Assembly: GCA_018432315.1 (NCBI GenBank)
Contig: JAHDLB010000007.1
Span: 62,001 to 126,000, forward strand
Source: Anaerolineae bacterium
GTDB lineage: Bacteria > Chloroflexota > Anaerolineae > Aggregatilineales > Aggregatilineaceae
Direction: 5' to 3'
DNA length: 64,000 nucleotides
The number at the start of each line of letters is the position of its first letter. The stretch's first letter is position 1. Made by a program: the position numbers and the translations under genes. The notes under the pieces were generated by a model, which was given only the letters and a program-made list of their open reading frames with translations, was not told where the DNA came from and did no database searches. Positions 1-64,000 of this stretch are shown here, one piece after another.

Positions 1-2272
1 AGCTCGCGGCGCGCTCGCCGCGCTGCCACTGCGCGAGCGCCTGAATCGCCAGCACCTCAATGACGATCCCCAGCCGGTCCTCGCCTTCCGCCGCCTGAAG
101 CAGGCGTTCGAGCAGCGCCAGAGCGCGCCCGGTCGCAGACTGATCCCCTATCACCACCCACACGCGCGCTACCGCCAGTTGCGCGGCGTCACTGTCGGCC
201 CGTTCCTCGAGGGCGGCTTCGCGCAGCATCTGGTCGACCCAGGTAACGGCAGCGCGGAGCCTGTCCTGGGCCAGCCAAAGCTCGAGCTGCAGCCGCTCGA
301 AGCGGCTGATCCAGTGGGCAAACTGGGTCTGTTCCACCAGCGGACGGGCTCGCTCCAGGTAATCCTCGGCGCCGCTAACGTCGCCTTCCGCGAGCCTGGC
401 CCGCCCCGCGATCAGGTATCCGGCAATCATCGATCGCACGTCGCCGCCCAGCTCGGCGCGTTCCAGCCCGCGCGACAAGTGATCCCAGGTCCCGGAAAGG
501 TCGTCCCATTCATACAGCAGCTCGCTCATGCGAATGTACACCCAGCCGGTCAGCGGGAGGGGATAGCGGCCCCAATTCTCCCGCGCCTGGATAGCCGCCA
601 GCGCCTGTTGCCAGTACCCGGCAGCATCCCGCAGGTGGCCTTGTTGCAGGCTGAGGTCGGCGAGCGCGCCGTACACATGCACGGCCAGGACGCGAAAAGC
701 CGGGGCGTGAGTGTAATTCAACAGCTTCCGATAGGACTCCTGCGCTTGTTGCCAGTGACCGTTGCGACGGTACGTGTCGCCGAGCGCGCCGTAAATCCCC
801 GCCAGAAAATCCAGGTCACTTTCCGGCAGCTCGCGCAGCGCCCGATCAGCCAGATGCTCCGCCCGCGCCAGGTCGTTCTCGAAGCAGGCGATGTTGCAGC
901 GCAGCGCAGTCGCCCGCGCCCGGTGAAGCGCCTCGTCATCCCCGCGGGCGTGCGCCAACCGCTCGACCTCGTCCAGCCAGCGAGCGGAGGCGTCGAATTG
1001 GCCGGTCACGAGCAGCACACCCGCCTGCGCCAACCCGATCGTCGGATGGGACGACAACCACGCGTCGGGCAGCGATCCCAGCCAGCGCTGCACCACGCGG
1101 ATCTCGCCGCCCAACAACCGGGAGGTCACGTAGCGCTCCAGAATGCGCCCGACAAGCTCCACGTCGTCCCCTTCAACCGCATGCTGGAAGGCGCGGTCCG
1201 GCAGGTCGTGGGCCAGGCACCAGCGCGCCGCGCGCCGGTGAAGGTGGACAATGTCGCCGGGATGGCGCTGTCTCAGGCATTCGAACAGAAAATCGCGAAA
1301 CAGGCGATGGAAACGGAACCATTCCCGGCTCGCGTCCAACGGGACCAGGAACAGGTTCTTGCGCTCGATGGCTTCCAGCACCGCCTGTCCATCCTCCCGA
1401 CCGGTGACGGCATTGCACAACGGCCCGCAGAGTCGATCCAGCACGCTGACTCGAAGCATGAACTGCTGCATCTCGTCCGGCAGAGGCGCGAGCACATCCT
1501 CGCTCAGGTAGTCGGCGATGAACCGGTATTTCCCGGTGACGGCCCGCCTGCCTGTTTCCGCCGGGCGGCGCAGGCTCAACGCGGCTAGCTGGAGCCCGGC
1601 GATCCAGCCCTCGACCTGAGTTTGCAGGGCCATCACATCGTCGTGAGAAAGGTCCAGCTCGGCCACGCTGCCAAAGAAACCGACCGTTTCTTCGGGCAAA
1701 AACCGCAGATCCTCGGCCCGCAGCTCGAGGAGTTCTCCGCGCGCCCGGTAGCGGGCAATGGGCAGAGGCGGCTCCTCGCGCCCGGCCAGCACGAAATGGA
1801 GCGACGGCGGCAGATGGTCCAGCAGGAAAGTCAGCGCCCGGTGGATCGATGCATCGTCGATCAGGTGACAATCGTCGAGGACGAGCACCACGGGGCCGGG
1901 CATGTCGCTGGCCAGGTTGACGACCGCCGGCAGGACCGCTTCGACGTCCGGCATCATAGCGCCGAGCAGCAGTCCCGGCGGGCTCTCCATGACGCCCGGC
2001 TGCGCTTCCTCCCATGCCGCCAGCAGGTAGCGCAGAAAGCGCTCGAGATCGTTATCTTCTTCGCCGAGCGACAGCCAGGCCACCGGGACGCGGCTCGAGT
2101 GGGCCCATTGAGCGAGCAGCGTCGTTTTGCCATACCCTGCCGGGGCGGCGATCAGGGTGAGTTTGCGCCTGGAAATCGCACGCTCCAGCGCGTTCGTCAG
2201 CCGCTCGCGCAGGATGGATCGATCGGGTTGTGGCGGGATTCGCAGTTTCGTCGTCAGCAGGAAGGGTTCCAT
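1..2272 (-). CDS. MalT-like LuxR-family ATP-dependent regulator, N-terminal part (runs off the left edge)
   Basis: The frame opens at an ATG at 2272 and stays open to base 1, giving about 757 codons of a protein whose family is normally about 900 residues. Residues about 42-52 are a P-loop (AAPAGYGKTT), followed by a Walker B-like VLVLDDCHLI near residue 125. This is the usual STAND ATPase of MalT/LAL regulators. The rest looks like the alpha-helical, TPR-like sensor region. The C-terminal LuxR helix-turn-helix expected for the family would lie outside the window, so it is not seen. The gene sits 45 bases downstream of the MFS transporter on the same strand and may be co-transcribed with it. 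The inducer is unknown. Confidence 0.85.
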   Translation of the reverse strand, partial: MEPFLLTTKLRIPPQPDRSILRERLTNALERAISRRKLTLIAAPAGYGKTTLLAQWAHSSRVPVAWLSLGEEDNDLERFLRYLLAAWEEAQPGVMESPPGLLLGAMMPDVEAVLPAVVNLASDMPGPVVLVLDDCHLIDDASIHRALTFLLDHLPPSLHFVLAGREEPPLPIARYRARGELLELRAEDLRFLPEETVGFFGSVAELDLSHDDVMALQTQVEGWIAGLQLAALSLRRPAETGRRAVTGKYRFIADYLSEDVLAPLPDEMQQFMLRVSVLDRLCGPLCNAVTGREDGQAVLEAIERKNLFLVPLDASREWFRFHRLFRDFLFECLRQRHPGDIVHLHRRAARWCLAHDLPDRAFQHAVEGDDVELVGRILERYVTSRLLGGEIRVVQRWLGSLPDAWLSSHPTIGLAQAGVLLVTGQFDASARWLDEVERLAHARGDDEALHRARATALRCNIACFENDLARAEHLADRALRELPESDLDFLAGIYGALGDTYRRNGHWQQAQESYRKLLNYTHAPAFRVLAVHVYGALADLSLQQGHLRDAAGYWQQALAAIQARENWGRYPLPLTGWVYIRMSELLYEWDDLSGTWDHLSRGLERAELGGDVRSMIAGYLIAGRARLAEGDVSGAEDYLERARPLVEQTQFAHWISRFERLQLELWLAQDRLRAAVTWVDQMLREAALEERADSDAAQLAVARVWVVIGDQSATGRALALLERLLQAAEGEDRLGIVIEVLAIQALAQWQRGERAAS

Positions 2273-2317
2273 GAGGCCACCTCTCGCCATCACTCAAACA
2301 TCGTTCGGCAGGCCACG

Positions 2318-3550
2318 CTAGCGCCGCCCGCTCGCGAGCTGGACGGCGGAATCCGCGCGGCGCAGGGTGAGCATGGCCCAGATGCCCACCAGCGGCCCCA
2401 GCGCCAGGAACGCAAACGCCCATTCCCAGCCGACCGCGTCTTCGACCACAGGAAGCAGCCGGATCGTGACCAGGGTCAGCAGAAAACCGAGGCTGGTTTG
2501 CAAGGTGAGCGCCGTGCCGACGATCTTACGTTCGGCCAGTTCGGTCACGCAGGCGGAAAACTGCGCCGAGTCCGCGACCACTGTGATCCCCCAGAGGATG
2601 GCGACACAGCTCAACACCACCGGACTGCCCCCGTACAGAAAGCCGATCCCCACTGCGCACGTCCCGCTGACTCCCAGCGAGGCGATCGTGATCGTGGTGC
2701 GCCCCACGCGGTCGGCCATGACGCCCGCCGCGAGGCTGCCCAGGCCGCCGGCGCCGATCACCGCGAAGGTGGTCGCGCTGGCCCAGGCTTCTCCCACCCC
2801 GGATCGCTCGAAACTGGCGAGCAGAAACGCGTGCATCCACGACCACATGGCGAACAACTCCCACATGTGCCCCAGGTAGCCGAGATTTGCCAGCATGACG
2901 TCGCGCGCCCGAAAGATGTCGCGCAGGTGAGTCAGGCTCAGGCGGGGCGAAGGGCTGCGGTAGGGCCCCTCCTCGACGAAAGCGAACGCGATCACCCCGC
3001 CCAGCAGCGCCGAACCCGCCGCGAAGTACATCGCCAGCCGCCAGTCCCCGATCCCGCCCACCGCGTTGACCAGGTGCGGCGAGGCCGAGCCGACGGTCAG
3101 CGCGCCGACCAGCAGGCCGATCCCCAACCCGCGATCTTCGCGCGTCCAGGTCGTCATGATCTTCATCCCGACGGGATACACGCCCGCCAGCACCATCCCC
3201 GCCAGGAAGCGAAGGACGAGCGCCGGCGCCAGGCTCGTGGCGAAGAGGGGAATGAGCGCGGTCGCGAGGGCGGCCAGCAGCGCCGAAATCGCGAAAAACT
3301 GCCGCGAGGGGATCCGGTCGGCGAGCGTCAGCGCCGACGACCCCAGCGCACCGGCCACGAAGCCGATCTGCACCGACATCGTGAGCCACGCTTTCCCGGA
3401 ATCGTTCAGTTGCCACGCATCCGTGAGGGCTGGCACGACCGCCGACGCGGAAAACCACACCGACATAGCCAGCAGTTCGGCCAGCGAGAGCAGCAGCAGC
3501 GTGCGCCACTTGTCTCTCGGAGCTTCGTAGGATGTCGACAATGAGACCAT
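2318..3550 (-). CDS. MFS transporter
   Basis: This 410-residue, strongly hydrophobic protein has the length and helix pattern of a 12-segment major facilitator. The opening segment (LLLLSLAELLAMSVWFSASAV) fits a first membrane helix, and an arginine- and glycine-rich loop separates the two halves. The ATG at 3550 has a GAGG seven bases upstream, so I keep that start. The substrate cannot be read from the sequence. It is followed on the same strand by the MalT-like regulator gene, which suggests regulated efflux or uptake. A perfect 22-base palindrome lies about 70 bases upstream of the start. Confidence 0.88.
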   Translation of the reverse strand: MVSLSTSYEAPRDKWRTLLLLSLAELLAMSVWFSASAVVPALTDAWQLNDSGKAWLTMSVQIGFVAGALGSSALTLADRIPSRQFFAISALLAALATALIPLFATSLAPALVLRFLAGMVLAGVYPVGMKIMTTWTREDRGLGIGLLVGALTVGSASPHLVNAVGGIGDWRLAMYFAAGSALLGGVIAFAFVEEGPYRSPSPRLSLTHLRDIFRARDVMLANLGYLGHMWELFAMWSWMHAFLLASFERSGVGEAWASATTFAVIGAGGLGSLAAGVMADRVGRTTITIASLGVSGTCAVGIGFLYGGSPVVLSCVAILWGITVVADSAQFSACVTELAERKIVGTALTLQTSLGFLLTLVTIRLLPVVEDAVGWEWAFAFLALGPLVGIWAMLTLRRADSAVQLASGRR

Positions 3551-3618
3551 GATGAATCCTCACCGGATAAGCTCTTGGACCTGGCGGTCCGTTTTTCCAG
3601 TCTACCATATCGGTCAAA

Positions 3619-3640
3619 TGCCCCGTGACGTCACGGGGCA
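3619..3640. promoter_or_regulatory. 22-bp perfect palindrome upstream of the MFS gene
   Basis: The 22 bases form a perfect inverted repeat with the centre GTGACGTCAC. It lies between the end of the DUF4242 gene (3708) and the MFS start (3550). No real T-run follows it on the minus strand, so a dimeric operator is more likely than a terminator. Which protein binds it is unknown. Confidence 0.5.
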
Positions 3641-3707
3641 GGGCGCAAAAGCCGAGCGCGGAAGCCACCTTGCCGCCTCCGCGCTCGCTGCTCAGGATGT
3701 ACCGCAG

Positions 3708-3983
3708 CTACACCTCCGCGGTCGTGGGGTCGATGATCTCTCGCACCTCCGACACACGGTCCGCCGGAAACCCGCCCCGGCGAGCGTGCTCGCGCACCAT
3801 CTGCTCGGACGGCGCGATGTACGTGCAGTAGAGGCGGTCGTCGGTGACAAAGCTCTGGATCCACTGCACGCTTGGCCCCAGGTCCTGCAGCACGCTGCAC
3901 GACTTCTGAGAGATGGCCTGGAGATCGGCGGCGGAAAGCTGGCCGGCCTCGGGAATGATCCGCTCGATGATGTACTTGGGCAT
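3708..3983 (-). CDS. DUF4242 family (SCO4226-like) small protein
   Basis: This is a 91-residue protein without a signal peptide. It starts MPKYIIER and carries the family landmarks AISQKSC, QSFVTDDRLYC and REHARRGGFPADRV, ending in a short IIDPTTAE tail. The DUF4242 family has a ferredoxin-like fold. One Streptomyces member (SCO4226) binds nickel, but the function in other members is not established. It lies 32 bases after the small secreted protein gene on the same strand, so the two probably form one transcript. Confidence 0.85.
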   Translation of the reverse strand: MPKYIIERIIPEAGQLSAADLQAISQKSCSVLQDLGPSVQWIQSFVTDDRLYCTYIAPSEQMVREHARRGGFPADRVSEVREIIDPTTAEV

Positions 3984-4015
3984 CGTGAATTCTCCTGTTG
4001 GCTATTGGCTCCCGA

Positions 4016-4594
4016 TCAGGAAGCCGACATATCGACGATCGGCTCGTCCGCCGGGCAGGCAACGATCGGGTTGTAGTCGGCGAACAGGCCCTCGGGGTTG
4101 TGCGTCCACAGCCAGATGTGCAGGGCCCAGACAGGCGGCGTCTCGGGGATGTTGGTCTTCAGCGCGAATTCCTGCCCGTACAGGCTCGGCGGCTCCCGCC
4201 CTTCATCGTCCGGGTCCCACACATCGGCAAAGACAAGGTATTCGTACGCCACCAGGACCTGCGTGCCGTCGCCCAACGGTTCGTAGACCAGCGCCTCAGG
4301 CTGCGCCGGGTCCAGGACGTCGTCGCCTACCAGGTCTCCGTGGACGTAGTGCTGCCCCATTCCGCGCGTTTCACCGTGCGTGAAGCAGTCCAGGAATTTG
4401 CCATAGCCGGCATCCAGCGCCGTTTCCAGGTCGTGATACTGAGCGGTGCCGAGGCGCACCTCGTGGATGAGTTGCGCGGTCTCTTCGGGCAGTTCGACAC
4501 TGTCGCCGTCCTGCGCGTGAGCGGTCAGGAACACGGGCGCGGCGAAAACCAGCGCCACCAAAACGACACCCCAACGAACAACGCGTTTCTTCAT
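4016..4594 (-). CDS. small secreted protein of unknown function
   Basis: The 192-residue product has a Sec signal peptide (MKKRVVRWGVVLVALVF onward) ending at AHA before Gln. The mature part has an N-terminal helix (TAQLIHEVRLGTAQYHDLETAL) and then a conserved-looking core with GMGQHYVHGDLVGD, PEALVYEPLGDG and LVAYEYLVF. It ends in a His/Trp-rich stretch (WALHIWLWTHNPEG). I recognise this general pattern from uncharacterised secreted proteins but cannot name a domain. It is the first gene of a two-gene unit with the DUF4242 gene. Confidence 0.75.
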   Translation of the reverse strand: MKKRVVRWGVVLVALVFAAPVFLTAHAQDGDSVELPEETAQLIHEVRLGTAQYHDLETALDAGYGKFLDCFTHGETRGMGQHYVHGDLVGDDVLDPAQPEALVYEPLGDGTQVLVAYEYLVFADVWDPDDEGREPPSLYGQEFALKTNIPETPPVWALHIWLWTHNPEGLFADYNPIVACPADEPIVDMSAS

Positions 4595-4738
4595 GATCTT
4601 CGCTCCTTGCGTCTATGACTATGGGTTTTTACGGTAGCCCCAGCCTAGGGAATTCCGGAAAGGGTTGTCACCTGTCGAAAGACAGGAATCCGGACGGGAG
4701 CCGGTCGCCGCGGCGCAGAGCGCGAGAAGATCGAATTT

Positions 4739-4747
4739 TGTTATAAT
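4739..4747 (+). promoter_or_regulatory. extended -10 promoter of the NB-ARC/TPR regulator gene
   Basis: The bases TG, one spacer base and a perfect TATAAT (4742-4747) form a textbook extended -10 element. No good -35 is visible, which extended -10 promoters tolerate. A start near 4754 gives a leader of about 33 bases to the ATG at 4787. Confidence 0.6.
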
Positions 4748-4786
4748 GCATGAGACAAATGTCGAGCTGTGAAGAAAGCGCATCGC

Positions 4787-7252
4787 ATGAGTCTCCCATC
4801 GTCCCGCCTGCCGCTTGCTCCTCTCACAGATCGCGAACGCGACATCCTACGGCTGCTCGCGCACGGGCTGAGCGATCGAGAGATCGCTGAGCACACCGTT
4901 ATGACGGTAGGCACCGTCAAATGGTACAACCGGCAGATTTACAGCAAGCTCGGCGTTCGGAACCGCACCGAGGCCACCATCCGGGCCGAGCACCTGGGCC
5001 TGCTCGCGCGAGCACGCACGCCGGAGCGGACTTCCTCCCCACCGGCTGCCCGGCACAATCTGCCCGCCCCGATGACGTCCTTCGTGGGACGCAAGGCCGA
5101 GCTGGCGCAGCTCAGGGCGCTGTTCGGGCAGTCGCGCCTGATCACCCTGACCGGCCCACCCGGCACGGGCAAAACGCGCCTTGCCCTCGAAGCCGCCTTC
5201 ACCGTTCTGCACGCCTACCGCGATGGCGTCTACTGGATTCAACTCGCCCCGGTGAGCGATCCCCGGCACGTCCTCAAGAGCATCGCGCAGCACATGGCGG
5301 ATCTGAAAGAATCGAGCGGCCAATCCCTGCTGGAATCCGTGCAAGACTGGCTGCGCGACAAATCCGTGCTGTTGGTACTGGACAACTACGAACACCTGCT
5401 GAGCGCGGCCCCACTCGTCTCGGACCTGCTGAAAGCCGGCCCCAATGTCACCGTGCTGGTGACCAGCCGCGAGGCGCTGCGACTGTACGGCGAGCACGAG
5501 GTTCCCGTCCAGCCGCTCCGGGTTCCGGACCACCACACACAGCCGGCGCCGGACGAGCTTCAGGCTTTCGAAGCCGTCGACCTGTTCGTGCAGCGCGCCC
5601 GCGCCGTCGCGCCAGACTTCGCCCTGAATGACGGCAATGCCGCTACGGTCGCGGCGATCTGCGTTCACCTCGACGGACTCCCCCTGGCGATCGAGCTGGC
5701 GGCGGCGCGCATCCGGTTCTACGCGCCGCAGAATCTCCTGGTGCGCCTGGCGAGCCGCCTCGAAGCGCTGGACGCCGGGCCGCGCGACCTGCCCGCACGG
5801 CAGCAAACGCTGCGCGCCACGCTCGCCTGGAGCTATGACCTCCTCGACGAGGACGAAAAACTGCTGTTCGCGCGCCTGGGCGTGTTCGCCAACGGGTGCA
5901 CCTACGTGGCAGCCCAGGCCGTCTGTGGCGACAACCTGAGCATCGACATTGCGGCGGGCCTGGAATCGCTGCTCGCCAAGAGCCTGCTGCGCAAGGACCT
6001 GTCCCCCACCGGCGAGACGCGAGTGGTCATGCTGGAGACGATGCGCGAATACGCGCTGGCGCAGTTGGAGCAACGCGGCGAACGCGAGCTAGTGGCCCGC
6101 CGGCATGCCGGGTACTTCATGGCATTCGCCGAGCGCATGCGGCAGGAACTGCACGACGTGGACCAGGCACGGGTTCTGGCGCTGTTCGATGCCGAGCACG
6201 ACAATCTGCGCGCGGCGTTGGCGTGGAGCCTGGAGGCCGGTGATAGCGGCGAGATGAGCTTTCGCATCATCGGCGGCGTGGCGATCTTCTGGGACTTCCG
6301 GGGGTATTTCAGCGAGGGGCGCGAATGGCTCGCCAAAGCCCTGGAGAAATATCCGGCCATCCCGCCCAGCAAAGCCTATGCCGACGCGCTGTACGGCGGC
6401 GCCGACCTGGCCTACAACCAGTCGGATTACGCGGCAACGAAGGACCTGTTCGAGAAGGCGTTGGCGATTTATCGCGAGATGGGCGACGCACAGAGTACGG
6501 CGAACACCTTGATGGGGCTTGGCAACGCAGCCACCGAAGTCGGCGACTACGACGCGGCACTGGCGCTCTTTCAGGAAGCCTACGCCATCATGCGCGACAG
6601 CGGCGGCATCGTGGGCAGCGCGCGCGCCCTCACCATGTTGGGATGGTGCGCCCTGCGCCCGGGCGATTACCCGGCGGCCAGGGAATGGCTCGAACGAGCG
6701 CTCGCGCTGTTCGAGCAGGCGAACGATATGAACGGCATCAGCCTGGCCCTGTCGGGCCTGGGTGAGGTCGCTATCCGGCAGGGCGATCCGCGGCAGGCCG
6801 TCCCCTTGCTGCAACGAAGCCTCACGATTCGCCGCGAGTTGGGTCACCCGTGGGGGGTTGCCGTCTCGCTGGGCAGCCTGGGCTGGGCGGCGCTGTGCGA
6901 GGACGACATCGAGCAGGCGAGCCGGCTGCTCGGGGAAAGCCTGGGTATTCGCCTCCAGATCGGCGATCGGGGCGGCATCGCGTGGTGCCTGGAAAAGTTC
7001 GCCGAGATCGCCCGGCAGCAGGGCCACGACGGGCAGGCCGTCCGGCTGTATGGCGCGGCGGCGGCCATTCGCGCCCGCGTCAATTCCGTGATCGACCCCG
7101 CCGATCAAGCGTCGCACGCGACGCGCATCCGGGCGCTGCAGCGAAAACTCCCGCCCGACGTCTACCAGGCCGTCTGGGCCGAGGGGCAGGCCATGACCCT
7201 GGAACAAATCCGCGACAACCTGCTGCCGCCCTCCGACCCACCGACCGGCTGA
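4787..7252 (+). CDS. LuxR-type HTH / NB-ARC ATPase / TPR regulator
   Basis: This 821-residue cytoplasmic regulator begins with a LuxR-type helix-turn-helix (LTDRERDILRLLAHGLSDRE at about residues 12-70). The usual MTVGTVK recognition region and the SKLGVRNRTEA segment are both present. An FVGRKAEL motif then leads into an NB-ARC ATPase with a P-loop (TGPPGTGKTRL near residue 120) and Walker B (VLLVLDNYEHL near 197). From about residue 540 to 760 there are TPR-like helical repeats. The DNA-binding domain is at the N terminus, the reverse of MalT. A GTG at 4769 in the same frame is an alternative start, but the ATG has a better purine-rich stretch upstream. The signal it senses is unknown. It is followed by the carotenoid-type genes on the same strand. 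Confidence 0.87.
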   Translation: MSLPSSRLPLAPLTDRERDILRLLAHGLSDREIAEHTVMTVGTVKWYNRQIYSKLGVRNRTEATIRAEHLGLLARARTPERTSSPPAARHNLPAPMTSFVGRKAELAQLRALFGQSRLITLTGPPGTGKTRLALEAAFTVLHAYRDGVYWIQLAPVSDPRHVLKSIAQHMADLKESSGQSLLESVQDWLRDKSVLLVLDNYEHLLSAAPLVSDLLKAGPNVTVLVTSREALRLYGEHEVPVQPLRVPDHHTQPAPDELQAFEAVDLFVQRARAVAPDFALNDGNAATVAAICVHLDGLPLAIELAAARIRFYAPQNLLVRLASRLEALDAGPRDLPARQQTLRATLAWSYDLLDEDEKLLFARLGVFANGCTYVAAQAVCGDNLSIDIAAGLESLLAKSLLRKDLSPTGETRVVMLETMREYALAQLEQRGERELVARRHAGYFMAFAERMRQELHDVDQARVLALFDAEHDNLRAALAWSLEAGDSGEMSFRIIGGVAIFWDFRGYFSEGREWLAKALEKYPAIPPSKAYADALYGGADLAYNQSDYAATKDLFEKALAIYREMGDAQSTANTLMGLGNAATEVGDYDAALALFQEAYAIMRDSGGIVGSARALTMLGWCALRPGDYPAAREWLERALALFEQANDMNGISLALSGLGEVAIRQGDPRQAVPLLQRSLTIRRELGHPWGVAVSLGSLGWAALCEDDIEQASRLLGESLGIRLQIGDRGGIAWCLEKFAEIARQQGHDGQAVRLYGAAAAIRARVNSVIDPADQASHATRIRALQRKLPPDVYQAVWAEGQAMTLEQIRDNLLPPSDPPTG

Positions 7253-7366
7253 GCGCAGCGCCGGGCCGCCGGTGCTTCCCTCCTCAGCGCAACGTTTCAC
7301 TCGCTGCGGCGTACATACATAGTGAACGAGACTGCACGCTGGCGAAAGTGAGCGGACGAAATCGCC

Positions 7367-8242
7367 ATGGACACAACCGGAGTGAAACCAGGCTGGAACC
7401 TCTCCCAGCTACGCCTGATGCACGACATGCTCTCCCCCGCAGCGGATTCCCCGCCCGCGGCCATCACCAAAGCGGCCAGCCACCACACCTACCACATCAT
7501 CGGCCTGCTCGTGGACCGGGACCGGACCGAGGACGCTTACCGGGCGTATGCGTATTTCCGCTGGGTGGACGACTGGCTCGACCAGGGCCGGCGCGACCGG
7601 GACGACCGGCTCGCGTTCGTCGAACGCCAACAGGCGCTCATCGATCGGGCGTATGCTGGCGCACAGGCGCACGGTCTGGCGGCGGAGGAGCAGATGGTCG
7701 TGGACCTGATCCGGGCGGACGACGAGCCCAACAGCGGGCTGCGCCTGTACATCCAGAACCTGATGGCCGTGATGGCGTTCGACGCCGGGCGCAGAGGCCG
7801 CCTGATCTCGGCCCGCGAACTGAGCGCGTACACGCACTGGCTGGCGGTGGGTGTCACCGAGGCGCTGCACTACTTCATCGGCCACGGCGATCCGCCGCCG
7901 ACCGGCAACGCGCGCTATCATGCCGTCACGGCAGCGCACATCACCCACATGCTGCGCGACACCTGCGAAGATGTGGCCGCCGGGTATTTCAACGTCCCGC
8001 GCGAATACCTCGCCGAGCACGGCATCGGCCCCGGTGACGTGAACAGCGCCGCCTATCGCGCGTGGGTGCAAGGGCGCGTGCAGATGGCGCGCGACTCGTT
8101 CGCGGCAGGGCGCGCCTATCTCGCGCAGGTGCGCAACGTCCGCAGCCGCGTGGCGGGTCACATTTACTGCCTCCGCTTCGAGCGCGTGCTGGAGACCATC
8201 GAACAGGGCGGCTACCGGCTGCCCGGCTGCGAACAGATCTGA
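7367..8242 (+). CDS. squalene/phytoene synthase family protein
   Basis: The 291-residue product has the two Asp-rich motifs of head-to-head prenyl synthases. The first is VDDWLD near residue 66 and the second is RDTCEDVAAGYFNVP near residue 196, so the Mg-diphosphate binding site looks intact. The family condenses two prenyl diphosphates, giving phytoene or squalene-type products. The next gene is a CrtI-like desaturase only 17 bases downstream, which favours carotenoid synthesis. The protein is at the short end of the family, and the chain length of the substrate (C15 or C20) cannot be decided here. No strong ribosome binding site is seen before the ATG at 7367. Confidence 0.82.
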   Translation: MDTTGVKPGWNLSQLRLMHDMLSPAADSPPAAITKAASHHTYHIIGLLVDRDRTEDAYRAYAYFRWVDDWLDQGRRDRDDRLAFVERQQALIDRAYAGAQAHGLAAEEQMVVDLIRADDEPNSGLRLYIQNLMAVMAFDAGRRGRLISARELSAYTHWLAVGVTEALHYFIGHGDPPPTGNARYHAVTAAHITHMLRDTCEDVAAGYFNVPREYLAEHGIGPGDVNSAAYRAWVQGRVQMARDSFAAGRAYLAQVRNVRSRVAGHIYCLRFERVLETIEQGGYRLPGCEQI

Positions 8243-8259
8243 AAAGCCAGAGGACATCC

Positions 8260-9762
8260 ATGGAATCACCTACAGCGATTGTCATTGGCGCCGGGATCGG
8301 CGGCATCACCGCCGCCGCGCACCTGGCGAAGCGCGGCATGCGCGTCACGGTCGTCGAGAAGAACCGCGAGCCGGGTGGCCGCTGCGGCCACTTCTCGCGC
8401 CAGGGCCACACGTTCGAAACCGGGCCGACCCTGCTGGTCATGCCGCTGTTGTACGAAGCGGAGTTTGCCACGCTGGGCGTATCCCTGCGCGAGATATTGA
8501 GCTTGCAGCGGGTCGATCCCACCTATCGCCTGGTCTTCGACGATGGCAGCCAGCTCGCCCTCACCTCGGACCTGAACGCCATGCGCGAGCAGTTGGAGGC
8601 CATCGAGCCGGGGAGCTTCGAGGGCTTCCTGCGCTATGTGGAGGAAGGGCACCGCCACTATCACGTGGCGATGGACCGGCTGGTTGGGCGCGATTTTCGC
8701 ACGGCGTCCGAATTCTTCTCGCTGGGCAACGTGCCCCTGCTGTTCCAACTGAAGCCGCTCGTGCCGCATTACCGGCACATGTCGGCCTACTTCAAGCAGC
8801 CGCGCCTGAAGGCAGCCTTCACCTTCCAGGATGTGTACATGGGGTTGAGCCCGTTCGAGGCACCGGCGACCTTCTCGATGATGCCCTACACCGAGCTGGC
8901 CCACGGCGTGTGGTATCCGCAAGGCGGCATGTCCAGCGTGGTCGGGGCCTTGATGCAGATCGCCTGCCGGGCCGGTGTGGAATTCCTGTTCGATACGCCG
9001 GTGGAGCGCATCGAGGTCAACGGGACGCGCGCCAGGGGCGTGCTCCTCGAGGATGGGCGCCTGCTCGAAGCCGACGTGGTCGTGGCGAACGCGGACCTGC
9101 CCTACGTGTACCAGACCCTGCTGCCGTCCGATAAGGCCGGCGAGCGAATGGCACACAAGCGCTTCTCCTGCTCGGCCATCAGCTTCTTCTGGGGAGTCGA
9201 CAAGCCGGTCCCGCAACTGGGGCCGCACACCCTGTTCCTGGCCGACGACTACCGGAACAACTTCGAGAGCATCATCCAGGACCTGGACCTGCCCGCGAAC
9301 CCCAGCCTGTACGTGCACGCCCCCGCGCGCCTCGATCCCGCCACCGCTCCGGCGGGCGAAGACACCCTGATCGCCATCGTGCCCGTCGGCCACCTGGACG
9401 AGACGGGCCAGCAGGACTGGGAGCGCATTCGCGACCGGGCGCGGCAGGCGGTGTTCAGGCGTCTGTCGCTGCTGGGCATCACCGACCTGGAGGCGCACAT
9501 CAAGTTCGAAGTGGACTACACGCCGCTGTCGTGGCGCAAGCGCTACAACCTGATGAAAGGCGCCACGCACGGGTTGTCCCACACCCTGATGCAGCTCGGC
9601 TATTTCCGCCCGAGCAACCGCCACGGGCGCTACCACAACGTCTACTTCGTGGGCGCCAGCACCCACCCCGGTACGGGCGTGCCCACCGCGCTGGTTTCGG
9701 CGCGGCTGGTCGCCGAGCGCATCACGGAAGAACACGCCGCGCGCATGCCCCACGCCGTTTGA
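8260..9762 (+). CDS. phytoene desaturase family FAD oxidoreductase (CrtI-like)
   Basis: This is a 500-residue protein with an N-terminal dinucleotide-binding motif (VIGAGIGGITAA, about residues 8-19) followed by EKNREPGGRCG. It ends with the CrtI signature FVGASTHPGTGVPTALVSAR. CrtI-type enzymes desaturate phytoene or diapophytoene at the membrane surface with FAD. The ATG at 8260 is chosen because the Rossmann motif follows directly. An upstream in-frame opening back to 8062 lies inside the synthase gene and is not needed. It follows the phytoene synthase-like gene by 17 bases, so the two are very probably one unit. The number of desaturation steps cannot be predicted. Confidence 0.88.
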   Translation: MESPTAIVIGAGIGGITAAAHLAKRGMRVTVVEKNREPGGRCGHFSRQGHTFETGPTLLVMPLLYEAEFATLGVSLREILSLQRVDPTYRLVFDDGSQLALTSDLNAMREQLEAIEPGSFEGFLRYVEEGHRHYHVAMDRLVGRDFRTASEFFSLGNVPLLFQLKPLVPHYRHMSAYFKQPRLKAAFTFQDVYMGLSPFEAPATFSMMPYTELAHGVWYPQGGMSSVVGALMQIACRAGVEFLFDTPVERIEVNGTRARGVLLEDGRLLEADVVVANADLPYVYQTLLPSDKAGERMAHKRFSCSAISFFWGVDKPVPQLGPHTLFLADDYRNNFESIIQDLDLPANPSLYVHAPARLDPATAPAGEDTLIAIVPVGHLDETGQQDWERIRDRARQAVFRRLSLLGITDLEAHIKFEVDYTPLSWRKRYNLMKGATHGLSHTLMQLGYFRPSNRHGRYHNVYFVGASTHPGTGVPTALVSARLVAERITEEHAARMPHAV

Positions 9763-9795
9763 CCGTGCAGCGCTGCGCGAGACAAGGAGATGCCG

Positions 9796-10194
9796 GTGAA
9801 CGACGAGCCACGCAATGACCGTTTGCGTCTCTTTCTCACGCGCCGCCGCGCCTCGTTCCGGTATGCGTTCGCGGGCCTCGCGCACGTGTTCCGCACCCAG
9901 CCCAACGCCTGGATTCACGGCGCGGCTGCTGCCGGGGTCGTGTTGGCGGGGTTCTGGCTCGACCTCTCCCGCAGTGAGTGGGGCCTGGTCGTCGTGACGA
10001 TGGCGCTGGTCGTGACCACCGAGATCCTCAACACCGCGATCGAAGCGGTGGTCGATCTGGCGTCGCCCGAGCCGCACCCGCTCGCCCGGACGGCCAAAGA
10101 CTGTGCCGCCGCTGCGGTCCTGGTGACGGCGGGCATGGCGGTCGTGGTTGGCGCGCTCGTGTTCGCGCCCAAGATATGGGACCGGCTGGGATGA
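9796..10194 (+). CDS. diacylglycerol kinase (DgkA)/undecaprenol kinase-like membrane protein
   Basis: This small integral membrane kinase of about 132 residues has the DgkA family core EILNTAIEAVVD followed by HPLARTAKDCAAAAVL. Family members phosphorylate diacylglycerol or undecaprenol using ATP. Three membrane segments are visible. I prefer the GTG at 9796, because AAGGAG at 9784-9789 is spaced six bases from it but abuts the in-frame ATG at 9790 directly. The gene follows the CrtI-like gene by about 30 bases. A role in recycling undecaprenyl lipid is the likeliest, and the link to the isoprenoid genes may only be shared transcription. Confidence 0.82.
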   Translation: MNDEPRNDRLRLFLTRRRASFRYAFAGLAHVFRTQPNAWIHGAAAAGVVLAGFWLDLSRSEWGLVVVTMALVVTTEILNTAIEAVVDLASPEPHPLARTAKDCAAAAVLVTAGMAVVVGALVFAPKIWDRLG

Positions 10195-10348
10195 TACCGG
10201 GCGCTGGACCGGCGCGAGCCGAAGCGAACAGCCCACGTGGCCGGGCCAGCGCGACACACAACAGCGCCGGCCTGAAAGCCCTACCTCGTGGCCTTCAAGC
10301 CAGCACCGCTCACAGCTTTGGAGCAGACCCTCGCCGGGACGAGTCTCC

Positions 10349-11929
10349 CTACTTGTCGACGCCGGTCATGATCACGCCGCGCATGAACACGCGCTGCGCC
10401 AGGAAAAACAGCACGACCGGAATGACGAGGCCCATCAGCGCGGTCGCCTGGATCAGGTGCGGCTGCTGGTCGTACACGAAATTGAAGATCTGGATGCCCA
10501 CCGAAAGCGGGGCGATTTCGGGATTGCTCAAGGTGTAAATCAACGGCTCGAAATAGTCGTTCCAGGCGAACACGAAGTGGAACAGGGACACCGCGACGAT
10601 GGCGGGCCACGCCTGGGGGATGATGACCGAGATCAGGATGCGGAACGGGCCAGCGCCGTCGATCATCGCCGCCTCGTCCAGCTCGATGGGCAGCGTGCTG
10701 AAATATTGGCGCAAGAGCAGCACGTTATACGCATTCGCGAAGAAGTGCGGGACGATCAGCGGCAGCCACGTCCCCGTCCAGCCGAGCACTTGCGAGAACA
10801 CGAAGTAGGTCGGCACCAGCGTCACCTGCTTGGGCAGGATGATGGTCGAGAGCAGGACCATGAACAGCACGTTCTTGAAGGGCAGCGGAAAGCGCGTGAA
10901 CGCGTAGGCGACCAGCGTGCACGACACGACCGTGCCGATCATGCCCAGGATGGCGATCATCGCCGTGTTGAATAGCAGGCGGGGGAAATTGATCGCATCC
11001 CACGCTTGCTCGAAATTCTGCCACTGCGCGTCGAATCGCTTGACGGGGTTGGCGGTGGGCCGCTGCTGGTCGGCAAAGGGCTGTTCGGACCATGCCAGGA
11101 TGCCCGCGTCGAGATTGTCCGGGTCGATGAAGTACGTCTCTGTCGCGCCCGTGCCCTCCTGAACCATTGCCCAGCGCTGAATGCCCCCGTCCTCGGTCGG
11201 CACCTCGTACACCGGATATTGCGCGCCGGGCTGCAACACGACCTCGGGAATCTTCTTGCCGCGATGCGTGTAAAATACGGCCTCTTCCAGCGGAGCCGCG
11301 CTGGCGAGATCACCCTGCCACTCCACAATCCCGCCTTCCGGGTCCTCGGGATTCAGGAAGTAGTGCGTTTCGCCTTCCGACTTGAACAACGCCAGCCGCC
11401 GCATCTGCCCGTCGACCTCGAGATCGTACAGCGGGTACGGCGTGCCGCGCACCACCCCTTCCTCTTTGTAGCCGGTCCCCACGTAGGCGAACGTCTCCGC
11501 CTCGACCACCGGCTCCACCGTCCCCGGGTCGCCGGTCCACTCGATGACGCCTTCCCTCACATTTCCGGGGTCGAGGAAGATGAGCCGGTCCTCCAGGGTA
11601 GCGATCAACGCCCACTCGCGCATCTCGCCGTCTTCGCCCGGCACGTGGTACATAGGGTATTTGCTGCCGGTCAGAACGCTCCATTCCGGATACTCCTCGC
11701 CCGTGTACTCGTACATCACGTTGGACACCGGCAGAATGTCTTTTTGCGTGATCTGCGGCTTGCTCTTGATGGCGGTGACACCCATGTAGCCAAACGGCGA
11801 GAGGTACACGACCAACACCATCGTGGTGAAGAGCACCAACAGCGCACCGAGGCCGAGATTCCGGTAGCGAGCGACGATCTTCTTACTTCCCCACAGTTTC
11901 GTCTTGCTCTTGAACATGGCGTCAGTCAT
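10349..11929 (-). CDS. carbohydrate ABC transporter permease (MalG type) with a threefold extracytoplasmic repeat
   Basis: The 526-residue protein is nearly twice the usual 275-300 residues. The first membrane helix (about 27-45) is followed by about 250 extra residues, then the standard permease core with the EAA loop EAAMIDGAGPFRILISVIIP. The insert holds three related units at about residues 73-134, 147-207 and 219-282. Each has a G..YP.Y block, a W/L-A-L-like block, and a DP or NP followed by G-[IV]-[IVL]-[EA]-W. The insert should lie outside the membrane. Nothing like it is seen in the other permeases here. The start overlaps the upstream permease by 8 bases. No ATPase gene is present in this operon. 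Confidence 0.85.
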   Translation of the reverse strand: MTDAMFKSKTKLWGSKKIVARYRNLGLGALLVLFTTMVLVVYLSPFGYMGVTAIKSKPQITQKDILPVSNVMYEYTGEEYPEWSVLTGSKYPMYHVPGEDGEMREWALIATLEDRLIFLDPGNVREGVIEWTGDPGTVEPVVEAETFAYVGTGYKEEGVVRGTPYPLYDLEVDGQMRRLALFKSEGETHYFLNPEDPEGGIVEWQGDLASAAPLEEAVFYTHRGKKIPEVVLQPGAQYPVYEVPTEDGGIQRWAMVQEGTGATETYFIDPDNLDAGILAWSEQPFADQQRPTANPVKRFDAQWQNFEQAWDAINFPRLLFNTAMIAILGMIGTVVSCTLVAYAFTRFPLPFKNVLFMVLLSTIILPKQVTLVPTYFVFSQVLGWTGTWLPLIVPHFFANAYNVLLLRQYFSTLPIELDEAAMIDGAGPFRILISVIIPQAWPAIVAVSLFHFVFAWNDYFEPLIYTLSNPEIAPLSVGIQIFNFVYDQQPHLIQATALMGLVIPVVLFFLAQRVFMRGVIMTGVDK

Positions 11930-12884
11930 CCCCTCCGGCGTAATAGACCCAATGGCGCGCCGTGGCGAACAAGAAAATGGTCGCGATCAACCCGATGACG
12001 AACAGCAGCCACGCCAGCGTGGCGCCATAGCCCATCCGGTCGTATTGGATAGCCACCCGGTAAAAGTAGATATTGTAGAAAAGGGTAATGTCGTTGGGGC
12101 CACCGGTACCTCGCGAGATGATGTACGGTATGTCGAAATAGCGAAACAGGGCGATGAGCGCCAGAATGAGGTTGTAAAATATCATGGGGGTGATGAGTGG
12201 AAGCGTGATCTTGCGAAAAATGGTGACCCCATTGGCGCCATCGACGCGGGCGGCCTCATACAGCTCGGTCGGAATGGTCTGCATGCTCGCCAGCATCGTG
12301 AGCATGGCGTTGCCGGTTCCCCAGATGCCGATGAGCAGCAGGGCGGGGTAAATCCAGGTCGAGCTATACAGCCAGTTCGGCCCGCTGATGCCCAGGACCT
12401 CGCCGAGAAACCGGTTGAGCCAACCGGACTGCGTGTTCAAAAATCCATTGAAAATATAGGTCACGGAGATGATCGGTACCACGTATGGCATGTAGAACAG
12501 GGTGCGGAACAGCCGCCTGCCCCACAGCGACTTGGAGTTGAGCAGCGTCGCCAGCCCCAGCGGGATGATGATCGATATAGGCAGCGCGATCACCATGTAG
12601 GACAGCGTGACTCTCAGCGACTTGCCGACATACGGATCGTTGAATAACGTGCGGTAGTTATCCAATCCAACGAACGACGCCTCCCCAGGACGAGTCAGAC
12701 GCAGGTCGGTGAAGGTGAACGCGAATGACGCAACCATCGGCACGAAATAGAAGGCCAGGAAGCCGATTATCCAGGGGCTGAGGAAGACCCATCCCCACAG
12801 GGTACGGGTGCGTTGCAGGCTCATCTCGCCACCAGACGGGAGGCGACCAGACGCAAGTTTCCCCATTTGACCAACGACTGACAT
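11922..12884 (-). CDS. carbohydrate ABC transporter permease (MalF/UgpA type)
   Basis: This 320-residue membrane protein has about six helices and the conserved EAA loop (YEAARVDGANGVTIFRKITL), where the ATPase docks. The ATG at 12884 has GGAGA seven bases upstream and is preferred over the ATG 20 codons later. It is the second transport gene of the operon, after the binding protein and a stem-loop, and overlaps the next permease by 8 bases. The two permeases form the membrane channel for a sugar that cannot be identified from this sequence. Confidence 0.9.
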   Translation of the reverse strand: MSVVGQMGKLASGRLPSGGEMSLQRTRTLWGWVFLSPWIIGFLAFYFVPMVASFAFTFTDLRLTRPGEASFVGLDNYRTLFNDPYVGKSLRVTLSYMVIALPISIIIPLGLATLLNSKSLWGRRLFRTLFYMPYVVPIISVTYIFNGFLNTQSGWLNRFLGEVLGISGPNWLYSSTWIYPALLLIGIWGTGNAMLTMLASMQTIPTELYEAARVDGANGVTIFRKITLPLITPMIFYNLILALIALFRYFDIPYIISRGTGGPNDITLFYNIYFYRVAIQYDRMGYGATLAWLLFVIGLIATIFLFATARHWVYYAGGDD

Positions 12885-12930
12885 GACGGACTCTCCTCGG
12901 ACGATCCTTACACCGTCTGGTTGTCAGGCA

Positions 12931-12960
12931 GAGGGGGGCGGCTACAAGCCGCCGCCCCTC
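12931..12960 (-). promoter_or_regulatory. intercistronic stem-loop between binding protein and permease genes
   Basis: The arms at 12931-12943 and 12947-12960 pair over 13 positions with one bulged G and a three-base loop. The structure is very GC-rich and lacks a T-run. It sits 14 bases after the binding-protein stop codon. It probably protects the upstream message or reduces read-through into the permeases. Confidence 0.7.
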
Positions 12961-12974
12961 CGATTACGGTAACG

Positions 12975-14351
12975 CTACTCGGCAGCGTCGAAGATCCCTT
13001 GCAGGGTAGCCAGCAGGTCCTCGATTTCCGCGTCCACATCGAGGCCGGGCGTGGCCTGCATGTAGAGCGACCAGTTTTGGATGGCAACCACGGACTCGCT
13101 GTAGTTGGGCAGCCAGCTCTCGTGGTTCGGGTTGTCGGGATAGTTGGCGCTCTCGATCACCACGTCCCAATTCACGCCCTGGGTGAAGGTTTCATCCAGG
13201 TTGTCCAGGAACGGCTGGAGATAGACCTCATCCGAGGGAGTGGCGCCATAGACCTGGAGCAGCTTGGGCATGGCCGGGCCAGCCACCAGGTAGTCTAACA
13301 CCTGGAAGGCTTCGACCGGGTGCTCGGTGTATTCGAGGATGCGGAACGTATCGGCGTGCATCTTGGCCGTGTACACACCTTCGTACGAGGGCGGCACTGC
13401 GATGTCCCAGTTGGGCACATCCAGCAGGCAGCAGGTGTACCACAGGTGGCTGTGCGACATGGCGACATGGCCGGAGTTGAACACGTTGCCGGCCAGCAGC
13501 AGATCGCTCTGCTGGTAGTCGTAGTTGGGCACGAAGTGGTCCTCGTGCCAACCGGCATAGAGCCACTTGATCCCGGCGCGCCAGTTGTCGGGCATGACCG
13601 CATTGCCGGTTTCGGGGTCATAGAACGAGCCGGCACCGAACGGCGAGGTCACAGCCGAGCGGATGTCGTCGCCCCACCACTGAGGCGCGTAACCGAACTG
13701 CACGATGTTACCGGGGTCGAAATCGGGGCTGGTGGCGTCGTTGCCGTTCGCGTCGAGCGTCAGCTTCATCGCCACTTCGCGCAGCTTATCGACATTCCAT
13801 TCGTCGCCGTCGGCATACGGCTCACCATACGCCTGAGGCGGATAGTCCAAACCGGCAGCATCGAACAGGTCGCGGTTGAAGTAGATGAACGACGGGTAAG
13901 TCGCGAAGGGCAGCGCGGTCAGACCCTCTTCGGGGTCCCGGTAGAAGTCGACCAGGCTGGGCGCCCAGCGGCTCAGGTCATAGTCGAGCTCGTCGATGAT
14001 CGGTTGGAGATCGAGGAAGGTGCCAGCGTAGTCGTTGGACCCGCCGATGCCGACCGGCCCGATGATGTCGGGGGCGTCGCCACTGGCGATCAACGTGCTG
14101 AGCGTATCGCGGCTGACGTCGAAATCGGCCACGATGATTTCAAGTTCGATGTCGTCGTGTTCGGCATTGAACTCCTCGACGATCTCGTTCTGGGCGGCCT
14201 GGTGTTCGGGCTGTCCGCCGGCACCCAGGCCAATGAACCAGGTGATCACGACCGGCTCGCCCCCATCTTGCGCCAGAGCAGGCGCAAAGGGCACGGCCAG
14301 CGCCGATACCAGCGCGAGCGTTAGCAGGACAATCATTAGTTTGCGGGACAT
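12975..14351 (-). CDS. extracellular carbohydrate-binding protein (ABC importer, family 1)
   Basis: The 458-residue protein has a Sec signal peptide ending APALA before Gln, then a family 1 solute-binding fold: VVITWF at the mature start, EEFNAEHDDIELEI and FIYFNRDLFDAAGLDYPP. There is no lipobox cysteine, so anchoring is not explained. It is the first transport gene of the operon, 160 bases after the lacI stop codon. The product captures a sugar outside the membrane for the two following permeases. The ligand is unknown. A short WYTCCLLD segment has two adjacent cysteines. Confidence 0.88.
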   Translation of the reverse strand: MSRKLMIVLLTLALVSALAVPFAPALAQDGGEPVVITWFIGLGAGGQPEHQAAQNEIVEEFNAEHDDIELEIIVADFDVSRDTLSTLIASGDAPDIIGPVGIGGSNDYAGTFLDLQPIIDELDYDLSRWAPSLVDFYRDPEEGLTALPFATYPSFIYFNRDLFDAAGLDYPPQAYGEPYADGDEWNVDKLREVAMKLTLDANGNDATSPDFDPGNIVQFGYAPQWWGDDIRSAVTSPFGAGSFYDPETGNAVMPDNWRAGIKWLYAGWHEDHFVPNYDYQQSDLLLAGNVFNSGHVAMSHSHLWYTCCLLDVPNWDIAVPPSYEGVYTAKMHADTFRILEYTEHPVEAFQVLDYLVAGPAMPKLLQVYGATPSDEVYLQPFLDNLDETFTQGVNWDVVIESANYPDNPNHESWLPNYSESVVAIQNWSLYMQATPGLDVDAEIEDLLATLQGIFDAAE

Positions 14352-14511
14352 GCGTGTTTCTCCTCAAAAATGGACTAACCGACTGTAGACGCGGATAGCG
14401 ACGAACCTTATGAGTTGAGTATCACCGCCTCCTTTCGTTCGTGTTTCGACGCGGACGATTACAGGAACAAGACAAAGCTCTCACGGGCGCGCGCCAGTTT
14501 TGCGCCGCGCC

Positions 14512-15531
14512 TCACCGGGTCAGCGCCCCACAACTGGACCGGATGATCAACTCGGTCGGCAGCACGATGTGACGGGGTGGATGGGGCGCTGTTTCTAGCA
14601 TCTCGATCAGGGTTTCAACCGCCAGCATCCCGTTGCGCCGGACCGGTTGGCGAATGGTCGTCAGCGGCGGATCGCACTGCGCCGCCAACGGCAGGTCGTC
14701 GAAGCCGACGATGGCGATGTCGTCGGGCACCTTCAGCCCGGCCTCGCGGATGGCCTGTATAGCGCCGAACGCCATCGTATCCGACGCCGCAAAAACGGCA
14801 TCCGGTTCCTGGCTCAGCAGTTGGCGCATGGCGGTATAGCCACCATCGCGGCAGAAATCGCCCTCGACCACCAAAGACTCGTCGATCTCGCGCCCACGCT
14901 GCTTCAGCGCCTTGACGTATCCCGCCCGGCGATCGATCCCGACTGCCGAGTCCTGTGGGCCGCTGATGGTGGCGATGCGCTGGTAGCCGAGGCGCAGCAA
15001 ATGGCTCACCGCCAGGAACGAGCCCGAGATGTTGTCGACATCGACGTAGCTCGTCTGGCTGACGTCGGGCGGCCGCCCGACGTAAACTGCGAGAATCTGC
15101 CGGGCGATGAGCTGCGGAATGAGCGGGTCGATGATCTTGTCCGCCGCCACGATCAGGCCGTCGAGCAAACCCGTGCTGAGCGCGCGCTCGTAGACACGGT
15201 GCGATTCGTCCTCGGAATGGAACAGGAACAGCGCCAGCGTGAAGTCGTGCAGGTTGCAGGCGCGCGAGATGCCCTCGATGAGCACGGCGAAATAAGGATC
15301 GCCGAAGACCGATTGGGTGACGGAAGGGATGATCAGGCCGATGGTTTGGGAGCGCCGCGAGGCCAGCGTGCGGGCGGCGAGGTTGGGGCGATACCCCGTC
15401 TCGTCGATGACCTTCTGCACGCGGCTGCGAAAATCGGGCGACACGCTGGCGGGGTTGTTGATGACGCGGGACACGGTGGCGCGCGATACGCCGGCAAGCT
15501 TGGCGACTTCTTCCAACGTAAGTTTCTTCAC
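14512..15531 (-). CDS. LacI-family regulator of the 10-14 kb sugar importer
   Basis: The 339-residue protein has the N-terminal LacI helix-turn-helix (LEEVAKLAGVSRATVSRVIN) and hinge helix region (NLAARTLASRRSQTIGLI), then a periplasmic-binding-like effector domain ending PTELIIRSSCGA. It is the first gene of its operon, upstream of a binding protein and two permeases. A strong promoter and a palindromic operator lie directly upstream, so it probably represses itself and the transporter until the sugar is present. The effector is not predictable. Confidence 0.92.
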   Translation of the reverse strand: MKKLTLEEVAKLAGVSRATVSRVINNPASVSPDFRSRVQKVIDETGYRPNLAARTLASRRSQTIGLIIPSVTQSVFGDPYFAVLIEGISRACNLHDFTLALFLFHSEDESHRVYERALSTGLLDGLIVAADKIIDPLIPQLIARQILAVYVGRPPDVSQTSYVDVDNISGSFLAVSHLLRLGYQRIATISGPQDSAVGIDRRAGYVKALKQRGREIDESLVVEGDFCRDGGYTAMRQLLSQEPDAVFAASDTMAFGAIQAIREAGLKVPDDIAIVGFDDLPLAAQCDPPLTTIRQPVRRNGMLAVETLIEMLETAPHPPRHIVLPTELIIRSSCGALTR

Positions 15532-15557
15532 AGCGGCACTCGCCTAAATCCATTTGA

Positions 15558-15565
15558 GAGCGCTC
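15558..15565. promoter_or_regulatory. secondary LacI operator candidate
   Basis: The core GAGCGCTC is the same as the centre of the main operator at 15640-15653 and lies about 80 bases further downstream in the lacI leader. The flanks are not palindromic, so this site is weaker. A looped pair with the main site is possible. Confidence 0.4.
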
Positions 15566-15639
15566 CATCAAATCACCAACTCACAGAAATTTCTTCGGTG
15601 AGAAATTGGAATTCGGAGCGTCATGCTCTCTCATAGCTC

Positions 15640-15653
15640 AGAGAGCGCTCTCT
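15640..15653. promoter_or_regulatory. main LacI operator candidate for the 10-15 kb operon
   Basis: AGAGAGCGCTCTCT is a perfect 14-bp palindrome with the CG centre typical of LacI operators. It lies just downstream of the predicted transcription start of lacI (near 15659), where repressor would block transcription. Confidence 0.7.
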
Positions 15654-15665
15654 AAAGTTGACTCC

Positions 15666-15694
15666 AGTATAAAGGAGAGTCCCCACCGAGTCAA
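15666..15694 (-). promoter_or_regulatory. promoter of the lacI-transporter operon
   Basis: On the minus strand TTGACT (15694-15689) and TATACT (15671-15666) are separated by exactly 17 bases. Transcription would begin near 15659, directly in front of the palindromic operator. Confidence 0.7.
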
Positions 15695-15744
15695 GCGATT
15701 CGAGGCAGTTGCCGCTGCATTTACCGAGCGCCAGATTCGCATTC

Positions 15745-15809
15745 GGCATTTTGCACATCCGCAAATTTCCATTTCGTGCCACCAAAAAAGAACATTTGTG
15801 CAAAATGCC
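15745..15809. repeat. perfect 13-bp inverted repeat upstream of the DrrAB-type exporter
   Basis: GGCATTTTGCACA at 15745-15757 is repeated exactly in inverted form at 15797-15809. The arm centres are 52 bases apart, about five helical turns. The element lies 63-128 bases before the exporter ATG at 15873, within an AT-rich stretch unlike its surroundings. I read it as a pair of binding sites, possibly looped. The rest of 15532-15872 holds the lacI promoter and operators and no gene. Confidence 0.55.
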
Positions 15810-15872
15810 AGTACCATTTTTGATGGAACAGATGTACTATTATCACTATTGTGAGTTCACGGAGGTCACTCT

Positions 15873-16850
15873 ATGGATCCAAGACAATCAAACGCTGCAG
15901 ACAACGCCATTGTAGTGAGAAATCTCCAGAAGTCGTACAAAGACTTCAAGGTGCTACATGGCATCGACATCACGGTCCGGCGCGGCTCGATTCTCGCGCT
16001 GCTCGGCCCCAACGGGGCCGGCAAGACCACGACCATCCGCATCTTGAGCACCCTGCTCCCGCCCGATGGGGGCGAGGCTCAGGTCAACGGCTTTGATGTC
16101 GTGAACCAAGCCTGCGACGTTCGTAGCAGCATCGGCCTGACGGGACAGTTCGCGGCAGTCGATGAGTACCTGACCGGTGAAGAAAATCTGCTGATGCTGG
16201 GCCGGCTCTATCGCTTGAGCCAGGCCGACACCCGGCGCCGCACGCGCGAGCTGTTGGAGCAGTTCGACCTGGTCGATGCCGCTCGCCGCCCGGTGCGCAC
16301 CTACTCCGGCGGCATGAAACGCCGCCTGGACCTCGCGATGAGCCTCATCGCCGCGCCGCCGATCATCTTCCTGGACGAGCCGACGACCGGCCTCGATCCG
16401 CGAAGCCGCCTGAGCATGTGGAACCTGATCAAAGAACTGGCGAGGGGCGGCGCGACGATTCTGCTGACTACCCAGTACATGGACGAGGCGGACTTTCTGG
16501 CCGATTGGATCGTGGTCATCGACGAAGGCAAGGTGATCGCGGAAGGCGACGCGAATTCGCTCAAGTCCCGCGTCGGCGCCGACCACGTCGATCTGACTAT
16601 CTCGGCGGATAGTAACTTTGCACTAGCCCAACAGGCTGTGGACGGTGTGCAGTTCCAGGCCAACCCCGAGCAGCGGATTTTGACCATCGCCGCCAACGAC
16701 GGCGTCACCACGCTCAGGAACATCTTGCGGCGCCTGGACGAGGCCCAGATCGAGATCGAAGGCCTCAACATGCGCCGCCCGACACTCGACGACGTGTTTC
16801 TCTTCCTCACCGACAACGGCTCACACGAACACGCCAAGGAGATCAACTGA
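15873..16850 (+). CDS. ABC exporter ATP-binding protein (DrrA type)
   Basis: This 325-residue cytoplasmic ATPase has Walker A (GPNGAGKTTTIR), the signature YSGGMKRRLDLA, Walker B (IIFLDEPTTGLD) and the switch region LLTTQYMDEAD. The C-terminal extension, ending RRPTLDDVFLFLT, is typical of the daunorubicin resistance (DrrA) subfamily. GGAGGT at 15861-15866 is six bases from the ATG. It works with the next gene, whose start overlaps its stop by one base. The exported compound is unknown, and drugs, lipids or glycolipids are all possible for this family. Confidence 0.92.
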   Translation: MDPRQSNAADNAIVVRNLQKSYKDFKVLHGIDITVRRGSILALLGPNGAGKTTTIRILSTLLPPDGGEAQVNGFDVVNQACDVRSSIGLTGQFAAVDEYLTGEENLLMLGRLYRLSQADTRRRTRELLEQFDLVDAARRPVRTYSGGMKRRLDLAMSLIAAPPIIFLDEPTTGLDPRSRLSMWNLIKELARGGATILLTTQYMDEADFLADWIVVIDEGKVIAEGDANSLKSRVGADHVDLTISADSNFALAQQAVDGVQFQANPEQRILTIAANDGVTTLRNILRRLDEAQIEIEGLNMRRPTLDDVFLFLTDNGSHEHAKEIN

Positions 16851-17692
16851 TGACTGAAATCACGCTTCGCTCGCCCCTCCAGCCCGATCGCCTGCTGGCG
16901 CCGATCCAACCGGAGCGCCGCTCGGAGATGTACTGGCTGATTTCCGACTCGTGGATCATGGCGAAGCGCAGTACCATGCACATCATCCGGAGCATGGACC
17001 AGGTGCTGTCGCTGATCCTCTTCCCGATCATGTTCATGCTGCTCAACCGCTACGTGCTGGGCGGCGCCATCGACACCGGCGAAGTCAGCTACGCGAACTT
17101 CCTGTTCGCCGGCATCCTGATCCAGTCGCTGGCGTTCGGCGCCAACTACACGACGATCAATCTGGCGGTCGATATGAAAGAAGGCATCGTCGACCGTTTC
17201 CGATCGCTCCCCATGTCCGGCAGCGCCCTGGTCATCGGCCACATCGCCGCCGACCTGGTGCGCAACGTCATCTCGGGGATCATCATCATCGTGGCCGGTT
17301 TCGCGGTGGGGTTCCGCCCAAATGCCAGCCTCGTCGAGTGGCTGTACGTCATCGGGCTGTCGCTGCTGTTCACGCTGTCCATTTCGTGGCTGTCGGCCAT
17401 CCTGGGGCTGATCGTCAAGAGCCTCGAGGCCGCGCAATGGGCCGGCTTCGTGCTCATCTTCCCGCTGACGTTCGTCTCCAGCGCGTTCGTCCCCACCGAA
17501 ACCATGCCGCGGGCGATCCGGACTTTCGCCGAGAACCAGCCGATCACCCACACCATCAACGCGATTCGGGCGTGGTTGGTGGGCACCCCGCTGGAGGATT
17601 CGGCGCTGCTGTCGGTGGTGTGGTCCATCGCGTTGATCGTCATCGCCGTGCCCATCACCAACTGGCTGTTCCGGCGCCATTCGACCCAGTAA
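16850..17692 (+). CDS. ABC-2 type exporter permease (DrrB type)
   Basis: The 280-residue membrane protein has about six helices and the ABC-2 layout. There is a cytoplasmic N-terminal stretch, a first helix near IRSMDQVLSLILFPIMFMLL, and the family block PLTFVSSAFVPTETMP near the C-terminal half. It is translationally coupled to the ATPase gene through TGATG. It forms the transmembrane part of the exporter. The substrate is unknown. Confidence 0.9.
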   Translation: MTEITLRSPLQPDRLLAPIQPERRSEMYWLISDSWIMAKRSTMHIIRSMDQVLSLILFPIMFMLLNRYVLGGAIDTGEVSYANFLFAGILIQSLAFGANYTTINLAVDMKEGIVDRFRSLPMSGSALVIGHIAADLVRNVISGIIIIVAGFAVGFRPNASLVEWLYVIGLSLLFTLSISWLSAILGLIVKSLEAAQWAGFVLIFPLTFVSSAFVPTETMPRAIRTFAENQPITHTINAIRAWLVGTPLEDSALLSVVWSIALIVIAVPITNWLFRRHSTQ

Positions 17693-17713
17693 GGCACTAT
17701 CCATAACCTCACC

Positions 17714-17783
17714 AGGGCGTGCCAGCCTGTCGAGCTGCGAGCGGGTGGAACACAAACACCGGCTCTCCCAGGAGGCACGCCCT
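17714..17783. repeat. 10-bp inverted repeat downstream of the DrrAB-type exporter
   Basis: AGGGCGTGCC at 17714-17723 is matched in inverted form at 17774-17783, with 50 bases between. It begins 21 bases after the exporter stop codon. It may be part of a 3' structure that ends or protects the message, but no T-run follows. Confidence 0.4.
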
Positions 17784-18244
17784 CCCCCATGCCCCGCAAG
17801 CCAGTATTCGTGTTCGGGCCGGCACCCGCCGCGCGCGACGAAATCCAGTTGTCGCGCCGCCAATATCGTGATTTAATGGAAGAGTGTAGATTGTTTGGCA
17901 CGTGGTGTATCTTCCTGCCACAAACGTCGTTCCCACCGATTGTGGGCTAATCTGTGAAAAAGGAGGGGTCGAGCACCTGTTCGTTTGACGATTGATATTT
18001 CTGATATTTCGGAAGAGGATCAAAACTATCTCACGCATTCGTACCAGCCAACAGCCAAGCGGATTCACGCAATCCAACGCACCCGATATCACCGCGTTTT
18101 TGCTACCGCTTCGCCCCACCAACACCCTGGTTTTTGTAACTTTGCACGACGCCAGTTCCGGACGTCACACGCAGGAATTTGTAAAGTCTGGAGTTCTGGC
18201 CCACAATTGAATCACCTTAATCGCTCGAAAGGAGTTTGTTACAG
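17784..18244. other. intergenic region before the peptide-type importer
   Basis: I see no convincing gene here. The region is less GC-rich than the genes around it and holds a tandem copy of TGATATTTC (17993-18010). A weak promoter candidate, TTGTAA (18179-18184) then 17 bases then CACAAT (18202-18207), could drive the binding-protein gene. AAAGGAG at 18228-18234 is its ribosome binding site. Confidence 0.35.
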
Positions 18245-19918
18245 ATGTTCAAAAGTTTCCGTGTTTCGTTACTGTTTGTTTTGGTGCTCTCGCTCGCGCT
18301 TACCGCGGTAGCGCCGACGGCAGCCCAGGACCAGAAGGTGCTCCGCGCCGTGATCGGCCCGGCGGGCACGACGGTCGTCTGGGATGTCGCGCTGGCGACC
18401 GACACGACGTCGCACACGTTCATCGAGATGATGTTCCCCGGCCTCGTTCCGCGTGAAGAGACCACCGGCGTGCCCGAACCGGGCATGGCCGAAAGCTGGG
18501 AAATCTCCGACGATGCGCGCACCTACACCTTCTACCTCAAGCAGGATGTGCCGTGGGTAACCTATGACCACGATGCTGACGAAGTCGTCCAGGTGACCGA
18601 CGAGAACGGCGACGTTCGCATGGTCACGGCGCATGACTTCGTGTACGGCACGCTGCGCACCATGGATCCTGAGGTCGCGTCCGACTACGGCTACCTGCCC
18701 GCGGACTGGGTCCAGGGCGGCGTCGCCTATAACACGGGCGAAGGCGCCCGGGAAGATGTCCAGATCGTGGCGCTGGATGACTACACGCTGCAGATCACCG
18801 CGCCCGAGCCCGCCGGTTTCTTGCTGGCTGTCTACGGCCTGTGGGTCTTCACGGCCCAGCCGCAGTGGACCATCGAGGAAAATGGCGATGCCTGGACGCT
18901 GCCCGGCAACTATCACAGCTATGGCACGTTCGTCCTGAAGGAAGACAACCCCGGCTCGAGCGCCACCATCGTGAAGAACCCCTTCTGGACGGGCACCGAG
19001 AGCCACCCGGTTCCCAAGATCGACGTGATCGAGGCGCTGTTCCTGGATGCGTCGGCTGCGCTGGCGGCGTTTGAGGCCGGCGAAGTGGACTACAGCGATG
19101 ACGTCCCCCTGCCCGACCTCGACCGTCTGCGCGTCGAGCGCCCGGACGAGCTGTACATCGGCCCGCGTGACTGCACGTACATCTACGGGTTCAACGTCGA
19201 GAAAGCCCCGTTCGATAACGTCCACGCCCGCCGCGCGTTCTCGGCAGCCATCGATCGCCAGACGCTGATCGACGCCGTGCTGAAGGCCGGTCAGGAACCC
19301 GCCGGGTTCTTCTCGCGGCCCAACTTCGCGGCCTCTGCAACGCAAGAAGAGTATCCCGACCTGGGCACCCGCTCCGATCCGGAACTGGCCGTCCAAGAGC
19401 TTGAGCTGTACTTCGAGGACACCGGCCTCACGCGCGACACCATGCCGCCGATCACCTTGATGCACAACACCAGCGAAGCTCACGCGATCGTCGCGCAAGC
19501 CGTCCAGCAGATGTGGAAGACCACGCTGGGCATCGAAGTGCAGATCGCCAACCAGGAATGGCAGAGCTACCTCGATCTGCTCGACGAAGACGCCCCGCAG
19601 GTCTTCCGTTACGGCTGGTGCGCCGACTATCCCGATCCGCACAACTTCCTGAGCGACGTGTACTACTCGACCTCGGGCAACAACGACACCAACTGGGCGA
19701 ACGAGGAATATGACGCGATCCTCGACGAAGCCAAGCTCATGCTCGACTTCGAAGCCCGCAAGCCGCTCTACGCCCGCGCCGAGCACATCCTGACCTGGGA
19801 AGATGCCGCGATCGCGCCGATCTACTTCTACACCGATCTCGCCATGAAGGGCGCCCACCTCGACGCGACCAACTCGATCATCGGTGTCGATCGGTTCGAC
19901 AAGTGGGACATTCCGTAG
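18245..19918 (+). CDS. family 5 (peptide/oligosaccharide-type) ABC solute-binding protein
   Basis: The 557-residue secreted protein has a signal peptide ending APTAA before Gln and the SBP family 5 pattern. This includes PEPGMAESWEISDDARTYTF near the N terminus, an internal RRAFSAAIDRQTLIDAVLKA stretch, and QEWQSYLDLL with WCADYPDPHNFL near the C terminus. Such proteins bind peptides, nickel or oligosaccharides and hand them to DppB/DppC permeases, which follow. The ATG at 18245 is chosen because AAAGGAG at 18228-18234 is suitably spaced. There is no lipobox. The ligand cannot be stated. Confidence 0.9.
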   Translation: MFKSFRVSLLFVLVLSLALTAVAPTAAQDQKVLRAVIGPAGTTVVWDVALATDTTSHTFIEMMFPGLVPREETTGVPEPGMAESWEISDDARTYTFYLKQDVPWVTYDHDADEVVQVTDENGDVRMVTAHDFVYGTLRTMDPEVASDYGYLPADWVQGGVAYNTGEGAREDVQIVALDDYTLQITAPEPAGFLLAVYGLWVFTAQPQWTIEENGDAWTLPGNYHSYGTFVLKEDNPGSSATIVKNPFWTGTESHPVPKIDVIEALFLDASAALAAFEAGEVDYSDDVPLPDLDRLRVERPDELYIGPRDCTYIYGFNVEKAPFDNVHARRAFSAAIDRQTLIDAVLKAGQEPAGFFSRPNFAASATQEEYPDLGTRSDPELAVQELELYFEDTGLTRDTMPPITLMHNTSEAHAIVAQAVQQMWKTTLGIEVQIANQEWQSYLDLLDEDAPQVFRYGWCADYPDPHNFLSDVYYSTSGNNDTNWANEEYDAILDEAKLMLDFEARKPLYARAEHILTWEDAAIAPIYFYTDLAMKGAHLDATNSIIGVDRFDKWDIP

Positions 19919-20220
19919 GTTTTGAACCAACACGCTGGTGAATCGGTAATCAAGACAGAATAGCTGAACACGTGACGAGAGAGAGCTAGCTTAGCTCTCT
20001 CTCACATGTCGGTGTGGGGGATCACGCCAACTTCGCACAATACGGGTGTTTCTCGGAGGGAACTCGCGCGACTCTCCTGCAGGTTAGGACAGGTCCGCAT
20101 CCCTTCGGCACGCGATGTGATTGTGCGAGGTCAAAGTGATCTTTCCATGTCGCAACTTGCGCGGCCCGCCAGCGCGGTCAGCGTCCGGTGCGGGCTGAGT
20201 CACCTTGCAGGAGAAAAGTA
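19919..20220. other. intercistronic region inside the peptide-type importer operon
   Basis: The 302 bases between the binding-protein stop and the DppB-type ATG hold the stem-loop at 19977-20003 and a GGAG close to the next start. I see no gene and no convincing internal promoter. Confidence 0.4.
19977..20003 (+). promoter_or_regulatory. intercistronic stem-loop, peptide-type importer
   Basis: GAGAGAGAGCTA pairs perfectly with TAGCTCTCTCTC over 12 bases with a three-base loop. No T-run follows, so it is probably a message-stabilising or partly attenuating structure rather than a full terminator. Confidence 0.7.
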
Positions 20221-21234
20221 ATGGCACAATACCTGGCACGAAGCCTTCTCGGTTTGATCGTCGTGATCTTCGTGGTATCGGTGATCACGTTCGTGCTGAT
20301 GCACGAGATTCCGGGGGGGCCATTTGTACGCGAGAAGAAACTTCCTCAAAGCGCCCTGAATAATCTTAACGCCAAGTATCACCTCGACGATCCGCTGTGG
20401 AAACAATACACCGATTACATGGTGGATCTCGTCGTCCCAACCATCACCACTGGCGAGAAGAAATTTTCGGTCGTCGATGATTACCTGATCAACATCGAGC
20501 TGCCGTTTGGCGACCACACGACGATCCGCTGGATGAACTTCGGCCCGTCGTATACCGAACGCACGCGCTCGGTCAACGGAATCATCAGCGACCACCTGCC
20601 CACCTCGTTCCAGCTCGGTGTGGCAGCGATGATTGTGGCCGTCGTGATCGGCATCCCGCTGGGAACGATAGCCGCCCTGAAGAAAAATTCCGTATACGAC
20701 TATTTCAGCATGAGCACCGCGCTCCTGGGCGTGTCGGTCCCGGCGATCGTGATCGGGCCGCTGATGCAGTACGTCATCGCGGTCGAGCTCAAATGGCTGC
20801 CAACCACCGGGTGGGGCAGCCTGAAACAGGTGATTATGCCGGCCATTGCGCTCGGTTTTGCGCAGTCCGCGCTCCTGGCCCGCCTGACGCGCGCCAGCCT
20901 GCTCCAGGTGCTCAACGAAGACTACATCCGGACGGCGCGCGCCAAAGGGCTGCGCGGGCGGCAGGTCGTCGTCATCCACGCCATGAAGAATGCCATGATC
21001 CCGGTCGTGACGGTGATGGGCCCCCTGTTCGCCGCGCTGATCACGGGCACGTTCGTCACCGAAAAAGTCTTCGGCATCCCCGGCCTGGGCAATTACTACA
21101 TCGTCAGCATCAATCAACGGGATTACGCGACGATCATGGGGACGACGCTGCTGTTTGCGTTTTTCATTGTCATAGCCAACTTCTTTGTGGATCTCACGTA
21201 CGCCTGGCTGGATCCACGCATTCGGTTTGATTGA
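20221..21234 (+). CDS. DppB-type ABC transporter permease
   Basis: The 337-residue membrane protein begins with the typical DppB helix (LARSLLGLIVVIFVVSVITF). It carries the family's ARLTRASLLQVLNEDYIRTA segment and the coupling loop ARAKGLRGRQVVVIHAMKNA, and ends DPRIRFD. The loop between helices 1 and 2 is longer than in E. coli DppB (the PSYTERTRSVNGII region). The ATG at 20221 follows a GGAG, while an upstream in-frame opening from 20188 has no support. It pairs with the DppC-type gene 15 bases downstream. Confidence 0.92.
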   Translation: MAQYLARSLLGLIVVIFVVSVITFVLMHEIPGGPFVREKKLPQSALNNLNAKYHLDDPLWKQYTDYMVDLVVPTITTGEKKFSVVDDYLINIELPFGDHTTIRWMNFGPSYTERTRSVNGIISDHLPTSFQLGVAAMIVAVVIGIPLGTIAALKKNSVYDYFSMSTALLGVSVPAIVIGPLMQYVIAVELKWLPTTGWGSLKQVIMPAIALGFAQSALLARLTRASLLQVLNEDYIRTARAKGLRGRQVVVIHAMKNAMIPVVTVMGPLFAALITGTFVTEKVFGIPGLGNYYIVSINQRDYATIMGTTLLFAFFIVIANFFVDLTYAWLDPRIRFD

Positions 21235-21249
21235 TGTGGAGAAGCCTTC

Positions 21250-22308
21250 ATGAGTGCACTTGATACCAGTCCAACACCCAACACCGAGCAGCCGATATCC
21301 CTCGGCCAGGGAGTGGTGGAGCGCAGCCGCAGCCCGTGGGCGGACGCGGTGTGGCGTTTCACGCGCAACCGGGCCGCGGTCGTCGGCCTGCTGGTGATCA
21401 TTCTGTGCATCGTGGCCGCCATTTTGGCCCCGTCACTGACGGACTACACCTACGACGAGCAGAACTACCTGGCCGTCAATACCGCGCCCCAGTGGATCAT
21501 CGACACCTTCCCCAAGATGAAGCCCGTCGGTGAGGACATGGGCTACGTACGGATCGACAACAACTATATCCTGGGCACGGATGGCCTGGGACGCGACCTG
21601 TGGACGCGCATTATATACGGCGCGCGAATCTCGCTGGCGGTCGCGTTCGTCGGCCCGTTGGTGAGCCTGTTGGTGGGCACGATCTACGGGATGGTCTCCG
21701 GATATGCCGGGGGGCGTGTCGATACCATCATGATGCGCATCGTCGATATCATGTACGCGTTTCCCACGCTGCTGCTCGTGATCCTGATGATGGCGTTCTT
21801 CCGCGCCAGCTTCACGGCGAGCGAGACAGGCTCCATCGCCTACCGCCTGAACAAGATCGATTCCGCGTTTGGCGGCATGTTGTTCATCTTCATCGGCGTC
21901 GGGATCACCTCGTGGATGGACACGGCGCGCCTCACGCGCGGGCAGGTGCTGTCGATCCGCAAGAAGGAATACATCGAAGCGGCCCAGTCCATCGGCACGC
22001 GCGATATGTCGATCCTGTTCCGGCACGTGCTGCCGAACATCTTTGGGCCGGTGGTCGTCCGCGAGAGCCTGTCGATCCCGCGCTACATCTCGCTCGAAGC
22101 GTTCCTGAGCTTCATCGGCCTGGGCGTCAATCCTCCAACACCCAGTTGGGGCAGCATGATTTCCGACGGGGCGCAGGCCATCAAGAGCTATCCCAACCAG
22201 GCTGTTTTCCCGGCGCTGGCGCTGTTCATCGTCATGTTCGGCTTCAACTTCCTGGGCGACGGGCTGCGCGATGCGCTCGATCCGCGCGCGTCCGAAGCGA
22301 ACAAGTGA
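21250..22308 (+). CDS. DppC-type ABC transporter permease
   Basis: The 352-residue permease has an N-terminal cytoplasmic stretch with RFTRNRAAVVGLLVI and the LGTDGLGRDLWTRIIYGARISL motif diagnostic of DppC. It also has the ATPase-coupling region EYIEAAQSIGTRD, followed by the C-terminal DGLRDALDPR. GGAG lies eight bases before the ATG. With the upstream gene it forms the channel of a peptide-type importer. The ATPase genes (DppD/DppF type) that usually follow are absent here. Confidence 0.92.
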   Translation: MSALDTSPTPNTEQPISLGQGVVERSRSPWADAVWRFTRNRAAVVGLLVIILCIVAAILAPSLTDYTYDEQNYLAVNTAPQWIIDTFPKMKPVGEDMGYVRIDNNYILGTDGLGRDLWTRIIYGARISLAVAFVGPLVSLLVGTIYGMVSGYAGGRVDTIMMRIVDIMYAFPTLLLVILMMAFFRASFTASETGSIAYRLNKIDSAFGGMLFIFIGVGITSWMDTARLTRGQVLSIRKKEYIEAAQSIGTRDMSILFRHVLPNIFGPVVVRESLSIPRYISLEAFLSFIGLGVNPPTPSWGSMISDGAQAIKSYPNQAVFPALALFIVMFGFNFLGDGLRDALDPRASEANK

Positions 22309-22322
22309 TCCGGCGTGGGCAT

Positions 22323-22352
22323 TGTCGATCGCCGCATCTGTGGTGATCGACA
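22323..22352 (+). terminator. possible stem-loop after the DppC-type gene
   Basis: TGTCGATC (22323-22330) and GATCGACA (22345-22352) are perfect inverted copies around a 14-base loop, 15 bases after the stop codon. There is no T-run, so termination is uncertain. Confidence 0.35.
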
Positions 22353-22391
22353 GCCCGGCAGTTGTAGATGTTCGCGTGCCGTGAGGCTGCG

Positions 22392-23282
22392 ATGAACTCG
22401 TGGAGGCTGTTCGTATCCGGGATTCTGTTCTGGAACGCCTACGAAAACCCCATATTTCTGCGCGAAGCAGACCATGAACCTGCCTGGTACAAGACGGCTC
22501 AGCGTGTGCGGCGTGTTCGCCCGCTGGCGCTGGCGATTGTAACAGGCACTTTTTTGCTATGGTTCGCCGTCATTCTCTTTTTCGAGAACCTCCTGTACTT
22601 CCTGCTGCTGCCGCGCTTTCTCCTCGTCATGGCGACCGGCCTCGCGCTCGCGCCCATCGTCGCCGACGAGCGCGTCAAACGCAGTTGGGAAACCCTCATG
22701 GCCGCGCCGCTCAGCCCGGTGGAACTGCTGCTGGGCAAAGTGGGCGGCGCGTTGTGGTGGCTGCGCGGCCTTTTCGTCGGGATCTCTGTGCTGCTGTTCA
22801 TGGTGTCGCTGGTCGTCGGCTTCATCAGCCTGGCGCTGATCCCCACCCGCCTGCCCTGGATGGATGAAGTTCCCATCTTCGTGCTGTGTTTTGGGGTCAT
22901 TGTGCTGCCGATCGTCGGATTCGTCGCCTTCGTGATCGACCGGATTCAGCAGTTCCTGCTCGTGGTCTCCGCCGTCGTCGCGGTGAGCACCTCGGCGTCG
23001 TCGCTGCGCAACGCGTTTTTCTCGGCCATCCCCGCCGCCCTGATCGTCTGGCTGTCCGAGGTCATCCTCGCGGGCGCGCTGCTGGCGGTGCAGGGGGGCC
23101 GCACGAACATCATCGCCGAGACCAACCTGCTGTCGCTCATCACGCTCGGGCCGGTCGTGAACTTCATCATGGAGTTCGAGCTGGCGGAAATGCTCCTCTG
23201 GACGAGCTGCACGTTCCTGGGACGCGAAATCGCCATCTACGGCCTGTGGCGATGGGCCGAGCGCCAGGCGCGGGTGTTCTGA
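22392..23282 (+). CDS. orphan ABC-2-like multi-pass membrane protein
   Basis: The 296-residue product has about six membrane helices. A short region early on (IVADERVKRSWETLMAAPLSPVEL, split across a loop) resembles the segment of ABC-2 permeases that reads 'erk.gtle.ll..pls..el..gK'. This places it loosely in that superfamily. No ATPase gene adjoins it. The ATG at 22392 has GTGAGG six bases upstream and is preferred over the ATG at 22368. It lies 83 bases after the DppC-type gene, so it may be co-transcribed, but its function is unknown. Confidence 0.72.
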   Translation: MNSWRLFVSGILFWNAYENPIFLREADHEPAWYKTAQRVRRVRPLALAIVTGTFLLWFAVILFFENLLYFLLLPRFLLVMATGLALAPIVADERVKRSWETLMAAPLSPVELLLGKVGGALWWLRGLFVGISVLLFMVSLVVGFISLALIPTRLPWMDEVPIFVLCFGVIVLPIVGFVAFVIDRIQQFLLVVSAVVAVSTSASSLRNAFFSAIPAALIVWLSEVILAGALLAVQGGRTNIIAETNLLSLITLGPVVNFIMEFELAEMLLWTSCTFLGREIAIYGLWRWAERQARVF

Positions 23283-23320
23283 TCGCGGGAATGGCTCGCA
23301 GCCGCACGCCATAAAAACGA

Positions 23321-23349
23321 TATGGGCAGCGGGGGTGTTGCTGCCCATA
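23321..23349. terminator. bidirectional terminator-like hairpin between convergent genes
   Basis: TATGGGCAGC (23321-23330) and GCTGCCCATA (23340-23349) pair perfectly around a nine-base loop. The hairpin lies between the ends of two convergent genes. An A-run at 23312-23317 would give U residues for transcripts from the minus strand. Confidence 0.65.
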
Positions 23350-23361
23350 CCGGTCGCCGGG

Positions 23362-24543
23362 CTACCGGGCGCAGGTGATGTCGACGAGCATCCACGTACC
23401 GTCTGCCGAGGTCGCCATTTTGAGCCGCGCCAGGAGCGTGCTGGCGAAGCTGTCCGCTCCGCTGGGATAGGCGCCGCTCACCTCGACCGTCACGCTGTCG
23501 CTTTCCGGCCCGTAGATTGGCGCCGCCGATACCCAGGACGGCAGGTCCTGCGCGCACAGGAACGGGTCCGCTGGGCGGAACTCGTCGCTGCGGTACGTGT
23601 CCAGCAGGCTGGCGAGCAGGTCTTCGCCCATATGCTCCGCCCAGGGCCAGATGCTCCAGTCCGCGATTGGCGTGCGCTCGATGCCGCGCTCCATGTCGTA
23701 GCGCATGAAGGTGATGTACTCGTTGTAGAGCAGCTCCGCGATGGTTTCCGGCGCGATCTCGCACACGATGTCATCGATCATCCACTGCTGGTCGTGCACG
23801 AGCCTGATGGTCACCATGCGCGGCGTCGGGTTGCCCGCGTACATCTCGCGCAGCAACATGGTGGCGGTGTCCTGCCCGACCATGACCGGGTTCACGCTGA
23901 CATAGTTTGGAATGTCCTGGGCGCACAGCACCGGGTCGCCGCCGCCGGGCTCGCGCTGGCTGCGCGCGGCCTGGATGCGGGCGTTCAGGTCGGTCGTCAG
24001 GAACGGATAGCTCTCGTCCAGCGCGTCACCGCCGGGCACCTGTTCGAGATACCAGTTGTAGAACGTCTCGGTGACGCCGCGCGGGGTGACGGACTCCTGG
24101 CAGATCACGTCGGCGATCTGCCACGCACCATCCTGCGCGTGCACCGACACGACGAAGACCTTCGGATGCGGGTTGAACCCGAAGTATTCGCGCACCAACA
24201 CGGCGGCGTCGCGCTCGGTCAGCGGGTCCACCTGCACGATCTCGAAGCTCTCCGGCACGTCCTGCGCGCACAGGAACGGATCGTGGAAGAAACCGCCCTG
24301 CTCCTCGCGGATCGCCACCACCCGGTCGATCAAGTCGGCGCTCAGTTCTTCGCGCTCCTGGTAGCTGCCATCCGCCAACGGATTGCGAAATTCCTCGGTG
24401 GTTTCGTCGTAGCCCGCGTAGTCGAGATACCAGCCATAGAAGCTGTCGACCACGCCGGTCGGATCATCCTGCGCGGCAGCCGGTGCGATGCCCAGCGCCA
24501 GCGCCATGGCGACCAACAAAAGGGTAACGGACTTGCGATACAT
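23362..24543 (-). CDS. secreted protein with three DUF3828-like domains
   Basis: The 393-residue protein has a signal peptide ending APAAA before Gln, then three related domains starting near residues 30, 156 and 263. Each opens with a helix of the type FY.WYL or LYNEYI. In the middle each has DP.LCAQD (DPFLCAQD, DPVLCAQD, DPFLCAQD), and each ends with a W.-hydrophobic-DI.C strand, so each repeat has a pair of cysteines that could bond. This matches my memory of DUF3828, whose function is unknown. The ATG at 24543 is chosen because the signal peptide follows it. It is divergent from the two-component genes. Confidence 0.78.
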   Translation of the reverse strand: MYRKSVTLLLVAMALALGIAPAAAQDDPTGVVDSFYGWYLDYAGYDETTEEFRNPLADGSYQEREELSADLIDRVVAIREEQGGFFHDPFLCAQDVPESFEIVQVDPLTERDAAVLVREYFGFNPHPKVFVVSVHAQDGAWQIADVICQESVTPRGVTETFYNWYLEQVPGGDALDESYPFLTTDLNARIQAARSQREPGGGDPVLCAQDIPNYVSVNPVMVGQDTATMLLREMYAGNPTPRMVTIRLVHDQQWMIDDIVCEIAPETIAELLYNEYITFMRYDMERGIERTPIADWSIWPWAEHMGEDLLASLLDTYRSDEFRPADPFLCAQDLPSWVSAAPIYGPESDSVTVEVSGAYPSGADSFASTLLARLKMATSADGTWMLVDITCAR

Positions 24544-24693
24544 GGTGCACTCCTCGTGTGCCTTCACAGCGATGCCTTCATGATGCAACAATTCCACCGG
24601 CGGCGCACTGCACCACACGGCAGTTTGTCACCTACCCATTCGGGCAGGTTCGCGCCTGTTTGGTCGTCCAGTGCGCGGGCGGCACGCGGCCAG

Positions 24694-24699
24694 TATAAT
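24694..24699 (+). promoter_or_regulatory. -10 element candidate for the response regulator/kinase operon
   Basis: A perfect TATAAT lies 33 bases before the ATG at 24733 with a GGAGG in between. No acceptable -35 or extended -10 accompanies it. Confidence 0.35.
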
Positions 24700-24732
24700 G
24701 AAAATGGACGTTGAGGAGGCAAGGACAGGTCC

Positions 24733-25371
24733 ATGTCGAACCCCATTCGCGTGCTGATCGTGGACGATCATAAGGTCGTGCGCGGCGGCCTCAAGGCGTT
24801 TTTACAATCCTACGACGATCTGGAACTGGTCGGCGAAGCTCAAAACGGCGAGGAGGCGCTGCTCAGATGCGGCGAGGTAGCGCCAGATGTCGTGCTGATG
24901 GACGTCGTCATGCCGCGCATGGACGGCCCCACTGCCACGCGCGCCATTCGCGACGCCTACCCCGCCACCCAGGTGATCGCGCTGACCAGCTTTCCCGAGG
25001 ATGACCTCGTGGAACAGGCGCTCCGCGCGGGCGCCATCGGCTACCTGCTCAAAACCGTCGAGCCGGACGAGCTGGCCGACGCCATTCGGGCCGCGCACCG
25101 CGGGCAGTCCACCCTGGCGCCCGAAGCGGCACGGGCGCTGATCCAGGCCAACATCCGCGCGCCGAAGCTGGGCCACGATCTGACCGAACGCGAGCGTGAG
25201 GTGCTGCGCCTGCTGGTCAAGGGGTGGACCAACCAGGAGATCGCGCAGCACCTGACGGTAAGCGCGCACACGGCCAAGTTTCACGTGAGCAACGTGCTCT
25301 CCAAGCTGGGCGCGGCCAGCCGTACCGAAGCGGTGGCGCTGGCCCTGGAACATCACCTGGTCGAACCATGA
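24733..25371 (+). CDS. NarL/LuxR-family response regulator
   Basis: The 212-residue protein has a receiver domain with the acidic pair D11-D12, the phospho-acceptor D57 (VVLMDVVMPRMDG) and a conserved K in GYLLKTVEP. A C-terminal LuxR helix-turn-helix follows (LTEREREVLRLLVKGWTNQE). It should be phosphorylated by the histidine kinase encoded next, since the two genes overlap by four bases (ATGA). Its targets are unknown. The divergent DUF3828-like gene is one nearby candidate. Confidence 0.93.
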   Translation: MSNPIRVLIVDDHKVVRGGLKAFLQSYDDLELVGEAQNGEEALLRCGEVAPDVVLMDVVMPRMDGPTATRAIRDAYPATQVIALTSFPEDDLVEQALRAGAIGYLLKTVEPDELADAIRAAHRGQSTLAPEAARALIQANIRAPKLGHDLTEREREVLRLLVKGWTNQEIAQHLTVSAHTAKFHVSNVLSKLGAASRTEAVALALEHHLVEP

Positions 25372-27596
25372 GCGCCCGGCACGGCAAGCGGCGCCTGCGG
25401 GCGATGATCATCGCCTGGTCGTTCATCCCGGCGGCGCTCATTCTGGGCACGGTGGCGCTGGCCCACTTCGTCAGCTTCCGCAATCTCACCGAAGACCTCG
25501 TGGCCGACCGGAACCGCGATCTGGCCGTGCTGCTCGGCAACCAGTACCGGGGCGAGATCGACGAACTGGCGCAGCCCCTGCGCGTGCTGGCGTCGGATTT
25601 CGAGATCACATCGTCGGACCCGGTCCGCCAGCAAAACGCGCTCGACCTGGCGTACAACCGGCTGTGGGATTACGACGCCGGCGTGATCGTCATGAGCGCG
25701 TCGGGCCAGATCACCGCCGCCAACGGGCGCCGCCCGGAACTGCCGGGCCGGGATTGGTCTTCGCGCGCCTTCTTCCAGGCCCTGGTCCAACAGCCGCGCC
25801 TCACCGTGTCGGACATTGCGCCGCTTGGCACACTCGCGCAGGATGTGGTTGTGCTGGCGGTCCCTATCTACGACGATCAAGGCGCGCCGATCGGGGCGGT
25901 GGCGGGCATGTTCGCGGTGGGCGCGCCTGAATCCCGCATCACTACGTTCTACACCACCATCAAAAAGCTGGCGGTGGCGGCGAGCGGCACAGCGTACATC
26001 GTCGATGGCGCGGGTCGCATCGTTTACCATCCGGACGGCGCGATCATCAACACGCCCCAGGCCGGCCAGCCGGTCGTCGCCCGCGCCCTGGAGGGCGGTG
26101 CGGGCACGCTGCGCCACGAGAACGCGCGCGGGCAGCCGATCATCGCCAGCTTCGCGCCGGTGCCCGGCACCCCATGGCGCATCATCGTTGAAGAAGATTG
26201 GGACGTCCTGACGGCGGCGAGCATCCCCTACCAGCGGCGGCTGCTCGTACTGCTGGCGCTGGGGCTGGTCGTGCCCGCGGTGGTGGTCGCGCTGGGGACG
26301 CGGCGCATCACCCGCCCGGTCCACGACCTGATCGGCGCCGCCCAGGCCATCGCCGGGGGCGATTTCAGCCGCCGGATCACCCCGCGCGGTGGGGCCGAGA
26401 TCGAGGCGCTGGCCGGTCAGTTCAACCGGATGGCCGCGCAACTCGAAGACTCCTACGCCACGCTGGAGCAGCGCGTCGCCAACCGCACGCGCGAGCTGGC
26501 GGCGTTGAACGCCATCGCGGCGGTCGCCAGCCGGTCGCTGAACATCGAGGACGTGCTGAGCGCGGCGCTGGGCAAGACGCTCGAGATCACCGGCATGGCC
26601 GTCGGCGCCGCGTACCGTCTCGATGTCGAGCGCCAGACGCTGCACCTCGTGATCCAGCGCGGGCTACCGGAGGAATTCGTCGCCTATGCCCGGCAGTTCC
26701 CGCTGGTGGAGAGCATCGCCGGGCGCGTCACCGGCACGCGGGAACCGGCCCTGATGCGCCTGGACGACTACCCGGAGGGCGAGCTCAAGCGCATTCTGAC
26801 GCGGCAGGGTGTCCGGCTGGCGCTGGGCATTCCGCTGGTTTCCAAAGAGCGCGTGCTTGGGTTCATCACCCTGGGCAGCCGGGAACCGCGCGACGTGTCC
26901 GCCGAGGAACTCGCGCTGATGGCGTCGATCGGGCAGCAGGTTGGCGTGGCCGTGGAGAACGCGCAGCTTTACGAGCAGGCGGAGCAAACCGCTGCCGCCG
27001 CCGAACGCAGCCGCCTCGCCCGCGAGCTGCACGACGCCGTCTCCCAAACGCTGTTCTCGGCCAACATGATCGCGGGCGTGCTGCCCCGCCTGTGGGAACG
27101 CGATCCGGCGGCGGCCCGGGCGCAGCTCGAACAGCTCCACCAGCTAACGCGGGGCGCGCAGGCGGAAATGCGCATCCTGCTGCTGGAGCTGCGCCCGGAT
27201 GCGCTGGTTGCCACCTCGCTCGGTGACCTGCTGGGACAACTCGCGCAGGCCGCCAACAGCCGGGCCATGGCGCCGGTGACCGTGGACGTGGCGGACGACT
27301 GCGCCCCACCGCCGGAGATCAAAATCGCGCTGTATCGCATCGCGCAGGAGGCGCTCAACAACGTGGTCAAGCACGCCGGCGCCGAGCACGTGCGCCTGTC
27401 GCTCGCCCGCGACGGCGCGACGCTCACTCTGACCATAGCCGACGACGGCTGCGGCTTCGATCCGGACCAGGTCTCCGGCGAGCGCCTGGGCCAGCGCACC
27501 ATGCGCGAACGCGCCGAAGCCATCGGCGCCCGGCTCACCGTCACGAGCGCGATCGGCGAAGGCACTACGGTCACGTGCTGGTGGCGGGACGCATAG
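25368..27596 (+). CDS. membrane sensor histidine kinase (dCache/HAMP/GAF/HisKA_3)
   Basis: The 742-residue kinase starts at the ATG that overlaps the regulator's stop codon. Residues about 12-36 are the first membrane helix, followed by a roughly 250-residue extracytoplasmic dCache-like sensor. The second helix is at about 289-308, then HAMP (RRITRPVHDLIGAAQAIAGG), a GAF domain at about 374-540, a HisKA_3 dimerisation helix with the phosphorylated His555 (ARELHDAVSQTL), and an HATPase domain with ADDGCGFDP. It pairs with the NarL-type regulator upstream. dCache sensors usually bind small molecules such as amino or organic acids, but the ligand is not known. Confidence 0.92.
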   Translation: MSARHGKRRLRAMIIAWSFIPAALILGTVALAHFVSFRNLTEDLVADRNRDLAVLLGNQYRGEIDELAQPLRVLASDFEITSSDPVRQQNALDLAYNRLWDYDAGVIVMSASGQITAANGRRPELPGRDWSSRAFFQALVQQPRLTVSDIAPLGTLAQDVVVLAVPIYDDQGAPIGAVAGMFAVGAPESRITTFYTTIKKLAVAASGTAYIVDGAGRIVYHPDGAIINTPQAGQPVVARALEGGAGTLRHENARGQPIIASFAPVPGTPWRIIVEEDWDVLTAASIPYQRRLLVLLALGLVVPAVVVALGTRRITRPVHDLIGAAQAIAGGDFSRRITPRGGAEIEALAGQFNRMAAQLEDSYATLEQRVANRTRELAALNAIAAVASRSLNIEDVLSAALGKTLEITGMAVGAAYRLDVERQTLHLVIQRGLPEEFVAYARQFPLVESIAGRVTGTREPALMRLDDYPEGELKRILTRQGVRLALGIPLVSKERVLGFITLGSREPRDVSAEELALMASIGQQVGVAVENAQLYEQAEQTAAAAERSRLARELHDAVSQTLFSANMIAGVLPRLWERDPAAARAQLEQLHQLTRGAQAEMRILLLELRPDALVATSLGDLLGQLAQAANSRAMAPVTVDVADDCAPPPEIKIALYRIAQEALNNVVKHAGAEHVRLSLARDGATLTLTIADDGCGFDPDQVSGERLGQRTMRERAEAIGARLTVTSAIGEGTTVTCWWRDA

Positions 27597-27606
27597 CCCG
27601 CTGCGC

Positions 27607-29739
27607 CTAAGCGCCCGCCTCGTCCGGGTCCGTGCTGAAGCCGACGCGCTCGCACATGGCGCCGATCTCCGAACTCGACATGAACAACCGCCACAGCAGG
27701 CCTGTGCGATAATTCTCGATCATGACCACGATCGGGGCCTGGTTCAGCCCCATGAAGATGGGCGAGACGTAATCCTGGGTGGGATTGAACGCGTCGCGAA
27801 AGCCGTAGATGTCCCACAACTCCGCGCCCCGGTCGTAGTAGAAATGCCGCAGCGCCCGCATCGACTCGGCGGGCGTATACGGAAAGGCGCTCAGGGCGGC
27901 GGTCGGCGTGATCGTGCCGTTGTCGTTGCGCGGCGTCGGGTCGTGCGCCAGGTAGCCCAGGTGATCGTCGCTGGCGCTCAGGCCCCAGCAGTCCGCGCTG
28001 TAGCCCGCGTACCCGCCCGGATTCGCGGCACAGTAGCGGTGATTGATCAGCGTGATCCGGCGGCAGTTCTCGAACAGGTCCGCGTACCGGTCGCGCTTGC
28101 CACGCGGATCGAAGCCGAGGAACGGGTAGTGCGTGAAGAACAGCGGGCCGCCCGGCCCCACGCCCACCGGCAGATCGATCCCGTAGTACGTGCTCCCGTT
28201 CCGGTAGAGGTCGCCCGCGGTGGTCTTGCCCCAGTTCTGGCGGTAGAGCCGTGCCCGCTCCGACTGCGACGCCCAGCCGCTGTAGTACAGCGAGGCCGGC
28301 ACGGGGTGCGTGGGGGACGCAATCGCCAGCAGGTAGGCGATCAGCGTTTCGTTCCACCCGATCAGCGGGTGATCGATGTGCCACCCGTGCTCAGGCGACC
28401 AGTGCCAGTACAGGTAATCGGGGGCGGCGGGGTTGCGGTACCAGTCCCATTCGACGGACTCCCACAGGCGGGTGATCGCCGCCCGCAGCGACCGCTCGGC
28501 GGGATCGTCGCCGTCGAAGTACTGGCGCGCCGCCAGCAGCGCCTGGATCATGAACGCCGTCTCGACGAGGTCGCCCCCGTTGTCGTACTTCCCGAAGAAC
28601 GGGACCGCCTTGCCGGTGCGGCCATCCAGGAAATGCGGCCAGACTCCGTGAAAGCGGTCGGCGCGGTCCAGGAACGCCAGCGCTTTATGCATGTGCCGGA
28701 TCGCCGCGTCGCGGGTCACGAAGCCGCGCTCGACCGCCACGATCAGCGCCATCAGGCCAAACCCGGACGCGCCCAGGGCGATCAGGTGCTCGTCGCCCGG
28801 CACGCACTCCCGCGCCAGACCGGCGTCAGGGTGCGCGTGGTCCCAGTAGTAGCGGAACGACGCCCCCTGCACCATCGTCAGCAGGTCGTCGTCATCGAGC
28901 GGGCGCGTCGTCGCGCTGACGACCGGCGTTGGCGCCGACTCCTGGTACGCGTGATTGACCGCCACCACCCGGTAATGAGCGGTCGTGTGGCGCCCCAGGT
29001 AGTCCACGAAACGGTTGAAGGTCGGGTTCTGCATGCCGATCGGCGTGAAGTTCTCGCCCTCGTCCGCGCGGTAAACGAGATAGTAGGCGATTGCCGGGTC
29101 GCCGGCGGGTTCCCACCGCAGATCGACGTGGCGATCGTAGCCGCGCGCCACAAGCCCGGCGGGCGGTGAGGCGGGTTCGCTCGCCCCGACGCGCCGCACT
29201 TTGATCTCGTCCAGATAGAGGGTGTGCGGCTGGTCGTCGTCGATGCTTTGCGTGAACACGACCTGCCGAAGCTGGCTGAAATCGAACTCGCCGGTGAGCG
29301 GCGCGAACGCCGCGAACGGCACCTCGACGTACGTCCAGCGCCCGGCGGGCAGTTCCGCCACGACCGACGACAGCCGCAGCCCCAGCGTGAACGCGCCATT
29401 CTGAAGCCGGAGCACGAGCATCGGCAGGGCCGCGGCGGGAATGGTATCCTCCGCGTAACACCAGAACGTCAGCGCGTCCCCGTGCAGCACCATCCCCCGG
29501 CCCCGCCAGGGCTCGACCGCGATCTCAGCCGTCCAATCGCCCCCTGGGCGGGAATGCCATGCCAGCTCCAGGCTGTTGGGCGGGTTGAAAAAGCGCTCCG
29601 TCGAAACCGGGAGCCGGTGATCGATCGCCTTGACGAAGCTGGGCGAAATGGCTGTCGCCCGGCTGTAAAAATACGCGCCGTCCGTCAGGCTGTTGTCGAA
29701 AACGAGGTGGCTGTAGTAATTCTCGGGTACGTTGTCCAT
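27607..29739 (-). CDS. GH144-like (glycoamylase-domain) enzyme without signal peptide, probable endo-beta-1,2-glucanase
   Basis: The 710-residue protein has an N-terminal beta-sandwich-like region (to about 195), a fibronectin type III-like segment (about 200-280), and a C-terminal PF10091 glycoamylase domain. The last shows [14 protein letters not shown], the [15 protein letters not shown] helix, [13 protein letters not shown], and the late [12 protein letters not shown] segment. Characterised members of this family (GH144) cleave beta-1,2-glucans in the endo mode. I see no signal peptide, so it may act in the cytoplasm on imported oligosaccharides. It lies 90 bases downstream of a secreted relative on the same strand and ends 10 bases from the convergent kinase gene. 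Confidence 0.8.
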
Positions 29740-29829
29740 GTGTCTTGCCTGCCGGGATGCACTGGTACGGCCTCTCCCACCCCGCGCCACGCCAGGCAGG
29801 AGAGGCCACAGGATACGAAAAACTCAGGG

Positions 29830-32793
29830 CTAGCTGCCGCTCTTGACCTGTTCCAGGTACGCGGGCGTCACGGCGTAGTCGCTCGCCTGCTCGACGAAGC
29901 CCATCGCCGCCAGCGCATTCTGGATGTGCTCGTTCTGCATGAACAGGTCCCACACGAACCCGTCCTGGTAGTTGCTGATCATCAGCAGGATGTCGCCCTG
30001 GTCGATGCCGATGTGCTCGACCGAGTACCAGTCTTCTTCGGCGTTGATGGCGCTCACGAAACCGTACTCGCCCCATACTTTCGTCCCGTACTGCTCGAGC
30101 ATGGCGCGCATCGATTCGAAGGCGATCTCCGGCGTGAAGGGGAGGCATGAGACAGACGCGTACGGCGCGACGGTGCCATCGTGCGGGCCGCCCGCGCCAT
30201 AAGCCTTGTAGCCGCGCGGCCCGTCCGAGGCGCTGATGCCCCACACGCCGTTTTGATAGGTAGCGAAGGCGTCCGCGTTGTTGATGGCAAACTGCCGGTT
30301 GCGCTCGCAGGCGCGGATCGCGTTGTTGACGTAGTTGGCGTAGGCGTCTTCGCGGTCGCGCAGGTCCAGGAAGGCCAGCGGGTACTGGTAGACGAACAGC
30401 GGATCGCCGGTCAGGTAGATGTATTCGCCCGACGTGTTGACCGGGCGATCCCAGTTATCCCACGCTTCCGCCGGGACCGGGTGCGCCGGCGAGCCGATCG
30501 CCAGCGCGTAGAGCAGCAGGCTCTCGTCGAAGTGATCCCAAAACGCGGAGAGGAAGCCGATATCCGGTTTCCAGCCCATCGACACCATGTTGCCGTTCGA
30601 CATCATCCACTGCCAGTCGACCTGTTCGTAGAGCTGGCCGGCCAGCGCCGCGACGTCGGTGTCCGCGAAGTATTCGCCCGCCGTCAGCGCCCCGGCGATG
30701 AACAGGGCCGTGTCGATCGAGGACAGCTCGCTGCTCCACACGCGCTCGCCGGTCTCCATGTCGATGAAGTGATAGAAGAACCCGCGATCGCCCTGCACCC
30801 CGCCGTTGGCGAAAGTTTGGAGCGTCGTCAGCGCGCGCTCGTAGCCCTGATCGTAGGTGATCCAGCCGCGATCCACGCCCACCGGGATCGCCGCCAGCCC
30901 AAAGCCCACCGCCGCAATGCTCGACGGCGAGTCGGGCGTGCTGCGATCCTTGATCAGCCCGTTGGCCGGGTTGGCCTCGTACCAGAAGAAATCGAACGTC
31001 TCGTGCGCGACGGCGTCGAGCAGCGCCACGTCGTCGAACGACAGCAGCAGGTCGACTTCCCTCTGGTAGACGCCCTCCGGCGAGTATTCCCCGGCTGCCG
31101 CCGGTGTTTCGGGGCTGGTCAGGTAGGCTCCGCCCACGTAGAACGGCTCGGTCAGCGGAGTCTTGCCGTCCGCATCCTCGTTGAAGAACGAGAGGAACAG
31201 CTCGTAGCTCCCGTCTGCCGCCGGCTGGCGCATCGGATCGAGCGGCACGTAGGCGATCCGGTTCCAGCCGGGCAAAAGCTCCGTCGCGCCGCCGAACATG
31301 CCGCCGACCCAGGTCCATTCGCCGGTGACGTCGGCCATGCCCATGAAGAAGCGGTTCGGGTTGAGCGCGTTCTCCTCCGGCAGGTACACTTCTAACTCGA
31401 CCTGCGTGTAGTCCGCCCAATCCGCCAGGTCCGCCGCGCTGAGCGGGAAGGCGATCTTGGTCTCTTCCGCCTCGCCACCCGGCATCACCTGGACCGCCGC
31501 CGCCCCGCCGGGCGTCAGCACGTCCTCGCTGAGCACGAACGTCGAGCCGGAATTGTCATCGCCCAGCACGGCGATGTCCTTGTCATTCCACGCCGCCCAG
31601 GCCACCTCCGCCGGGAGCGCGACTCCGGCGCCCTCGTCCCCGGCGGGCTCTTCCCCGGCGCCCGCCTCCGCGACCGTCCCGGACAGGTACACGCTGCCCA
31701 GGTAGAACGGCTCGGTTAGCGGCGTCTTATTCTCGTTCTCGTCGGCATGCATGAACGCCAGATAGACGAAGTACGCGCCGCTGGTGTTGATCTGCTGCAT
31801 GGTCGGGTCGAGCGCGACCACGATGCGCGTCCACCCGGCATCGCCCTGGAACTCGCCCCAGGTGCCACCGGCCCAGGTCCATTCGCCGGTGATGTCGGCC
31901 ATGCCCATGAAGACGCGATTCGGGTTGAGCGCGTTCTCTTCCGGCAGGTAGATGTCCAGCTCGACCTGCCCGTGCGTGATCCAGTCGGCCAGGTTCGCCC
32001 CGCTGACCGGGAAGGCCAGCTTGGTTTCCTCCCCGACGCCGCTGGGGATGACCTGGAGCGAGGGATTGCCCGCCGGGGTGAGAATCTCGTCGCTCTGCGC
32101 GAAGTCGGTCCCGGTGTTGTCGTCGCCGATCATGCCGGGATTCTTGGCCTCCCAGGCCGCCCAGGTGACGGGGCCAGCGTCGCCCACCTCCACCGCCACC
32201 GCTTCGGCCCCGAACAGGATCGCGCTGCCCAGGTAGAACGGCTCGGTAAGCGGAGTCTTGGCGCCGGCATCGTCGGCGAAGAAGAACGACAGGAATAGGG
32301 TGTAGTCGGCGCCGGCTTCCGGCTGGCGCATGGCGGGTTCGGGCGCGAAGGCGATCCGGTTCCAGCCCGGCTGGGCTTCCGTCTCGCTGAAGATGCCGCC
32401 GATCCACGCGAACTCGCCGGTCACGTCGGCCATGCCCATGAAGAAGCTGTTGGCGTTCAGCGCGTTCGCTTCGGGCAGGTAGACCTCCAGCGCGATCTGG
32501 CCGAACGCCGCCCAGTCGGCGAGGTCTGCGCCGGTGACGGGGAAGGCCAGCTTGGTCTCTTCGGACTCGCCGCTCGGCGTCACCTGCAAGGTGGGGCTTC
32601 CGCCCGGCGACAGCACCTCCTCGCTGGCGGCGAACGTCGAGCCGGTGTTGTCGTCGCCCAGGGTGGAGATGTCCTTGTTCTCCCACGCCGTCCAGAGAAG
32701 TTCATCTTCCTGCGCGTGGGCCAGCGGGGAGTGCCACACAAATGGTAACGTCATCGAAACGAGCAGCAAAACATGTACCCATTTTTTAGCCAT
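29830..32793 (-). CDS. secreted GH144-like enzyme with three N-terminal carbohydrate-binding-like repeats
   Basis: The 987-residue secreted protein has a signal peptide ending LAHA before Gln28. Three homologous modules of about 160 residues follow (about 31-189, 207-371, 393-557), each with GDDNTG or GDDNSG, FMGMAD and PLTEPFY. The PF10091 catalytic domain spans about residues 573-978, with ETFDFFWYEANPANGLI and VGFGLAAIPVGVDRGW. GH144 enzymes are endo-beta-1,2-glucanases, so this is the likely extracellular degrader. The modules may bind glycan. The ATG at 32793 has AAAGGAG seven bases upstream. A strong promoter with a LacI operator on its -35 lies just upstream. Confidence 0.85.
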   Translation of the reverse strand: MAKKWVHVLLLVSMTLPFVWHSPLAHAQEDELLWTAWENKDISTLGDDNTGSTFAASEEVLSPGGSPTLQVTPSGESEETKLAFPVTGADLADWAAFGQIALEVYLPEANALNANSFFMGMADVTGEFAWIGGIFSETEAQPGWNRIAFAPEPAMRQPEAGADYTLFLSFFFADDAGAKTPLTEPFYLGSAILFGAEAVAVEVGDAGPVTWAAWEAKNPGMIGDDNTGTDFAQSDEILTPAGNPSLQVIPSGVGEETKLAFPVSGANLADWITHGQVELDIYLPEENALNPNRVFMGMADITGEWTWAGGTWGEFQGDAGWTRIVVALDPTMQQINTSGAYFVYLAFMHADENENKTPLTEPFYLGSVYLSGTVAEAGAGEEPAGDEGAGVALPAEVAWAAWNDKDIAVLGDDNSGSTFVLSEDVLTPGGAAAVQVMPGGEAEETKIAFPLSAADLADWADYTQVELEVYLPEENALNPNRFFMGMADVTGEWTWVGGMFGGATELLPGWNRIAYVPLDPMRQPAADGSYELFLSFFNEDADGKTPLTEPFYVGGAYLTSPETPAAAGEYSPEGVYQREVDLLLSFDDVALLDAVAHETFDFFWYEANPANGLIKDRSTPDSPSSIAAVGFGLAAIPVGVDRGWITYDQGYERALTTLQTFANGGVQGDRGFFYHFIDMETGERVWSSELSSIDTALFIAGALTAGEYFADTDVAALAGQLYEQVDWQWMMSNGNMVSMGWKPDIGFLSAFWDHFDESLLLYALAIGSPAHPVPAEAWDNWDRPVNTSGEYIYLTGDPLFVYQYPLAFLDLRDREDAYANYVNNAIRACERNRQFAINNADAFATYQNGVWGISASDGPRGYKAYGAGGPHDGTVAPYASVSCLPFTPEIAFESMRAMLEQYGTKVWGEYGFVSAINAEEDWYSVEHIGIDQGDILLMISNYQDGFVWDLFMQNEHIQNALAAMGFVEQASDYAVTPAYLEQVKSGS
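31120..32700 (-). repeat. three tandem in-frame module repeats inside the secreted GH144-like gene
   Basis: The modules fall at about 32700-32225, 32172-31680 and 31613-31120. They keep the same order of motifs (GDDN[TS]G, EETK[LI]AFP, FMGMAD, KTPLTEPFY), with short variable linkers. The third carries most of the same positions as the first, so duplication within the gene is likely. Confidence 0.8.
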
Positions 32794-32847
32794 GCTACGG
32801 CTCCTTTGCATGCTTGGCCGGTTGTTCGACACGGGCGATTTTTCCAC

Positions 32848-32884
32848 AGTATAAGTCTGAAGTTGGGAGATGTCAAAGCGCTTT
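32848..32884 (-). promoter_or_regulatory. promoter and LacI operator of the secreted GH144-like gene
   Basis: On the minus strand a perfect TTGACA (32876-32871) is 17 bases from TATACT (32853-32848), giving a start near 32841 and a 48-base leader. The palindrome AAAGCGCTTT (32875-32884) overlaps the -35, so bound repressor would exclude polymerase. Confidence 0.75.
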
Positions 32885-32933
32885 TACACTTTACGCAGAG
32901 ATTCAGGCAAAACACGTTGTTCGCGCGGACATA

Positions 32934-32972
32934 TTGCGCGTGAGAAGTTCCTGTGATATGATGAAAGCGCTT
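32934..32972 (+). promoter_or_regulatory. promoter and LacI operator of the regulator gene at 33005
   Basis: TTGCGC (32934-32939), 17 bases and TATGAT (32957-32962) with a TG extension form the promoter. The core AAGCGCTT (32965-32972) overlaps the expected transcription start. The site matches the operator in front of the divergent glucanase gene, which indicates autoregulation. Confidence 0.65.
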
Positions 32973-33004
32973 CAAACTAACCACCGGAAGCGAGTGGGCG
33001 AGTC

Positions 33005-34018
33005 ATGGCCGCAACCATCTTCGACGTGGCAAAACGCGCCGGCGTCTCGATCGGGACCGTCTCGCGCGTGATCAACAACCGGGACCGCGTTCACCCGGAG
33101 ACGCGCGAGCGCGTCCTGCAGGCGATCCGCGACCTGGACTACCACGCGAACGCCCTCGCCCGCGGCCTCGCCAGCCAGCAGACGGCCACGCTCGGCCTGG
33201 TCATCCCCCAGGTGAACGACCCCTTCTTCTTCCAGGTGGTGCGCGGTGTCGAAGAGGCGGCCAGCGCGGCCAACTACAGCCTGCTGATCGCCAGCCAGTC
33301 GCGGCTGCCCGCATCGGAGCGGCGGTATCTGCATCTCTTCCGGCGCGGGCACGTCGATGCGATGGTCCTGGCGTCCATCGAGGTCCACGCCCACGAAGTG
33401 CAGGAGATCGTCGAGCAGGGCATCCCGGTCGTGCTGGTCCAGCTCGATATCGGCAGGAACATCCCGACGTTCCTGGCCGACAATTACGGCGGCGGGCGGG
33501 CCATGGCCGAGCACCTGGTCGTCGAGCACCAATACCGGCGCGTGGCGTACATCACCGGCACCGACCACACGCCGGACAACCGCGAACGGCTGCGCGCGCT
33601 GCGCGACGTCCTGCACGAAAACGGCCTCGACCTGCCCGGCGAGTACGTCGTAGAGGGGGACTACCTGCGCGACAGCGGCTACCGGGCCATGCAGCGGCTT
33701 CTGGAGCTGCCCACCCTGCCCGATGCCGTCTTCGCCGCGAACGATCAGATGGCGATCGATGCCATGATGGCGATCCGCGAGCACGGGTTGAGCGTGCCCG
33801 ATGATATCGCGGTGGTGGGCTTCGACGACCTCCCGCTGGCGAGTTACGTGTCGCCGCCGCTGACCACCGTCCACCAGCCGGTGTACGAGCTGGGATGGCA
33901 CGCCGGGCAGATGGCGCTCGAGATTATCCATACCCAGGGCGACCGATCCGCGCTGGCCGCGCCCAACAAGCTGCTGCTGCCGACGTCGCCCGTCATCCGG
34001 CGGTCGTGCGGCTGTTGA
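33005..34018 (+). CDS. LacI-family regulator of the beta-glucan locus
   Basis: The 337-residue protein has the LacI helix-turn-helix (IFDVAKRAGVSIGTVSRVIN) and hinge (LARGLASQQTATLGLVIP), then an effector domain ending SPVIRRSCGC. It lies between the divergent glucanase genes and the transporter operon. Three copies of an AAGCGCTT-centred palindrome flank it: at the glucanase promoter, at its own promoter and before the binding-protein gene. It is therefore probably the common repressor of the whole 27.6-40.3 kb system. Its effector may be an oligosaccharide released from the glucan. Confidence 0.92.
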   Translation: MAATIFDVAKRAGVSIGTVSRVINNRDRVHPETRERVLQAIRDLDYHANALARGLASQQTATLGLVIPQVNDPFFFQVVRGVEEAASAANYSLLIASQSRLPASERRYLHLFRRGHVDAMVLASIEVHAHEVQEIVEQGIPVVLVQLDIGRNIPTFLADNYGGGRAMAEHLVVEHQYRRVAYITGTDHTPDNRERLRALRDVLHENGLDLPGEYVVEGDYLRDSGYRAMQRLLELPTLPDAVFAANDQMAIDAMMAIREHGLSVPDDIAVVGFDDLPLASYVSPPLTTVHQPVYELGWHAGQMALEIIHTQGDRSALAAPNKLLLPTSPVIRRSCGC

Positions 34019-34052
34019 GCGCCGGATCGGAGCATCTTTTTTTTCGGGCTAT

Positions 34053-34068
34053 GTAAAAGCGCTTTTAC
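34053..34068. promoter_or_regulatory. LacI operator before the beta-glucan transporter operon
   Basis: GTAAAAGCGCTTTTAC is a perfect 16-bp palindrome, the best of the three related sites. It lies between the lacI stop and the binding-protein gene and overlaps a possible -10 (TATGTA at 34050-34055). Confidence 0.75.
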
Positions 34069-34143
34069 CCGCGTAGGAGGACGAACCATAGACAATCGAC
34101 CGGTCACCCAAATAGACACGAGTTCACATAAGGAGCAATAGAG

Positions 34144-35442
34144 ATGGCAAACTTGCGAGGTACTTTTGTTCGTTTGGCGGTCGCGCTGATCCTGGTCAGC
34201 ACGGTTTTCGGCGCGATGCTCGCCCACGCCCAGGACACGCCGATGGCGAACGAGATTCGCGTCTCGGTCGTCGCCGGGGCGATGCAGGACACGATGACCA
34301 GGCTGGTGGAGAAATACCAGGAAGCGAATCCCGACGTCACCGTCACGCTGGAACTGGAACCCGAAGGCGGCGCGTTCCAGGCGTTGATCGCGGCGGGCAA
34401 CCAGCCGGACCTGATCATCACCTCGTTCGGCCCCCAGCTCGGTAAGCTGGCCGAGCAGGATGCCGCCGTGGTGCTGGACGACCTGCCGGGCGCGGAAGAC
34501 CTGTTCGCCCGCCTGGAACCGGTGTCGCTCCAGAAGCTGTACGGCCACTACTACTACGTGCCCATCGGCGCCGACGTCACGCTCATGATCTACAACAAGG
34601 CGCTGTTCGAAGAAGCGGGCCTCGACCCGGACGCCCCGCCCGCGACCTGGGACGAGTTCCTGGCCGCGGCTGCCGCCATCGACGAGCTGCCCAACCGTGA
34701 AAACGGCGACGAGGTCTACGGCACCGTCTTCTGGAACGAGGCGCTGCAATGGGGCGGCTGGTACTGGAACATGCTCCAGCCCATCTACCTGAACGCCAAC
34801 CAGGGCCAATGCCAGCTTCTGAACAACCTCGCCACCGACATCATCTTCGACCGCGAAGAGTGCGCGCTGGACAAGTTCTTCGAGTTTGCAAAGGCCGCGC
34901 AGCAGTACGCGCCGCCCACCATGGAGAAGAACTTCTTCGGTCGTAACATCGGCATGTGGCTGCAATACGGCTACTCGTGGGAGCCGAACCTCCAATCGGC
35001 GGCGGGCGAGCCGATGGTGATCGGCGAGGATGTCGGCGTGGCGCCGGTGCCCGTCCCCAATGAAGGCGACACCAGCTTCACGACGTTCGGCGGGCGCGGC
35101 ATGATGATCCTCAAGAGCACGCCCGAACGCGAGGCCCGCGCGTGGCACTTCCTCAACTTCTTGATGGAAGACGAGAACAACTACCAGTTCATCACCGAGC
35201 TGGGCTACCTGCCCGTGATCCTCGCGCTCCAGGACGATCCGTACTTCCAGGACCCGGCGCGCCAGCCGTTCGTGGAGCTGCTCGCGCATGGCTACGTGCC
35301 GGAACAGTTCGCCACGGCGGACAGCGCCGCGAGCGCCCTGCAAGGGGTCTACGGCCAGGTCGTCGTGGAAGATTCGGTGCCGCTCGATGAGTCGGTTGCA
35401 ACCGCTGCTCAGAAAGCCCGCGAAGCGATCCAGGGCAGTTAA
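34144..35442 (+). CDS. extracellular carbohydrate-binding protein (ABC importer) of the beta-glucan locus
   Basis: The 432-residue protein has a Sec signal peptide ending MLAHA before Gln, then a family 1 sugar-binding fold (KYQEANPDVTVTLE, YYYVPIGADVTLMIYNKALF). AAGGAG lies about eight bases before the ATG. There is no lipobox. From its position after the glucanase genes and before a GH94 phosphorylase, the ligand is probably a short beta-linked glucan, with sophoro-oligosaccharides the first guess. That is context, not binding evidence. Confidence 0.88.
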   Translation: MANLRGTFVRLAVALILVSTVFGAMLAHAQDTPMANEIRVSVVAGAMQDTMTRLVEKYQEANPDVTVTLELEPEGGAFQALIAAGNQPDLIITSFGPQLGKLAEQDAAVVLDDLPGAEDLFARLEPVSLQKLYGHYYYVPIGADVTLMIYNKALFEEAGLDPDAPPATWDEFLAAAAAIDELPNRENGDEVYGTVFWNEALQWGGWYWNMLQPIYLNANQGQCQLLNNLATDIIFDREECALDKFFEFAKAAQQYAPPTMEKNFFGRNIGMWLQYGYSWEPNLQSAAGEPMVIGEDVGVAPVPVPNEGDTSFTTFGGRGMMILKSTPEREARAWHFLNFLMEDENNYQFITELGYLPVILALQDDPYFQDPARQPFVELLAHGYVPEQFATADSAASALQGVYGQVVVEDSVPLDESVATAAQKAREAIQGS

Positions 35443-35456
35443 CCTCATCATGCATA

Positions 35457-35488
35457 CAGGGGGGCGCGGACGAGCACGTGCCCCCCTG
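35457..35488 (+). promoter_or_regulatory. intercistronic stem-loop, beta-glucan importer
   Basis: CAGGGGGGC (35457-35465) and GCCCCCCTG (35480-35488) pair perfectly over nine bases, and a G-T and a C-G pair extend the stem inward. It starts 14 bases after the binding-protein stop and ends 11 bases before the permease ATG. Confidence 0.7.
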
Positions 35489-35499
35489 AGGAGTCGCTT

Positions 35500-36444
35500 A
35501 TGGTTTCCTCCCGCGCCCTGGACGCGCCGGAACGCGCCGGCGCCGCGCCTTCCAGCCTGTTCCTCCGGATCAAACGCAGCCGGTGGGGATACATATTCGT
35601 GTCTCCCTGGGTCGTCCTGTACCTGTTTTTCGGCCTGTACCCGCTGGTGCTGTCCTTCTACCTGACCTTTTTCGACTATTCGTTCGTCACGCCCGAAAAC
35701 CGGACGTTCGTCGGCCTGGGCAACTGGATCGACGGCGTGACCGACTCGCTCTTCTGGAAATCGCTGTACAACATCGTGCTCAACCAGACGACGTTCATCG
35801 TCCTCAAAAACGGCCTGGGCCTGATCACGGCGGCGCTGCTGGTGCGCATCACCTGGGGCGCGCGCCTGTTCCGCACCATCTACTTCTTGCCGGTCATCAC
35901 CTCGACGGTGGTGCTGATGACGATCGGCGACAACCTCGCCAGTCCCGGCGGCCCGGTTCAGAAAGTGCTGATCGACGCCGGGCTGATCGCCGGGCCGGTA
36001 TTCTGGAAGTCGGACGACACCCTGCCGATGATCATCATCGCGCTGATCAACACCTGGAAGTGGTTCGGGATCAGCACCATCATCCTGCTCGCCGGCATGT
36101 ACGGGATCGATCCGCGGCTCTACGAGGCGGCTGTGGTCGATGGCGCGAAGGGGTGGCAGTTGTTCCGCTACATCACGCTGCCCATGCTGCGCCCGCAGCT
36201 TTTCTTCCTGCTGGTGGTGGACATCATCAACGGCCTGCAGATGTTCACCGAGGTGTTCAGCATCGGGTTCAACGTCTACGGCGGGATCAACCACCAGGCG
36301 CTCACCCCGGTGCTTTATCTCTACGCCCAGGCGTTCGACCGGTCCAACGTGGGCTACGCCTCGACGCTGGGCCTGCTGCTGGCGTTCCTGATCGCGCTGC
36401 TCACGGCGCTCCAGTTCAGGTTCGTTCGCGCCGAGGCGGAGTGA
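35500..36444 (+). CDS. carbohydrate ABC transporter permease (MalF type)
   Basis: This is a 314-residue membrane protein with the coupling loop YEAAVVDGAKGWQLFRYITL and about six helices. It begins with a cytoplasmic tail and the segment WGYIFVSPWVVLYLFFGLYP. It pairs with the next permease, 10 bases downstream, to form the channel for the beta-glucan-type ligand. No ATPase gene is present in the operon. Confidence 0.9.
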   Translation: MVSSRALDAPERAGAAPSSLFLRIKRSRWGYIFVSPWVVLYLFFGLYPLVLSFYLTFFDYSFVTPENRTFVGLGNWIDGVTDSLFWKSLYNIVLNQTTFIVLKNGLGLITAALLVRITWGARLFRTIYFLPVITSTVVLMTIGDNLASPGGPVQKVLIDAGLIAGPVFWKSDDTLPMIIIALINTWKWFGISTIILLAGMYGIDPRLYEAAVVDGAKGWQLFRYITLPMLRPQLFFLLVVDIINGLQMFTEVFSIGFNVYGGINHQALTPVLYLYAQAFDRSNVGYASTLGLLLAFLIALLTALQFRFVRAEAE

Positions 36445-36454
36445 GGGCGACGCG

Positions 36455-37291
36455 ATGATCACATCTTTCCGGCGCATCTCCGCCTCTCTGGTCCTCACCT
36501 ACGCGGCGCTGACCCTGGGCGCTATCGCGGTCGTCTACCCGTTCTTCTTCATGGTCAACAACTCGTTCAAGACGGGGCGCGAGATTCTGCACTCGCCCAC
36601 CGCGCTGCCTTCCACGATCACGCTCATCGGCTATACCGGCGTGTTCGAAGAGCTAGACGTGCTGCTGCTGTTCAAGAACTCGCTGATCCTCGCCGTCTCG
36701 ATCACCCTGCTGAACACGCTGTTGAGCGCCCTGGCGGGCTACGCCTTCGCCAAGATCCCCTTCCCTGGGCGGGGCCGGATCTTCGGGTTCATGCTGATCA
36801 CGATGATGATTCCCGGCGTGTTGTTCCTCATCCCGTCCTACGTGTTCATCTACAATCTCGGCTGGGTGGGGCACTACCACGCGCTCATCATCCCCTCTGC
36901 CGTGTCGGTGTTCAACATCTTCCTGGTGCGCCAGTTCATGCTCGGCATCCCGGACGAAATCGTCGAGGCGGCCCGTATCGACGGCGCGGGCGATCCGACG
37001 ATCTTCATGCGCGTGATCCTGCCGCTGGCGCGTCCCGCGCTGGCGACGGTGGCGATCCTGACCTTCATGGGCAGTTGGAACGACTTTTTCGGCCCCCTGC
37101 TCTACCTGAACCAGCCCGAACACTGGACGCTGCAACTGGGCCTGCTGCAATTTCGCGGCACGGTGCCGGGCGAAAATGCGGAGCAGATCTGGGCGCTGAC
37201 TACGTTGATCACCCTGCCGATCGTCGTGGTGTATTTCTTCATTCAGGAACAGTTCGTCAAAGCGTTCGCAAATGTATCGCTGAGTAAATGA
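36455..37291 (+). CDS. carbohydrate ABC transporter permease (MalG type)
   Basis: The 278-residue protein has six helices and the coupling loop VEAARIDGAGDPTIFMRVIL, and ends with FIQEQFVKAFANVSLSK. A GTGAGG element precedes the ATG. The next gene starts inside its stop codon (ATGA), so translation is coupled to the TPR membrane protein. Confidence 0.9.
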   Translation: MITSFRRISASLVLTYAALTLGAIAVVYPFFFMVNNSFKTGREILHSPTALPSTITLIGYTGVFEELDVLLLFKNSLILAVSITLLNTLLSALAGYAFAKIPFPGRGRIFGFMLITMMIPGVLFLIPSYVFIYNLGWVGHYHALIIPSAVSVFNIFLVRQFMLGIPDEIVEAARIDGAGDPTIFMRVILPLARPALATVAILTFMGSWNDFFGPLLYLNQPEHWTLQLGLLQFRGTVPGENAEQIWALTTLITLPIVVVYFFIQEQFVKAFANVSLSK

Positions 37292-37884
37292 CGATGGCCG
37301 AGACGACGATGATTCCCCCCACCCCCGACAGCCAGCGCGCGCGCGGGCCGCGCTCCCGCATGGCGATTCTGGCGATCGCCGCCGTGGTGATTTTCGTCGG
37401 CACCTATATCCTGGCCTGGTGGGACGCCTACCGGCTCTCGACGTCCTACCTGGCCGACGCCGACGCCAGCTACCAGGCAGGGCGTTACCTGGACTCGCTG
37501 CTTGGCTACGAGGAATACGACCGGGCGAAAGAAAAGTACGTCGATCGCGGCGGCTACATCCAGGTGAAACGCATCTGGGAAGACAGCTACGCGCTGCCGC
37601 GCCCCGGCGAGGTCGAGCGCGCCGAACAGCGCATCGACGAGATCATCTACACGCACCTCACGCTGGAGGAGGCGGAGCAGTTCGTGCAGCAGAACATCGG
37701 GCGTCACAACCCGTACATGGGCCTGATCTACCTGCGGCTCGGCGAGCTGTACGAGGCCGGCGGGCGGCTTCGCGATGCCCAGGATGTTTACGAGTCCATT
37801 CCCGACCTGTTTCCCGGCGATGACGCGTTGATCGAGCGCGCCCGCCGCGATCTCGAGAATCTTCTGGACCAACAGGCCGGTTAG
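37288..37884 (+). CDS. single-pass membrane protein with TPR-like helices, unknown function
   Basis: The 198-residue protein has one membrane helix near residues 25-44 (MAILAIAAVVIFVGTYILAW). A helical outer or inner domain follows with a short TPR-like repeat (YMGLIYLRLGELYEAGGRLR) near the end. It overlaps the stop codon of the permease by four bases and is followed by the GH94 phosphorylase after 27 bases. Such coupling suggests it acts with the transporter, for instance as an accessory or assembly factor. I do not recognise the family. Confidence 0.75.
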   Translation: MTMAETTMIPPTPDSQRARGPRSRMAILAIAAVVIFVGTYILAWWDAYRLSTSYLADADASYQAGRYLDSLLGYEEYDRAKEKYVDRGGYIQVKRIWEDSYALPRPGEVERAEQRIDEIIYTHLTLEEAEQFVQQNIGRHNPYMGLIYLRLGELYEAGGRLRDAQDVYESIPDLFPGDDALIERARRDLENLLDQQAG

Positions 37885-37911
37885 TCTCGTTCCTTGTGGA
37901 GTGGAGCATTC

Positions 37912-40275
37912 ATGGCACAGTTGCAGAACCAATACGGCTATTTCAGCGACGACGGCAGCGAATACGTCATCACCCGTGCCGACACCCCCATGCCCTGGAT
38001 CAACGTCCTGACGAATGGCGACTACGGGCTGACACTGTCCCAGGCGGGCAGCGGGTATAGCTGGCGCACCCACGCCACCCTGAACCGGGTCACGCGCTGG
38101 GAGCAGGACCTGATCCGCGACGAATGGGGCAAATACCTGTACCTGCGCGACGCCGATTCCGGCGAGTTCTGGTCGCCCACGTGGCAGCCGTGCGGCGCGG
38201 GACTGGAGGCGTACCGGGTCCGGCACGGCATGGGCTACTCGGTGATCGAATCCCGGCGCGGGACGCTGGCGCAGTCGGTCACGTATCTCGTCCCGCCGGG
38301 CGATCCGTGCGAGATCTGGCTGGTGCGTCTGGAGAACCACGGCGACACGCCGCGCCGCCTGCACGTCTTCACCTACCTGGAATGGCTGTTGGGCGCGGCC
38401 CCAGACTGGCACCGCGAGTTTCACCGCACGTTCATCGCGACCGAGTTCGACGCGGACCACGGCGCGCTGCTGGCGACGAAGGTGCTGTGGGAGTTCCCGG
38501 TCGAAGGCGCGGTGCACTGGAACCGCGCGTGGCCCTACGTGGCGTTTCATAGCGCGTCCGTCCCGCCCACCGGATTCGACGCCGACAAGCGCGATTTCCT
38601 GGGACGCAACGGGGGCATCCACCAGCCGCAGGCCGTCATCGCCGGGCGGTCGGCCAACCGCGCGGGCCGCTGGGGCGATCCGGTCGGCAGCTTGCGGCTG
38701 GAGGTAACCCTGGCGCCCGGCGAGGTGCGCGAGATCGCCTTCACGCTGGGCGCTGCGGACAGCCGCGACCACGCCCTCGCGCTGGCGGCGCGCTATCAGG
38801 ACACGGCCACCGTCCGCGCCGCGCTGGACGAGGTGCGCGCGCGCTGGCGGGACAGGGTCGGCCCGCTGGTCGTCGAGACGCCCGACCCGGCGCTCAACGT
38901 GCTGGCGAACGGCTGGCTGCAATATCAGGCGATTGCGGGCCGCCTGGAGGGGCGGACCGCGTATTACCAGACCGGCGGCGCCTACGGGTTCCGCGACCAG
39001 TTGCAGGACAGCCTGATCTGGCTGCTGCTGGGTTCCCCTGAGAAGACTATCGAGCAGATCCGGCTGCACGCCGCGCACCAGTACCAGGACGGCGTCGTCC
39101 TGCACTGGTGGCACCCGCTGGCCGAAACCGGCCTGCGCTCCGACTACAGCGACGATCTGCTCTGGCTGCCGTTCGTGGTGCTGCACACCGTCCGCGAGAC
39201 GGGCGACTCCAGCTTCCTGGACGAATCGATCCCGTTCTTCGACGGCGGCGCGGCCTCGCTGCGCGAGCACTGCCTGCGCGCGTTCGAGGTGGCCCTCCGG
39301 CGGCGCAGCGAGCGCGGGCTGCCCCTCATCCTCGAAGGGGATTGGAACGACGGGCTGAACGCGGTCGGACCCGAAGGGCGCGGCGAAAGCGTGTGGATGG
39401 CGCATTTCCTGTATTACCTGCTGTGTGCCTGGGCGGATATGCCGTTCTGCGAGCCGGACACGGCGGCACGCTTCCGCGAAGAAGCCGCCCGGCTGCACCA
39501 TGCGGTGAACACCCACGCGTGGGATGGCGCGTGGTATTGGCGCGCCTCGAACGACGACGGCGAGCTGGTGGGTTCGAGCCGGGCGCCGGAGGGCCAGATC
39601 TTCCTCAACGCCCAAACGTGGGCGGCCCTGTCCGGCACGGCGGACCGGGATCGCGCGCAGCAGGTCTTGGCCGCGGCCCGGCAGCACCTGTATTCCGATT
39701 ACGGCCCGCTGCTGCTGGCCCCGGCCTATACCCAACCCAACCCGACCATCGGCTACCTGTCGCGCTATGCCCCCGGCGTGCGCGAGAACGGCGGCGTGTA
39801 CTGTCACGCAGCCTGCTGGGCCGTGCTGGCCGAGGGGCACGTGAACGGCGCCCAGGCCGCCTATGACGTGTGGCGCAGCTTCTGCCCGCCCGTTCGTGCT
39901 CAGGACCCCGACCGGTACGCGGGCGAGCCGTACGTGATGCCGGGCAACGTCGCCGGGCCGCTGGCCGCCGTCCCCGGCCAGGCGGGCTGGACGTGGTACA
40001 CCGGGTCGGCGGCGTGGTACCTGCGCGCGCTGATCGAGGGCGTGCTCGGCGTGGAGGCGCACATGCCGGGCCTGCGCGTGCGCCCCGGCCTGCCGGATGG
40101 CTGGGATCGCTTCCGCCTCAAGCGCGCATTTCGCGGCGCGGTGTATGACATCACCGTGCGGCGGGCAGCCAACGGCGAGCGAACAGGCTGGCGCGTCGAT
40201 GGCGTGCGCTGGCACGGCGAATTTCTCCCCCTCGCCGAAGCAGGCACCGTCCAGCGGGTCGAAATCGTCATCTGA
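37912..40275 (+). CDS. GH94 family glycoside phosphorylase (cellobiose-phosphorylase-like)
   Basis: The 787-residue protein lacks a signal peptide and is the length of cellobiose phosphorylases. The N-terminal half is a beta-sandwich (EYVITRADTPMPWINVL), followed by the catalytic (alpha/alpha)6 barrel with GGAYGFRDQLQD and the DWND motif at residues 477-480, where the catalytic Asp is expected. The end has YTGSAAWYLRALIEGVLG. GH94 enzymes split beta-glucosides with phosphate to give glucose-1-phosphate. Known sophoro-oligosaccharide phosphorylases are much longer (over 1000 residues), so the exact linkage is open. The ATG at 37912 is supported by GGAG five bases upstream. Confidence 0.87.
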   Translation: MAQLQNQYGYFSDDGSEYVITRADTPMPWINVLTNGDYGLTLSQAGSGYSWRTHATLNRVTRWEQDLIRDEWGKYLYLRDADSGEFWSPTWQPCGAGLEAYRVRHGMGYSVIESRRGTLAQSVTYLVPPGDPCEIWLVRLENHGDTPRRLHVFTYLEWLLGAAPDWHREFHRTFIATEFDADHGALLATKVLWEFPVEGAVHWNRAWPYVAFHSASVPPTGFDADKRDFLGRNGGIHQPQAVIAGRSANRAGRWGDPVGSLRLEVTLAPGEVREIAFTLGAADSRDHALALAARYQDTATVRAALDEVRARWRDRVGPLVVETPDPALNVLANGWLQYQAIAGRLEGRTAYYQTGGAYGFRDQLQDSLIWLLLGSPEKTIEQIRLHAAHQYQDGVVLHWWHPLAETGLRSDYSDDLLWLPFVVLHTVRETGDSSFLDESIPFFDGGAASLREHCLRAFEVALRRRSERGLPLILEGDWNDGLNAVGPEGRGESVWMAHFLYYLLCAWADMPFCEPDTAARFREEAARLHHAVNTHAWDGAWYWRASNDDGELVGSSRAPEGQIFLNAQTWAALSGTADRDRAQQVLAAARQHLYSDYGPLLLAPAYTQPNPTIGYLSRYAPGVRENGGVYCHAACWAVLAEGHVNGAQAAYDVWRSFCPPVRAQDPDRYAGEPYVMPGNVAGPLAAVPGQAGWTWYTGSAAWYLRALIEGVLGVEAHMPGLRVRPGLPDGWDRFRLKRAFRGAVYDITVRRAANGERTGWRVDGVRWHGEFLPLAEAGTVQRVEIVI

Positions 40276-40390
40276 CCGGCTGAGTCCCCATTCCCCCAAC
40301 CCGGCACCATTCCGGGAACAGCCAGACGGGGCCGCCGCGCGCGTCCTCGTCGCATTGTGGCGGCGCGTGGATGGTTTTCTCGGCGTGCGC

Positions 40391-40440
40391 TTGACAACGG
40401 CTGCAAACAGTGATTAAATCGGTTTAGTAAATCGGTTTAA
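40391..40440 (+). promoter_or_regulatory. promoter with two tandem LacI operator copies, alpha-glucan importer
   Basis: A perfect TTGACA (40391-40396) and TTAAAT (40414-40419) are 17 bases apart, with a TG extension. The imperfect palindrome TAAATCGGTTTA occurs at 40415-40426 and again at 40428-40439, a 13-base period. The first copy covers the -10 and the second the transcription start. Transcription would begin near 40426, leaving a 134-base leader. Confidence 0.75.
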
Positions 40441-40559
40441 ACGCCTGTCGTCGATCTATCGAGAGGAGTCCGTTACTGTCTAATTTCCGCCACTGGTTTA
40501 CCAGTTCGCTGCCAATCAATGCTTTTGTCCAGACCTAGCACTTGAGGAGAACAGGAAAA

Positions 40560-41825
40560 ATGAAACGACTATTTCTCGTGCTGGCGATCATCACCGTGCT
40601 CGTCGTGGCGCCGGTGCTGCATTCGACCGGGGCCATTCGCCCGGCTTCCGCCCAGGAGCCGGTCAAGCTCACCTTCTGGAACTACTGGGATGGTAAGAAC
40701 GGCGAGACGATCCAGGCGCTGGTCGACCGCTACAACGCCGAACACCCGGACGTCGAGATCGAAAACGTGTTCGTTGGGTGGAACGAGCTGCTGCCCAAGC
40801 TCCAACTGGCCGTGGCCGGCGGCGACAGGCCGGACCTCGCCGCCGCCGACATGGTGTGGATGCCGTACCTGGCGAAGTCGGGCGCGCTGGTCCCGCTCGA
40901 CGGCTTCATCGCAGCGTCGGAGATCGCTATCGACGATTTCTACCCCGCGCTGCTGAACGTCAACACCTACGACGACCAGATGTACGGCCTGCCCGTGAGC
41001 ACCAACAACCTGGAGCTGTTCATCAACACGGACCTGGTCGCTGCCGCCGGGCTGGACCCGGCAGCGCCGCCAACCACCTGGGCGGAGCTGATGGACTACG
41101 CGACGCAGTGCGCCAACCCGGACGAAGGGATCGTCGGTATGGAGCTGTATACCCAGACCGGTGAGGGGCTGACGTGGCAGTACCAGGTCTATCTGTGGCA
41201 GGCGGGCGGCGACTTTCTCAGCGAGGACCTGTCGCAGGCCGCCTTCAATTCCGACGCGGGCTTGCGGGCGCTCCAATACTGGCTCGACCTGATCGACGCG
41301 GGCGCTTACGCCATCTCCGACTGGGGGCTGTTCGGCCAGGGGCAGGCCTGCATGGTGATGGATGGCTCGTGGATGGTCGGCATCTGGGCCGACACCGCGC
41401 CGTTTGAATGGACGACCGCCAAAATGCCGTATCCGGAAGACGGTGAGCCCGCCACCAACATGGGCGGCGAGCACATCTTCATCATGAGCAACGACGAAGC
41501 CCGGCAGCAGGCCGCGTGGGACTTCATCCAGTGGGTCACCAGCGCCGAAGTCCAGCTCGAATGGGACATGGAGACCGGCTTCATGCCCATCCGCGACTCC
41601 GTCGCCACCAATCCGGACTTCCAGACGTGGATCGAGGAGAACGAGCCGCGCCTGATGCCGTTTGTCGAGATGCAGCAATACGCCCATAATCGTCCTCCAG
41701 TGGAGCAGTACTCGGAGCTGTCGGACGTCTTCTCCGCCATGATCGAGCGCGCGATCTACGGGCAGATGAGCCCGCAAGAAGCCCTGGACGCGGCAGCCGC
41801 CGCCGTCAACAGCCTGCTCCGCTAA
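40560..41825 (+). CDS. extracellular carbohydrate-binding protein (ABC importer) of the alpha-glucan operon
   Basis: The 421-residue protein has a signal peptide ending PASA before Gln and a family 1 sugar-binding fold (LTFWNYWDGKNG, RYNAEHPDVEIENVFVGW, GLPVSTNNLELFINT). The ATG at 40560 is chosen because GAGGAG lies 10-15 bases upstream. Its downstream partners are two permeases, a cytoplasmic GH13 amylase and LacI, so the ligand is probably a maltodextrin, cyclodextrin or similar alpha-glucan. There is no lipobox. Confidence 0.88.
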   Translation: MKRLFLVLAIITVLVVAPVLHSTGAIRPASAQEPVKLTFWNYWDGKNGETIQALVDRYNAEHPDVEIENVFVGWNELLPKLQLAVAGGDRPDLAAADMVWMPYLAKSGALVPLDGFIAASEIAIDDFYPALLNVNTYDDQMYGLPVSTNNLELFINTDLVAAAGLDPAAPPTTWAELMDYATQCANPDEGIVGMELYTQTGEGLTWQYQVYLWQAGGDFLSEDLSQAAFNSDAGLRALQYWLDLIDAGAYAISDWGLFGQGQACMVMDGSWMVGIWADTAPFEWTTAKMPYPEDGEPATNMGGEHIFIMSNDEARQQAAWDFIQWVTSAEVQLEWDMETGFMPIRDSVATNPDFQTWIEENEPRLMPFVEMQQYAHNRPPVEQYSELSDVFSAMIERAIYGQMSPQEALDAAAAAVNSLLR

Positions 41826-41837
41826 GCGCGAGCGCTG

Positions 41838-41868
41838 CCCTGGGGTGCGACATGCGAGCGCCCCAGGG
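41838..41868 (+). promoter_or_regulatory. intercistronic stem-loop, alpha-glucan importer
   Basis: CCCTGGGGTGC (41838-41848) pairs with GCGCCCCAGGG (41858-41868) over 11 positions, one of them T-G, around a nine-base loop. It lies 12 bases after the binding-protein stop codon. Confidence 0.7.
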
Positions 41869-41900
41869 TATCACCCTTTCGACGTGACCGAGGTTCGAGA

Positions 41901-42821
41901 ATGACCGCTATTGCTCGTATGCGAACAGGATGGAGTCGCGCCAACCGCCGGGGCGATCTCTCGGCTGCCGCGCTGGCGCTGGCGCCGGCCATCGTCCTGT
42001 TCGCGCTGTTCAACATCTATCCCCTGCTCTATTCGGGCTACCTGAGCGTCATGGAATGGGACGGTTTCAGCCCGGACAAGGAATACGTCGGGCTGGGCAA
42101 CTACAAGGCGCTCTACGAGTCCGCCATGTTTCGCAACGCCCTGACCGTCACGTTCACCTACACGGTGGGCACGACGCTGCTGGGGGTGGCCTTCAGCCTG
42201 CTCGTGGCGGTCCTGCTCAACTCGGGCATACGCGGTCAAAACATCTATCGCCTGGTGTATTTCCTGCCGGTGGTGACCTCGACGGTCGCGGCGGCGGTCG
42301 TGTGGCGCTACCTGATGAATCCCGGCAGCGGCTACGCCGACGTGCTGCTGCGCGATCTGGGCCTCACGCCGCCCTCGCCGTCCTGGCTGCGCAACCCGGA
42401 CTGGGCGCTGCGCATCGTGATCCTGGTCGGCGTGTGGAAGCGGCTGGGCTTCAACATCGTGATCTACCTCGCCGGGCTGCAAAACATCCCTAAGGAATAT
42501 TACGAAGCGGCCACCGTCGATGGCGCGGGGAGCTGGGATCGCTTCCGGCGCATCACCGTGCCCCTCATCGCGCCGATCACGCTGCTGCTCGTCATCATGT
42601 CGATCATCGACTCGTTCCTGATCTTCGACGTGGTCTACGTCATGACCGACGGCGGCCCCGTCGGGACGACCGAAGTCGTCGGCCTGCTGCTGTACCGGCA
42701 GGCGTTCCGCTACTTCAACCTGGGCACCGCCTCGGCGATGGGCTGGGTGATCTTCGCCATCGTGTTCGCGATCACGCTGATCCAGTGGAAGTTCTTCGGC
42801 GCCCGCGAGGCGGGGCTATGA
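41901..42821 (+). CDS. carbohydrate ABC transporter permease (MalF type)
   Basis: The 306-residue protein has about six helices, an early AALALAPAIVLFALFNIYPL segment and the coupling loop YEAATVDGAGSWDRFRRITV. Its stop overlaps the next permease's ATG by four bases. It forms the channel of the alpha-glucan importer with that partner. Confidence 0.9.
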   Translation: MTAIARMRTGWSRANRRGDLSAAALALAPAIVLFALFNIYPLLYSGYLSVMEWDGFSPDKEYVGLGNYKALYESAMFRNALTVTFTYTVGTTLLGVAFSLLVAVLLNSGIRGQNIYRLVYFLPVVTSTVAAAVVWRYLMNPGSGYADVLLRDLGLTPPSPSWLRNPDWALRIVILVGVWKRLGFNIVIYLAGLQNIPKEYYEAATVDGAGSWDRFRRITVPLIAPITLLLVIMSIIDSFLIFDVVYVMTDGGPVGTTEVVGLLLYRQAFRYFNLGTASAMGWVIFAIVFAITLIQWKFFGAREAGL

Positions 42822-43684
42822 GCGCCGTGACCGCCCGACTGGAACACGGACCTGGGGCGCTGCTGCGGCGCGTGCCGTGGAGCAAGCTGCTCATTCACCT
42901 GGTGCTGCTGTCCGGCGCGTTCGTCATGGTCGTCCCCTTCCTGTGGATGGTGACGCTGTCGCTCAAGCCGCTCGAGCTGACCAACCAGCCGCCGTACCTC
43001 TTCCCGTCCACCTTCGAGTTCGCCAACTATTCCCGGGCGTGGGACGCGGCGCCGTTCGCCCGCTACTACCTCAACTCGATCGTGATGACGGGCGGCATCG
43101 TCGTCGGGCAGGTGATCTTCTCGTCGCTGGCCGCCTACGCGTTCGCCCGGCTCCACTTTCCGGGGCGCGATGTGCTGTTCATGCTCTTCCTGGGGACGAT
43201 GATGGTTCCGTTTCACGTGATCCTCATTCCGTCCTACCTCATCGTCGACCGTCTCGGCTGGATCGACTCATACACCGCCCTGATCGTGCCGCGCATGGTC
43301 AGCGCGTTCGGCATCTTCCTGCTGCGGCAGTATTACCAGGGCATCCCGCGCGAGCTGGACGAGGCCGCCATGATCGACGGCGCGAGCCGCCTGGGCATCT
43401 GGTGGCGGATCATCGTGCCGCTCTCGGGGCCGGGCCTGGCGACCCTGGGAATCTTCGCCTTCATGTTCGCCTGGAACGATTTTCTCTGGCCGCTGGTCGT
43501 CACCAACGACCCCGACATGCGCACCGTGCAGTTGGGGCTGGCGATGTTCCAGGGCCGCTACGGAACCCAGTGGACGCTGCTGATGGCGGGCACGGTCACC
43601 GCCACGCTGCCCACGCTGCTGGTCTTCTTGCTCAGCCAGCGCTGGTTCATCCAGAGCGTGGCACAATCTGGGTTGAAGGGATGA
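42818..43684 (+). CDS. carbohydrate ABC transporter permease (MalG type)
   Basis: The 288-residue permease has the coupling loop DEAAMIDGASRLGIWWRIIV and six helices, and ends FLLSQRWFIQSVAQSGLKG. I use the ATG at 42818, which overlaps the previous stop codon (ATGA). An upstream in-frame opening at 42785 lies in the previous gene. The amylase gene follows after four bases, so the unit is clearly one operon. Confidence 0.9.
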   Translation: MSAVTARLEHGPGALLRRVPWSKLLIHLVLLSGAFVMVVPFLWMVTLSLKPLELTNQPPYLFPSTFEFANYSRAWDAAPFARYYLNSIVMTGGIVVGQVIFSSLAAYAFARLHFPGRDVLFMLFLGTMMVPFHVILIPSYLIVDRLGWIDSYTALIVPRMVSAFGIFLLRQYYQGIPRELDEAAMIDGASRLGIWWRIIVPLSGPGLATLGIFAFMFAWNDFLWPLVVTNDPDMRTVQLGLAMFQGRYGTQWTLLMAGTVTATLPTLLVFLLSQRWFIQSVAQSGLKG

Positions 43685-43688
43685 CACC

Positions 43689-45095
43689 ATGACTCAAGCC
43701 TGGGCTGCGCCGCATTGGGTGCGCGGGCGCGTGTTCTACCAAATTTTTCCCGAGCGCTTCCACAACGGCGATCCCGCCAACGACCCGCCCGGCACGGTCC
43801 CCTGGGACAGCGAGCCGACCCGCGAGAACTTCTTCGGCGGCGACCTGGTCGGGATCGCGCAGAAGCTCGATTACCTGAAGCGCCTGGGCATCAACGCGCT
43901 CTACCTGACGCCGTTCTTCGCGGCGCGGACCAATCACCGGTACGACACGTCCGACTACCTGCGGATCGATCCCGCCGCCGGCAGCCCGGACGACTTCCGG
44001 GCGTTGATCGACGCGGCGCACGCGCGCGACGTGCGCGTGGTGCTCGACGCGGTGTTCAATCACTGCGGCGATGGCTTCTGGGCGTTTCAGGACGTCGTGC
44101 AGCGCGGGGCCGCGTCGCCGTACGCGGACTGGTTCGACGTCCGCGGCTACCCCATCGACGACAGCCCACCCTCATACCAGACGTGCGGCGGCGCGCCGTT
44201 CCTGCCCAAGCTGAATCACGCCAACCCCGCCGTGCGCGACTACCTGCTCGGCGTTGCCCGCCACTGGCTGGAACAGGGCGCGGATGGCTGGCGTCTCGAC
44301 GTGCCGTGGAAAGTGCCCCTGGACTTCTGGCGCGCGTTTCGCGGAGCCGTCCTGCAGACGAGGCCGGACGCGTACATCGTGGCGGAGATCTGGCGCGGGG
44401 CCGGTCCGTGGTTGGGCGGCGACACCGTCCACGGCATCATGAACTACCGGCTGCGCGACGCGATCCTCGACTACTGCGCGCATGATCACATGGACGCCGA
44501 GGACTTCGACTACGAGCTGCGCCAACTTCGCGCGGAGCACGGGCCGAGCGCGCCCTATCACCTGACGCTGCTGGGCAGCCACGACACGCCCCGCATTCTG
44601 ACCGCGTGCGGCGGCAGCACCGACCGGGCGCGGCTCGCCGCGATCTTCCAGCTCACGTATATCGGCGTGCCGATGATCTACTACGGCGACGAAATCGGCA
44701 TGGCGGGCGCGAACGATCCGCTCTGCCGCGCCGGGATGATCTGGGACGAAGCGCGCTGGAATCACGCGCTGTTCGAGACGTACCGCCGCCTGATCCGGCT
44801 CCGGCGCGAGCATGCCGCGCTGACGGATGGCGCGTTCGAGACGCTCCTGGTCTTCAACGGCGTGTATGCCTTTCACCGCCATACGACCTATGATCACGTC
44901 GTGGTCGTGCTGAACCCGCGCGACGCGCAGCGGGCCATGAGAATCCCCCTGGGCGAAGCGGCCCCAGGCGCGCGCGCCTGGGTGGACGCCCTGACGGACC
45001 GGCGTTTCGCCGCAAGCGACGATCATCTCGTCATCGAGCAGCTTCCGGCGCAGTCCGGACTCGTGTTGGTACCCGAAGAGAGCAGCCATGGCTAA
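43689..45095 (+). CDS. GH13 alpha-amylase family enzyme (cyclomaltodextrinase/neopullulanase-like), cytoplasmic
   Basis: The 468-residue enzyme has no signal peptide. It shows the GH13 regions in order: DAVFNH (region I), GWRLDVPW with nucleophile D204 (region II), VAEIW with acid/base E233 (region III) and LGSHDTPR with D299 (region IV). It begins GRVFYQIFPERFHNGD, which is common in cyclomaltodextrinase-type enzymes, but lacks their N-terminal immunoglobulin-like domain. It should hydrolyse alpha-1,4-glucan oligosaccharides delivered by the adjoining importer. It overlaps the lacI start by eight bases. Confidence 0.88.
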   Translation: MTQAWAAPHWVRGRVFYQIFPERFHNGDPANDPPGTVPWDSEPTRENFFGGDLVGIAQKLDYLKRLGINALYLTPFFAARTNHRYDTSDYLRIDPAAGSPDDFRALIDAAHARDVRVVLDAVFNHCGDGFWAFQDVVQRGAASPYADWFDVRGYPIDDSPPSYQTCGGAPFLPKLNHANPAVRDYLLGVARHWLEQGADGWRLDVPWKVPLDFWRAFRGAVLQTRPDAYIVAEIWRGAGPWLGGDTVHGIMNYRLRDAILDYCAHDHMDAEDFDYELRQLRAEHGPSAPYHLTLLGSHDTPRILTACGGSTDRARLAAIFQLTYIGVPMIYYGDEIGMAGANDPLCRAGMIWDEARWNHALFETYRRLIRLRREHAALTDGAFETLLVFNGVYAFHRHTTYDHVVVVLNPRDAQRAMRIPLGEAAPGARAWVDALTDRRFAASDDHLVIEQLPAQSGLVLVPEESSHG

Positions 45096-46122
45096 GGTGA
45101 CGATTGCCGAAATTGCCCGCCGCGCGGGCGTCTCGAAGACAGCCGTTTCGTTCGCCTTCAACTACCCGGAACGGCTGTCCGAAGAAACGCTGCAGCACAT
45201 CCTCCGCGTGGCCGAGGAAGCGGGCTACGCGCCCGATCCCGTCGCCAGCAACCTCAAGACGCGGCGCACGGGCTGCATCGGGATTCTCGTGCCGCAGCCG
45301 ATCCCGATCATGACGCGCAACCCGCACACGCTGGCCTTCATCGAGGGCGTGGGGGACGTCTGCCACGAGGCGGGCCTGTCCTTGATGCTCGTCCCGCCGC
45401 TGCGCGGCAACCTGCGGCGCGCCATCGTCCGGGCCGCGGTGGACGGTTTCCTCACCATGGGCCTGGAAACGTTCAAGGCGACGATGGTGGTGCTCCAACA
45501 GCGCGGGGTTCCCTTCGTGATGGTGGACAGCGACCCCACGCCGGACATCCCCTGCGTCAACATCGACGACGAAGCCGGGGCCTATGCTGCCATGTCGTAT
45601 GCCCTGCAGAACGGGCACCGCGATATCGCCATTCTGGGCATCCGGTCGGGGCATCACGGGGATTACCGCAAGTACGCCGGCACGCTGCACCGCCGCATCA
45701 CCGGCTACGCGCGGGCGCTGGACGAGGCCGGGCTCTCGCTGGAGGATCCCGGCGTCAGGCTGGTCGAGGTCGAGTGCGACGCCGAGGGGGGGCACGATGG
45801 CTTTCACGCCGTCTGGGGGGCGCGCTGGCGCCCGACCGCGATCGTCGCCATGGCCGACATCATCGCTGTCGGCGCGATGCGCGCCGCGCGCGCGCTGGGC
45901 GTGGGCGTGCCCGACGACGTCTCGCTGATCGGTTACGACGACGTCGAGCCGAGCGCCCTCACCTGCCCGGCGCTGACGACCATCCGCCAGCCGACGATCG
46001 AGAAGGGCCGCGTGGCCGCCGGGCTGCTGATCCAGCGCATCGAGGACGAAGAACACCGGGCCGAGCACGTCACGCTTCCCGTCGAGCTGATCGAGCGCCA
46101 GTCGTTCGCGCGGCGCGGCTGA
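45088..46122 (+). CDS. LacI-family regulator of the alpha-glucan operon
   Basis: The 344-residue protein has the helix-turn-helix IAEIARRAGVSKTAVSFAFN and hinge VASNLKTRRTGCIGILVP, plus an effector domain with GYDDVEPSALTCPAL. It is the last gene of the operon it presumably controls, overlapping the amylase stop by eight bases, so its level rises with the operon. The two TAAATCGGTTTA operators at 40415-40439 are its likely targets. They differ from the AAGCGCTT sites of the other LacI proteins. Confidence 0.9.
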   Translation: MAKVTIAEIARRAGVSKTAVSFAFNYPERLSEETLQHILRVAEEAGYAPDPVASNLKTRRTGCIGILVPQPIPIMTRNPHTLAFIEGVGDVCHEAGLSLMLVPPLRGNLRRAIVRAAVDGFLTMGLETFKATMVVLQQRGVPFVMVDSDPTPDIPCVNIDDEAGAYAAMSYALQNGHRDIAILGIRSGHHGDYRKYAGTLHRRITGYARALDEAGLSLEDPGVRLVEVECDAEGGHDGFHAVWGARWRPTAIVAMADIIAVGAMRAARALGVGVPDDVSLIGYDDVEPSALTCPALTTIRQPTIEKGRVAAGLLIQRIEDEEHRAEHVTLPVELIERQSFARRG

Positions 46123-46149
46123 GTCTCCGGCGCAGGGGCGCGGAACCGG

Positions 46150-46812
46150 TCAGCCCTGCAGGTCATCCGTACCGCGCTGGACGAGCCCGTGATGCCACGC
46201 CAGCGCGGCGGCCTGCGTCCGGTCCGCGACGCCGAGCTTGTTCAGGATGGCGCTGACGTTGTTCCGCACGGTGCCCTCGGCAAGCGCGAGCCTGTCGGCA
46301 ATGTCCGTGTTCGTCAGGCCGCGCGCGATGTAGCGCAGGATGGCGAGCTCGCGCTGGCTGAGCTCGGCGAAGATGGACGTATCCGGCCTGATCTGCTGCC
46401 GCGCCAGGGCCAGCAGCTTGTCGGCCACCGCCGGATCGATGTGCGTCCGGCCTTCGACGGTGCCTTTGATGGCAGCGATGATGTCATCCCCGCCGGAGTC
46501 CTTGAGCAGGTAGCCCGACGCGCCCGCCCGAATCGCGTCGAAGACCCACTCATCGGCGCTGTACGTGGTCAGCACGAGGATGTGCGTGTCCGGATACTGC
46601 TCGCGGATGGCGCGCGTCGCGCGGATGCCGTTCATGCCCGGCATCTTCAGGTCCATCAGCACGAGGTCGGGCTTCAGCTTGCCGACCAGCTCGACCGCCT
46701 GGGCGCCATCGTACGCCACCCCGACGACCTCGATCGCCGGCGCGAGGTTGAGGATCACGCGCAGGCCCTCGGTCACGACGACCTGATCATCCACCACCAA
46801 CACGCGTATCAT
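46150..46812 (-). CDS. NarL/LuxR-family response regulator
   Basis: The 220-residue protein has a receiver domain with D8-D9 and the phospho-acceptor D54 (LVLMDLKMPGMNG), and a C-terminal LuxR helix-turn-helix (ELSQRELAILRYIARGLTN). The ATG at 46812 is two bases after the stop of the histidine kinase gene, so the two are coupled. This type (LiaR/DesR-like) often controls a neighbouring ABC exporter, and one lies on the other side of the kinase gene. Confidence 0.92.
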   Translation of the reverse strand: MIRVLVVDDQVVVTEGLRVILNLAPAIEVVGVAYDGAQAVELVGKLKPDLVLMDLKMPGMNGIRATRAIREQYPDTHILVLTTYSADEWVFDAIRAGASGYLLKDSGGDDIIAAIKGTVEGRTHIDPAVADKLLALARQQIRPDTSIFAELSQRELAILRYIARGLTNTDIADRLALAEGTVRNNVSAILNKLGVADRTQAAALAWHHGLVQRGTDDLQG

Positions 46813-46814
46813 GC

Positions 46815-48047
46815 TCACTCCTCGACCGTCAGGCGCACGGTCGTGCCTTTGCCCGGCGCGCTGGCGATTTCGAGATGGCCGCTGCACAACAGCGCGCGCT
46901 CGCGCATCCCCACCAGCCCGTAATGCCCCTCGACCGGCACGGCTTGCGGATCGAAGCCGACGCCATCGTCGGCGACCGTCAGCCGGAGCGCGCGCGAGTC
47001 GCGGCGCACCGCAACGGTCACCGTCTGCGCGTGGGCGTGGCGGGCGGCGTTGTTCAGCGCTTCTTCGGCGACGCGGTACACCCCCTGCTCGATCTCCGGG
47101 GGCAGCCCATCCAGGTCGCTCGCCGCGTCGAGCCCGATCGCGATGCCGCTGCGCTCGGACACCGACTCGACGAGTTGGCGCAGCGCGAGCGCGAGGCCCA
47201 GGTCCTCCAACGGACTCGCCCGCAAGGCTTGCAGGGCGCGGCGCGCCTCCTGCAGACCGCTGCGGGTCAGCTCCTGCAGTTGTTTGAGGGTGTTTTGGGC
47301 GTTATCCGGGTCCTGGTCGAGCTGCCTGTTGAGCGCCTCGAGCTGCACCGCGACGGCGCTCAGCGTGTGGGCCAGCGTGTCGTGCAGCTCGCGCGCCAGC
47401 CGGTTGCGCTCGTGGCTGATCGCCAGCCGCTCAACCGCCGTCGCGTATTGTGTCAGCTTGACGTTTTTCGCGGCCAGCGCCTTGCGGTCGGATTTCTGGC
47501 CGCGCACCAGGCGCACGACGATGAACCCCACAACGGGATAGATCACCATTCGCCCGGCGATATCGTCCTGAATGAATGTCATCGGCGCGCCTTCGAGGGT
47601 GGACAAGGGCAGCGCGAGAACCCATTGCAGCGCGGCGGTGAGCACCGTGAAGGCGAGCACAGCCCGGAAATTGTACTGTGCGGCGGTGATGATCATCGGC
47701 ACGAACAGTAGCATGAACAACTGCTCGATGATGTTATCCGGGTTCGGCTGTATTCCGTGATCGGTGATCCACCGGATGTGGAACCACTGCGCCAGCGTGG
47801 ACCCCACCGAGGCAATCGCCAAGCCAACCGGCAGATACCAGCGCGCCAACCGCCGCTGCAGCCAGCCCGAATACAGGTACAGCAGCATGATCACGGCGGT
47901 GAGCGTGCCCACAACCATCAGTGGCCGGACCGGTTTGGCCGGGTCGCCGGTCTGCTCGAGCAAATCGAGGCCGTACACCAGCAGCCAGAAACCGTTCATC
48001 AGGCGAAAGAGCGAAAGCAGTTCGGGTTCGATCTGTGCGCGTTTCAT
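46815..48047 (-). CDS. membrane sensor histidine kinase (HisKA_3, LiaS/DesK-like layout)
   Basis: The 410-residue protein has about five or six membrane helices in residues 15-180 and no large external domain. A coiled linker follows, then the HisKA_3 helix with phosphorylated H222 (RELHDTLAHTLS), and an HATPase domain with the N-box EEALNNAARHA and the G-box VADDGVGFDP. The sensing part is in the membrane, as in intramembrane-sensing kinases that respond to envelope stress. The ATG at 48047 has a GGTGGGTG stretch upstream. Divergent from it is an ABC exporter. Confidence 0.9.
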   Translation of the reverse strand: MKRAQIEPELLSLFRLMNGFWLLVYGLDLLEQTGDPAKPVRPLMVVGTLTAVIMLLYLYSGWLQRRLARWYLPVGLAIASVGSTLAQWFHIRWITDHGIQPNPDNIIEQLFMLLFVPMIITAAQYNFRAVLAFTVLTAALQWVLALPLSTLEGAPMTFIQDDIAGRMVIYPVVGFIVVRLVRGQKSDRKALAAKNVKLTQYATAVERLAISHERNRLARELHDTLAHTLSAVAVQLEALNRQLDQDPDNAQNTLKQLQELTRSGLQEARRALQALRASPLEDLGLALALRQLVESVSERSGIAIGLDAASDLDGLPPEIEQGVYRVAEEALNNAARHAHAQTVTVAVRRDSRALRLTVADDGVGFDPQAVPVEGHYGLVGMRERALLCSGHLEIASAPGKGTTVRLTVEE

Positions 48048-48085
48048 CACCCACCATCGTAACACAGGTCCCACACCGCCCCTAG

Positions 48086-48097
48086 TGACGCGCGTCA
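48086..48097. promoter_or_regulatory. 12-bp palindrome between the two-component and ABC exporter genes
   Basis: TGACGCGCGTCA is a perfect palindrome in the 191-base divergent intergenic region. Its TGAC-N4-GTCA form suits a dimeric LuxR-type response regulator, and the adjoining regulator is such a protein. Confidence 0.5.
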
Positions 48098-48238
48098 TGG
48101 CGGGCCGTGCAGACTGCACGATCGCCGGTGATCGCGTCCACTTCAAGCCAGTCGCCGGCTGTGATACAGTGAAATCCGAGTTCGCACGACACGCCCGCGA
48201 AACGCGCGGGCAGTGCAGCGACATGATCAGGAGGTTGA

Positions 48239-49180
48239 ATGTCCAACACAACGGCCATACGTATCGAAAATCTGCACAAACATTTCGGCTGGCGGAAGAG
48301 CAAGCGCGTCCAGGCGGTGAAGAACCTCAACCTGGAGGTAGCCGCCGGCCAGGTCTACGGCTTCCTGGGGCCCAACGGCGCCGGGAAGACGACCACCATC
48401 CGGGTGCTGCTCGACCTGATCCGGCCCAGCCAGGGCGACGTTTACCTGTTCGGCAAGCACGTCCAGCGCGAGCGCGAGGTGCTGAGCCGGGTCGGCTCGC
48501 TGGTCGAGGGCGCGTCGTTCTACGACTTTCTGAGCGGGCGGCGCAACCTGGAGATATTCGCGCTCACGTCCAATCTCGATCTGCCGCGCGCGCGGTTCGA
48601 CGAGGTGCTGAAACTGGTCGATATGGAGGCGCGCTCCGTGCGGCGGGTCAAAGGCTATTCCACCGGGATGAAGCAGCGCCTGGGCATCGCGGCGGCGATG
48701 CTGACCGATCCCGATTTGCTCATCCTGGACGAGCCGGCCAACGGGCTGGACCCGCAAGGCATCAGCGAAATACGCGCGCTGGTGCGCAGGCTGGCCGACC
48801 AATACGGCAAGACCATCTTCCTGTCCAGCCACCAGTTGGGCGAAGTCGAGCAGGTCTGCGACCGGGTCGCGATCGTCAACAAGGGCGAGCTGGTCCGCGA
48901 GGGGCGCGTGGCCGACCTGGTGACGGCGAAAGCGCAGTTTCGCATCCGGGCCAACCCCGTCGAGCGGGCGATGGCCGTGATCGACGGGCATTGGACGACC
49001 ACGCCCCAGGCCGGCAGCGATGACGCCCTGCTGGTCGACGTGGCGGACGGCGAGACGCCCCTCGTCGTCAAGAGGCTGGTCGACAACAACATTCAGGTCT
49101 ACGAAGTATCGCCTCACCGGCAGTCGCTGGAGGACTACTTCTTATCCGTGACGGAAGGGGAAAACTCGCATGTGGGTTAG
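48239..49180 (+). CDS. ABC exporter ATP-binding protein (BcrA/CcmA-like)
   Basis: The 313-residue ATPase has Walker A (GPNGAGKTTTIRVL), a signature of the form YSTGMKQRLGIA, Walker B (LLILDEPANGLDP) and an H-loop (LSSHQLGEVEQ). AGGAGG lies four bases before the ATG. It is divergent from a two-component system, and its 3' end overlaps the permease gene by 11 bases. This arrangement matches peptide-antibiotic resistance exporters of the BcrAB type. The actual substrate is unknown. Confidence 0.92.
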   Translation: MSNTTAIRIENLHKHFGWRKSKRVQAVKNLNLEVAAGQVYGFLGPNGAGKTTTIRVLLDLIRPSQGDVYLFGKHVQREREVLSRVGSLVEGASFYDFLSGRRNLEIFALTSNLDLPRARFDEVLKLVDMEARSVRRVKGYSTGMKQRLGIAAAMLTDPDLLILDEPANGLDPQGISEIRALVRRLADQYGKTIFLSSHQLGEVEQVCDRVAIVNKGELVREGRVADLVTAKAQFRIRANPVERAMAVIDGHWTTTPQAGSDDALLVDVADGETPLVVKRLVDNNIQVYEVSPHRQSLEDYFLSVTEGENSHVG

Positions 49181-50039
49181 ATTGTTCCGCGCCGAATGGC
49201 GCAAGATTACCGGCAACCGCTGGGCGACGGGCTGCATGATCGGGATCTTCCCGGCGTTGGCGTTTCTGGTGATCGTCCTCGGCCTGCTGGCGGCAGCCTT
49301 CTCGTCCAGCTTCCGGGCGAGCTTCGAAGACAACCTCTGGACCGAGCTTGCCATCGTCCCCTGGCTGATCCCGAACAACCCGCTGGGGCGGGGCCTGCTG
49401 CTCGGCTTCACGGCGGTGCTGTTCGCCGGGGAATACCAGTGGAACACCTGGAAGACGATCGTGCCGCGCAGCCAGCGCGTGCCGCTCATCCTGGTCAAGT
49501 TCGTCGCGGTCGCGCTGTTCGTCGTCTTCGCGTTCACGCTGATGTCGGTTATATGGGGCGTGGGCGGGGGGCTGCTGGCGCTGGCAACCGATACGGGCTA
49601 CGGCCCGGCGCTGTCCAGCGACGTGCTCAGGGACTTCGCCACCGATTACGGGCGGCAAATGCTCTACGCGTTCGTCGGCACCATGATCGCCGCCGGGTAC
49701 GCCTCGCTCGCCGCGATGATCACCCGGTCGATTCTGGGCAGCGCAATCACCGGCATCGTCCTCGCCATCGGCGAGACAATGCTGCTCGTCCCGCTGTACC
49801 TGATTTCGAGTTTGCTGGACACGAACACGTTCCTGCACTTCTACCGGTTTCTGCCCAGCTACAACCTGCTCAACGTGCTGTCCTGGTCGTACGACAAATC
49901 CGCCAGCGGTCTCGAGCTTCCCTCCGGCGGCATCGTCACCGACAGCCGGCTCTTTTCCGAAGGGGTGCTGGCGTGCTGGGTGATCGGCCTGATCGCGCTC
50001 ACCGCGGTCCTGTTCCAGCGCCAGGACATCACCAACTGA
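49170..50039 (+). CDS. ABC exporter membrane protein (ABC-2/BcrB type)
   Basis: The 289-residue protein starts WVRLFRAEWRKITGNRW, a typical ABC-2 N terminus, and has about six helices including LAFLVIVLGLLAAAF and IGLIALTAVLFQR at the end. It overlaps the ATPase gene by 11 bases and must form the exporter with it. It ends 27 bases from the convergent glycan-locus gene. Confidence 0.88.
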   Translation: MWVRLFRAEWRKITGNRWATGCMIGIFPALAFLVIVLGLLAAAFSSSFRASFEDNLWTELAIVPWLIPNNPLGRGLLLGFTAVLFAGEYQWNTWKTIVPRSQRVPLILVKFVAVALFVVFAFTLMSVIWGVGGGLLALATDTGYGPALSSDVLRDFATDYGRQMLYAFVGTMIAAGYASLAAMITRSILGSAITGIVLAIGETMLLVPLYLISSLLDTNTFLHFYRFLPSYNLLNVLSWSYDKSASGLELPSGGIVTDSRLFSEGVLACWVIGLIALTAVLFQRQDITN

Positions 50040-50066
50040 GGCCGCCCCGCCCCGCGATCGCGCTGA

Positions 50067-52130
50067 TCATGAGGGCACAGACGCGCTGCCGGATGCCCGC
50101 AACACCGCGCGGGGAGGGATCGCCAGTTCCCTCTCCCCGGCGGAGGTGGTCAACGTCAGGCCGCGCGTCTCGGCGGCGGGGTTGTAGAGGAGGAAGCGCC
50201 GCTCCCCCGGAATCGGCCCAAGCTCCACGCAGGGCACGTCCAGGCTCAGGCACAGCACGTCGGGCTGGTCCACCGCGCCCAGCCCGTCGAACAGCAGCGC
50301 GCTCCAGAACACCTCCCCCGCGCCGTACAATTCCTTGCCCAGGTGCGCCATCGAGGCGGACTCGGCAGTCGCCAGGTCTTCGTAGGGGATGGACGGGCAC
50401 GGCCCGCGCCGGAGATCGGCGGGCAGGAACGGGTCGAAGAACGCGACGTTGTGGCAGCGCTGCAGGTTCGCCACAGCCGCCATCAGCGGCGCGGGGCCGA
50501 TCTCCGACCGGAGCAGCTCCGGCCACGCGATCAGCACTTCGACGTTTTCCTTGAAGGCCGGGTAGCACAACGAGGCGCACGCCTGGAACATCCCGCGCGG
50601 ATCGTAGGATGGCACAGCCGGGTCGCGGCTCCAATAGGCCATGCGCAGCGCCAGCCGGGTGAAGTCCGTGGCCACCCGCGCCCAACCGCCAGCCGGATCG
50701 ATCCCCTGCCGGTGCAGGTAGGCCGCGCTGGCGGCGGCGAACGACAACTGCTGCGGCTCGTGGGTGAGCTGGTGCGGGGGGAGCCGGTGCAGCACGCGCA
50801 GCGCTCGAATGGCTTCATCCAGCCAGCCGCCGGCGCCGCCGTCCAACTGGTGGGCGATCACGCATCCGGCGGCGTACAACCCGCCCACGCCGGCGTTCAA
50901 CAGGCTGGCGCGCGGCTCCCAGTCCGTCGCGTCGGCAAACAGTGGGAACAGGTAGCCAGTGTTGTGGGCCAACTGCCGCGCGCCGTGCAGCGCGTTCCGG
51001 AACATGGCGAGCAGCGCGCCGTCCCCGGTGAGATACGCCACCCACGGCAGCTTGATCAGGGCGTTTTCCAGGAAGTACCACGTATCCATGAAACTGTCGC
51101 CGTCGCGCGGGGGGAAGCCGTTGGCGACGTAGTCCCACTGCGGGCGGTCGAACAGCGGCAGCGTGGCGAGCAGGCGCTCGGCCAGGGCATCGGCGCGCGG
51201 GTCCGGGTGGGCCTGCCGCCACAGCAGCAGCGGCCACAGCACGTCGAGCTGCGTCATCAGCTCGAAGCCGCGCGGCGTGTCGCGGCCCGCCGCGGAGCTT
51301 CCGCGCACGTACGCCCGCAGCCCGTCCCGCCCCTGGGCTGTCACCCAACAGGCATCGTGTCCCAGGTCGTCCAGCGTGCGCCCCGTCATGACTTGCCACG
51401 GAATCGCGTCCGGGTGCACGCTAGGCGCGGGATCGAGCAGCGGCGCCAGCGCGTCGACCAGCGCCTGCTGCGCTTCCCAGGGCGACGGGATCGCCGCCCG
51501 GCGGCGCTGGGTGAGCCACCAGCGGAAGCGGTGATCGCCCGGCTCCAACCGGAACAGCACGTCCGGCGCGTTGGGCAGCAGCCCGATCCCGTAGCGCCCC
51601 ACCGGGCGATACGCGGTCACCTCGCGCACAGTGAAGTGGTAGAAGCGGCGCGGCGCCCACAGGAACGCGTCGCCGGGAAAATAGCAGATCGTCTCGGTGC
51701 CCGTCGCGTGATCGTACAGGTACCCGGCGGCGAGGTCGTTGCCGGGCAGGCCCCCCTGGTTGACGGTCGACGCGCGCAGCACGGTCTGCCGCCACGTGTG
51801 CGCCTGCCGCGCGTTCAGCTCGTCCAGCGCCGCGATCCACAGGATCATGGCGGGATTCAGGTCGAAAGGCTGCTCGACCTGCACGAGCGTATCCAGCCAG
51901 AAGCCGCCCGCTTCCGGGGATATGCGCGCTTGCCAGCGCCATCCCGGCCCCACTCCGGCCAGCGTGTCGGCCCCGGCCTCGGACGGTTCCAGGCTGTCGA
52001 TCGGGCGGAAGCCCGCCGCCGCTGCGGGGGCCCACTCCGCGCCGTGACGCACTTCGGTCACCAGCACCCATGTGTCGCCGCTGCCCCGCGTGATGCCCAG
52101 CCGCATCGAGCCGCTTTCGAGCCAGTCCAC
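50067..52130 (-). CDS. unknown (alpha/alpha)-barrel-like protein, last gene of the glycan locus
   Basis: The 687-residue protein has no signal peptide. The first half looks beta-rich, and the second half is helical with repeated aromatic and Trp/Tyr-rich segments (DSFMDTWYFLENALIKLPWV, GWARVATDFTRLALRMAYWS) of the kind seen in (alpha/alpha)6 glycosidases. I recognise no known family and no catalytic motif. The start is a GTG at 52130, four bases after the upstream gene's stop, with GAGGCGG nearby, while ATG at 52106 is an alternative. Its position at the end of the operon suggests a cytoplasmic glycan-processing role, which is inference only. Confidence 0.72.
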   Translation of the reverse strand: MDWLESGSMRLGITRGSGDTWVLVTEVRHGAEWAPAAAAGFRPIDSLEPSEAGADTLAGVGPGWRWQARISPEAGGFWLDTLVQVEQPFDLNPAMILWIAALDELNARQAHTWRQTVLRASTVNQGGLPGNDLAAGYLYDHATGTETICYFPGDAFLWAPRRFYHFTVREVTAYRPVGRYGIGLLPNAPDVLFRLEPGDHRFRWWLTQRRRAAIPSPWEAQQALVDALAPLLDPAPSVHPDAIPWQVMTGRTLDDLGHDACWVTAQGRDGLRAYVRGSSAAGRDTPRGFELMTQLDVLWPLLLWRQAHPDPRADALAERLLATLPLFDRPQWDYVANGFPPRDGDSFMDTWYFLENALIKLPWVAYLTGDGALLAMFRNALHGARQLAHNTGYLFPLFADATDWEPRASLLNAGVGGLYAAGCVIAHQLDGGAGGWLDEAIRALRVLHRLPPHQLTHEPQQLSFAAASAAYLHRQGIDPAGGWARVATDFTRLALRMAYWSRDPAVPSYDPRGMFQACASLCYPAFKENVEVLIAWPELLRSEIGPAPLMAAVANLQRCHNVAFFDPFLPADLRRGPCPSIPYEDLATAESASMAHLGKELYGAGEVFWSALLFDGLGAVDQPDVLCLSLDVPCVELGPIPGERRFLLYNPAAETRGLTLTTSAGERELAIPPRAVLRASGSASVPS

Positions 52131-52134
52131 CGCC

Positions 52135-53295
52135 TCAGCCTTCCCCGCGCGCCACCCGGCGCAGGTCGTCGAAAAACGGGGTGCTGCCCCCCCGCACGCA
52201 CGCCGCCGCGTAGATCAGCATGGCGGCGGACCACGTCTGCCAGTCCTCGCCGCGCGGCGTGCCGTCCGCCGCGAGCCACTCGTTGAACCCGAACGCGAGC
52301 CCGGGACGGCGCGCCGGGCGGGCGCTCTCGGCCAGCGCCGCCAGCTCGCGGCGGGCCTGTTCCATCCGCCCGGCAGCGACCAACGCCGCCACGTACCACC
52401 CGGCGATGAACGGCCACACCCCGCCGTTGTGATAGTCGCCGGGCCGGTTGAACTGCTCGTAGCGCGGGCGCCAGTCCGGATCGTCGCGCTGAATCGCCGG
52501 GATCAGGCACGGCGGCAGGACCGCGCCCGATGCGGCGCATGCCTCCGCGACCCAGGCCAGGATCGCGCGCGCTTTCTCCAGCGTGGCAAGGCCGAACAGG
52601 ATCGCCAGACTGTTGCCCAGCAGATCGAACCGGGCGCTGTAGTGGACCTTGTACGACCACAGGGCGTAATACGGTTGGTCCGGCAGGGCCAGCCCTTCGA
52701 GCACGTGCGCGGGCTTGCGCCCGTCCGCGATCACCGGCAGATTGATCCGCTCGTGCAGCGCGCCGGCCTGCACATCCCGCCCGAACAGCCGCAGCGCCGC
52801 ATAGACCAGCGTGTTGACGTACAGGCCGTATCCGGGCACCCACTGCTCGTCGCGCCAGTCGCTGGTCGGCTGCTGGGCGACCATCACCCGGTCGTCGGGA
52901 CTCTGGTAGGCCAGCCACGCCAGGGCGCGACCGGCGGCCTCGTCCAGAAAGGTCGCTTCGCCGGTATGCGCCCGGTAGAGCGCCAGCCCGATCAGAAACA
53001 GCGGCGTGGTGTCGCTCGATCCCAGATCGCGCGGGTCATCGGCCAGCCCGGGGACCTGCCCGCGCGGCGACTGGTTGCGGGCGAGTTCTTCCAACACGCG
53101 GCGCAACGCGGCGATCAGGTCCGCGTCACCCGACAGGAGAATCCCCGGCGCGGCGATCATCAGGTCGCGCGTGTACGGCTCGGGATAGCCCCAGCCCGCC
53201 GCCCGCGGAAGCGCGCCGTCCGGTCCCCCCGCGTTGTGACGGAGCACCGCCCGCGCCGCCTCGACAGCCTCCTCGACGTTCGAATCGGACATCAT
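52135..53295 (-). CDS. GH100-like (neutral/alkaline invertase-type) (alpha/alpha)6 glycosidase
   Basis: The 386-residue protein lacks a signal peptide and shows YPEPYTRDLM near the N terminus, then TSDWRDEQWVPGYG. Later come PGDYHNGGVWPFIAGWYVAAL and GFNEWLAADGTPRGEDWQTW. The His-Asn-Gly-Gly-x-Trp block and the following Trp-rich C terminus are what I know from GH100 and related glycogen-debranching-type barrels. Assignment to a family is moderate and the substrate is not sucrose by default. ATG at 53292 is a close alternative start. It lies 4 bases before the unknown gene and 10 bases after the oxidoreductase gene. Confidence 0.72.
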   Translation of the reverse strand: MMSDSNVEEAVEAARAVLRHNAGGPDGALPRAAGWGYPEPYTRDLMIAAPGILLSGDADLIAALRRVLEELARNQSPRGQVPGLADDPRDLGSSDTTPLFLIGLALYRAHTGEATFLDEAAGRALAWLAYQSPDDRVMVAQQPTSDWRDEQWVPGYGLYVNTLVYAALRLFGRDVQAGALHERINLPVIADGRKPAHVLEGLALPDQPYYALWSYKVHYSARFDLLGNSLAILFGLATLEKARAILAWVAEACAASGAVLPPCLIPAIQRDDPDWRPRYEQFNRPGDYHNGGVWPFIAGWYVAALVAAGRMEQARRELAALAESARPARRPGLAFGFNEWLAADGTPRGEDWQTWSAAMLIYAAACVRGGSTPFFDDLRRVARGEG

Positions 53296-53305
53296 CCCCC
53301 GCCTG

Positions 53306-54430
53306 TCAGGCCATCACCGCGACCGTCTGGCCGGTCGCGCCGCTCTCGGTGGCGGCAAGCGCGACCGCCAGGCTCGCCAGTCCGTCCTCCGGCGTGACGA
53401 CCAGCGGCGCGTCCCCCCGGATCGCCGCGACGAGAGTCCGCATCCCCGCCTGGATGGCGCGCCGGTAATCCCCCTGGCGGTCGGGCGCCTCGATTCGCGC
53501 TTCCACGCGCGCGGCGAGCGTCTCGGTCGCGCCCCCATGCGCGACGACGGCGCGCTCGCCCTCGTACCGCGCCAGCACGCGGAGATCGCCGCCCAGCATC
53601 TCGCCGAGCGCGGCCAGCCCGCCCGCATCGACCAGCCCCGACAGCGCCAGTTCGGTGGGAATCCAGCCGGACAGCGTGAGGTGACCGCGCGCGCACGCGA
53701 CGCGAATCGTGGTCTGCTCGATGAAACCGATCCGGTTGAAGCTGTGATAGAACGTCGCCAGGACGCTATCCCCATAGCGGACGGTCGCGCTCACCCGGTC
53801 CGCGCGGCCATCATCCCGCGCCTGGACCGTGCCGCTGGCAGCGTCCGGCCCGCGGCCTGCCAGTTGGTTGCACGCGTCGAAGAAGTGAACGCCGTGCTCC
53901 ACGTGAATCCCACCGCTCTGCGCCGGGTCCCAAAACCAGTGATCGGGCAGCAACGTGTCGTCCGTGGCGAAGTTCTCCAGCGAAAAATACTGCAGCGGGC
54001 CGAACGCGCCGCTCCGGACGATCTGCGCGGTGAGTTGGTGCAGGGGATGGAAGCGCAGCACGTAATCGACCGTAAGCTGGACTCCCGCCTCGCGCGCCGC
54101 CCCGATGACCCGCCGCGCATCGTCGAGCGACGTGGCGAGCGGCTTCTCGACGAACAAGTGCTTGCCCGCCCGCGCTGCGCCCAGCGCCATCGACGCGTGC
54201 AGGTGGGGCGGCGTGTTGATCGCCACGATGTCCACGCCGGGATCGGCCAGCAGGTCCTCGAAACGCGTGTAGACGCGCGCGCCGAACGCTGCCGCCATCC
54301 GGGCGCGGGCCGGGTCCACATCGGCGGCAGCGGCGACGGCGCACTCCGGCATCTCGGCGAACGCGTCCAGGCAGAAGCGCCCGAAACCGCCCACCCCGGC
54401 CAGCCCGATCCCCATTCTGTGCTCAGCCAT
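53306..54430 (-). CDS. Gfo/Idh/MocA family oxidoreductase
   Basis: The 374-residue protein has an N-terminal dinucleotide-binding region (GIGLAGVGGFGRFCLDAFAE), then NTPPHLHASMA and the EKP motif (LFVEKPLATSL). The catalytic-region histidine stretch GGIHVEHGVHFFD near the middle is intact. The family oxidises or reduces sugars, inositols and glycosides with NAD(P), and some members cleave glycosides by a redox route. It sits 12 bases downstream of GH130 in a glycan operon, so it probably converts a sugar released by these enzymes. Confidence 0.9.
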   Translation of the reverse strand: MAEHRMGIGLAGVGGFGRFCLDAFAEMPECAVAAAADVDPARARMAAAFGARVYTRFEDLLADPGVDIVAINTPPHLHASMALGAARAGKHLFVEKPLATSLDDARRVIGAAREAGVQLTVDYVLRFHPLHQLTAQIVRSGAFGPLQYFSLENFATDDTLLPDHWFWDPAQSGGIHVEHGVHFFDACNQLAGRGPDAASGTVQARDDGRADRVSATVRYGDSVLATFYHSFNRIGFIEQTTIRVACARGHLTLSGWIPTELALSGLVDAGGLAALGEMLGGDLRVLARYEGERAVVAHGGATETLAARVEARIEAPDRQGDYRRAIQAGMRTLVAAIRGDAPLVVTPEDGLASLAVALAATESGATGQTVAVMA

Positions 54431-54442
54431 GCCACCCCCTGG

Positions 54443-55321
54443 TTATGTCTTGGCGAAGGCGCGAACCTCCGCCTTGCTGACCGACGCGACCGCCATGACG
54501 TGATCGCCGCCGCCGTAGTAAATGTGATAGGCGTCCTCGGTTTCGATGCCGCCGCAGGTGAACACGACGTTGGGCACGTCGCCCCACTGCTCGAACGGCC
54601 CCAGCGGGCAGAGGACCGGCTCGTCCTGGCGCTTGAGAATCCGCGCCGGGTCGTCCAGGTCGTGCAGCGCCACGCCCAGGCAGTAGACGCGGTCTTCGTT
54701 GTAGCCGTGATAGATGTTGAGCCAGCCCCACGGCGTCTTGAAGACCGGCCCGCCCGCGCCGATGCGCACGCTGTCCCACTGGCCGGGCCGCGGTTGCATG
54801 ATGCTCTGGTGATCGGTCCAGTGCAGCAGGTCGTCCGAATAGGCCAGCCAGATGTCCGGCGGGCGGCGGTGGAACATGGCGTAGCGACCGCCAATCTTCT
54901 CCGGGAACAGGACCGCATCCTTGTTGTCTTCGTCCGGCAGCACGACGCCCAGCCGCTCCCACGCGATCAGGTTCGTGCTGCGCGCCAGCGCGACGCGCGT
55001 CCCCTGCGGCGAGTACGCGGTGTAGAGCATGTAAAACACGCCGTCCAGCTCGGTGACGCGCGGGTCCTCCACGCCAAAGGATTCAACCTCGTTCGCCGGA
55101 GCCACCACCGGCTCGGCCAGGCGGTTGAAGTGATACCCGTCGGCGCTGACCGCGCACCCGATCCGCGAGATGCGGTCCAGGCCTTGGGCGCGGTAGAGCA
55201 TGTAGATCAGGCCATTGTGGCGCGCCATCGCCGCGTTGAAGACGTTATCCGTCTCCCAGGCATTCAGCGGAGACGGGACCAGCAGCGGGTTTCCCGGATA
55301 GCGCGTCAGTGTCAAGCTCAT
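54443..55321 (-). CDS. GH130 family enzyme (beta-mannoside phosphorylase or mannosidase type)
   Basis: The 292-residue protein has a five-bladed propeller-type pattern with the GH130 landmark GVEDPRVT near residue 82, LYRAQG, and repeated ILKR/RRPPDIWLAYS-like segments. GH130 members act on beta-mannosides, some with phosphate and others by hydrolysis. Which class this is would depend on phosphate-binding residues I cannot align here. It has no signal peptide, so it acts in the cytoplasm on imported oligosaccharides. This is the strongest clue that the locus handles a mannose-containing glycan. A GAGAGAGG element precedes the ATG. Confidence 0.85.
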   Translation of the reverse strand: MSLTLTRYPGNPLLVPSPLNAWETDNVFNAAMARHNGLIYMLYRAQGLDRISRIGCAVSADGYHFNRLAEPVVAPANEVESFGVEDPRVTELDGVFYMLYTAYSPQGTRVALARSTNLIAWERLGVVLPDEDNKDAVLFPEKIGGRYAMFHRRPPDIWLAYSDDLLHWTDHQSIMQPRPGQWDSVRIGAGGPVFKTPWGWLNIYHGYNEDRVYCLGVALHDLDDPARILKRQDEPVLCPLGPFEQWGDVPNVVFTCGGIETEDAYHIYYGGGDHVMAVASVSKAEVRAFAKT

Positions 55322-55345
55322 CGTTCCTCTCTCCTTGTTACGATG

Positions 55346-55969
55346 TCATACAACCATGTCGGGCAGTTTGCCATATTTAGTCAGGCGTTCGGTCACGGCC
55401 CGGCTGCCCAGCAGCGCGACAAAACTGGTCAGAAAAACCGCGAGCGGCAGGATGGTCAACAGGCTGAGCACCAGCGCCAGCGCGGCCGTGCCCAACAGGA
55501 CGAAATCGTAGACCGGATTCGCCAGCGCCAGAAAGAGCGCGTTCTTCAGCGCGAGCCGCAGGTGCGCCACCGGCTGCACGACCAGAAACGGCCAGGTGTA
55601 GAACTGCACGGCGATCCACAACAACCCGGCGCACACGAACATCACCTGGATGAACACGCCCACGGCGCCCGCCGTCCTGCCGTAAAAGTCGATCCCCACC
55701 ACGAGGATCGCGGCCACGACCGCGTTCGCCAGCGCCCAGCGATAGCTCACCCAGGCGTAGCGCTGCATCCCCAGCCACAGATCGCTGAAGTGCGCGCCCT
55801 TGCCCCGCGCGAGGCTGTGGGTCACCACGTACAGGCCGGCGGTCGCGGGCGGCAGCAGGATCACCGTCATGCCCAGCAGGAACCACACAAAGTTCATCGT
55901 CGCCAGCCCGACCAGGCCGTTATACCAGTCACGGACGGTTTCCCACACGACATCCAACGCGGCGCGCAT
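55346..55969 (-). CDS. DUF624 (YesL-like) membrane protein
   Basis: This 207-residue protein has about four or five membrane helices and a start of the YesL type (VRDWYNGLVGLATMNFVWFL, then LLPPATAGLYVV). DUF624 members are found in sugar ABC and glycan utilisation operons, but their exact task is unknown. The ATG at 55969 shares its first base with the preceding TGA, so its translation is coupled to the large secreted protein. It lies 24 bases before the GH130 gene. Confidence 0.85.
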   Translation of the reverse strand: MRAALDVVWETVRDWYNGLVGLATMNFVWFLLGMTVILLPPATAGLYVVTHSLARGKGAHFSDLWLGMQRYAWVSYRWALANAVVAAILVVGIDFYGRTAGAVGVFIQVMFVCAGLLWIAVQFYTWPFLVVQPVAHLRLALKNALFLALANPVYDFVLLGTAALALVLSLLTILPLAVFLTSFVALLGSRAVTERLTKYGKLPDMVV

Positions 55970-58467
55970 CACGGCTCCTCGGCCACGATCACGTCGCCGG
56001 TGCGCGTGTCGTAGGTGAGCGTCAGCCGCGCGCCGTCCGGCCCGGCAAACACGCGCTGCGCGACGACCGGCTGGATCAGGAAGCCATCGACGTCCACGCG
56101 GCGCAGCGGCTCCGACCCGGCATAGGTCACGTGCAGGACATGGTCGCCCTCGGCCAGCGCCACCGGCCCATCGCCCACCCGATCGAGCCACAGGTAGCGG
56201 CGATCCGGGGCCGTGTTGGCGGGCACGACCATCTGATCGCCGCCGTCCAGCGACACGCCCACCGCCAGCGCGCGATCGCCCGCCGCCAGCACTTCCTCCG
56301 CGCCGCCCAGCGCGTCCAGGTCGCTGAGATCGTTCACCAGGATCAGCGTCGCCAAGTTCGACGCGGTATCGGGATCGGCGCCGGTCAGGTCGAGGAACGA
56401 GTCGCCGCCGATGCCGCGCCCCACCTCCACACCCAGCTCCTGCCCCGCCGCGATGGTCCGCACGCGCAGCGATCGAAACGGCAGCCGCGCCTCGTAGACG
56501 TAGCCACCGCCGCCCTCGAACGCCTGCCACGCCAGCTCCGCACCCGGGAACCACGTCGAGGCGACCCAGTCCCACACCTGGGGGCCGCGCGGCGTCTGGG
56601 CCAGCGTCACCTTGGCGCTCACGCGCTGGCCGCGCCCGCCCGCATCGACATAGACCCACAGCGCGTCATAGCTCCACACCGACGGGCCGATCTCCGGCTG
56701 CTCGAACACCGGATCGCGCACCGACGCGGCCAGGTAGAGATTGTCGTCGTCCCACATGAACCGGACGTCGAAGCTGTCCACCTCCGGGCCGCGCCACAGC
56801 GCCGCGCCGCGCAGGAACTGGCGCTGCGTATTGGCCGAGAAGACCGGCACGTCCGCCCATTCGTCGAGCACGCCGTCGATGGCCGGGGCCGCCGGGGCGC
56901 GCGTGGCGACCAGCGTCGTCTCCTCGCTGGCGATGGCCTGCCGCTGGTGGGCGATGTACAGCCAATAGTCGCCCGCCTCCGGCACGCTGAACGGGATCTC
57001 CAGCACGTCGCCCGCGCCCAGGCTGTAGTACTGGCCGAAGCTGAAGTACGCCTCGCCGGTCCAATCGCGCTCGCGGAAGTCCGGCTTGCCCGCGACCGGT
57101 GTGCCCGATTCGGCCTCGACGCGGACGTAGGGCCGGGCGGCGGCTTCCTGATAGTCGAGATAGCGGGCGGCGACCGGGTCCTCGTGGACCACCAGCAGGG
57201 CCAGCAGCGCCTCGATGGTGGATTCCGCGCCCGCGTTGCGGTTGATGCGCCACTCGACCGGCCCATCGACGCCGTCGAAGCAGCGCCCGGTTTCGGGATC
57301 GTAGACCGGCACGCCCGCCATGTTGTTCCCGAAGAACCACGAGGCCGCCAGCCCGGCGTAGCGCGCGTATTTCTCCTGGCCTGTCGCGCGGTAGAGGGCC
57401 ATGTAGCCCTGCACCAGCATATCGGTCCCATACGCGATCTGCCCCAGGCGGCGCGGCAGGATGCCGATCTCGCGGATGCGCTCGAACGCAAGCTGGCGCA
57501 GCATGAAGGTTTCCGCCTCGTAGGCCGCCGAGTCGATCCAGTCCCCCCGGTTCAGCGCCGCGCCCGCCTCGGCCAGCGCGTGGACCATGTGGCTGCCCCA
57601 GGCGTGCCAGTAGCCGGGCGCGTTGGTCGTGACCGGGTGCATCCCGAACGGATAGGTGGCGCTGTCGCCCAGCACGTACTCGCTGATCCCGCTGGCGACG
57701 TGTTCGATCAGCGCCTCCGTCGTGGCGTTCGGATTGGCGCGGTAGTAGCCGGTGAGGGCCAGCAGCATCACCGCGGAGACGTCCGCCGCGCCGCCCGGAA
57801 TCCACGCCGGGATCGAGAAGCCGTGCAACTGGCTGTACACGCCGCGATTGTGCAGCACGTCCCCGGCCAGCGCGCGCTCGGTGCGCTGGTAGGCAGCCTG
57901 CAAGTCGGCGGCGTAGGCCGGATCGACTCCCGCGAAGACGCGGGCGCCCTCGGCCAGCGCCCACAGGCCGCGCATCGCCCACCAGCCGGTGAGCGTCTTG
58001 TAGCTGGTGATCCCCTCCGTGTTGATCGTCCCTTCGGCATCGAACACGAAGTTATAGAACCAGCCATCCTCCGCCTGCATGTAGCGCGCGAAGTCCAGGC
58101 ACAGGCGCGCCTGGTCCAGCGCCCGCGCGTCGCCGGTTTGCTCGTAGTAAGCCAGGTACACCAGCCCGGCGCGTGCCACGTCGTCCACCGCGGCGATGCC
58201 CTCCCCCGCCGCATCGACCCACGCGTACTCCGGATACTCGGAGTAGATGTGCACGATCGCCACGTCCCGATCGCCAAACGTGACCGGCTCGGTGAGGAAC
58301 AGCAGGTGTTCGAGGTTCACGAGACCGTGACGCATCGGGCCATCCTGCCCGCGAACGGCGGGCACGCCCAGGGGCGCGATCGCCGCCGCGACGATGCCCA
58401 GCGCGATCAGCAGCGCGCACGGCGCGCGCAGCCCCGCACGAAACCCCGGCAGTCGAACGTGCGCCAT
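55969..58467 (-). CDS. large secreted (alpha/alpha)-barrel-like protein with a CBM9-like module
   Basis: The 832-residue protein has a signal peptide (about 1-40) with VRG before Gln. The next 400 residues are a helical barrel-like region with GWFYNFVFDAEG and PGYWHAWGSHMVHAL. A beta-sandwich stretch follows, and a CBM9-like module spans about 522-690 (PAIDGVLDEWADVPVF, FMWDDDNLYLAASVRDPVF, then the Trp-containing end of the module). It resembles no catalytic family I can name, so the reaction is unknown. The CBM9-like part suggests it binds glycan outside the cell. It is followed by DUF624 and preceded by a permease gene at 5 bases. Confidence 0.75.
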   Translation of the reverse strand: MAHVRLPGFRAGLRAPCALLIALGIVAAAIAPLGVPAVRGQDGPMRHGLVNLEHLLFLTEPVTFGDRDVAIVHIYSEYPEYAWVDAAGEGIAAVDDVARAGLVYLAYYEQTGDARALDQARLCLDFARYMQAEDGWFYNFVFDAEGTINTEGITSYKTLTGWWAMRGLWALAEGARVFAGVDPAYAADLQAAYQRTERALAGDVLHNRGVYSQLHGFSIPAWIPGGAADVSAVMLLALTGYYRANPNATTEALIEHVASGISEYVLGDSATYPFGMHPVTTNAPGYWHAWGSHMVHALAEAGAALNRGDWIDSAAYEAETFMLRQLAFERIREIGILPRRLGQIAYGTDMLVQGYMALYRATGQEKYARYAGLAASWFFGNNMAGVPVYDPETGRCFDGVDGPVEWRINRNAGAESTIEALLALLVVHEDPVAARYLDYQEAAARPYVRVEAESGTPVAGKPDFRERDWTGEAYFSFGQYYSLGAGDVLEIPFSVPEAGDYWLYIAHQRQAIASEETTLVATRAPAAPAIDGVLDEWADVPVFSANTQRQFLRGAALWRGPEVDSFDVRFMWDDDNLYLAASVRDPVFEQPEIGPSVWSYDALWVYVDAGGRGQRVSAKVTLAQTPRGPQVWDWVASTWFPGAELAWQAFEGGGGYVYEARLPFRSLRVRTIAAGQELGVEVGRGIGGDSFLDLTGADPDTASNLATLILVNDLSDLDALGGAEEVLAAGDRALAVGVSLDGGDQMVVPANTAPDRRYLWLDRVGDGPVALAEGDHVLHVTYAGSEPLRRVDVDGFLIQPVVAQRVFAGPDGARLTLTYDTRTGDVIVAEEP

Positions 58468-58472
58468 CGCCC

Positions 58473-59392
<920 letters not shown>

Positions 59393-59396
<4 letters not shown>

Positions 59397-60565
59397 GCGC
59401 CTCCCGCTTCTTTCTCGCGCGCGCCTTCGTAGAACACCCAGGCCGCCGAGGACCGGAACACCAGCAGCGTGATCGCAATGATAAAGACGGCATACAGCCA
59501 GCCAACCGCCGACGCGTATCCCATCCGGCCAAAGTTGAAGGCTTCGTTGTATAAGAACCAGTTCACGAACCAGCCATCTTCGCGCTCGGTTGGAATGAAC
59601 GCCTGCTCGGTGAACAGTTGCAGCGCCCCAATTACCCCCATGATCAGCACGTAGAACAACGTCGGGCTGAGCATCGGGATCGTGACGTGCCGGAATTTGA
59701 CCCAGTTCCCCGCGCCATCGATCGACGCGGCCTCGTACAGGTCCGGCGGGATGTTCTTGAGCCCCGCCAGCAGGATCACCGTGTTCGCGCCGAAGATGCC
59801 CCACATGCTCATGATCACGAACGACGGCAGCACGAGGTTCTTGTCGGTGAACCAGCCGAGCGGCTCGGAATTGGTCAGGTCGTAGATGGGACCCAGCGCC
59901 CAGTTGATCAGGCCGCGGTTGGGCGCAAACAGCCAGAACCACAGCAGCGCCACCGCCGCCGCCGGAAGCACCGCCGGCAGGTAATACAGCGTGCGCCAGT
60001 AGCCCACCCCTTTCACATTCTGGTTGAGCAGCAGCGCGACCCCCAGCGCGCCGGCCATCCCCAGCGGAATCGACAGGACCGCGTAACGCAGCGTCAGCCA
60101 GATGGCTCGCCACAGATAGATATCCGTGGCGGCAATAACGTAGCGCGTGTCGCCGATCACGACGCTGTCCAGCTCGCGGTAGCGCACGATGTCCGGCCCT
60201 TCGGCCTGCAACTGGCCGAGCTTGGCGATCGACACGCGCTCATCCTTGTCGAATTCCACGATCTTGAAGGACAGCGCGCGCTTGTAGTTGAAGAGCGGGT
60301 CCTTGAGCGACCTGGGCTCGTCCCACAAAATGTTGTATTCGGTGAACCCCAAATAAAACGACAGCAGAATCGGGAAGGCGGTCAGCAGGATGCGGCCAAC
60401 CAGCCAGGGCGTGATCAGCGCGAAGCCGGTCGCCGCCTCCCGTTTGACCCCCAGTTTGCGCAAGCCTTGATAAGTCAGGTAGATCAGCAGGGCCAGCACG
60501 ATGGCCGTGCCTATGTAGCGCAGGAAGGTTGGGTAGTACGAATTAAAGGCTCCAGGATCGCCCAT
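59393..60565 (-). CDS. carbohydrate ABC transporter permease (MalF type) with long outer loop, glycan locus
   Basis: The 390-residue protein is longer than most. It has an extra N-terminal helix ([19 protein letters not shown]) and an extracytoplasmic loop of about 75 residues after the second helix, before [20 protein letters not shown]. The coupling loop [20 protein letters not shown] is intact. The extra loop may interact with the binding protein. It lies after the stem-loop at 60591-60619 and overlaps the next permease by four bases. Confidence 0.9.
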
Positions 60566-60590
60566 CGCCGGGCCTCCTTCATGCTAGACG

Positions 60591-60619
60591 GGCAGGAGCG
60601 GAACGGTTCCGCTCCTGCC
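60591..60619 (-). promoter_or_regulatory. intercistronic stem-loop, glycan-locus importer
   Basis: GGCAGGAGCGGAA (60591-60603) pairs perfectly with TTCCGCTCCTGCC (60607-60619) around a three-base loop, the strongest of the five such structures. It lies between the binding-protein stop (60650) and the permease start (60565). Confidence 0.75.
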
Positions 60620-60649
60620 TGCCGGGCTCGTCCTGTCCACTGGGCCGGC

Positions 60650-61885
60650 CTATTGCGAGGCCAGCACGTCCTCGAGCAAGATTCGCGCGTCGGGGGCCAG
60701 CGCTTCGGCGGTGTCCTCACCGTTGAAGGCCGGGTTGAAGTAGTCGCCCCAGATCACGTCGTTGAACTCAAGATAGCCGGGGAACAGCGTGAAGCCACGC
60801 ATGTACGGCACGGCGGCGATGATGTCTTCGGCGTTGGCCTCTTTGCGCGGCTCGGAGGCTACCAGGTGCTCGACCGTCGCCTGCGAAACGCGCGGCGAGA
60901 CGATCTTCCAGCTATGGATGCCCTCGGTCAGCATGACCAGCGCCTCGTAGGCTTCGTCGGGGTGCTCGGTCTTGGCATTGATAGCCGTGGCGGCGATCCA
61001 CGCGAAGGTGGTGTTCTCGCCGGTGGCGTTGCCCTTCGGCACGGGCGAAACGCCCACATTCAGCCCTTCGACGCGGTCCAGATCATCCGCCGCGCCGCCC
61101 ATGAACATCGCCAGGCGCCCGGCCTTGAACATCTCGCCAAAGCCTTCCTCAGCGATCGTTTCCTGAGAGGGGCAGCATTCCTCGTTGTAGATCATGTCGG
61201 CGTAGAACTGCACCGCCTCGATCACCGCCGGGTCGTCCACTGGCGACTCGGCCAGGTCCTCGCTCACGACGTCGCCACCGTTGCCCCAGATCCAGATGTA
61301 GGGCGGCGGCCAGCCGTTGAGTGAGAACCCGTAGTGCTCCTCGTTGGTCAGCGCGATGGCGGCTTCCTTGAACTGGTCCCAGGTCCAGTCCGCGTTAGGG
61401 TACTCGTGGCCCATGGCGTCGAAGATGTCCTTGTTGTAGTACAGGACAACCGGCTGCGCGATCCACGGCAGGCCGTAGACGCCTTCACCCATGGCGACCG
61501 TCTGCCAGACACCGGGGAAGTAGTCGTCGGGGTTGGCCGTGTCGCGGTCGTCATTCGCCAGGTAGTCGGAAATGTCGAGCAGCACGCCGTCGAATGCCCA
61601 GGGCATATGGTCCTGGTCCAACCACATCAGGTCGGCAGCTTCGCCGCCCGCCAGCGCGGTCTGGAGCACGGTGTAGTAATCGGATGGCTTCGGCTCGTGA
61701 ACGATCTGGAAGGCGTCTTGCGACGCGTTGACGTCGTCGATGATCGCCTGGAACTCGGCGGCTTCGTCGACGCCCGCCCAGGTCGTGATCCGGAGGGTAA
61801 CCGGTTCTTGTGCGCGAGAGGTGGCGAGAGGCAGCAGCGCCACCGCCATCGCCAACACGATAGCTATTCGCAAATACTTAGCCAT
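60650..61885 (-). CDS. extracellular carbohydrate-binding protein (ABC importer) of the glycan locus
   Basis: The 411-residue protein has a signal peptide ending TSRA before Gln and a family 1 sugar-binding fold (VTLRITTWAGVDEAAEFQAI, YYTVLQTALAGGEAADLMWL, VLYYNKDIFDAMGHEYP). A purine-rich GAGGAGAG lies before the ATG at 61885. It is the first transport gene of the ten-gene locus, 86 bases after the lacI stop. The ligand is unknown. The presence of GH130 makes a mannose-containing oligosaccharide one possibility. Confidence 0.88.
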   Translation of the reverse strand: MAKYLRIAIVLAMAVALLPLATSRAQEPVTLRITTWAGVDEAAEFQAIIDDVNASQDAFQIVHEPKPSDYYTVLQTALAGGEAADLMWLDQDHMPWAFDGVLLDISDYLANDDRDTANPDDYFPGVWQTVAMGEGVYGLPWIAQPVVLYYNKDIFDAMGHEYPNADWTWDQFKEAAIALTNEEHYGFSLNGWPPPYIWIWGNGGDVVSEDLAESPVDDPAVIEAVQFYADMIYNEECCPSQETIAEEGFGEMFKAGRLAMFMGGAADDLDRVEGLNVGVSPVPKGNATGENTTFAWIAATAINAKTEHPDEAYEALVMLTEGIHSWKIVSPRVSQATVEHLVASEPRKEANAEDIIAAVPYMRGFTLFPGYLEFNDVIWGDYFNPAFNGEDTAEALAPDARILLEDVLASQ

Positions 61886-61971
61886 GTCGAGTCTCTCCTC
61901 TTTTAGGTTGCTAAACAATTTACGAACAAGGCGTATCGAACTTGTTTTCCGCCAGTAACCACGCCTCCTTT

Positions 61972-63030
61972 CTACCTGCTTGCTGCGGGCATAGAGCCGG
62001 CCTCGTCTTGATCATCAGGAGAACAGCCGCATGATTGGCGCACCATGAGTTCGGTGCCAATGCGGAGCTGGAAGCTGGCCGGTGCGTCGCGGTCGATCCG
62101 GTCGATCAAGCGCCGCGCCGCCTGGATGCCGATCTCGCGCCAGGAAATGCGCACCGTGGTCAGCGGCGGATCGTGCAAAGGCGCCCAGCCCACGTTGTCG
62201 AACCCGACGACGGCCACGTCGTCCGGCACGCGGAGGCCCTGCTCTTTGCACGCCCGGATCGCGCCGAAAGCCGTGGCGTCGTTCACCGCGATCACCCCTT
62301 CCAGGTCGGGAAAGCGCTCCAGCGCCTCGTACATGGCGCGGTAGCCGGTCTGCATCGTGGTGTCTTCCATGTAGACCACGCGCGCCTCGGCCCCGACCTC
62401 GCCCAGCGCATTCTCGTATCCCTGGCACCGCTCGCGGCTGCTGAGCCAGTCGGCGGGGCCGGAGAAGAACGCCAGGTTGTGAAGGTCGTGCGCCGCGATC
62501 AGGTGGCGCGTGATGCTGTAGCTCCCGGCCACGTTGTCGCACAAGATGGCGTCGCTGCGCGTTTCGTTCAGCAGGTTGTCGACCAGCACGAACGGGATAT
62601 TGCTGCTGTGCAGTTGGATGATGAACGACGCTTTCAGCTCCGGCCCCACCAGGATCACGCCGTCCGTTCGCTGCTGGCCGATGATCGGCACACGCAGCGC
62701 GTCTTGCATCATGCCCTGGTTGACGAAGGTCGTGATGATGTGGTAACCGTGCTCCCGCGCCTCGTGATCGACGCCCAGCATCGTCTCGTCGGGGAAATTG
62801 CAGATGGGCTGTTGGGGCGCGCGGTCGTACATGATCAGGCCGAGCGTATACGTGCGCGAGGTGGCGAGCCCTTTGGCCGCCGCGTTGGGCATGTAGCCCA
62901 TATCGCGGGCAATAGCCAGCACGCGCTCGCGCGTGTCGGCATTCACGCCCGCGCGGTCATTGAGCGTGCGCGACACGGTGGCGATCGAGACCCCGGCTTT
63001 TTCCGCGATGGTTTCCAGGCTTGGTTTCAT
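61972..63030 (-). CDS. LacI-family regulator of the glycan locus
   Basis: The 352-residue protein has the helix-turn-helix LETIAEKAGVSIATVSRTLN and hinge AAAKGLATSRTYTLGLI, and an effector domain ending GTELMVRQSCGCS. I use the ATG at 63030, because the helix-turn-helix starts directly after it. It is the first gene of the minus-strand glycan locus, with its own promoter and operator upstream. It probably represses itself and the whole locus. Confidence 0.92.
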   Translation of the reverse strand: MKPSLETIAEKAGVSIATVSRTLNDRAGVNADTRERVLAIARDMGYMPNAAAKGLATSRTYTLGLIMYDRAPQQPICNFPDETMLGVDHEAREHGYHIITTFVNQGMMQDALRVPIIGQQRTDGVILVGPELKASFIIQLHSSNIPFVLVDNLLNETRSDAILCDNVAGSYSITRHLIAAHDLHNLAFFSGPADWLSSRERCQGYENALGEVGAEARVVYMEDTTMQTGYRAMYEALERFPDLEGVIAVNDATAFGAIRACKEQGLRVPDDVAVVGFDNVGWAPLHDPPLTTVRISWREIGIQAARRLIDRIDRDAPASFQLRIGTELMVRQSCGCSPDDQDEAGSMPAASR

Positions 63031-63147
63031 TGACAGCGCCTCCGGAAGGGGTGAGTGCAACGTCACGGACCTGCATGCCTGAGCGCGTGGACGAGAGCGC
63101 TCATCGGGAACAGTGTGACACCGCAGCCAGTTCATTGCAAAAATAAC

Positions 63148-63192
63148 GTAAGCGCTTGCAATCACAATACGACGAAATCCAAAGAATGTCAA
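63148..63192 (-). promoter_or_regulatory. promoter and LacI operator of the glycan locus
   Basis: On the minus strand a perfect TTGACA (63192-63187) is 17 bases from TATTGT (63169-63164), giving a start near 63157 and a leader of about 127 bases. The near-palindrome GTAAGCGCTTGC (63148-63159) overlaps the transcription start. The remaining bases of 63031-63371 hold no gene I can support. Confidence 0.75.
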
Positions 63193-63371
63193 GGGATTGG
63201 GCGCGAAGACGATCGCCTCCGGTCGTCCAGCAACCTCCCAACCTTTTGGGCTTGTCAGAATTCGCAAATTCGGCGAAGATATTAATTGAAGGATGATCGA
63301 AAACAGACGCAAAACTGTACCTCCACCGGACCGGCGTCTTGAGCGATGCTATTTGACAGGGCAATACCGCG

Positions 63372-64000
63372 ATGAAACGGACAACCAAAACCCAGTTGCT
63401 CGCCGCATGGTTGATCGCCCTCCTGAGCTTTGCGCTGGTGGGTCCCACCCTGGCGCAGGACTCGCGCGGAGCCGTCCACATCGCCGAAATCGAAGGCGTC
63501 ATCAACCCCATGACGGCCCAGTACCTCGATCGCGTGCTGGATGACGCCAGCGACCGGGGCGCGCAGTTGGTCGTCGTCAAGATCGACACGCCGGGTGGCC
63601 TGGACACGTCCATGCGCGAAATGACCAAGGCCATCCTGGCGTCGCCGGTGCCCGTCGCGGTATACGTCACGCCGTCCGGCGCGCGCGCAGCCTCGGCGGG
63701 GCTGTTCATCCTGATCTCAGGACACATCGCGGCCATGTCGCCCAGCACCAACACCGGCGCGGCGCACCCGGTCGGGCTGGGCGGCGATTCGGACGAGGTC
63801 ATGACGTCCAAAGTGGTCAACGATGCCGCCGCGACCATCCGCGCGCTGGCCGAAGCCCGCGGTCGCAATGCGGACTGGGCCGAGCGGGCGGTCCGCGAGA
63901 GCGAGTCGATCACCGAAACCGAGGCGCTGGAGCTGAACATCATCGACGTGATCGCGCGCAACGTCGACGATTTGCTGCAACAGATCGATGGCCGGACGGT
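63372..64000 (+). CDS. NfeD-family ClpP-class membrane protease, N-terminal part (runs off the right edge)
   Basis: The open frame has 209 codons to the window end. It starts with a signal or anchor helix (LLAAWLIALLSFALVG) ending TLA before Gln. Then comes the ClpP/SppA-like protease domain of NfeD: KIDTPGGLDTSMRE, and PSGARAASAGLFI, where the Ser of AASAG is the likely nucleophile. SPSTNTGAAHPV follows. The C-terminal membrane and OB-fold parts of the long NfeD form would lie beyond the window. NfeD works with stomatin-like proteins at the membrane. Its promoter was not identified. Confidence 0.88.
   Translation, partial: MKRTTKTQLLAAWLIALLSFALVGPTLAQDSRGAVHIAEIEGVINPMTAQYLDRVLDDASDRGAQLVVVKIDTPGGLDTSMREMTKAILASPVPVAVYVTPSGARAASAGLFILISGHIAAMSPSTNTGAAHPVGLGGDSDEVMTSKVVNDAAATIRALAEARGRNADWAERAVRESESITETEALELNIIDVIARNVDDLLQQIDGRT

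Follow-up and report, generated by a model that had tools for sequence, protein, structure and literature searches.

The stretch of DNA analysed here (64,000 nucleotides of a Chloroflexota contig, hereafter the window) carries a minus-strand operon whose final gene, the target of this study, encodes a protein that we could place in no described sequence family. In operon order, and ending with the gene that comes next after the target, the features are:

61972..63312, minus strand: LacI-family regulator (start probably nearer 63000)
60650..61918, minus strand: extracellular solute-binding protein with signal peptide, assigned by sequence; this copy has no Pfam match, orthologues at the same place match SBP_bac_1
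59393..60565, minus strand: CUT1 ABC permease
58473..59391, minus strand: CUT1 ABC permease (start inferred from homologues)
55969..58467, minus strand: secreted (alpha/alpha)6 protein with a C-terminal CBM9-like domain, the marker of this locus type (start inferred from signal peptide)
55346..55972, minus strand: DUF624-like membrane protein (Pfam score slightly under the cut-off)
54443..55321, minus strand: GH130; closest solved relatives 1,2-beta-oligomannan phosphorylase 9fj8 (9e-88) and beta-1,2-mannobiose phosphorylase 7fip (1e-75)
53306..54430, minus strand: Gfo/Idh/MocA oxidoreductase, with relatives beside target homologues in loci L001, L013, L090 and L092
52135..53295, minus strand: GH100/GDE_C-like (alpha/alpha)6 glycosidase, 386 aa (GDE_C 6e-11, Glyco_hydro_100 1e-9, alkaline invertase 5goo 8e-10)
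50067..52130, minus strand: target gene, 687 codons with a GTG start; 687-aa protein
49170-50039, plus strand: ABC-2 permease, convergent to the target

The sequence-only reading of this DNA had described a 687-residue protein at the end of an operon, separated by a 4-base gap from a GH100-like gene, and these points hold: the minus-strand run ends with the target, the upstream gene stops 4 bases before it, and the GH100-like label of that neighbour is borne out by the three matches given above. The G+C content at the three codon positions of the target ORF (0.71/0.52/0.91) is like that of the adjoining genes, which identifies its strand and frame as coding, and the protein has no signal peptide. 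The gene is real and conserved, and conservation at the protein level across phyla (see below) implies that its product is functional.

The window GH130 aligns over its full length with both 9fj8 and 7fip, with beta-1,4 enzymes far behind (2e-26 to 9e-31); its substrate is thus called by closest solved relatives within a functionally diverse family. The GH100/GDE_C-like neighbour, at only 386 aa, matches mainly the final part of the alkaline invertase barrel, and it is common to the window and L001 (66% identity). The operon also holds a second unclassified barrel protein, the secreted product of 55969-58467, which the earlier reading had not reported. This protein has no Pfam catalytic family. 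Its (alpha/alpha)6 domain (AlphaFold2 pLDDT 74.5) most resembles Yersinia YPO2471 (7tem, E 1e-16, 30% identity), a protein of solved structure that is uncharacterised and on which a literature search returned nothing; the operon protein may be an extracellular depolymerase.

Family searches and genomic context

The claim that the target belongs to no recognised family was upheld at every level of search. The single protein matched no family in Pfam, NCBIfam or the PDB sequences, even at E-values of 1-10, profiles built from 15 and 20 relatives gave only chance matches to the PDB sequences, and the relatives, each searched separately against Pfam and NCBIfam, returned no consistent match. For the Pfam models of GH15, GH63, GH65, GH100, GH127, GDE_C and GH76, there was no match from the target and no consistent match among the relatives scanned. 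The plasmid collection held no match, the viral structure library nothing convincing, and a literature search found no described beta-1,2-mannan enzyme family. Two candidates for a recent duplicate, namely the secreted barrel protein of the operon and the GH94 enzyme of locus L014, were tried with hhalign and rejected (nothing found; probability 0.1% for the latter).

A scan with one genome per species retrieved 14 relatives. Twelve are 54-66% identical to the target and come for the most part from MAGs of Chloroflexota; a Bacillota MAG and a Paceibacterota MAG supplied the remaining two, at 34% and 29% identity, respectively. Later searches added four more Bacillota genomes as well as distant Chloroflexota members. 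The gene is uncommon, being present in 14/154 genomes of the order, 4/350 genomes sampled across the phylum and 5/349 genomes of a Bacillota sample (one of these the seed genome). The distant members are secreted homologues with a lipobox from another Chloroflexota group (L090 467-2443, L091 382-2349, L092 1584-3590; 23% identity), which lie next to a Kelch-repeat protein and to a locus with CUT1 transporter, DUF624-like and Gfo/Idh genes; these Gfo/Idh neighbours share 37-39% identity with the copies in the window and in L001.

The loci that hold target orthologues encode a CUT1 sugar ABC transporter. Of the 14 genomes of the order that have a target, 12 place it immediately ahead of a second GH130, with gaps ranging from short spacers (e.g., 3-14 bp in L002, L005, L007, L009 and L010) to overlap. 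The arrangement with GH100-like and Gfo/Idh genes is seen in the remaining two, the window and L001, the target of L001 being convergent to that operon. The copy of the second GH130 that was tested (L010) has as its best PDB match Lin0857 (7e-106), which is the beta-1,2-mannobiose phosphorylase of Listeria (PMC8950772); the GH130s of the window and of L010 both give full-length matches to the beta-1,2-mannobiose/oligomannan phosphorylase type. The secreted barrel/CBM9 marker was found at high score in 14/14 target genomes vs. 30/154 of the order (hypergeometric chance 6e-12, ignoring kinship), and GH130 in 14/14 vs. 73/154 (1e-5, likewise ignoring kinship). The association with a sugar importer and, within the order, with a GH130 of beta-1,2-mannoside type is therefore stable and well supported. 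Conversely, roughly half of the loci that are similar in other respects have no target. Sixteen marker-bearing genomes lack it; inspection of 13 of these 16 showed a locus that is largely complete apart from the target, with LacI directly adjoining the second GH130 in four, and no known enzyme was found to substitute for the target in a way that hints at its function. This implies that the target is accessory and not essential to the pathway.

Outside the order, the Bacillota locus reads LacI-target-SBP-permease-permease-GH5, and its transporter proteins share 42-53% identity with their counterparts in the Chloroflexota loci. The last of these genes encodes a GH5-like protein of 656 aa (L044 2092-4062, also L045 and L046). 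GH130 lies elsewhere in the Bacillota target genomes, in loci with no target-type neighbours, or was not found, as in two near-identical genomes. The Paceibacterota locus runs GT4, barrel protein, target, GH94. The target is thus tied to the processing of imported oligosaccharides in two phyla and to carbohydrate enzymes in three. Its pathway, a point absent from the sequence-only reading, is best read as that of the beta-1,2-mannoside GH130/CUT1 transporter locus.

Predicted fold and conserved residues

An AlphaFold2 model of the target, computed from a 15-sequence alignment, is confident (pLDDT 87.9, pTM 0.90) and predicts an N-terminal beta-sandwich (~1-210), an (alpha/alpha)6 barrel of about 12 helices (~217-614) and C-terminal strands forming a small sheet (618-680). 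Foldseek against the PDB gave a list led by carbohydrate-active enzymes, with PL27 (1e-8), GH94 phosphorylases (1e-7), GH116, AGE barrels including cellobiose 2-epimerase, and GH76 as best matches (E 1e-8 to 1e-4), all ~10% identical to the target. TM-scores normalised by target length were ~0.5-0.62 for isolated barrels and ~0.3-0.4 for most full-length two-domain neighbours, so that the barrel fold is secure, whereas no solved structure closely matches the arrangement of the two domains. Assignment of the modelled protein to the (alpha/alpha)6-barrel fold class is therefore well supported.

Conservation was assessed in an alignment of 20 sequences, comprising 18 core members and two of the secreted lipoprotein homologues. 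The main motifs are:

51243..51263, minus strand: E290-L-x-T-Q-x-D296, start of barrel helix 291-307; E290, T293 and Q294 invariant (20/20)
51051..51086, minus strand: D349-T-W-Y-F-x-E-N356...K360, start of helix 350-368
50751..50762, minus strand: H457-E458-P-Q460, start of helix 459-474; E458 invariant (20/20)
50538..50564, minus strand: Y523-P-A-x-K527-E528-N-V-E531, start of helix 526-533; E528 and E531 invariant (20/20), K527 in 18/18 core members
50304..50339, minus strand: G598-K599-E-x-Y-G-A-G-E606-V-F-W609, start of helix 603-614

Together with a further block at helix 413 (N412..GGLYA), these strongly conserved blocks map to the N-terminal ends of barrel helices 291, 350, 413, 459, 526 and 603. 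In the (alpha/alpha)6 fold, the N-terminal helix ends are the usual active-site end. Five acids (E290, E458, E528, E531 and E584) are unchanged throughout the alignment, including the secreted homologues, which are 23% identical, and E290, E458, E528, E531 and D/E349 are placed by the alignment and the AlphaFold2 helix boundaries at the N-ends of barrel helices, i.e., where a putative active site would form. H457 is invariant in the core but Tyr in distant members, and no other histidine reaches 94% conservation in the core. Among basic residues, K527 is invariant in the core and K599 near-invariant in the cytoplasmic members, while the two secreted lipoproteins have Leu and Gln, respectively, at these positions. 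The suggestion that this gene was the best candidate for a new enzyme family is supported by the predicted fold, by the absence of a Pfam, NCBIfam or PDB family and by the conserved acids; judged against those three collections, the target is a supported candidate for a new carbohydrate-enzyme family.

Proposed function and comparison with known systems

The target almost certainly works on sugars, and we infer its substrate, bond and reaction type as follows. In our preferred reading, to which we give a probability of roughly one half, it is a cytoplasmic enzyme of an undescribed sequence family, built of a beta-sandwich and an (alpha/alpha)6 barrel, that processes imported oligosaccharides containing beta-1,2-mannosides, most likely with inversion, hydrolysis being slightly favoured over phosphorolysis. 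The secreted barrel protein with its CBM9-like domain would trim an external polysaccharide, the CUT1 ABC transporter would, from the gene content, import the resulting oligosaccharides, and the GH130 phosphorylases, if they act as their closest solved relatives do, would convert beta-1,2-mannosyl bonds to alpha-mannose 1-phosphate. The target would then remove or split a unit that the GH130s handle poorly, possibly the bond between a beta-1,2-mannosyl chain and another sugar, or longer chains. Two among the invariant E290, E458, E528 and E531 would serve as acid and base in a cleavage that is most likely inverting. Against this reading stand the lack of a characterised relative, the low full-length TM-scores (0.30-0.38), a GH130 substrate called from closest relatives in a functionally diverse family, the two near-identical Bacillota genomes in which a target but no GH130 was found, and the intact state of loci that lack the target.

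The conserved lysines are the reason that we keep phosphorolysis as a serious rival, although on balance we consider it improbable. The target would here be an inverting glycoside phosphorylase of a separate family with a GH94-like mechanism, in which phosphate attacks the anomeric carbon and one Glu/Asp acts as the acid. The fold search places GH94 phosphorylases near the top of its list, the core members, which are cytoplasmic, carry K527 and K599 at active-site helix ends, and phosphorylases (GH130) are the norm in the target locus. In the GH130 family itself the loss of basic residues marks hydrolases vs. phosphorylases (PMC4599007), much as Leu and Gln stand at the two lysine positions in the secreted homologues. 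However, those secreted sequences are a small sample (two, 23% identical), one or two phosphorylases are already encoded in the locus, and the target shows no profile similarity to the GH94 enzyme whose gene it adjoins in L014.

A cytoplasmic PL27-like lyase acting on a uronic-acid-containing oligosaccharide is unlikely. PL27 BACCELL_00875 does top the Foldseek list over nearly its whole length and has the same order of domains, beta-sandwich and then (alpha/alpha)6 barrel (PMC8377490), and the target family has an invariant Tyr and conserved basic residues; yet the target profile found no match to PL27 (BACCELL_00875/BT0263) in the PDB sequences searched, 5no8 included, no unsaturated-uronyl hydrolase (GH88/GH105) occurs among the locus genes scanned, and the GH130s indicate neutral mannosides. 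Still less probable is an AGE-superfamily enzyme that epimerises or isomerises sugars in the manner of cellobiose 2-epimerase or mannose isomerase, even though barrels of the AGE type recur among the fold neighbours (barrel TM 0.5-0.6) and H457 is invariant in the core. AGE catalysis requires a pair of histidines, whereas the target family conserves the one, and AGE enzymes have no N-terminal beta-sandwich. Least probable of all is a non-catalytic barrel protein (a sugar sensor or binding protein), which the accessory distribution and the adjoining LacI regulators would suit, since the retention of invariant acids and whole motifs at the active-site end at 23-30% identity fits catalysis better.

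Returning to the reading as a cytoplasmic enzyme for beta-1,2-mannosides, a broader and more tentative proposal, which we regard as possible but less likely than not to hold in full, is a new CAZy family that unites a cytoplasmic phosphorylase or hydrolase for beta-1,2-mannose oligosaccharides with secreted hydrolytic cousins that lack the basic residues, and thus both reaction types. Beta-1,2-mannans occur in Candida cell walls, in Leishmania mannogen and in some bacterial O-antigens (PMC4264767, PMC8950772). Few enzymes acting on them are known, and the bacterial ones met in this work belong to GH130, as phosphorylases or as mannosidases. A barrel enzyme that fits no class and is coupled to GH130 phosphorylases is a testable candidate both for a new glycosidase family and for a missing pathway step, and its secreted homologues would allow hydrolases and phosphorylases to be compared inside one family.

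Among solved enzymes, the PL27 L-rhamnose-alpha-1,4-D-glucuronate lyase (BACCELL_00875, 5no8) is the best full-length structural match to the target, with a beta-sandwich followed by an (alpha/alpha)6 barrel in both, but the two share only ~10% identity and the target is cytoplasmic, in a beta-1,2-mannoside locus that has no uronate genes. Cellobiose and chitobiose phosphorylases (GH94, clan GH-Q) share the domain pair and the cytoplasmic location, whereas the target is shorter (687 aa vs. about 800) and is not a member by sequence (no Pfam GH94 match; hhalign probability 0.1%). The AGE superfamily, with cellobiose 2-epimerase, and the GH76 alpha-mannanases share the barrel (TM by target length 0.5-0.62) but not the N-terminal sandwich, and have no sequence similarity to the target. 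At the level of the locus, the beta-1,2-mannoside cluster of Thermoanaerobacter X-514 (Teth514_1785-1796) comprises an ABC sugar importer, two GH130 phosphorylases, a GH5 and hypothetical proteins (PMC4264767); it differs in leading to GDP-mannose synthesis and has its GH5 in common with the Bacillota target loci.
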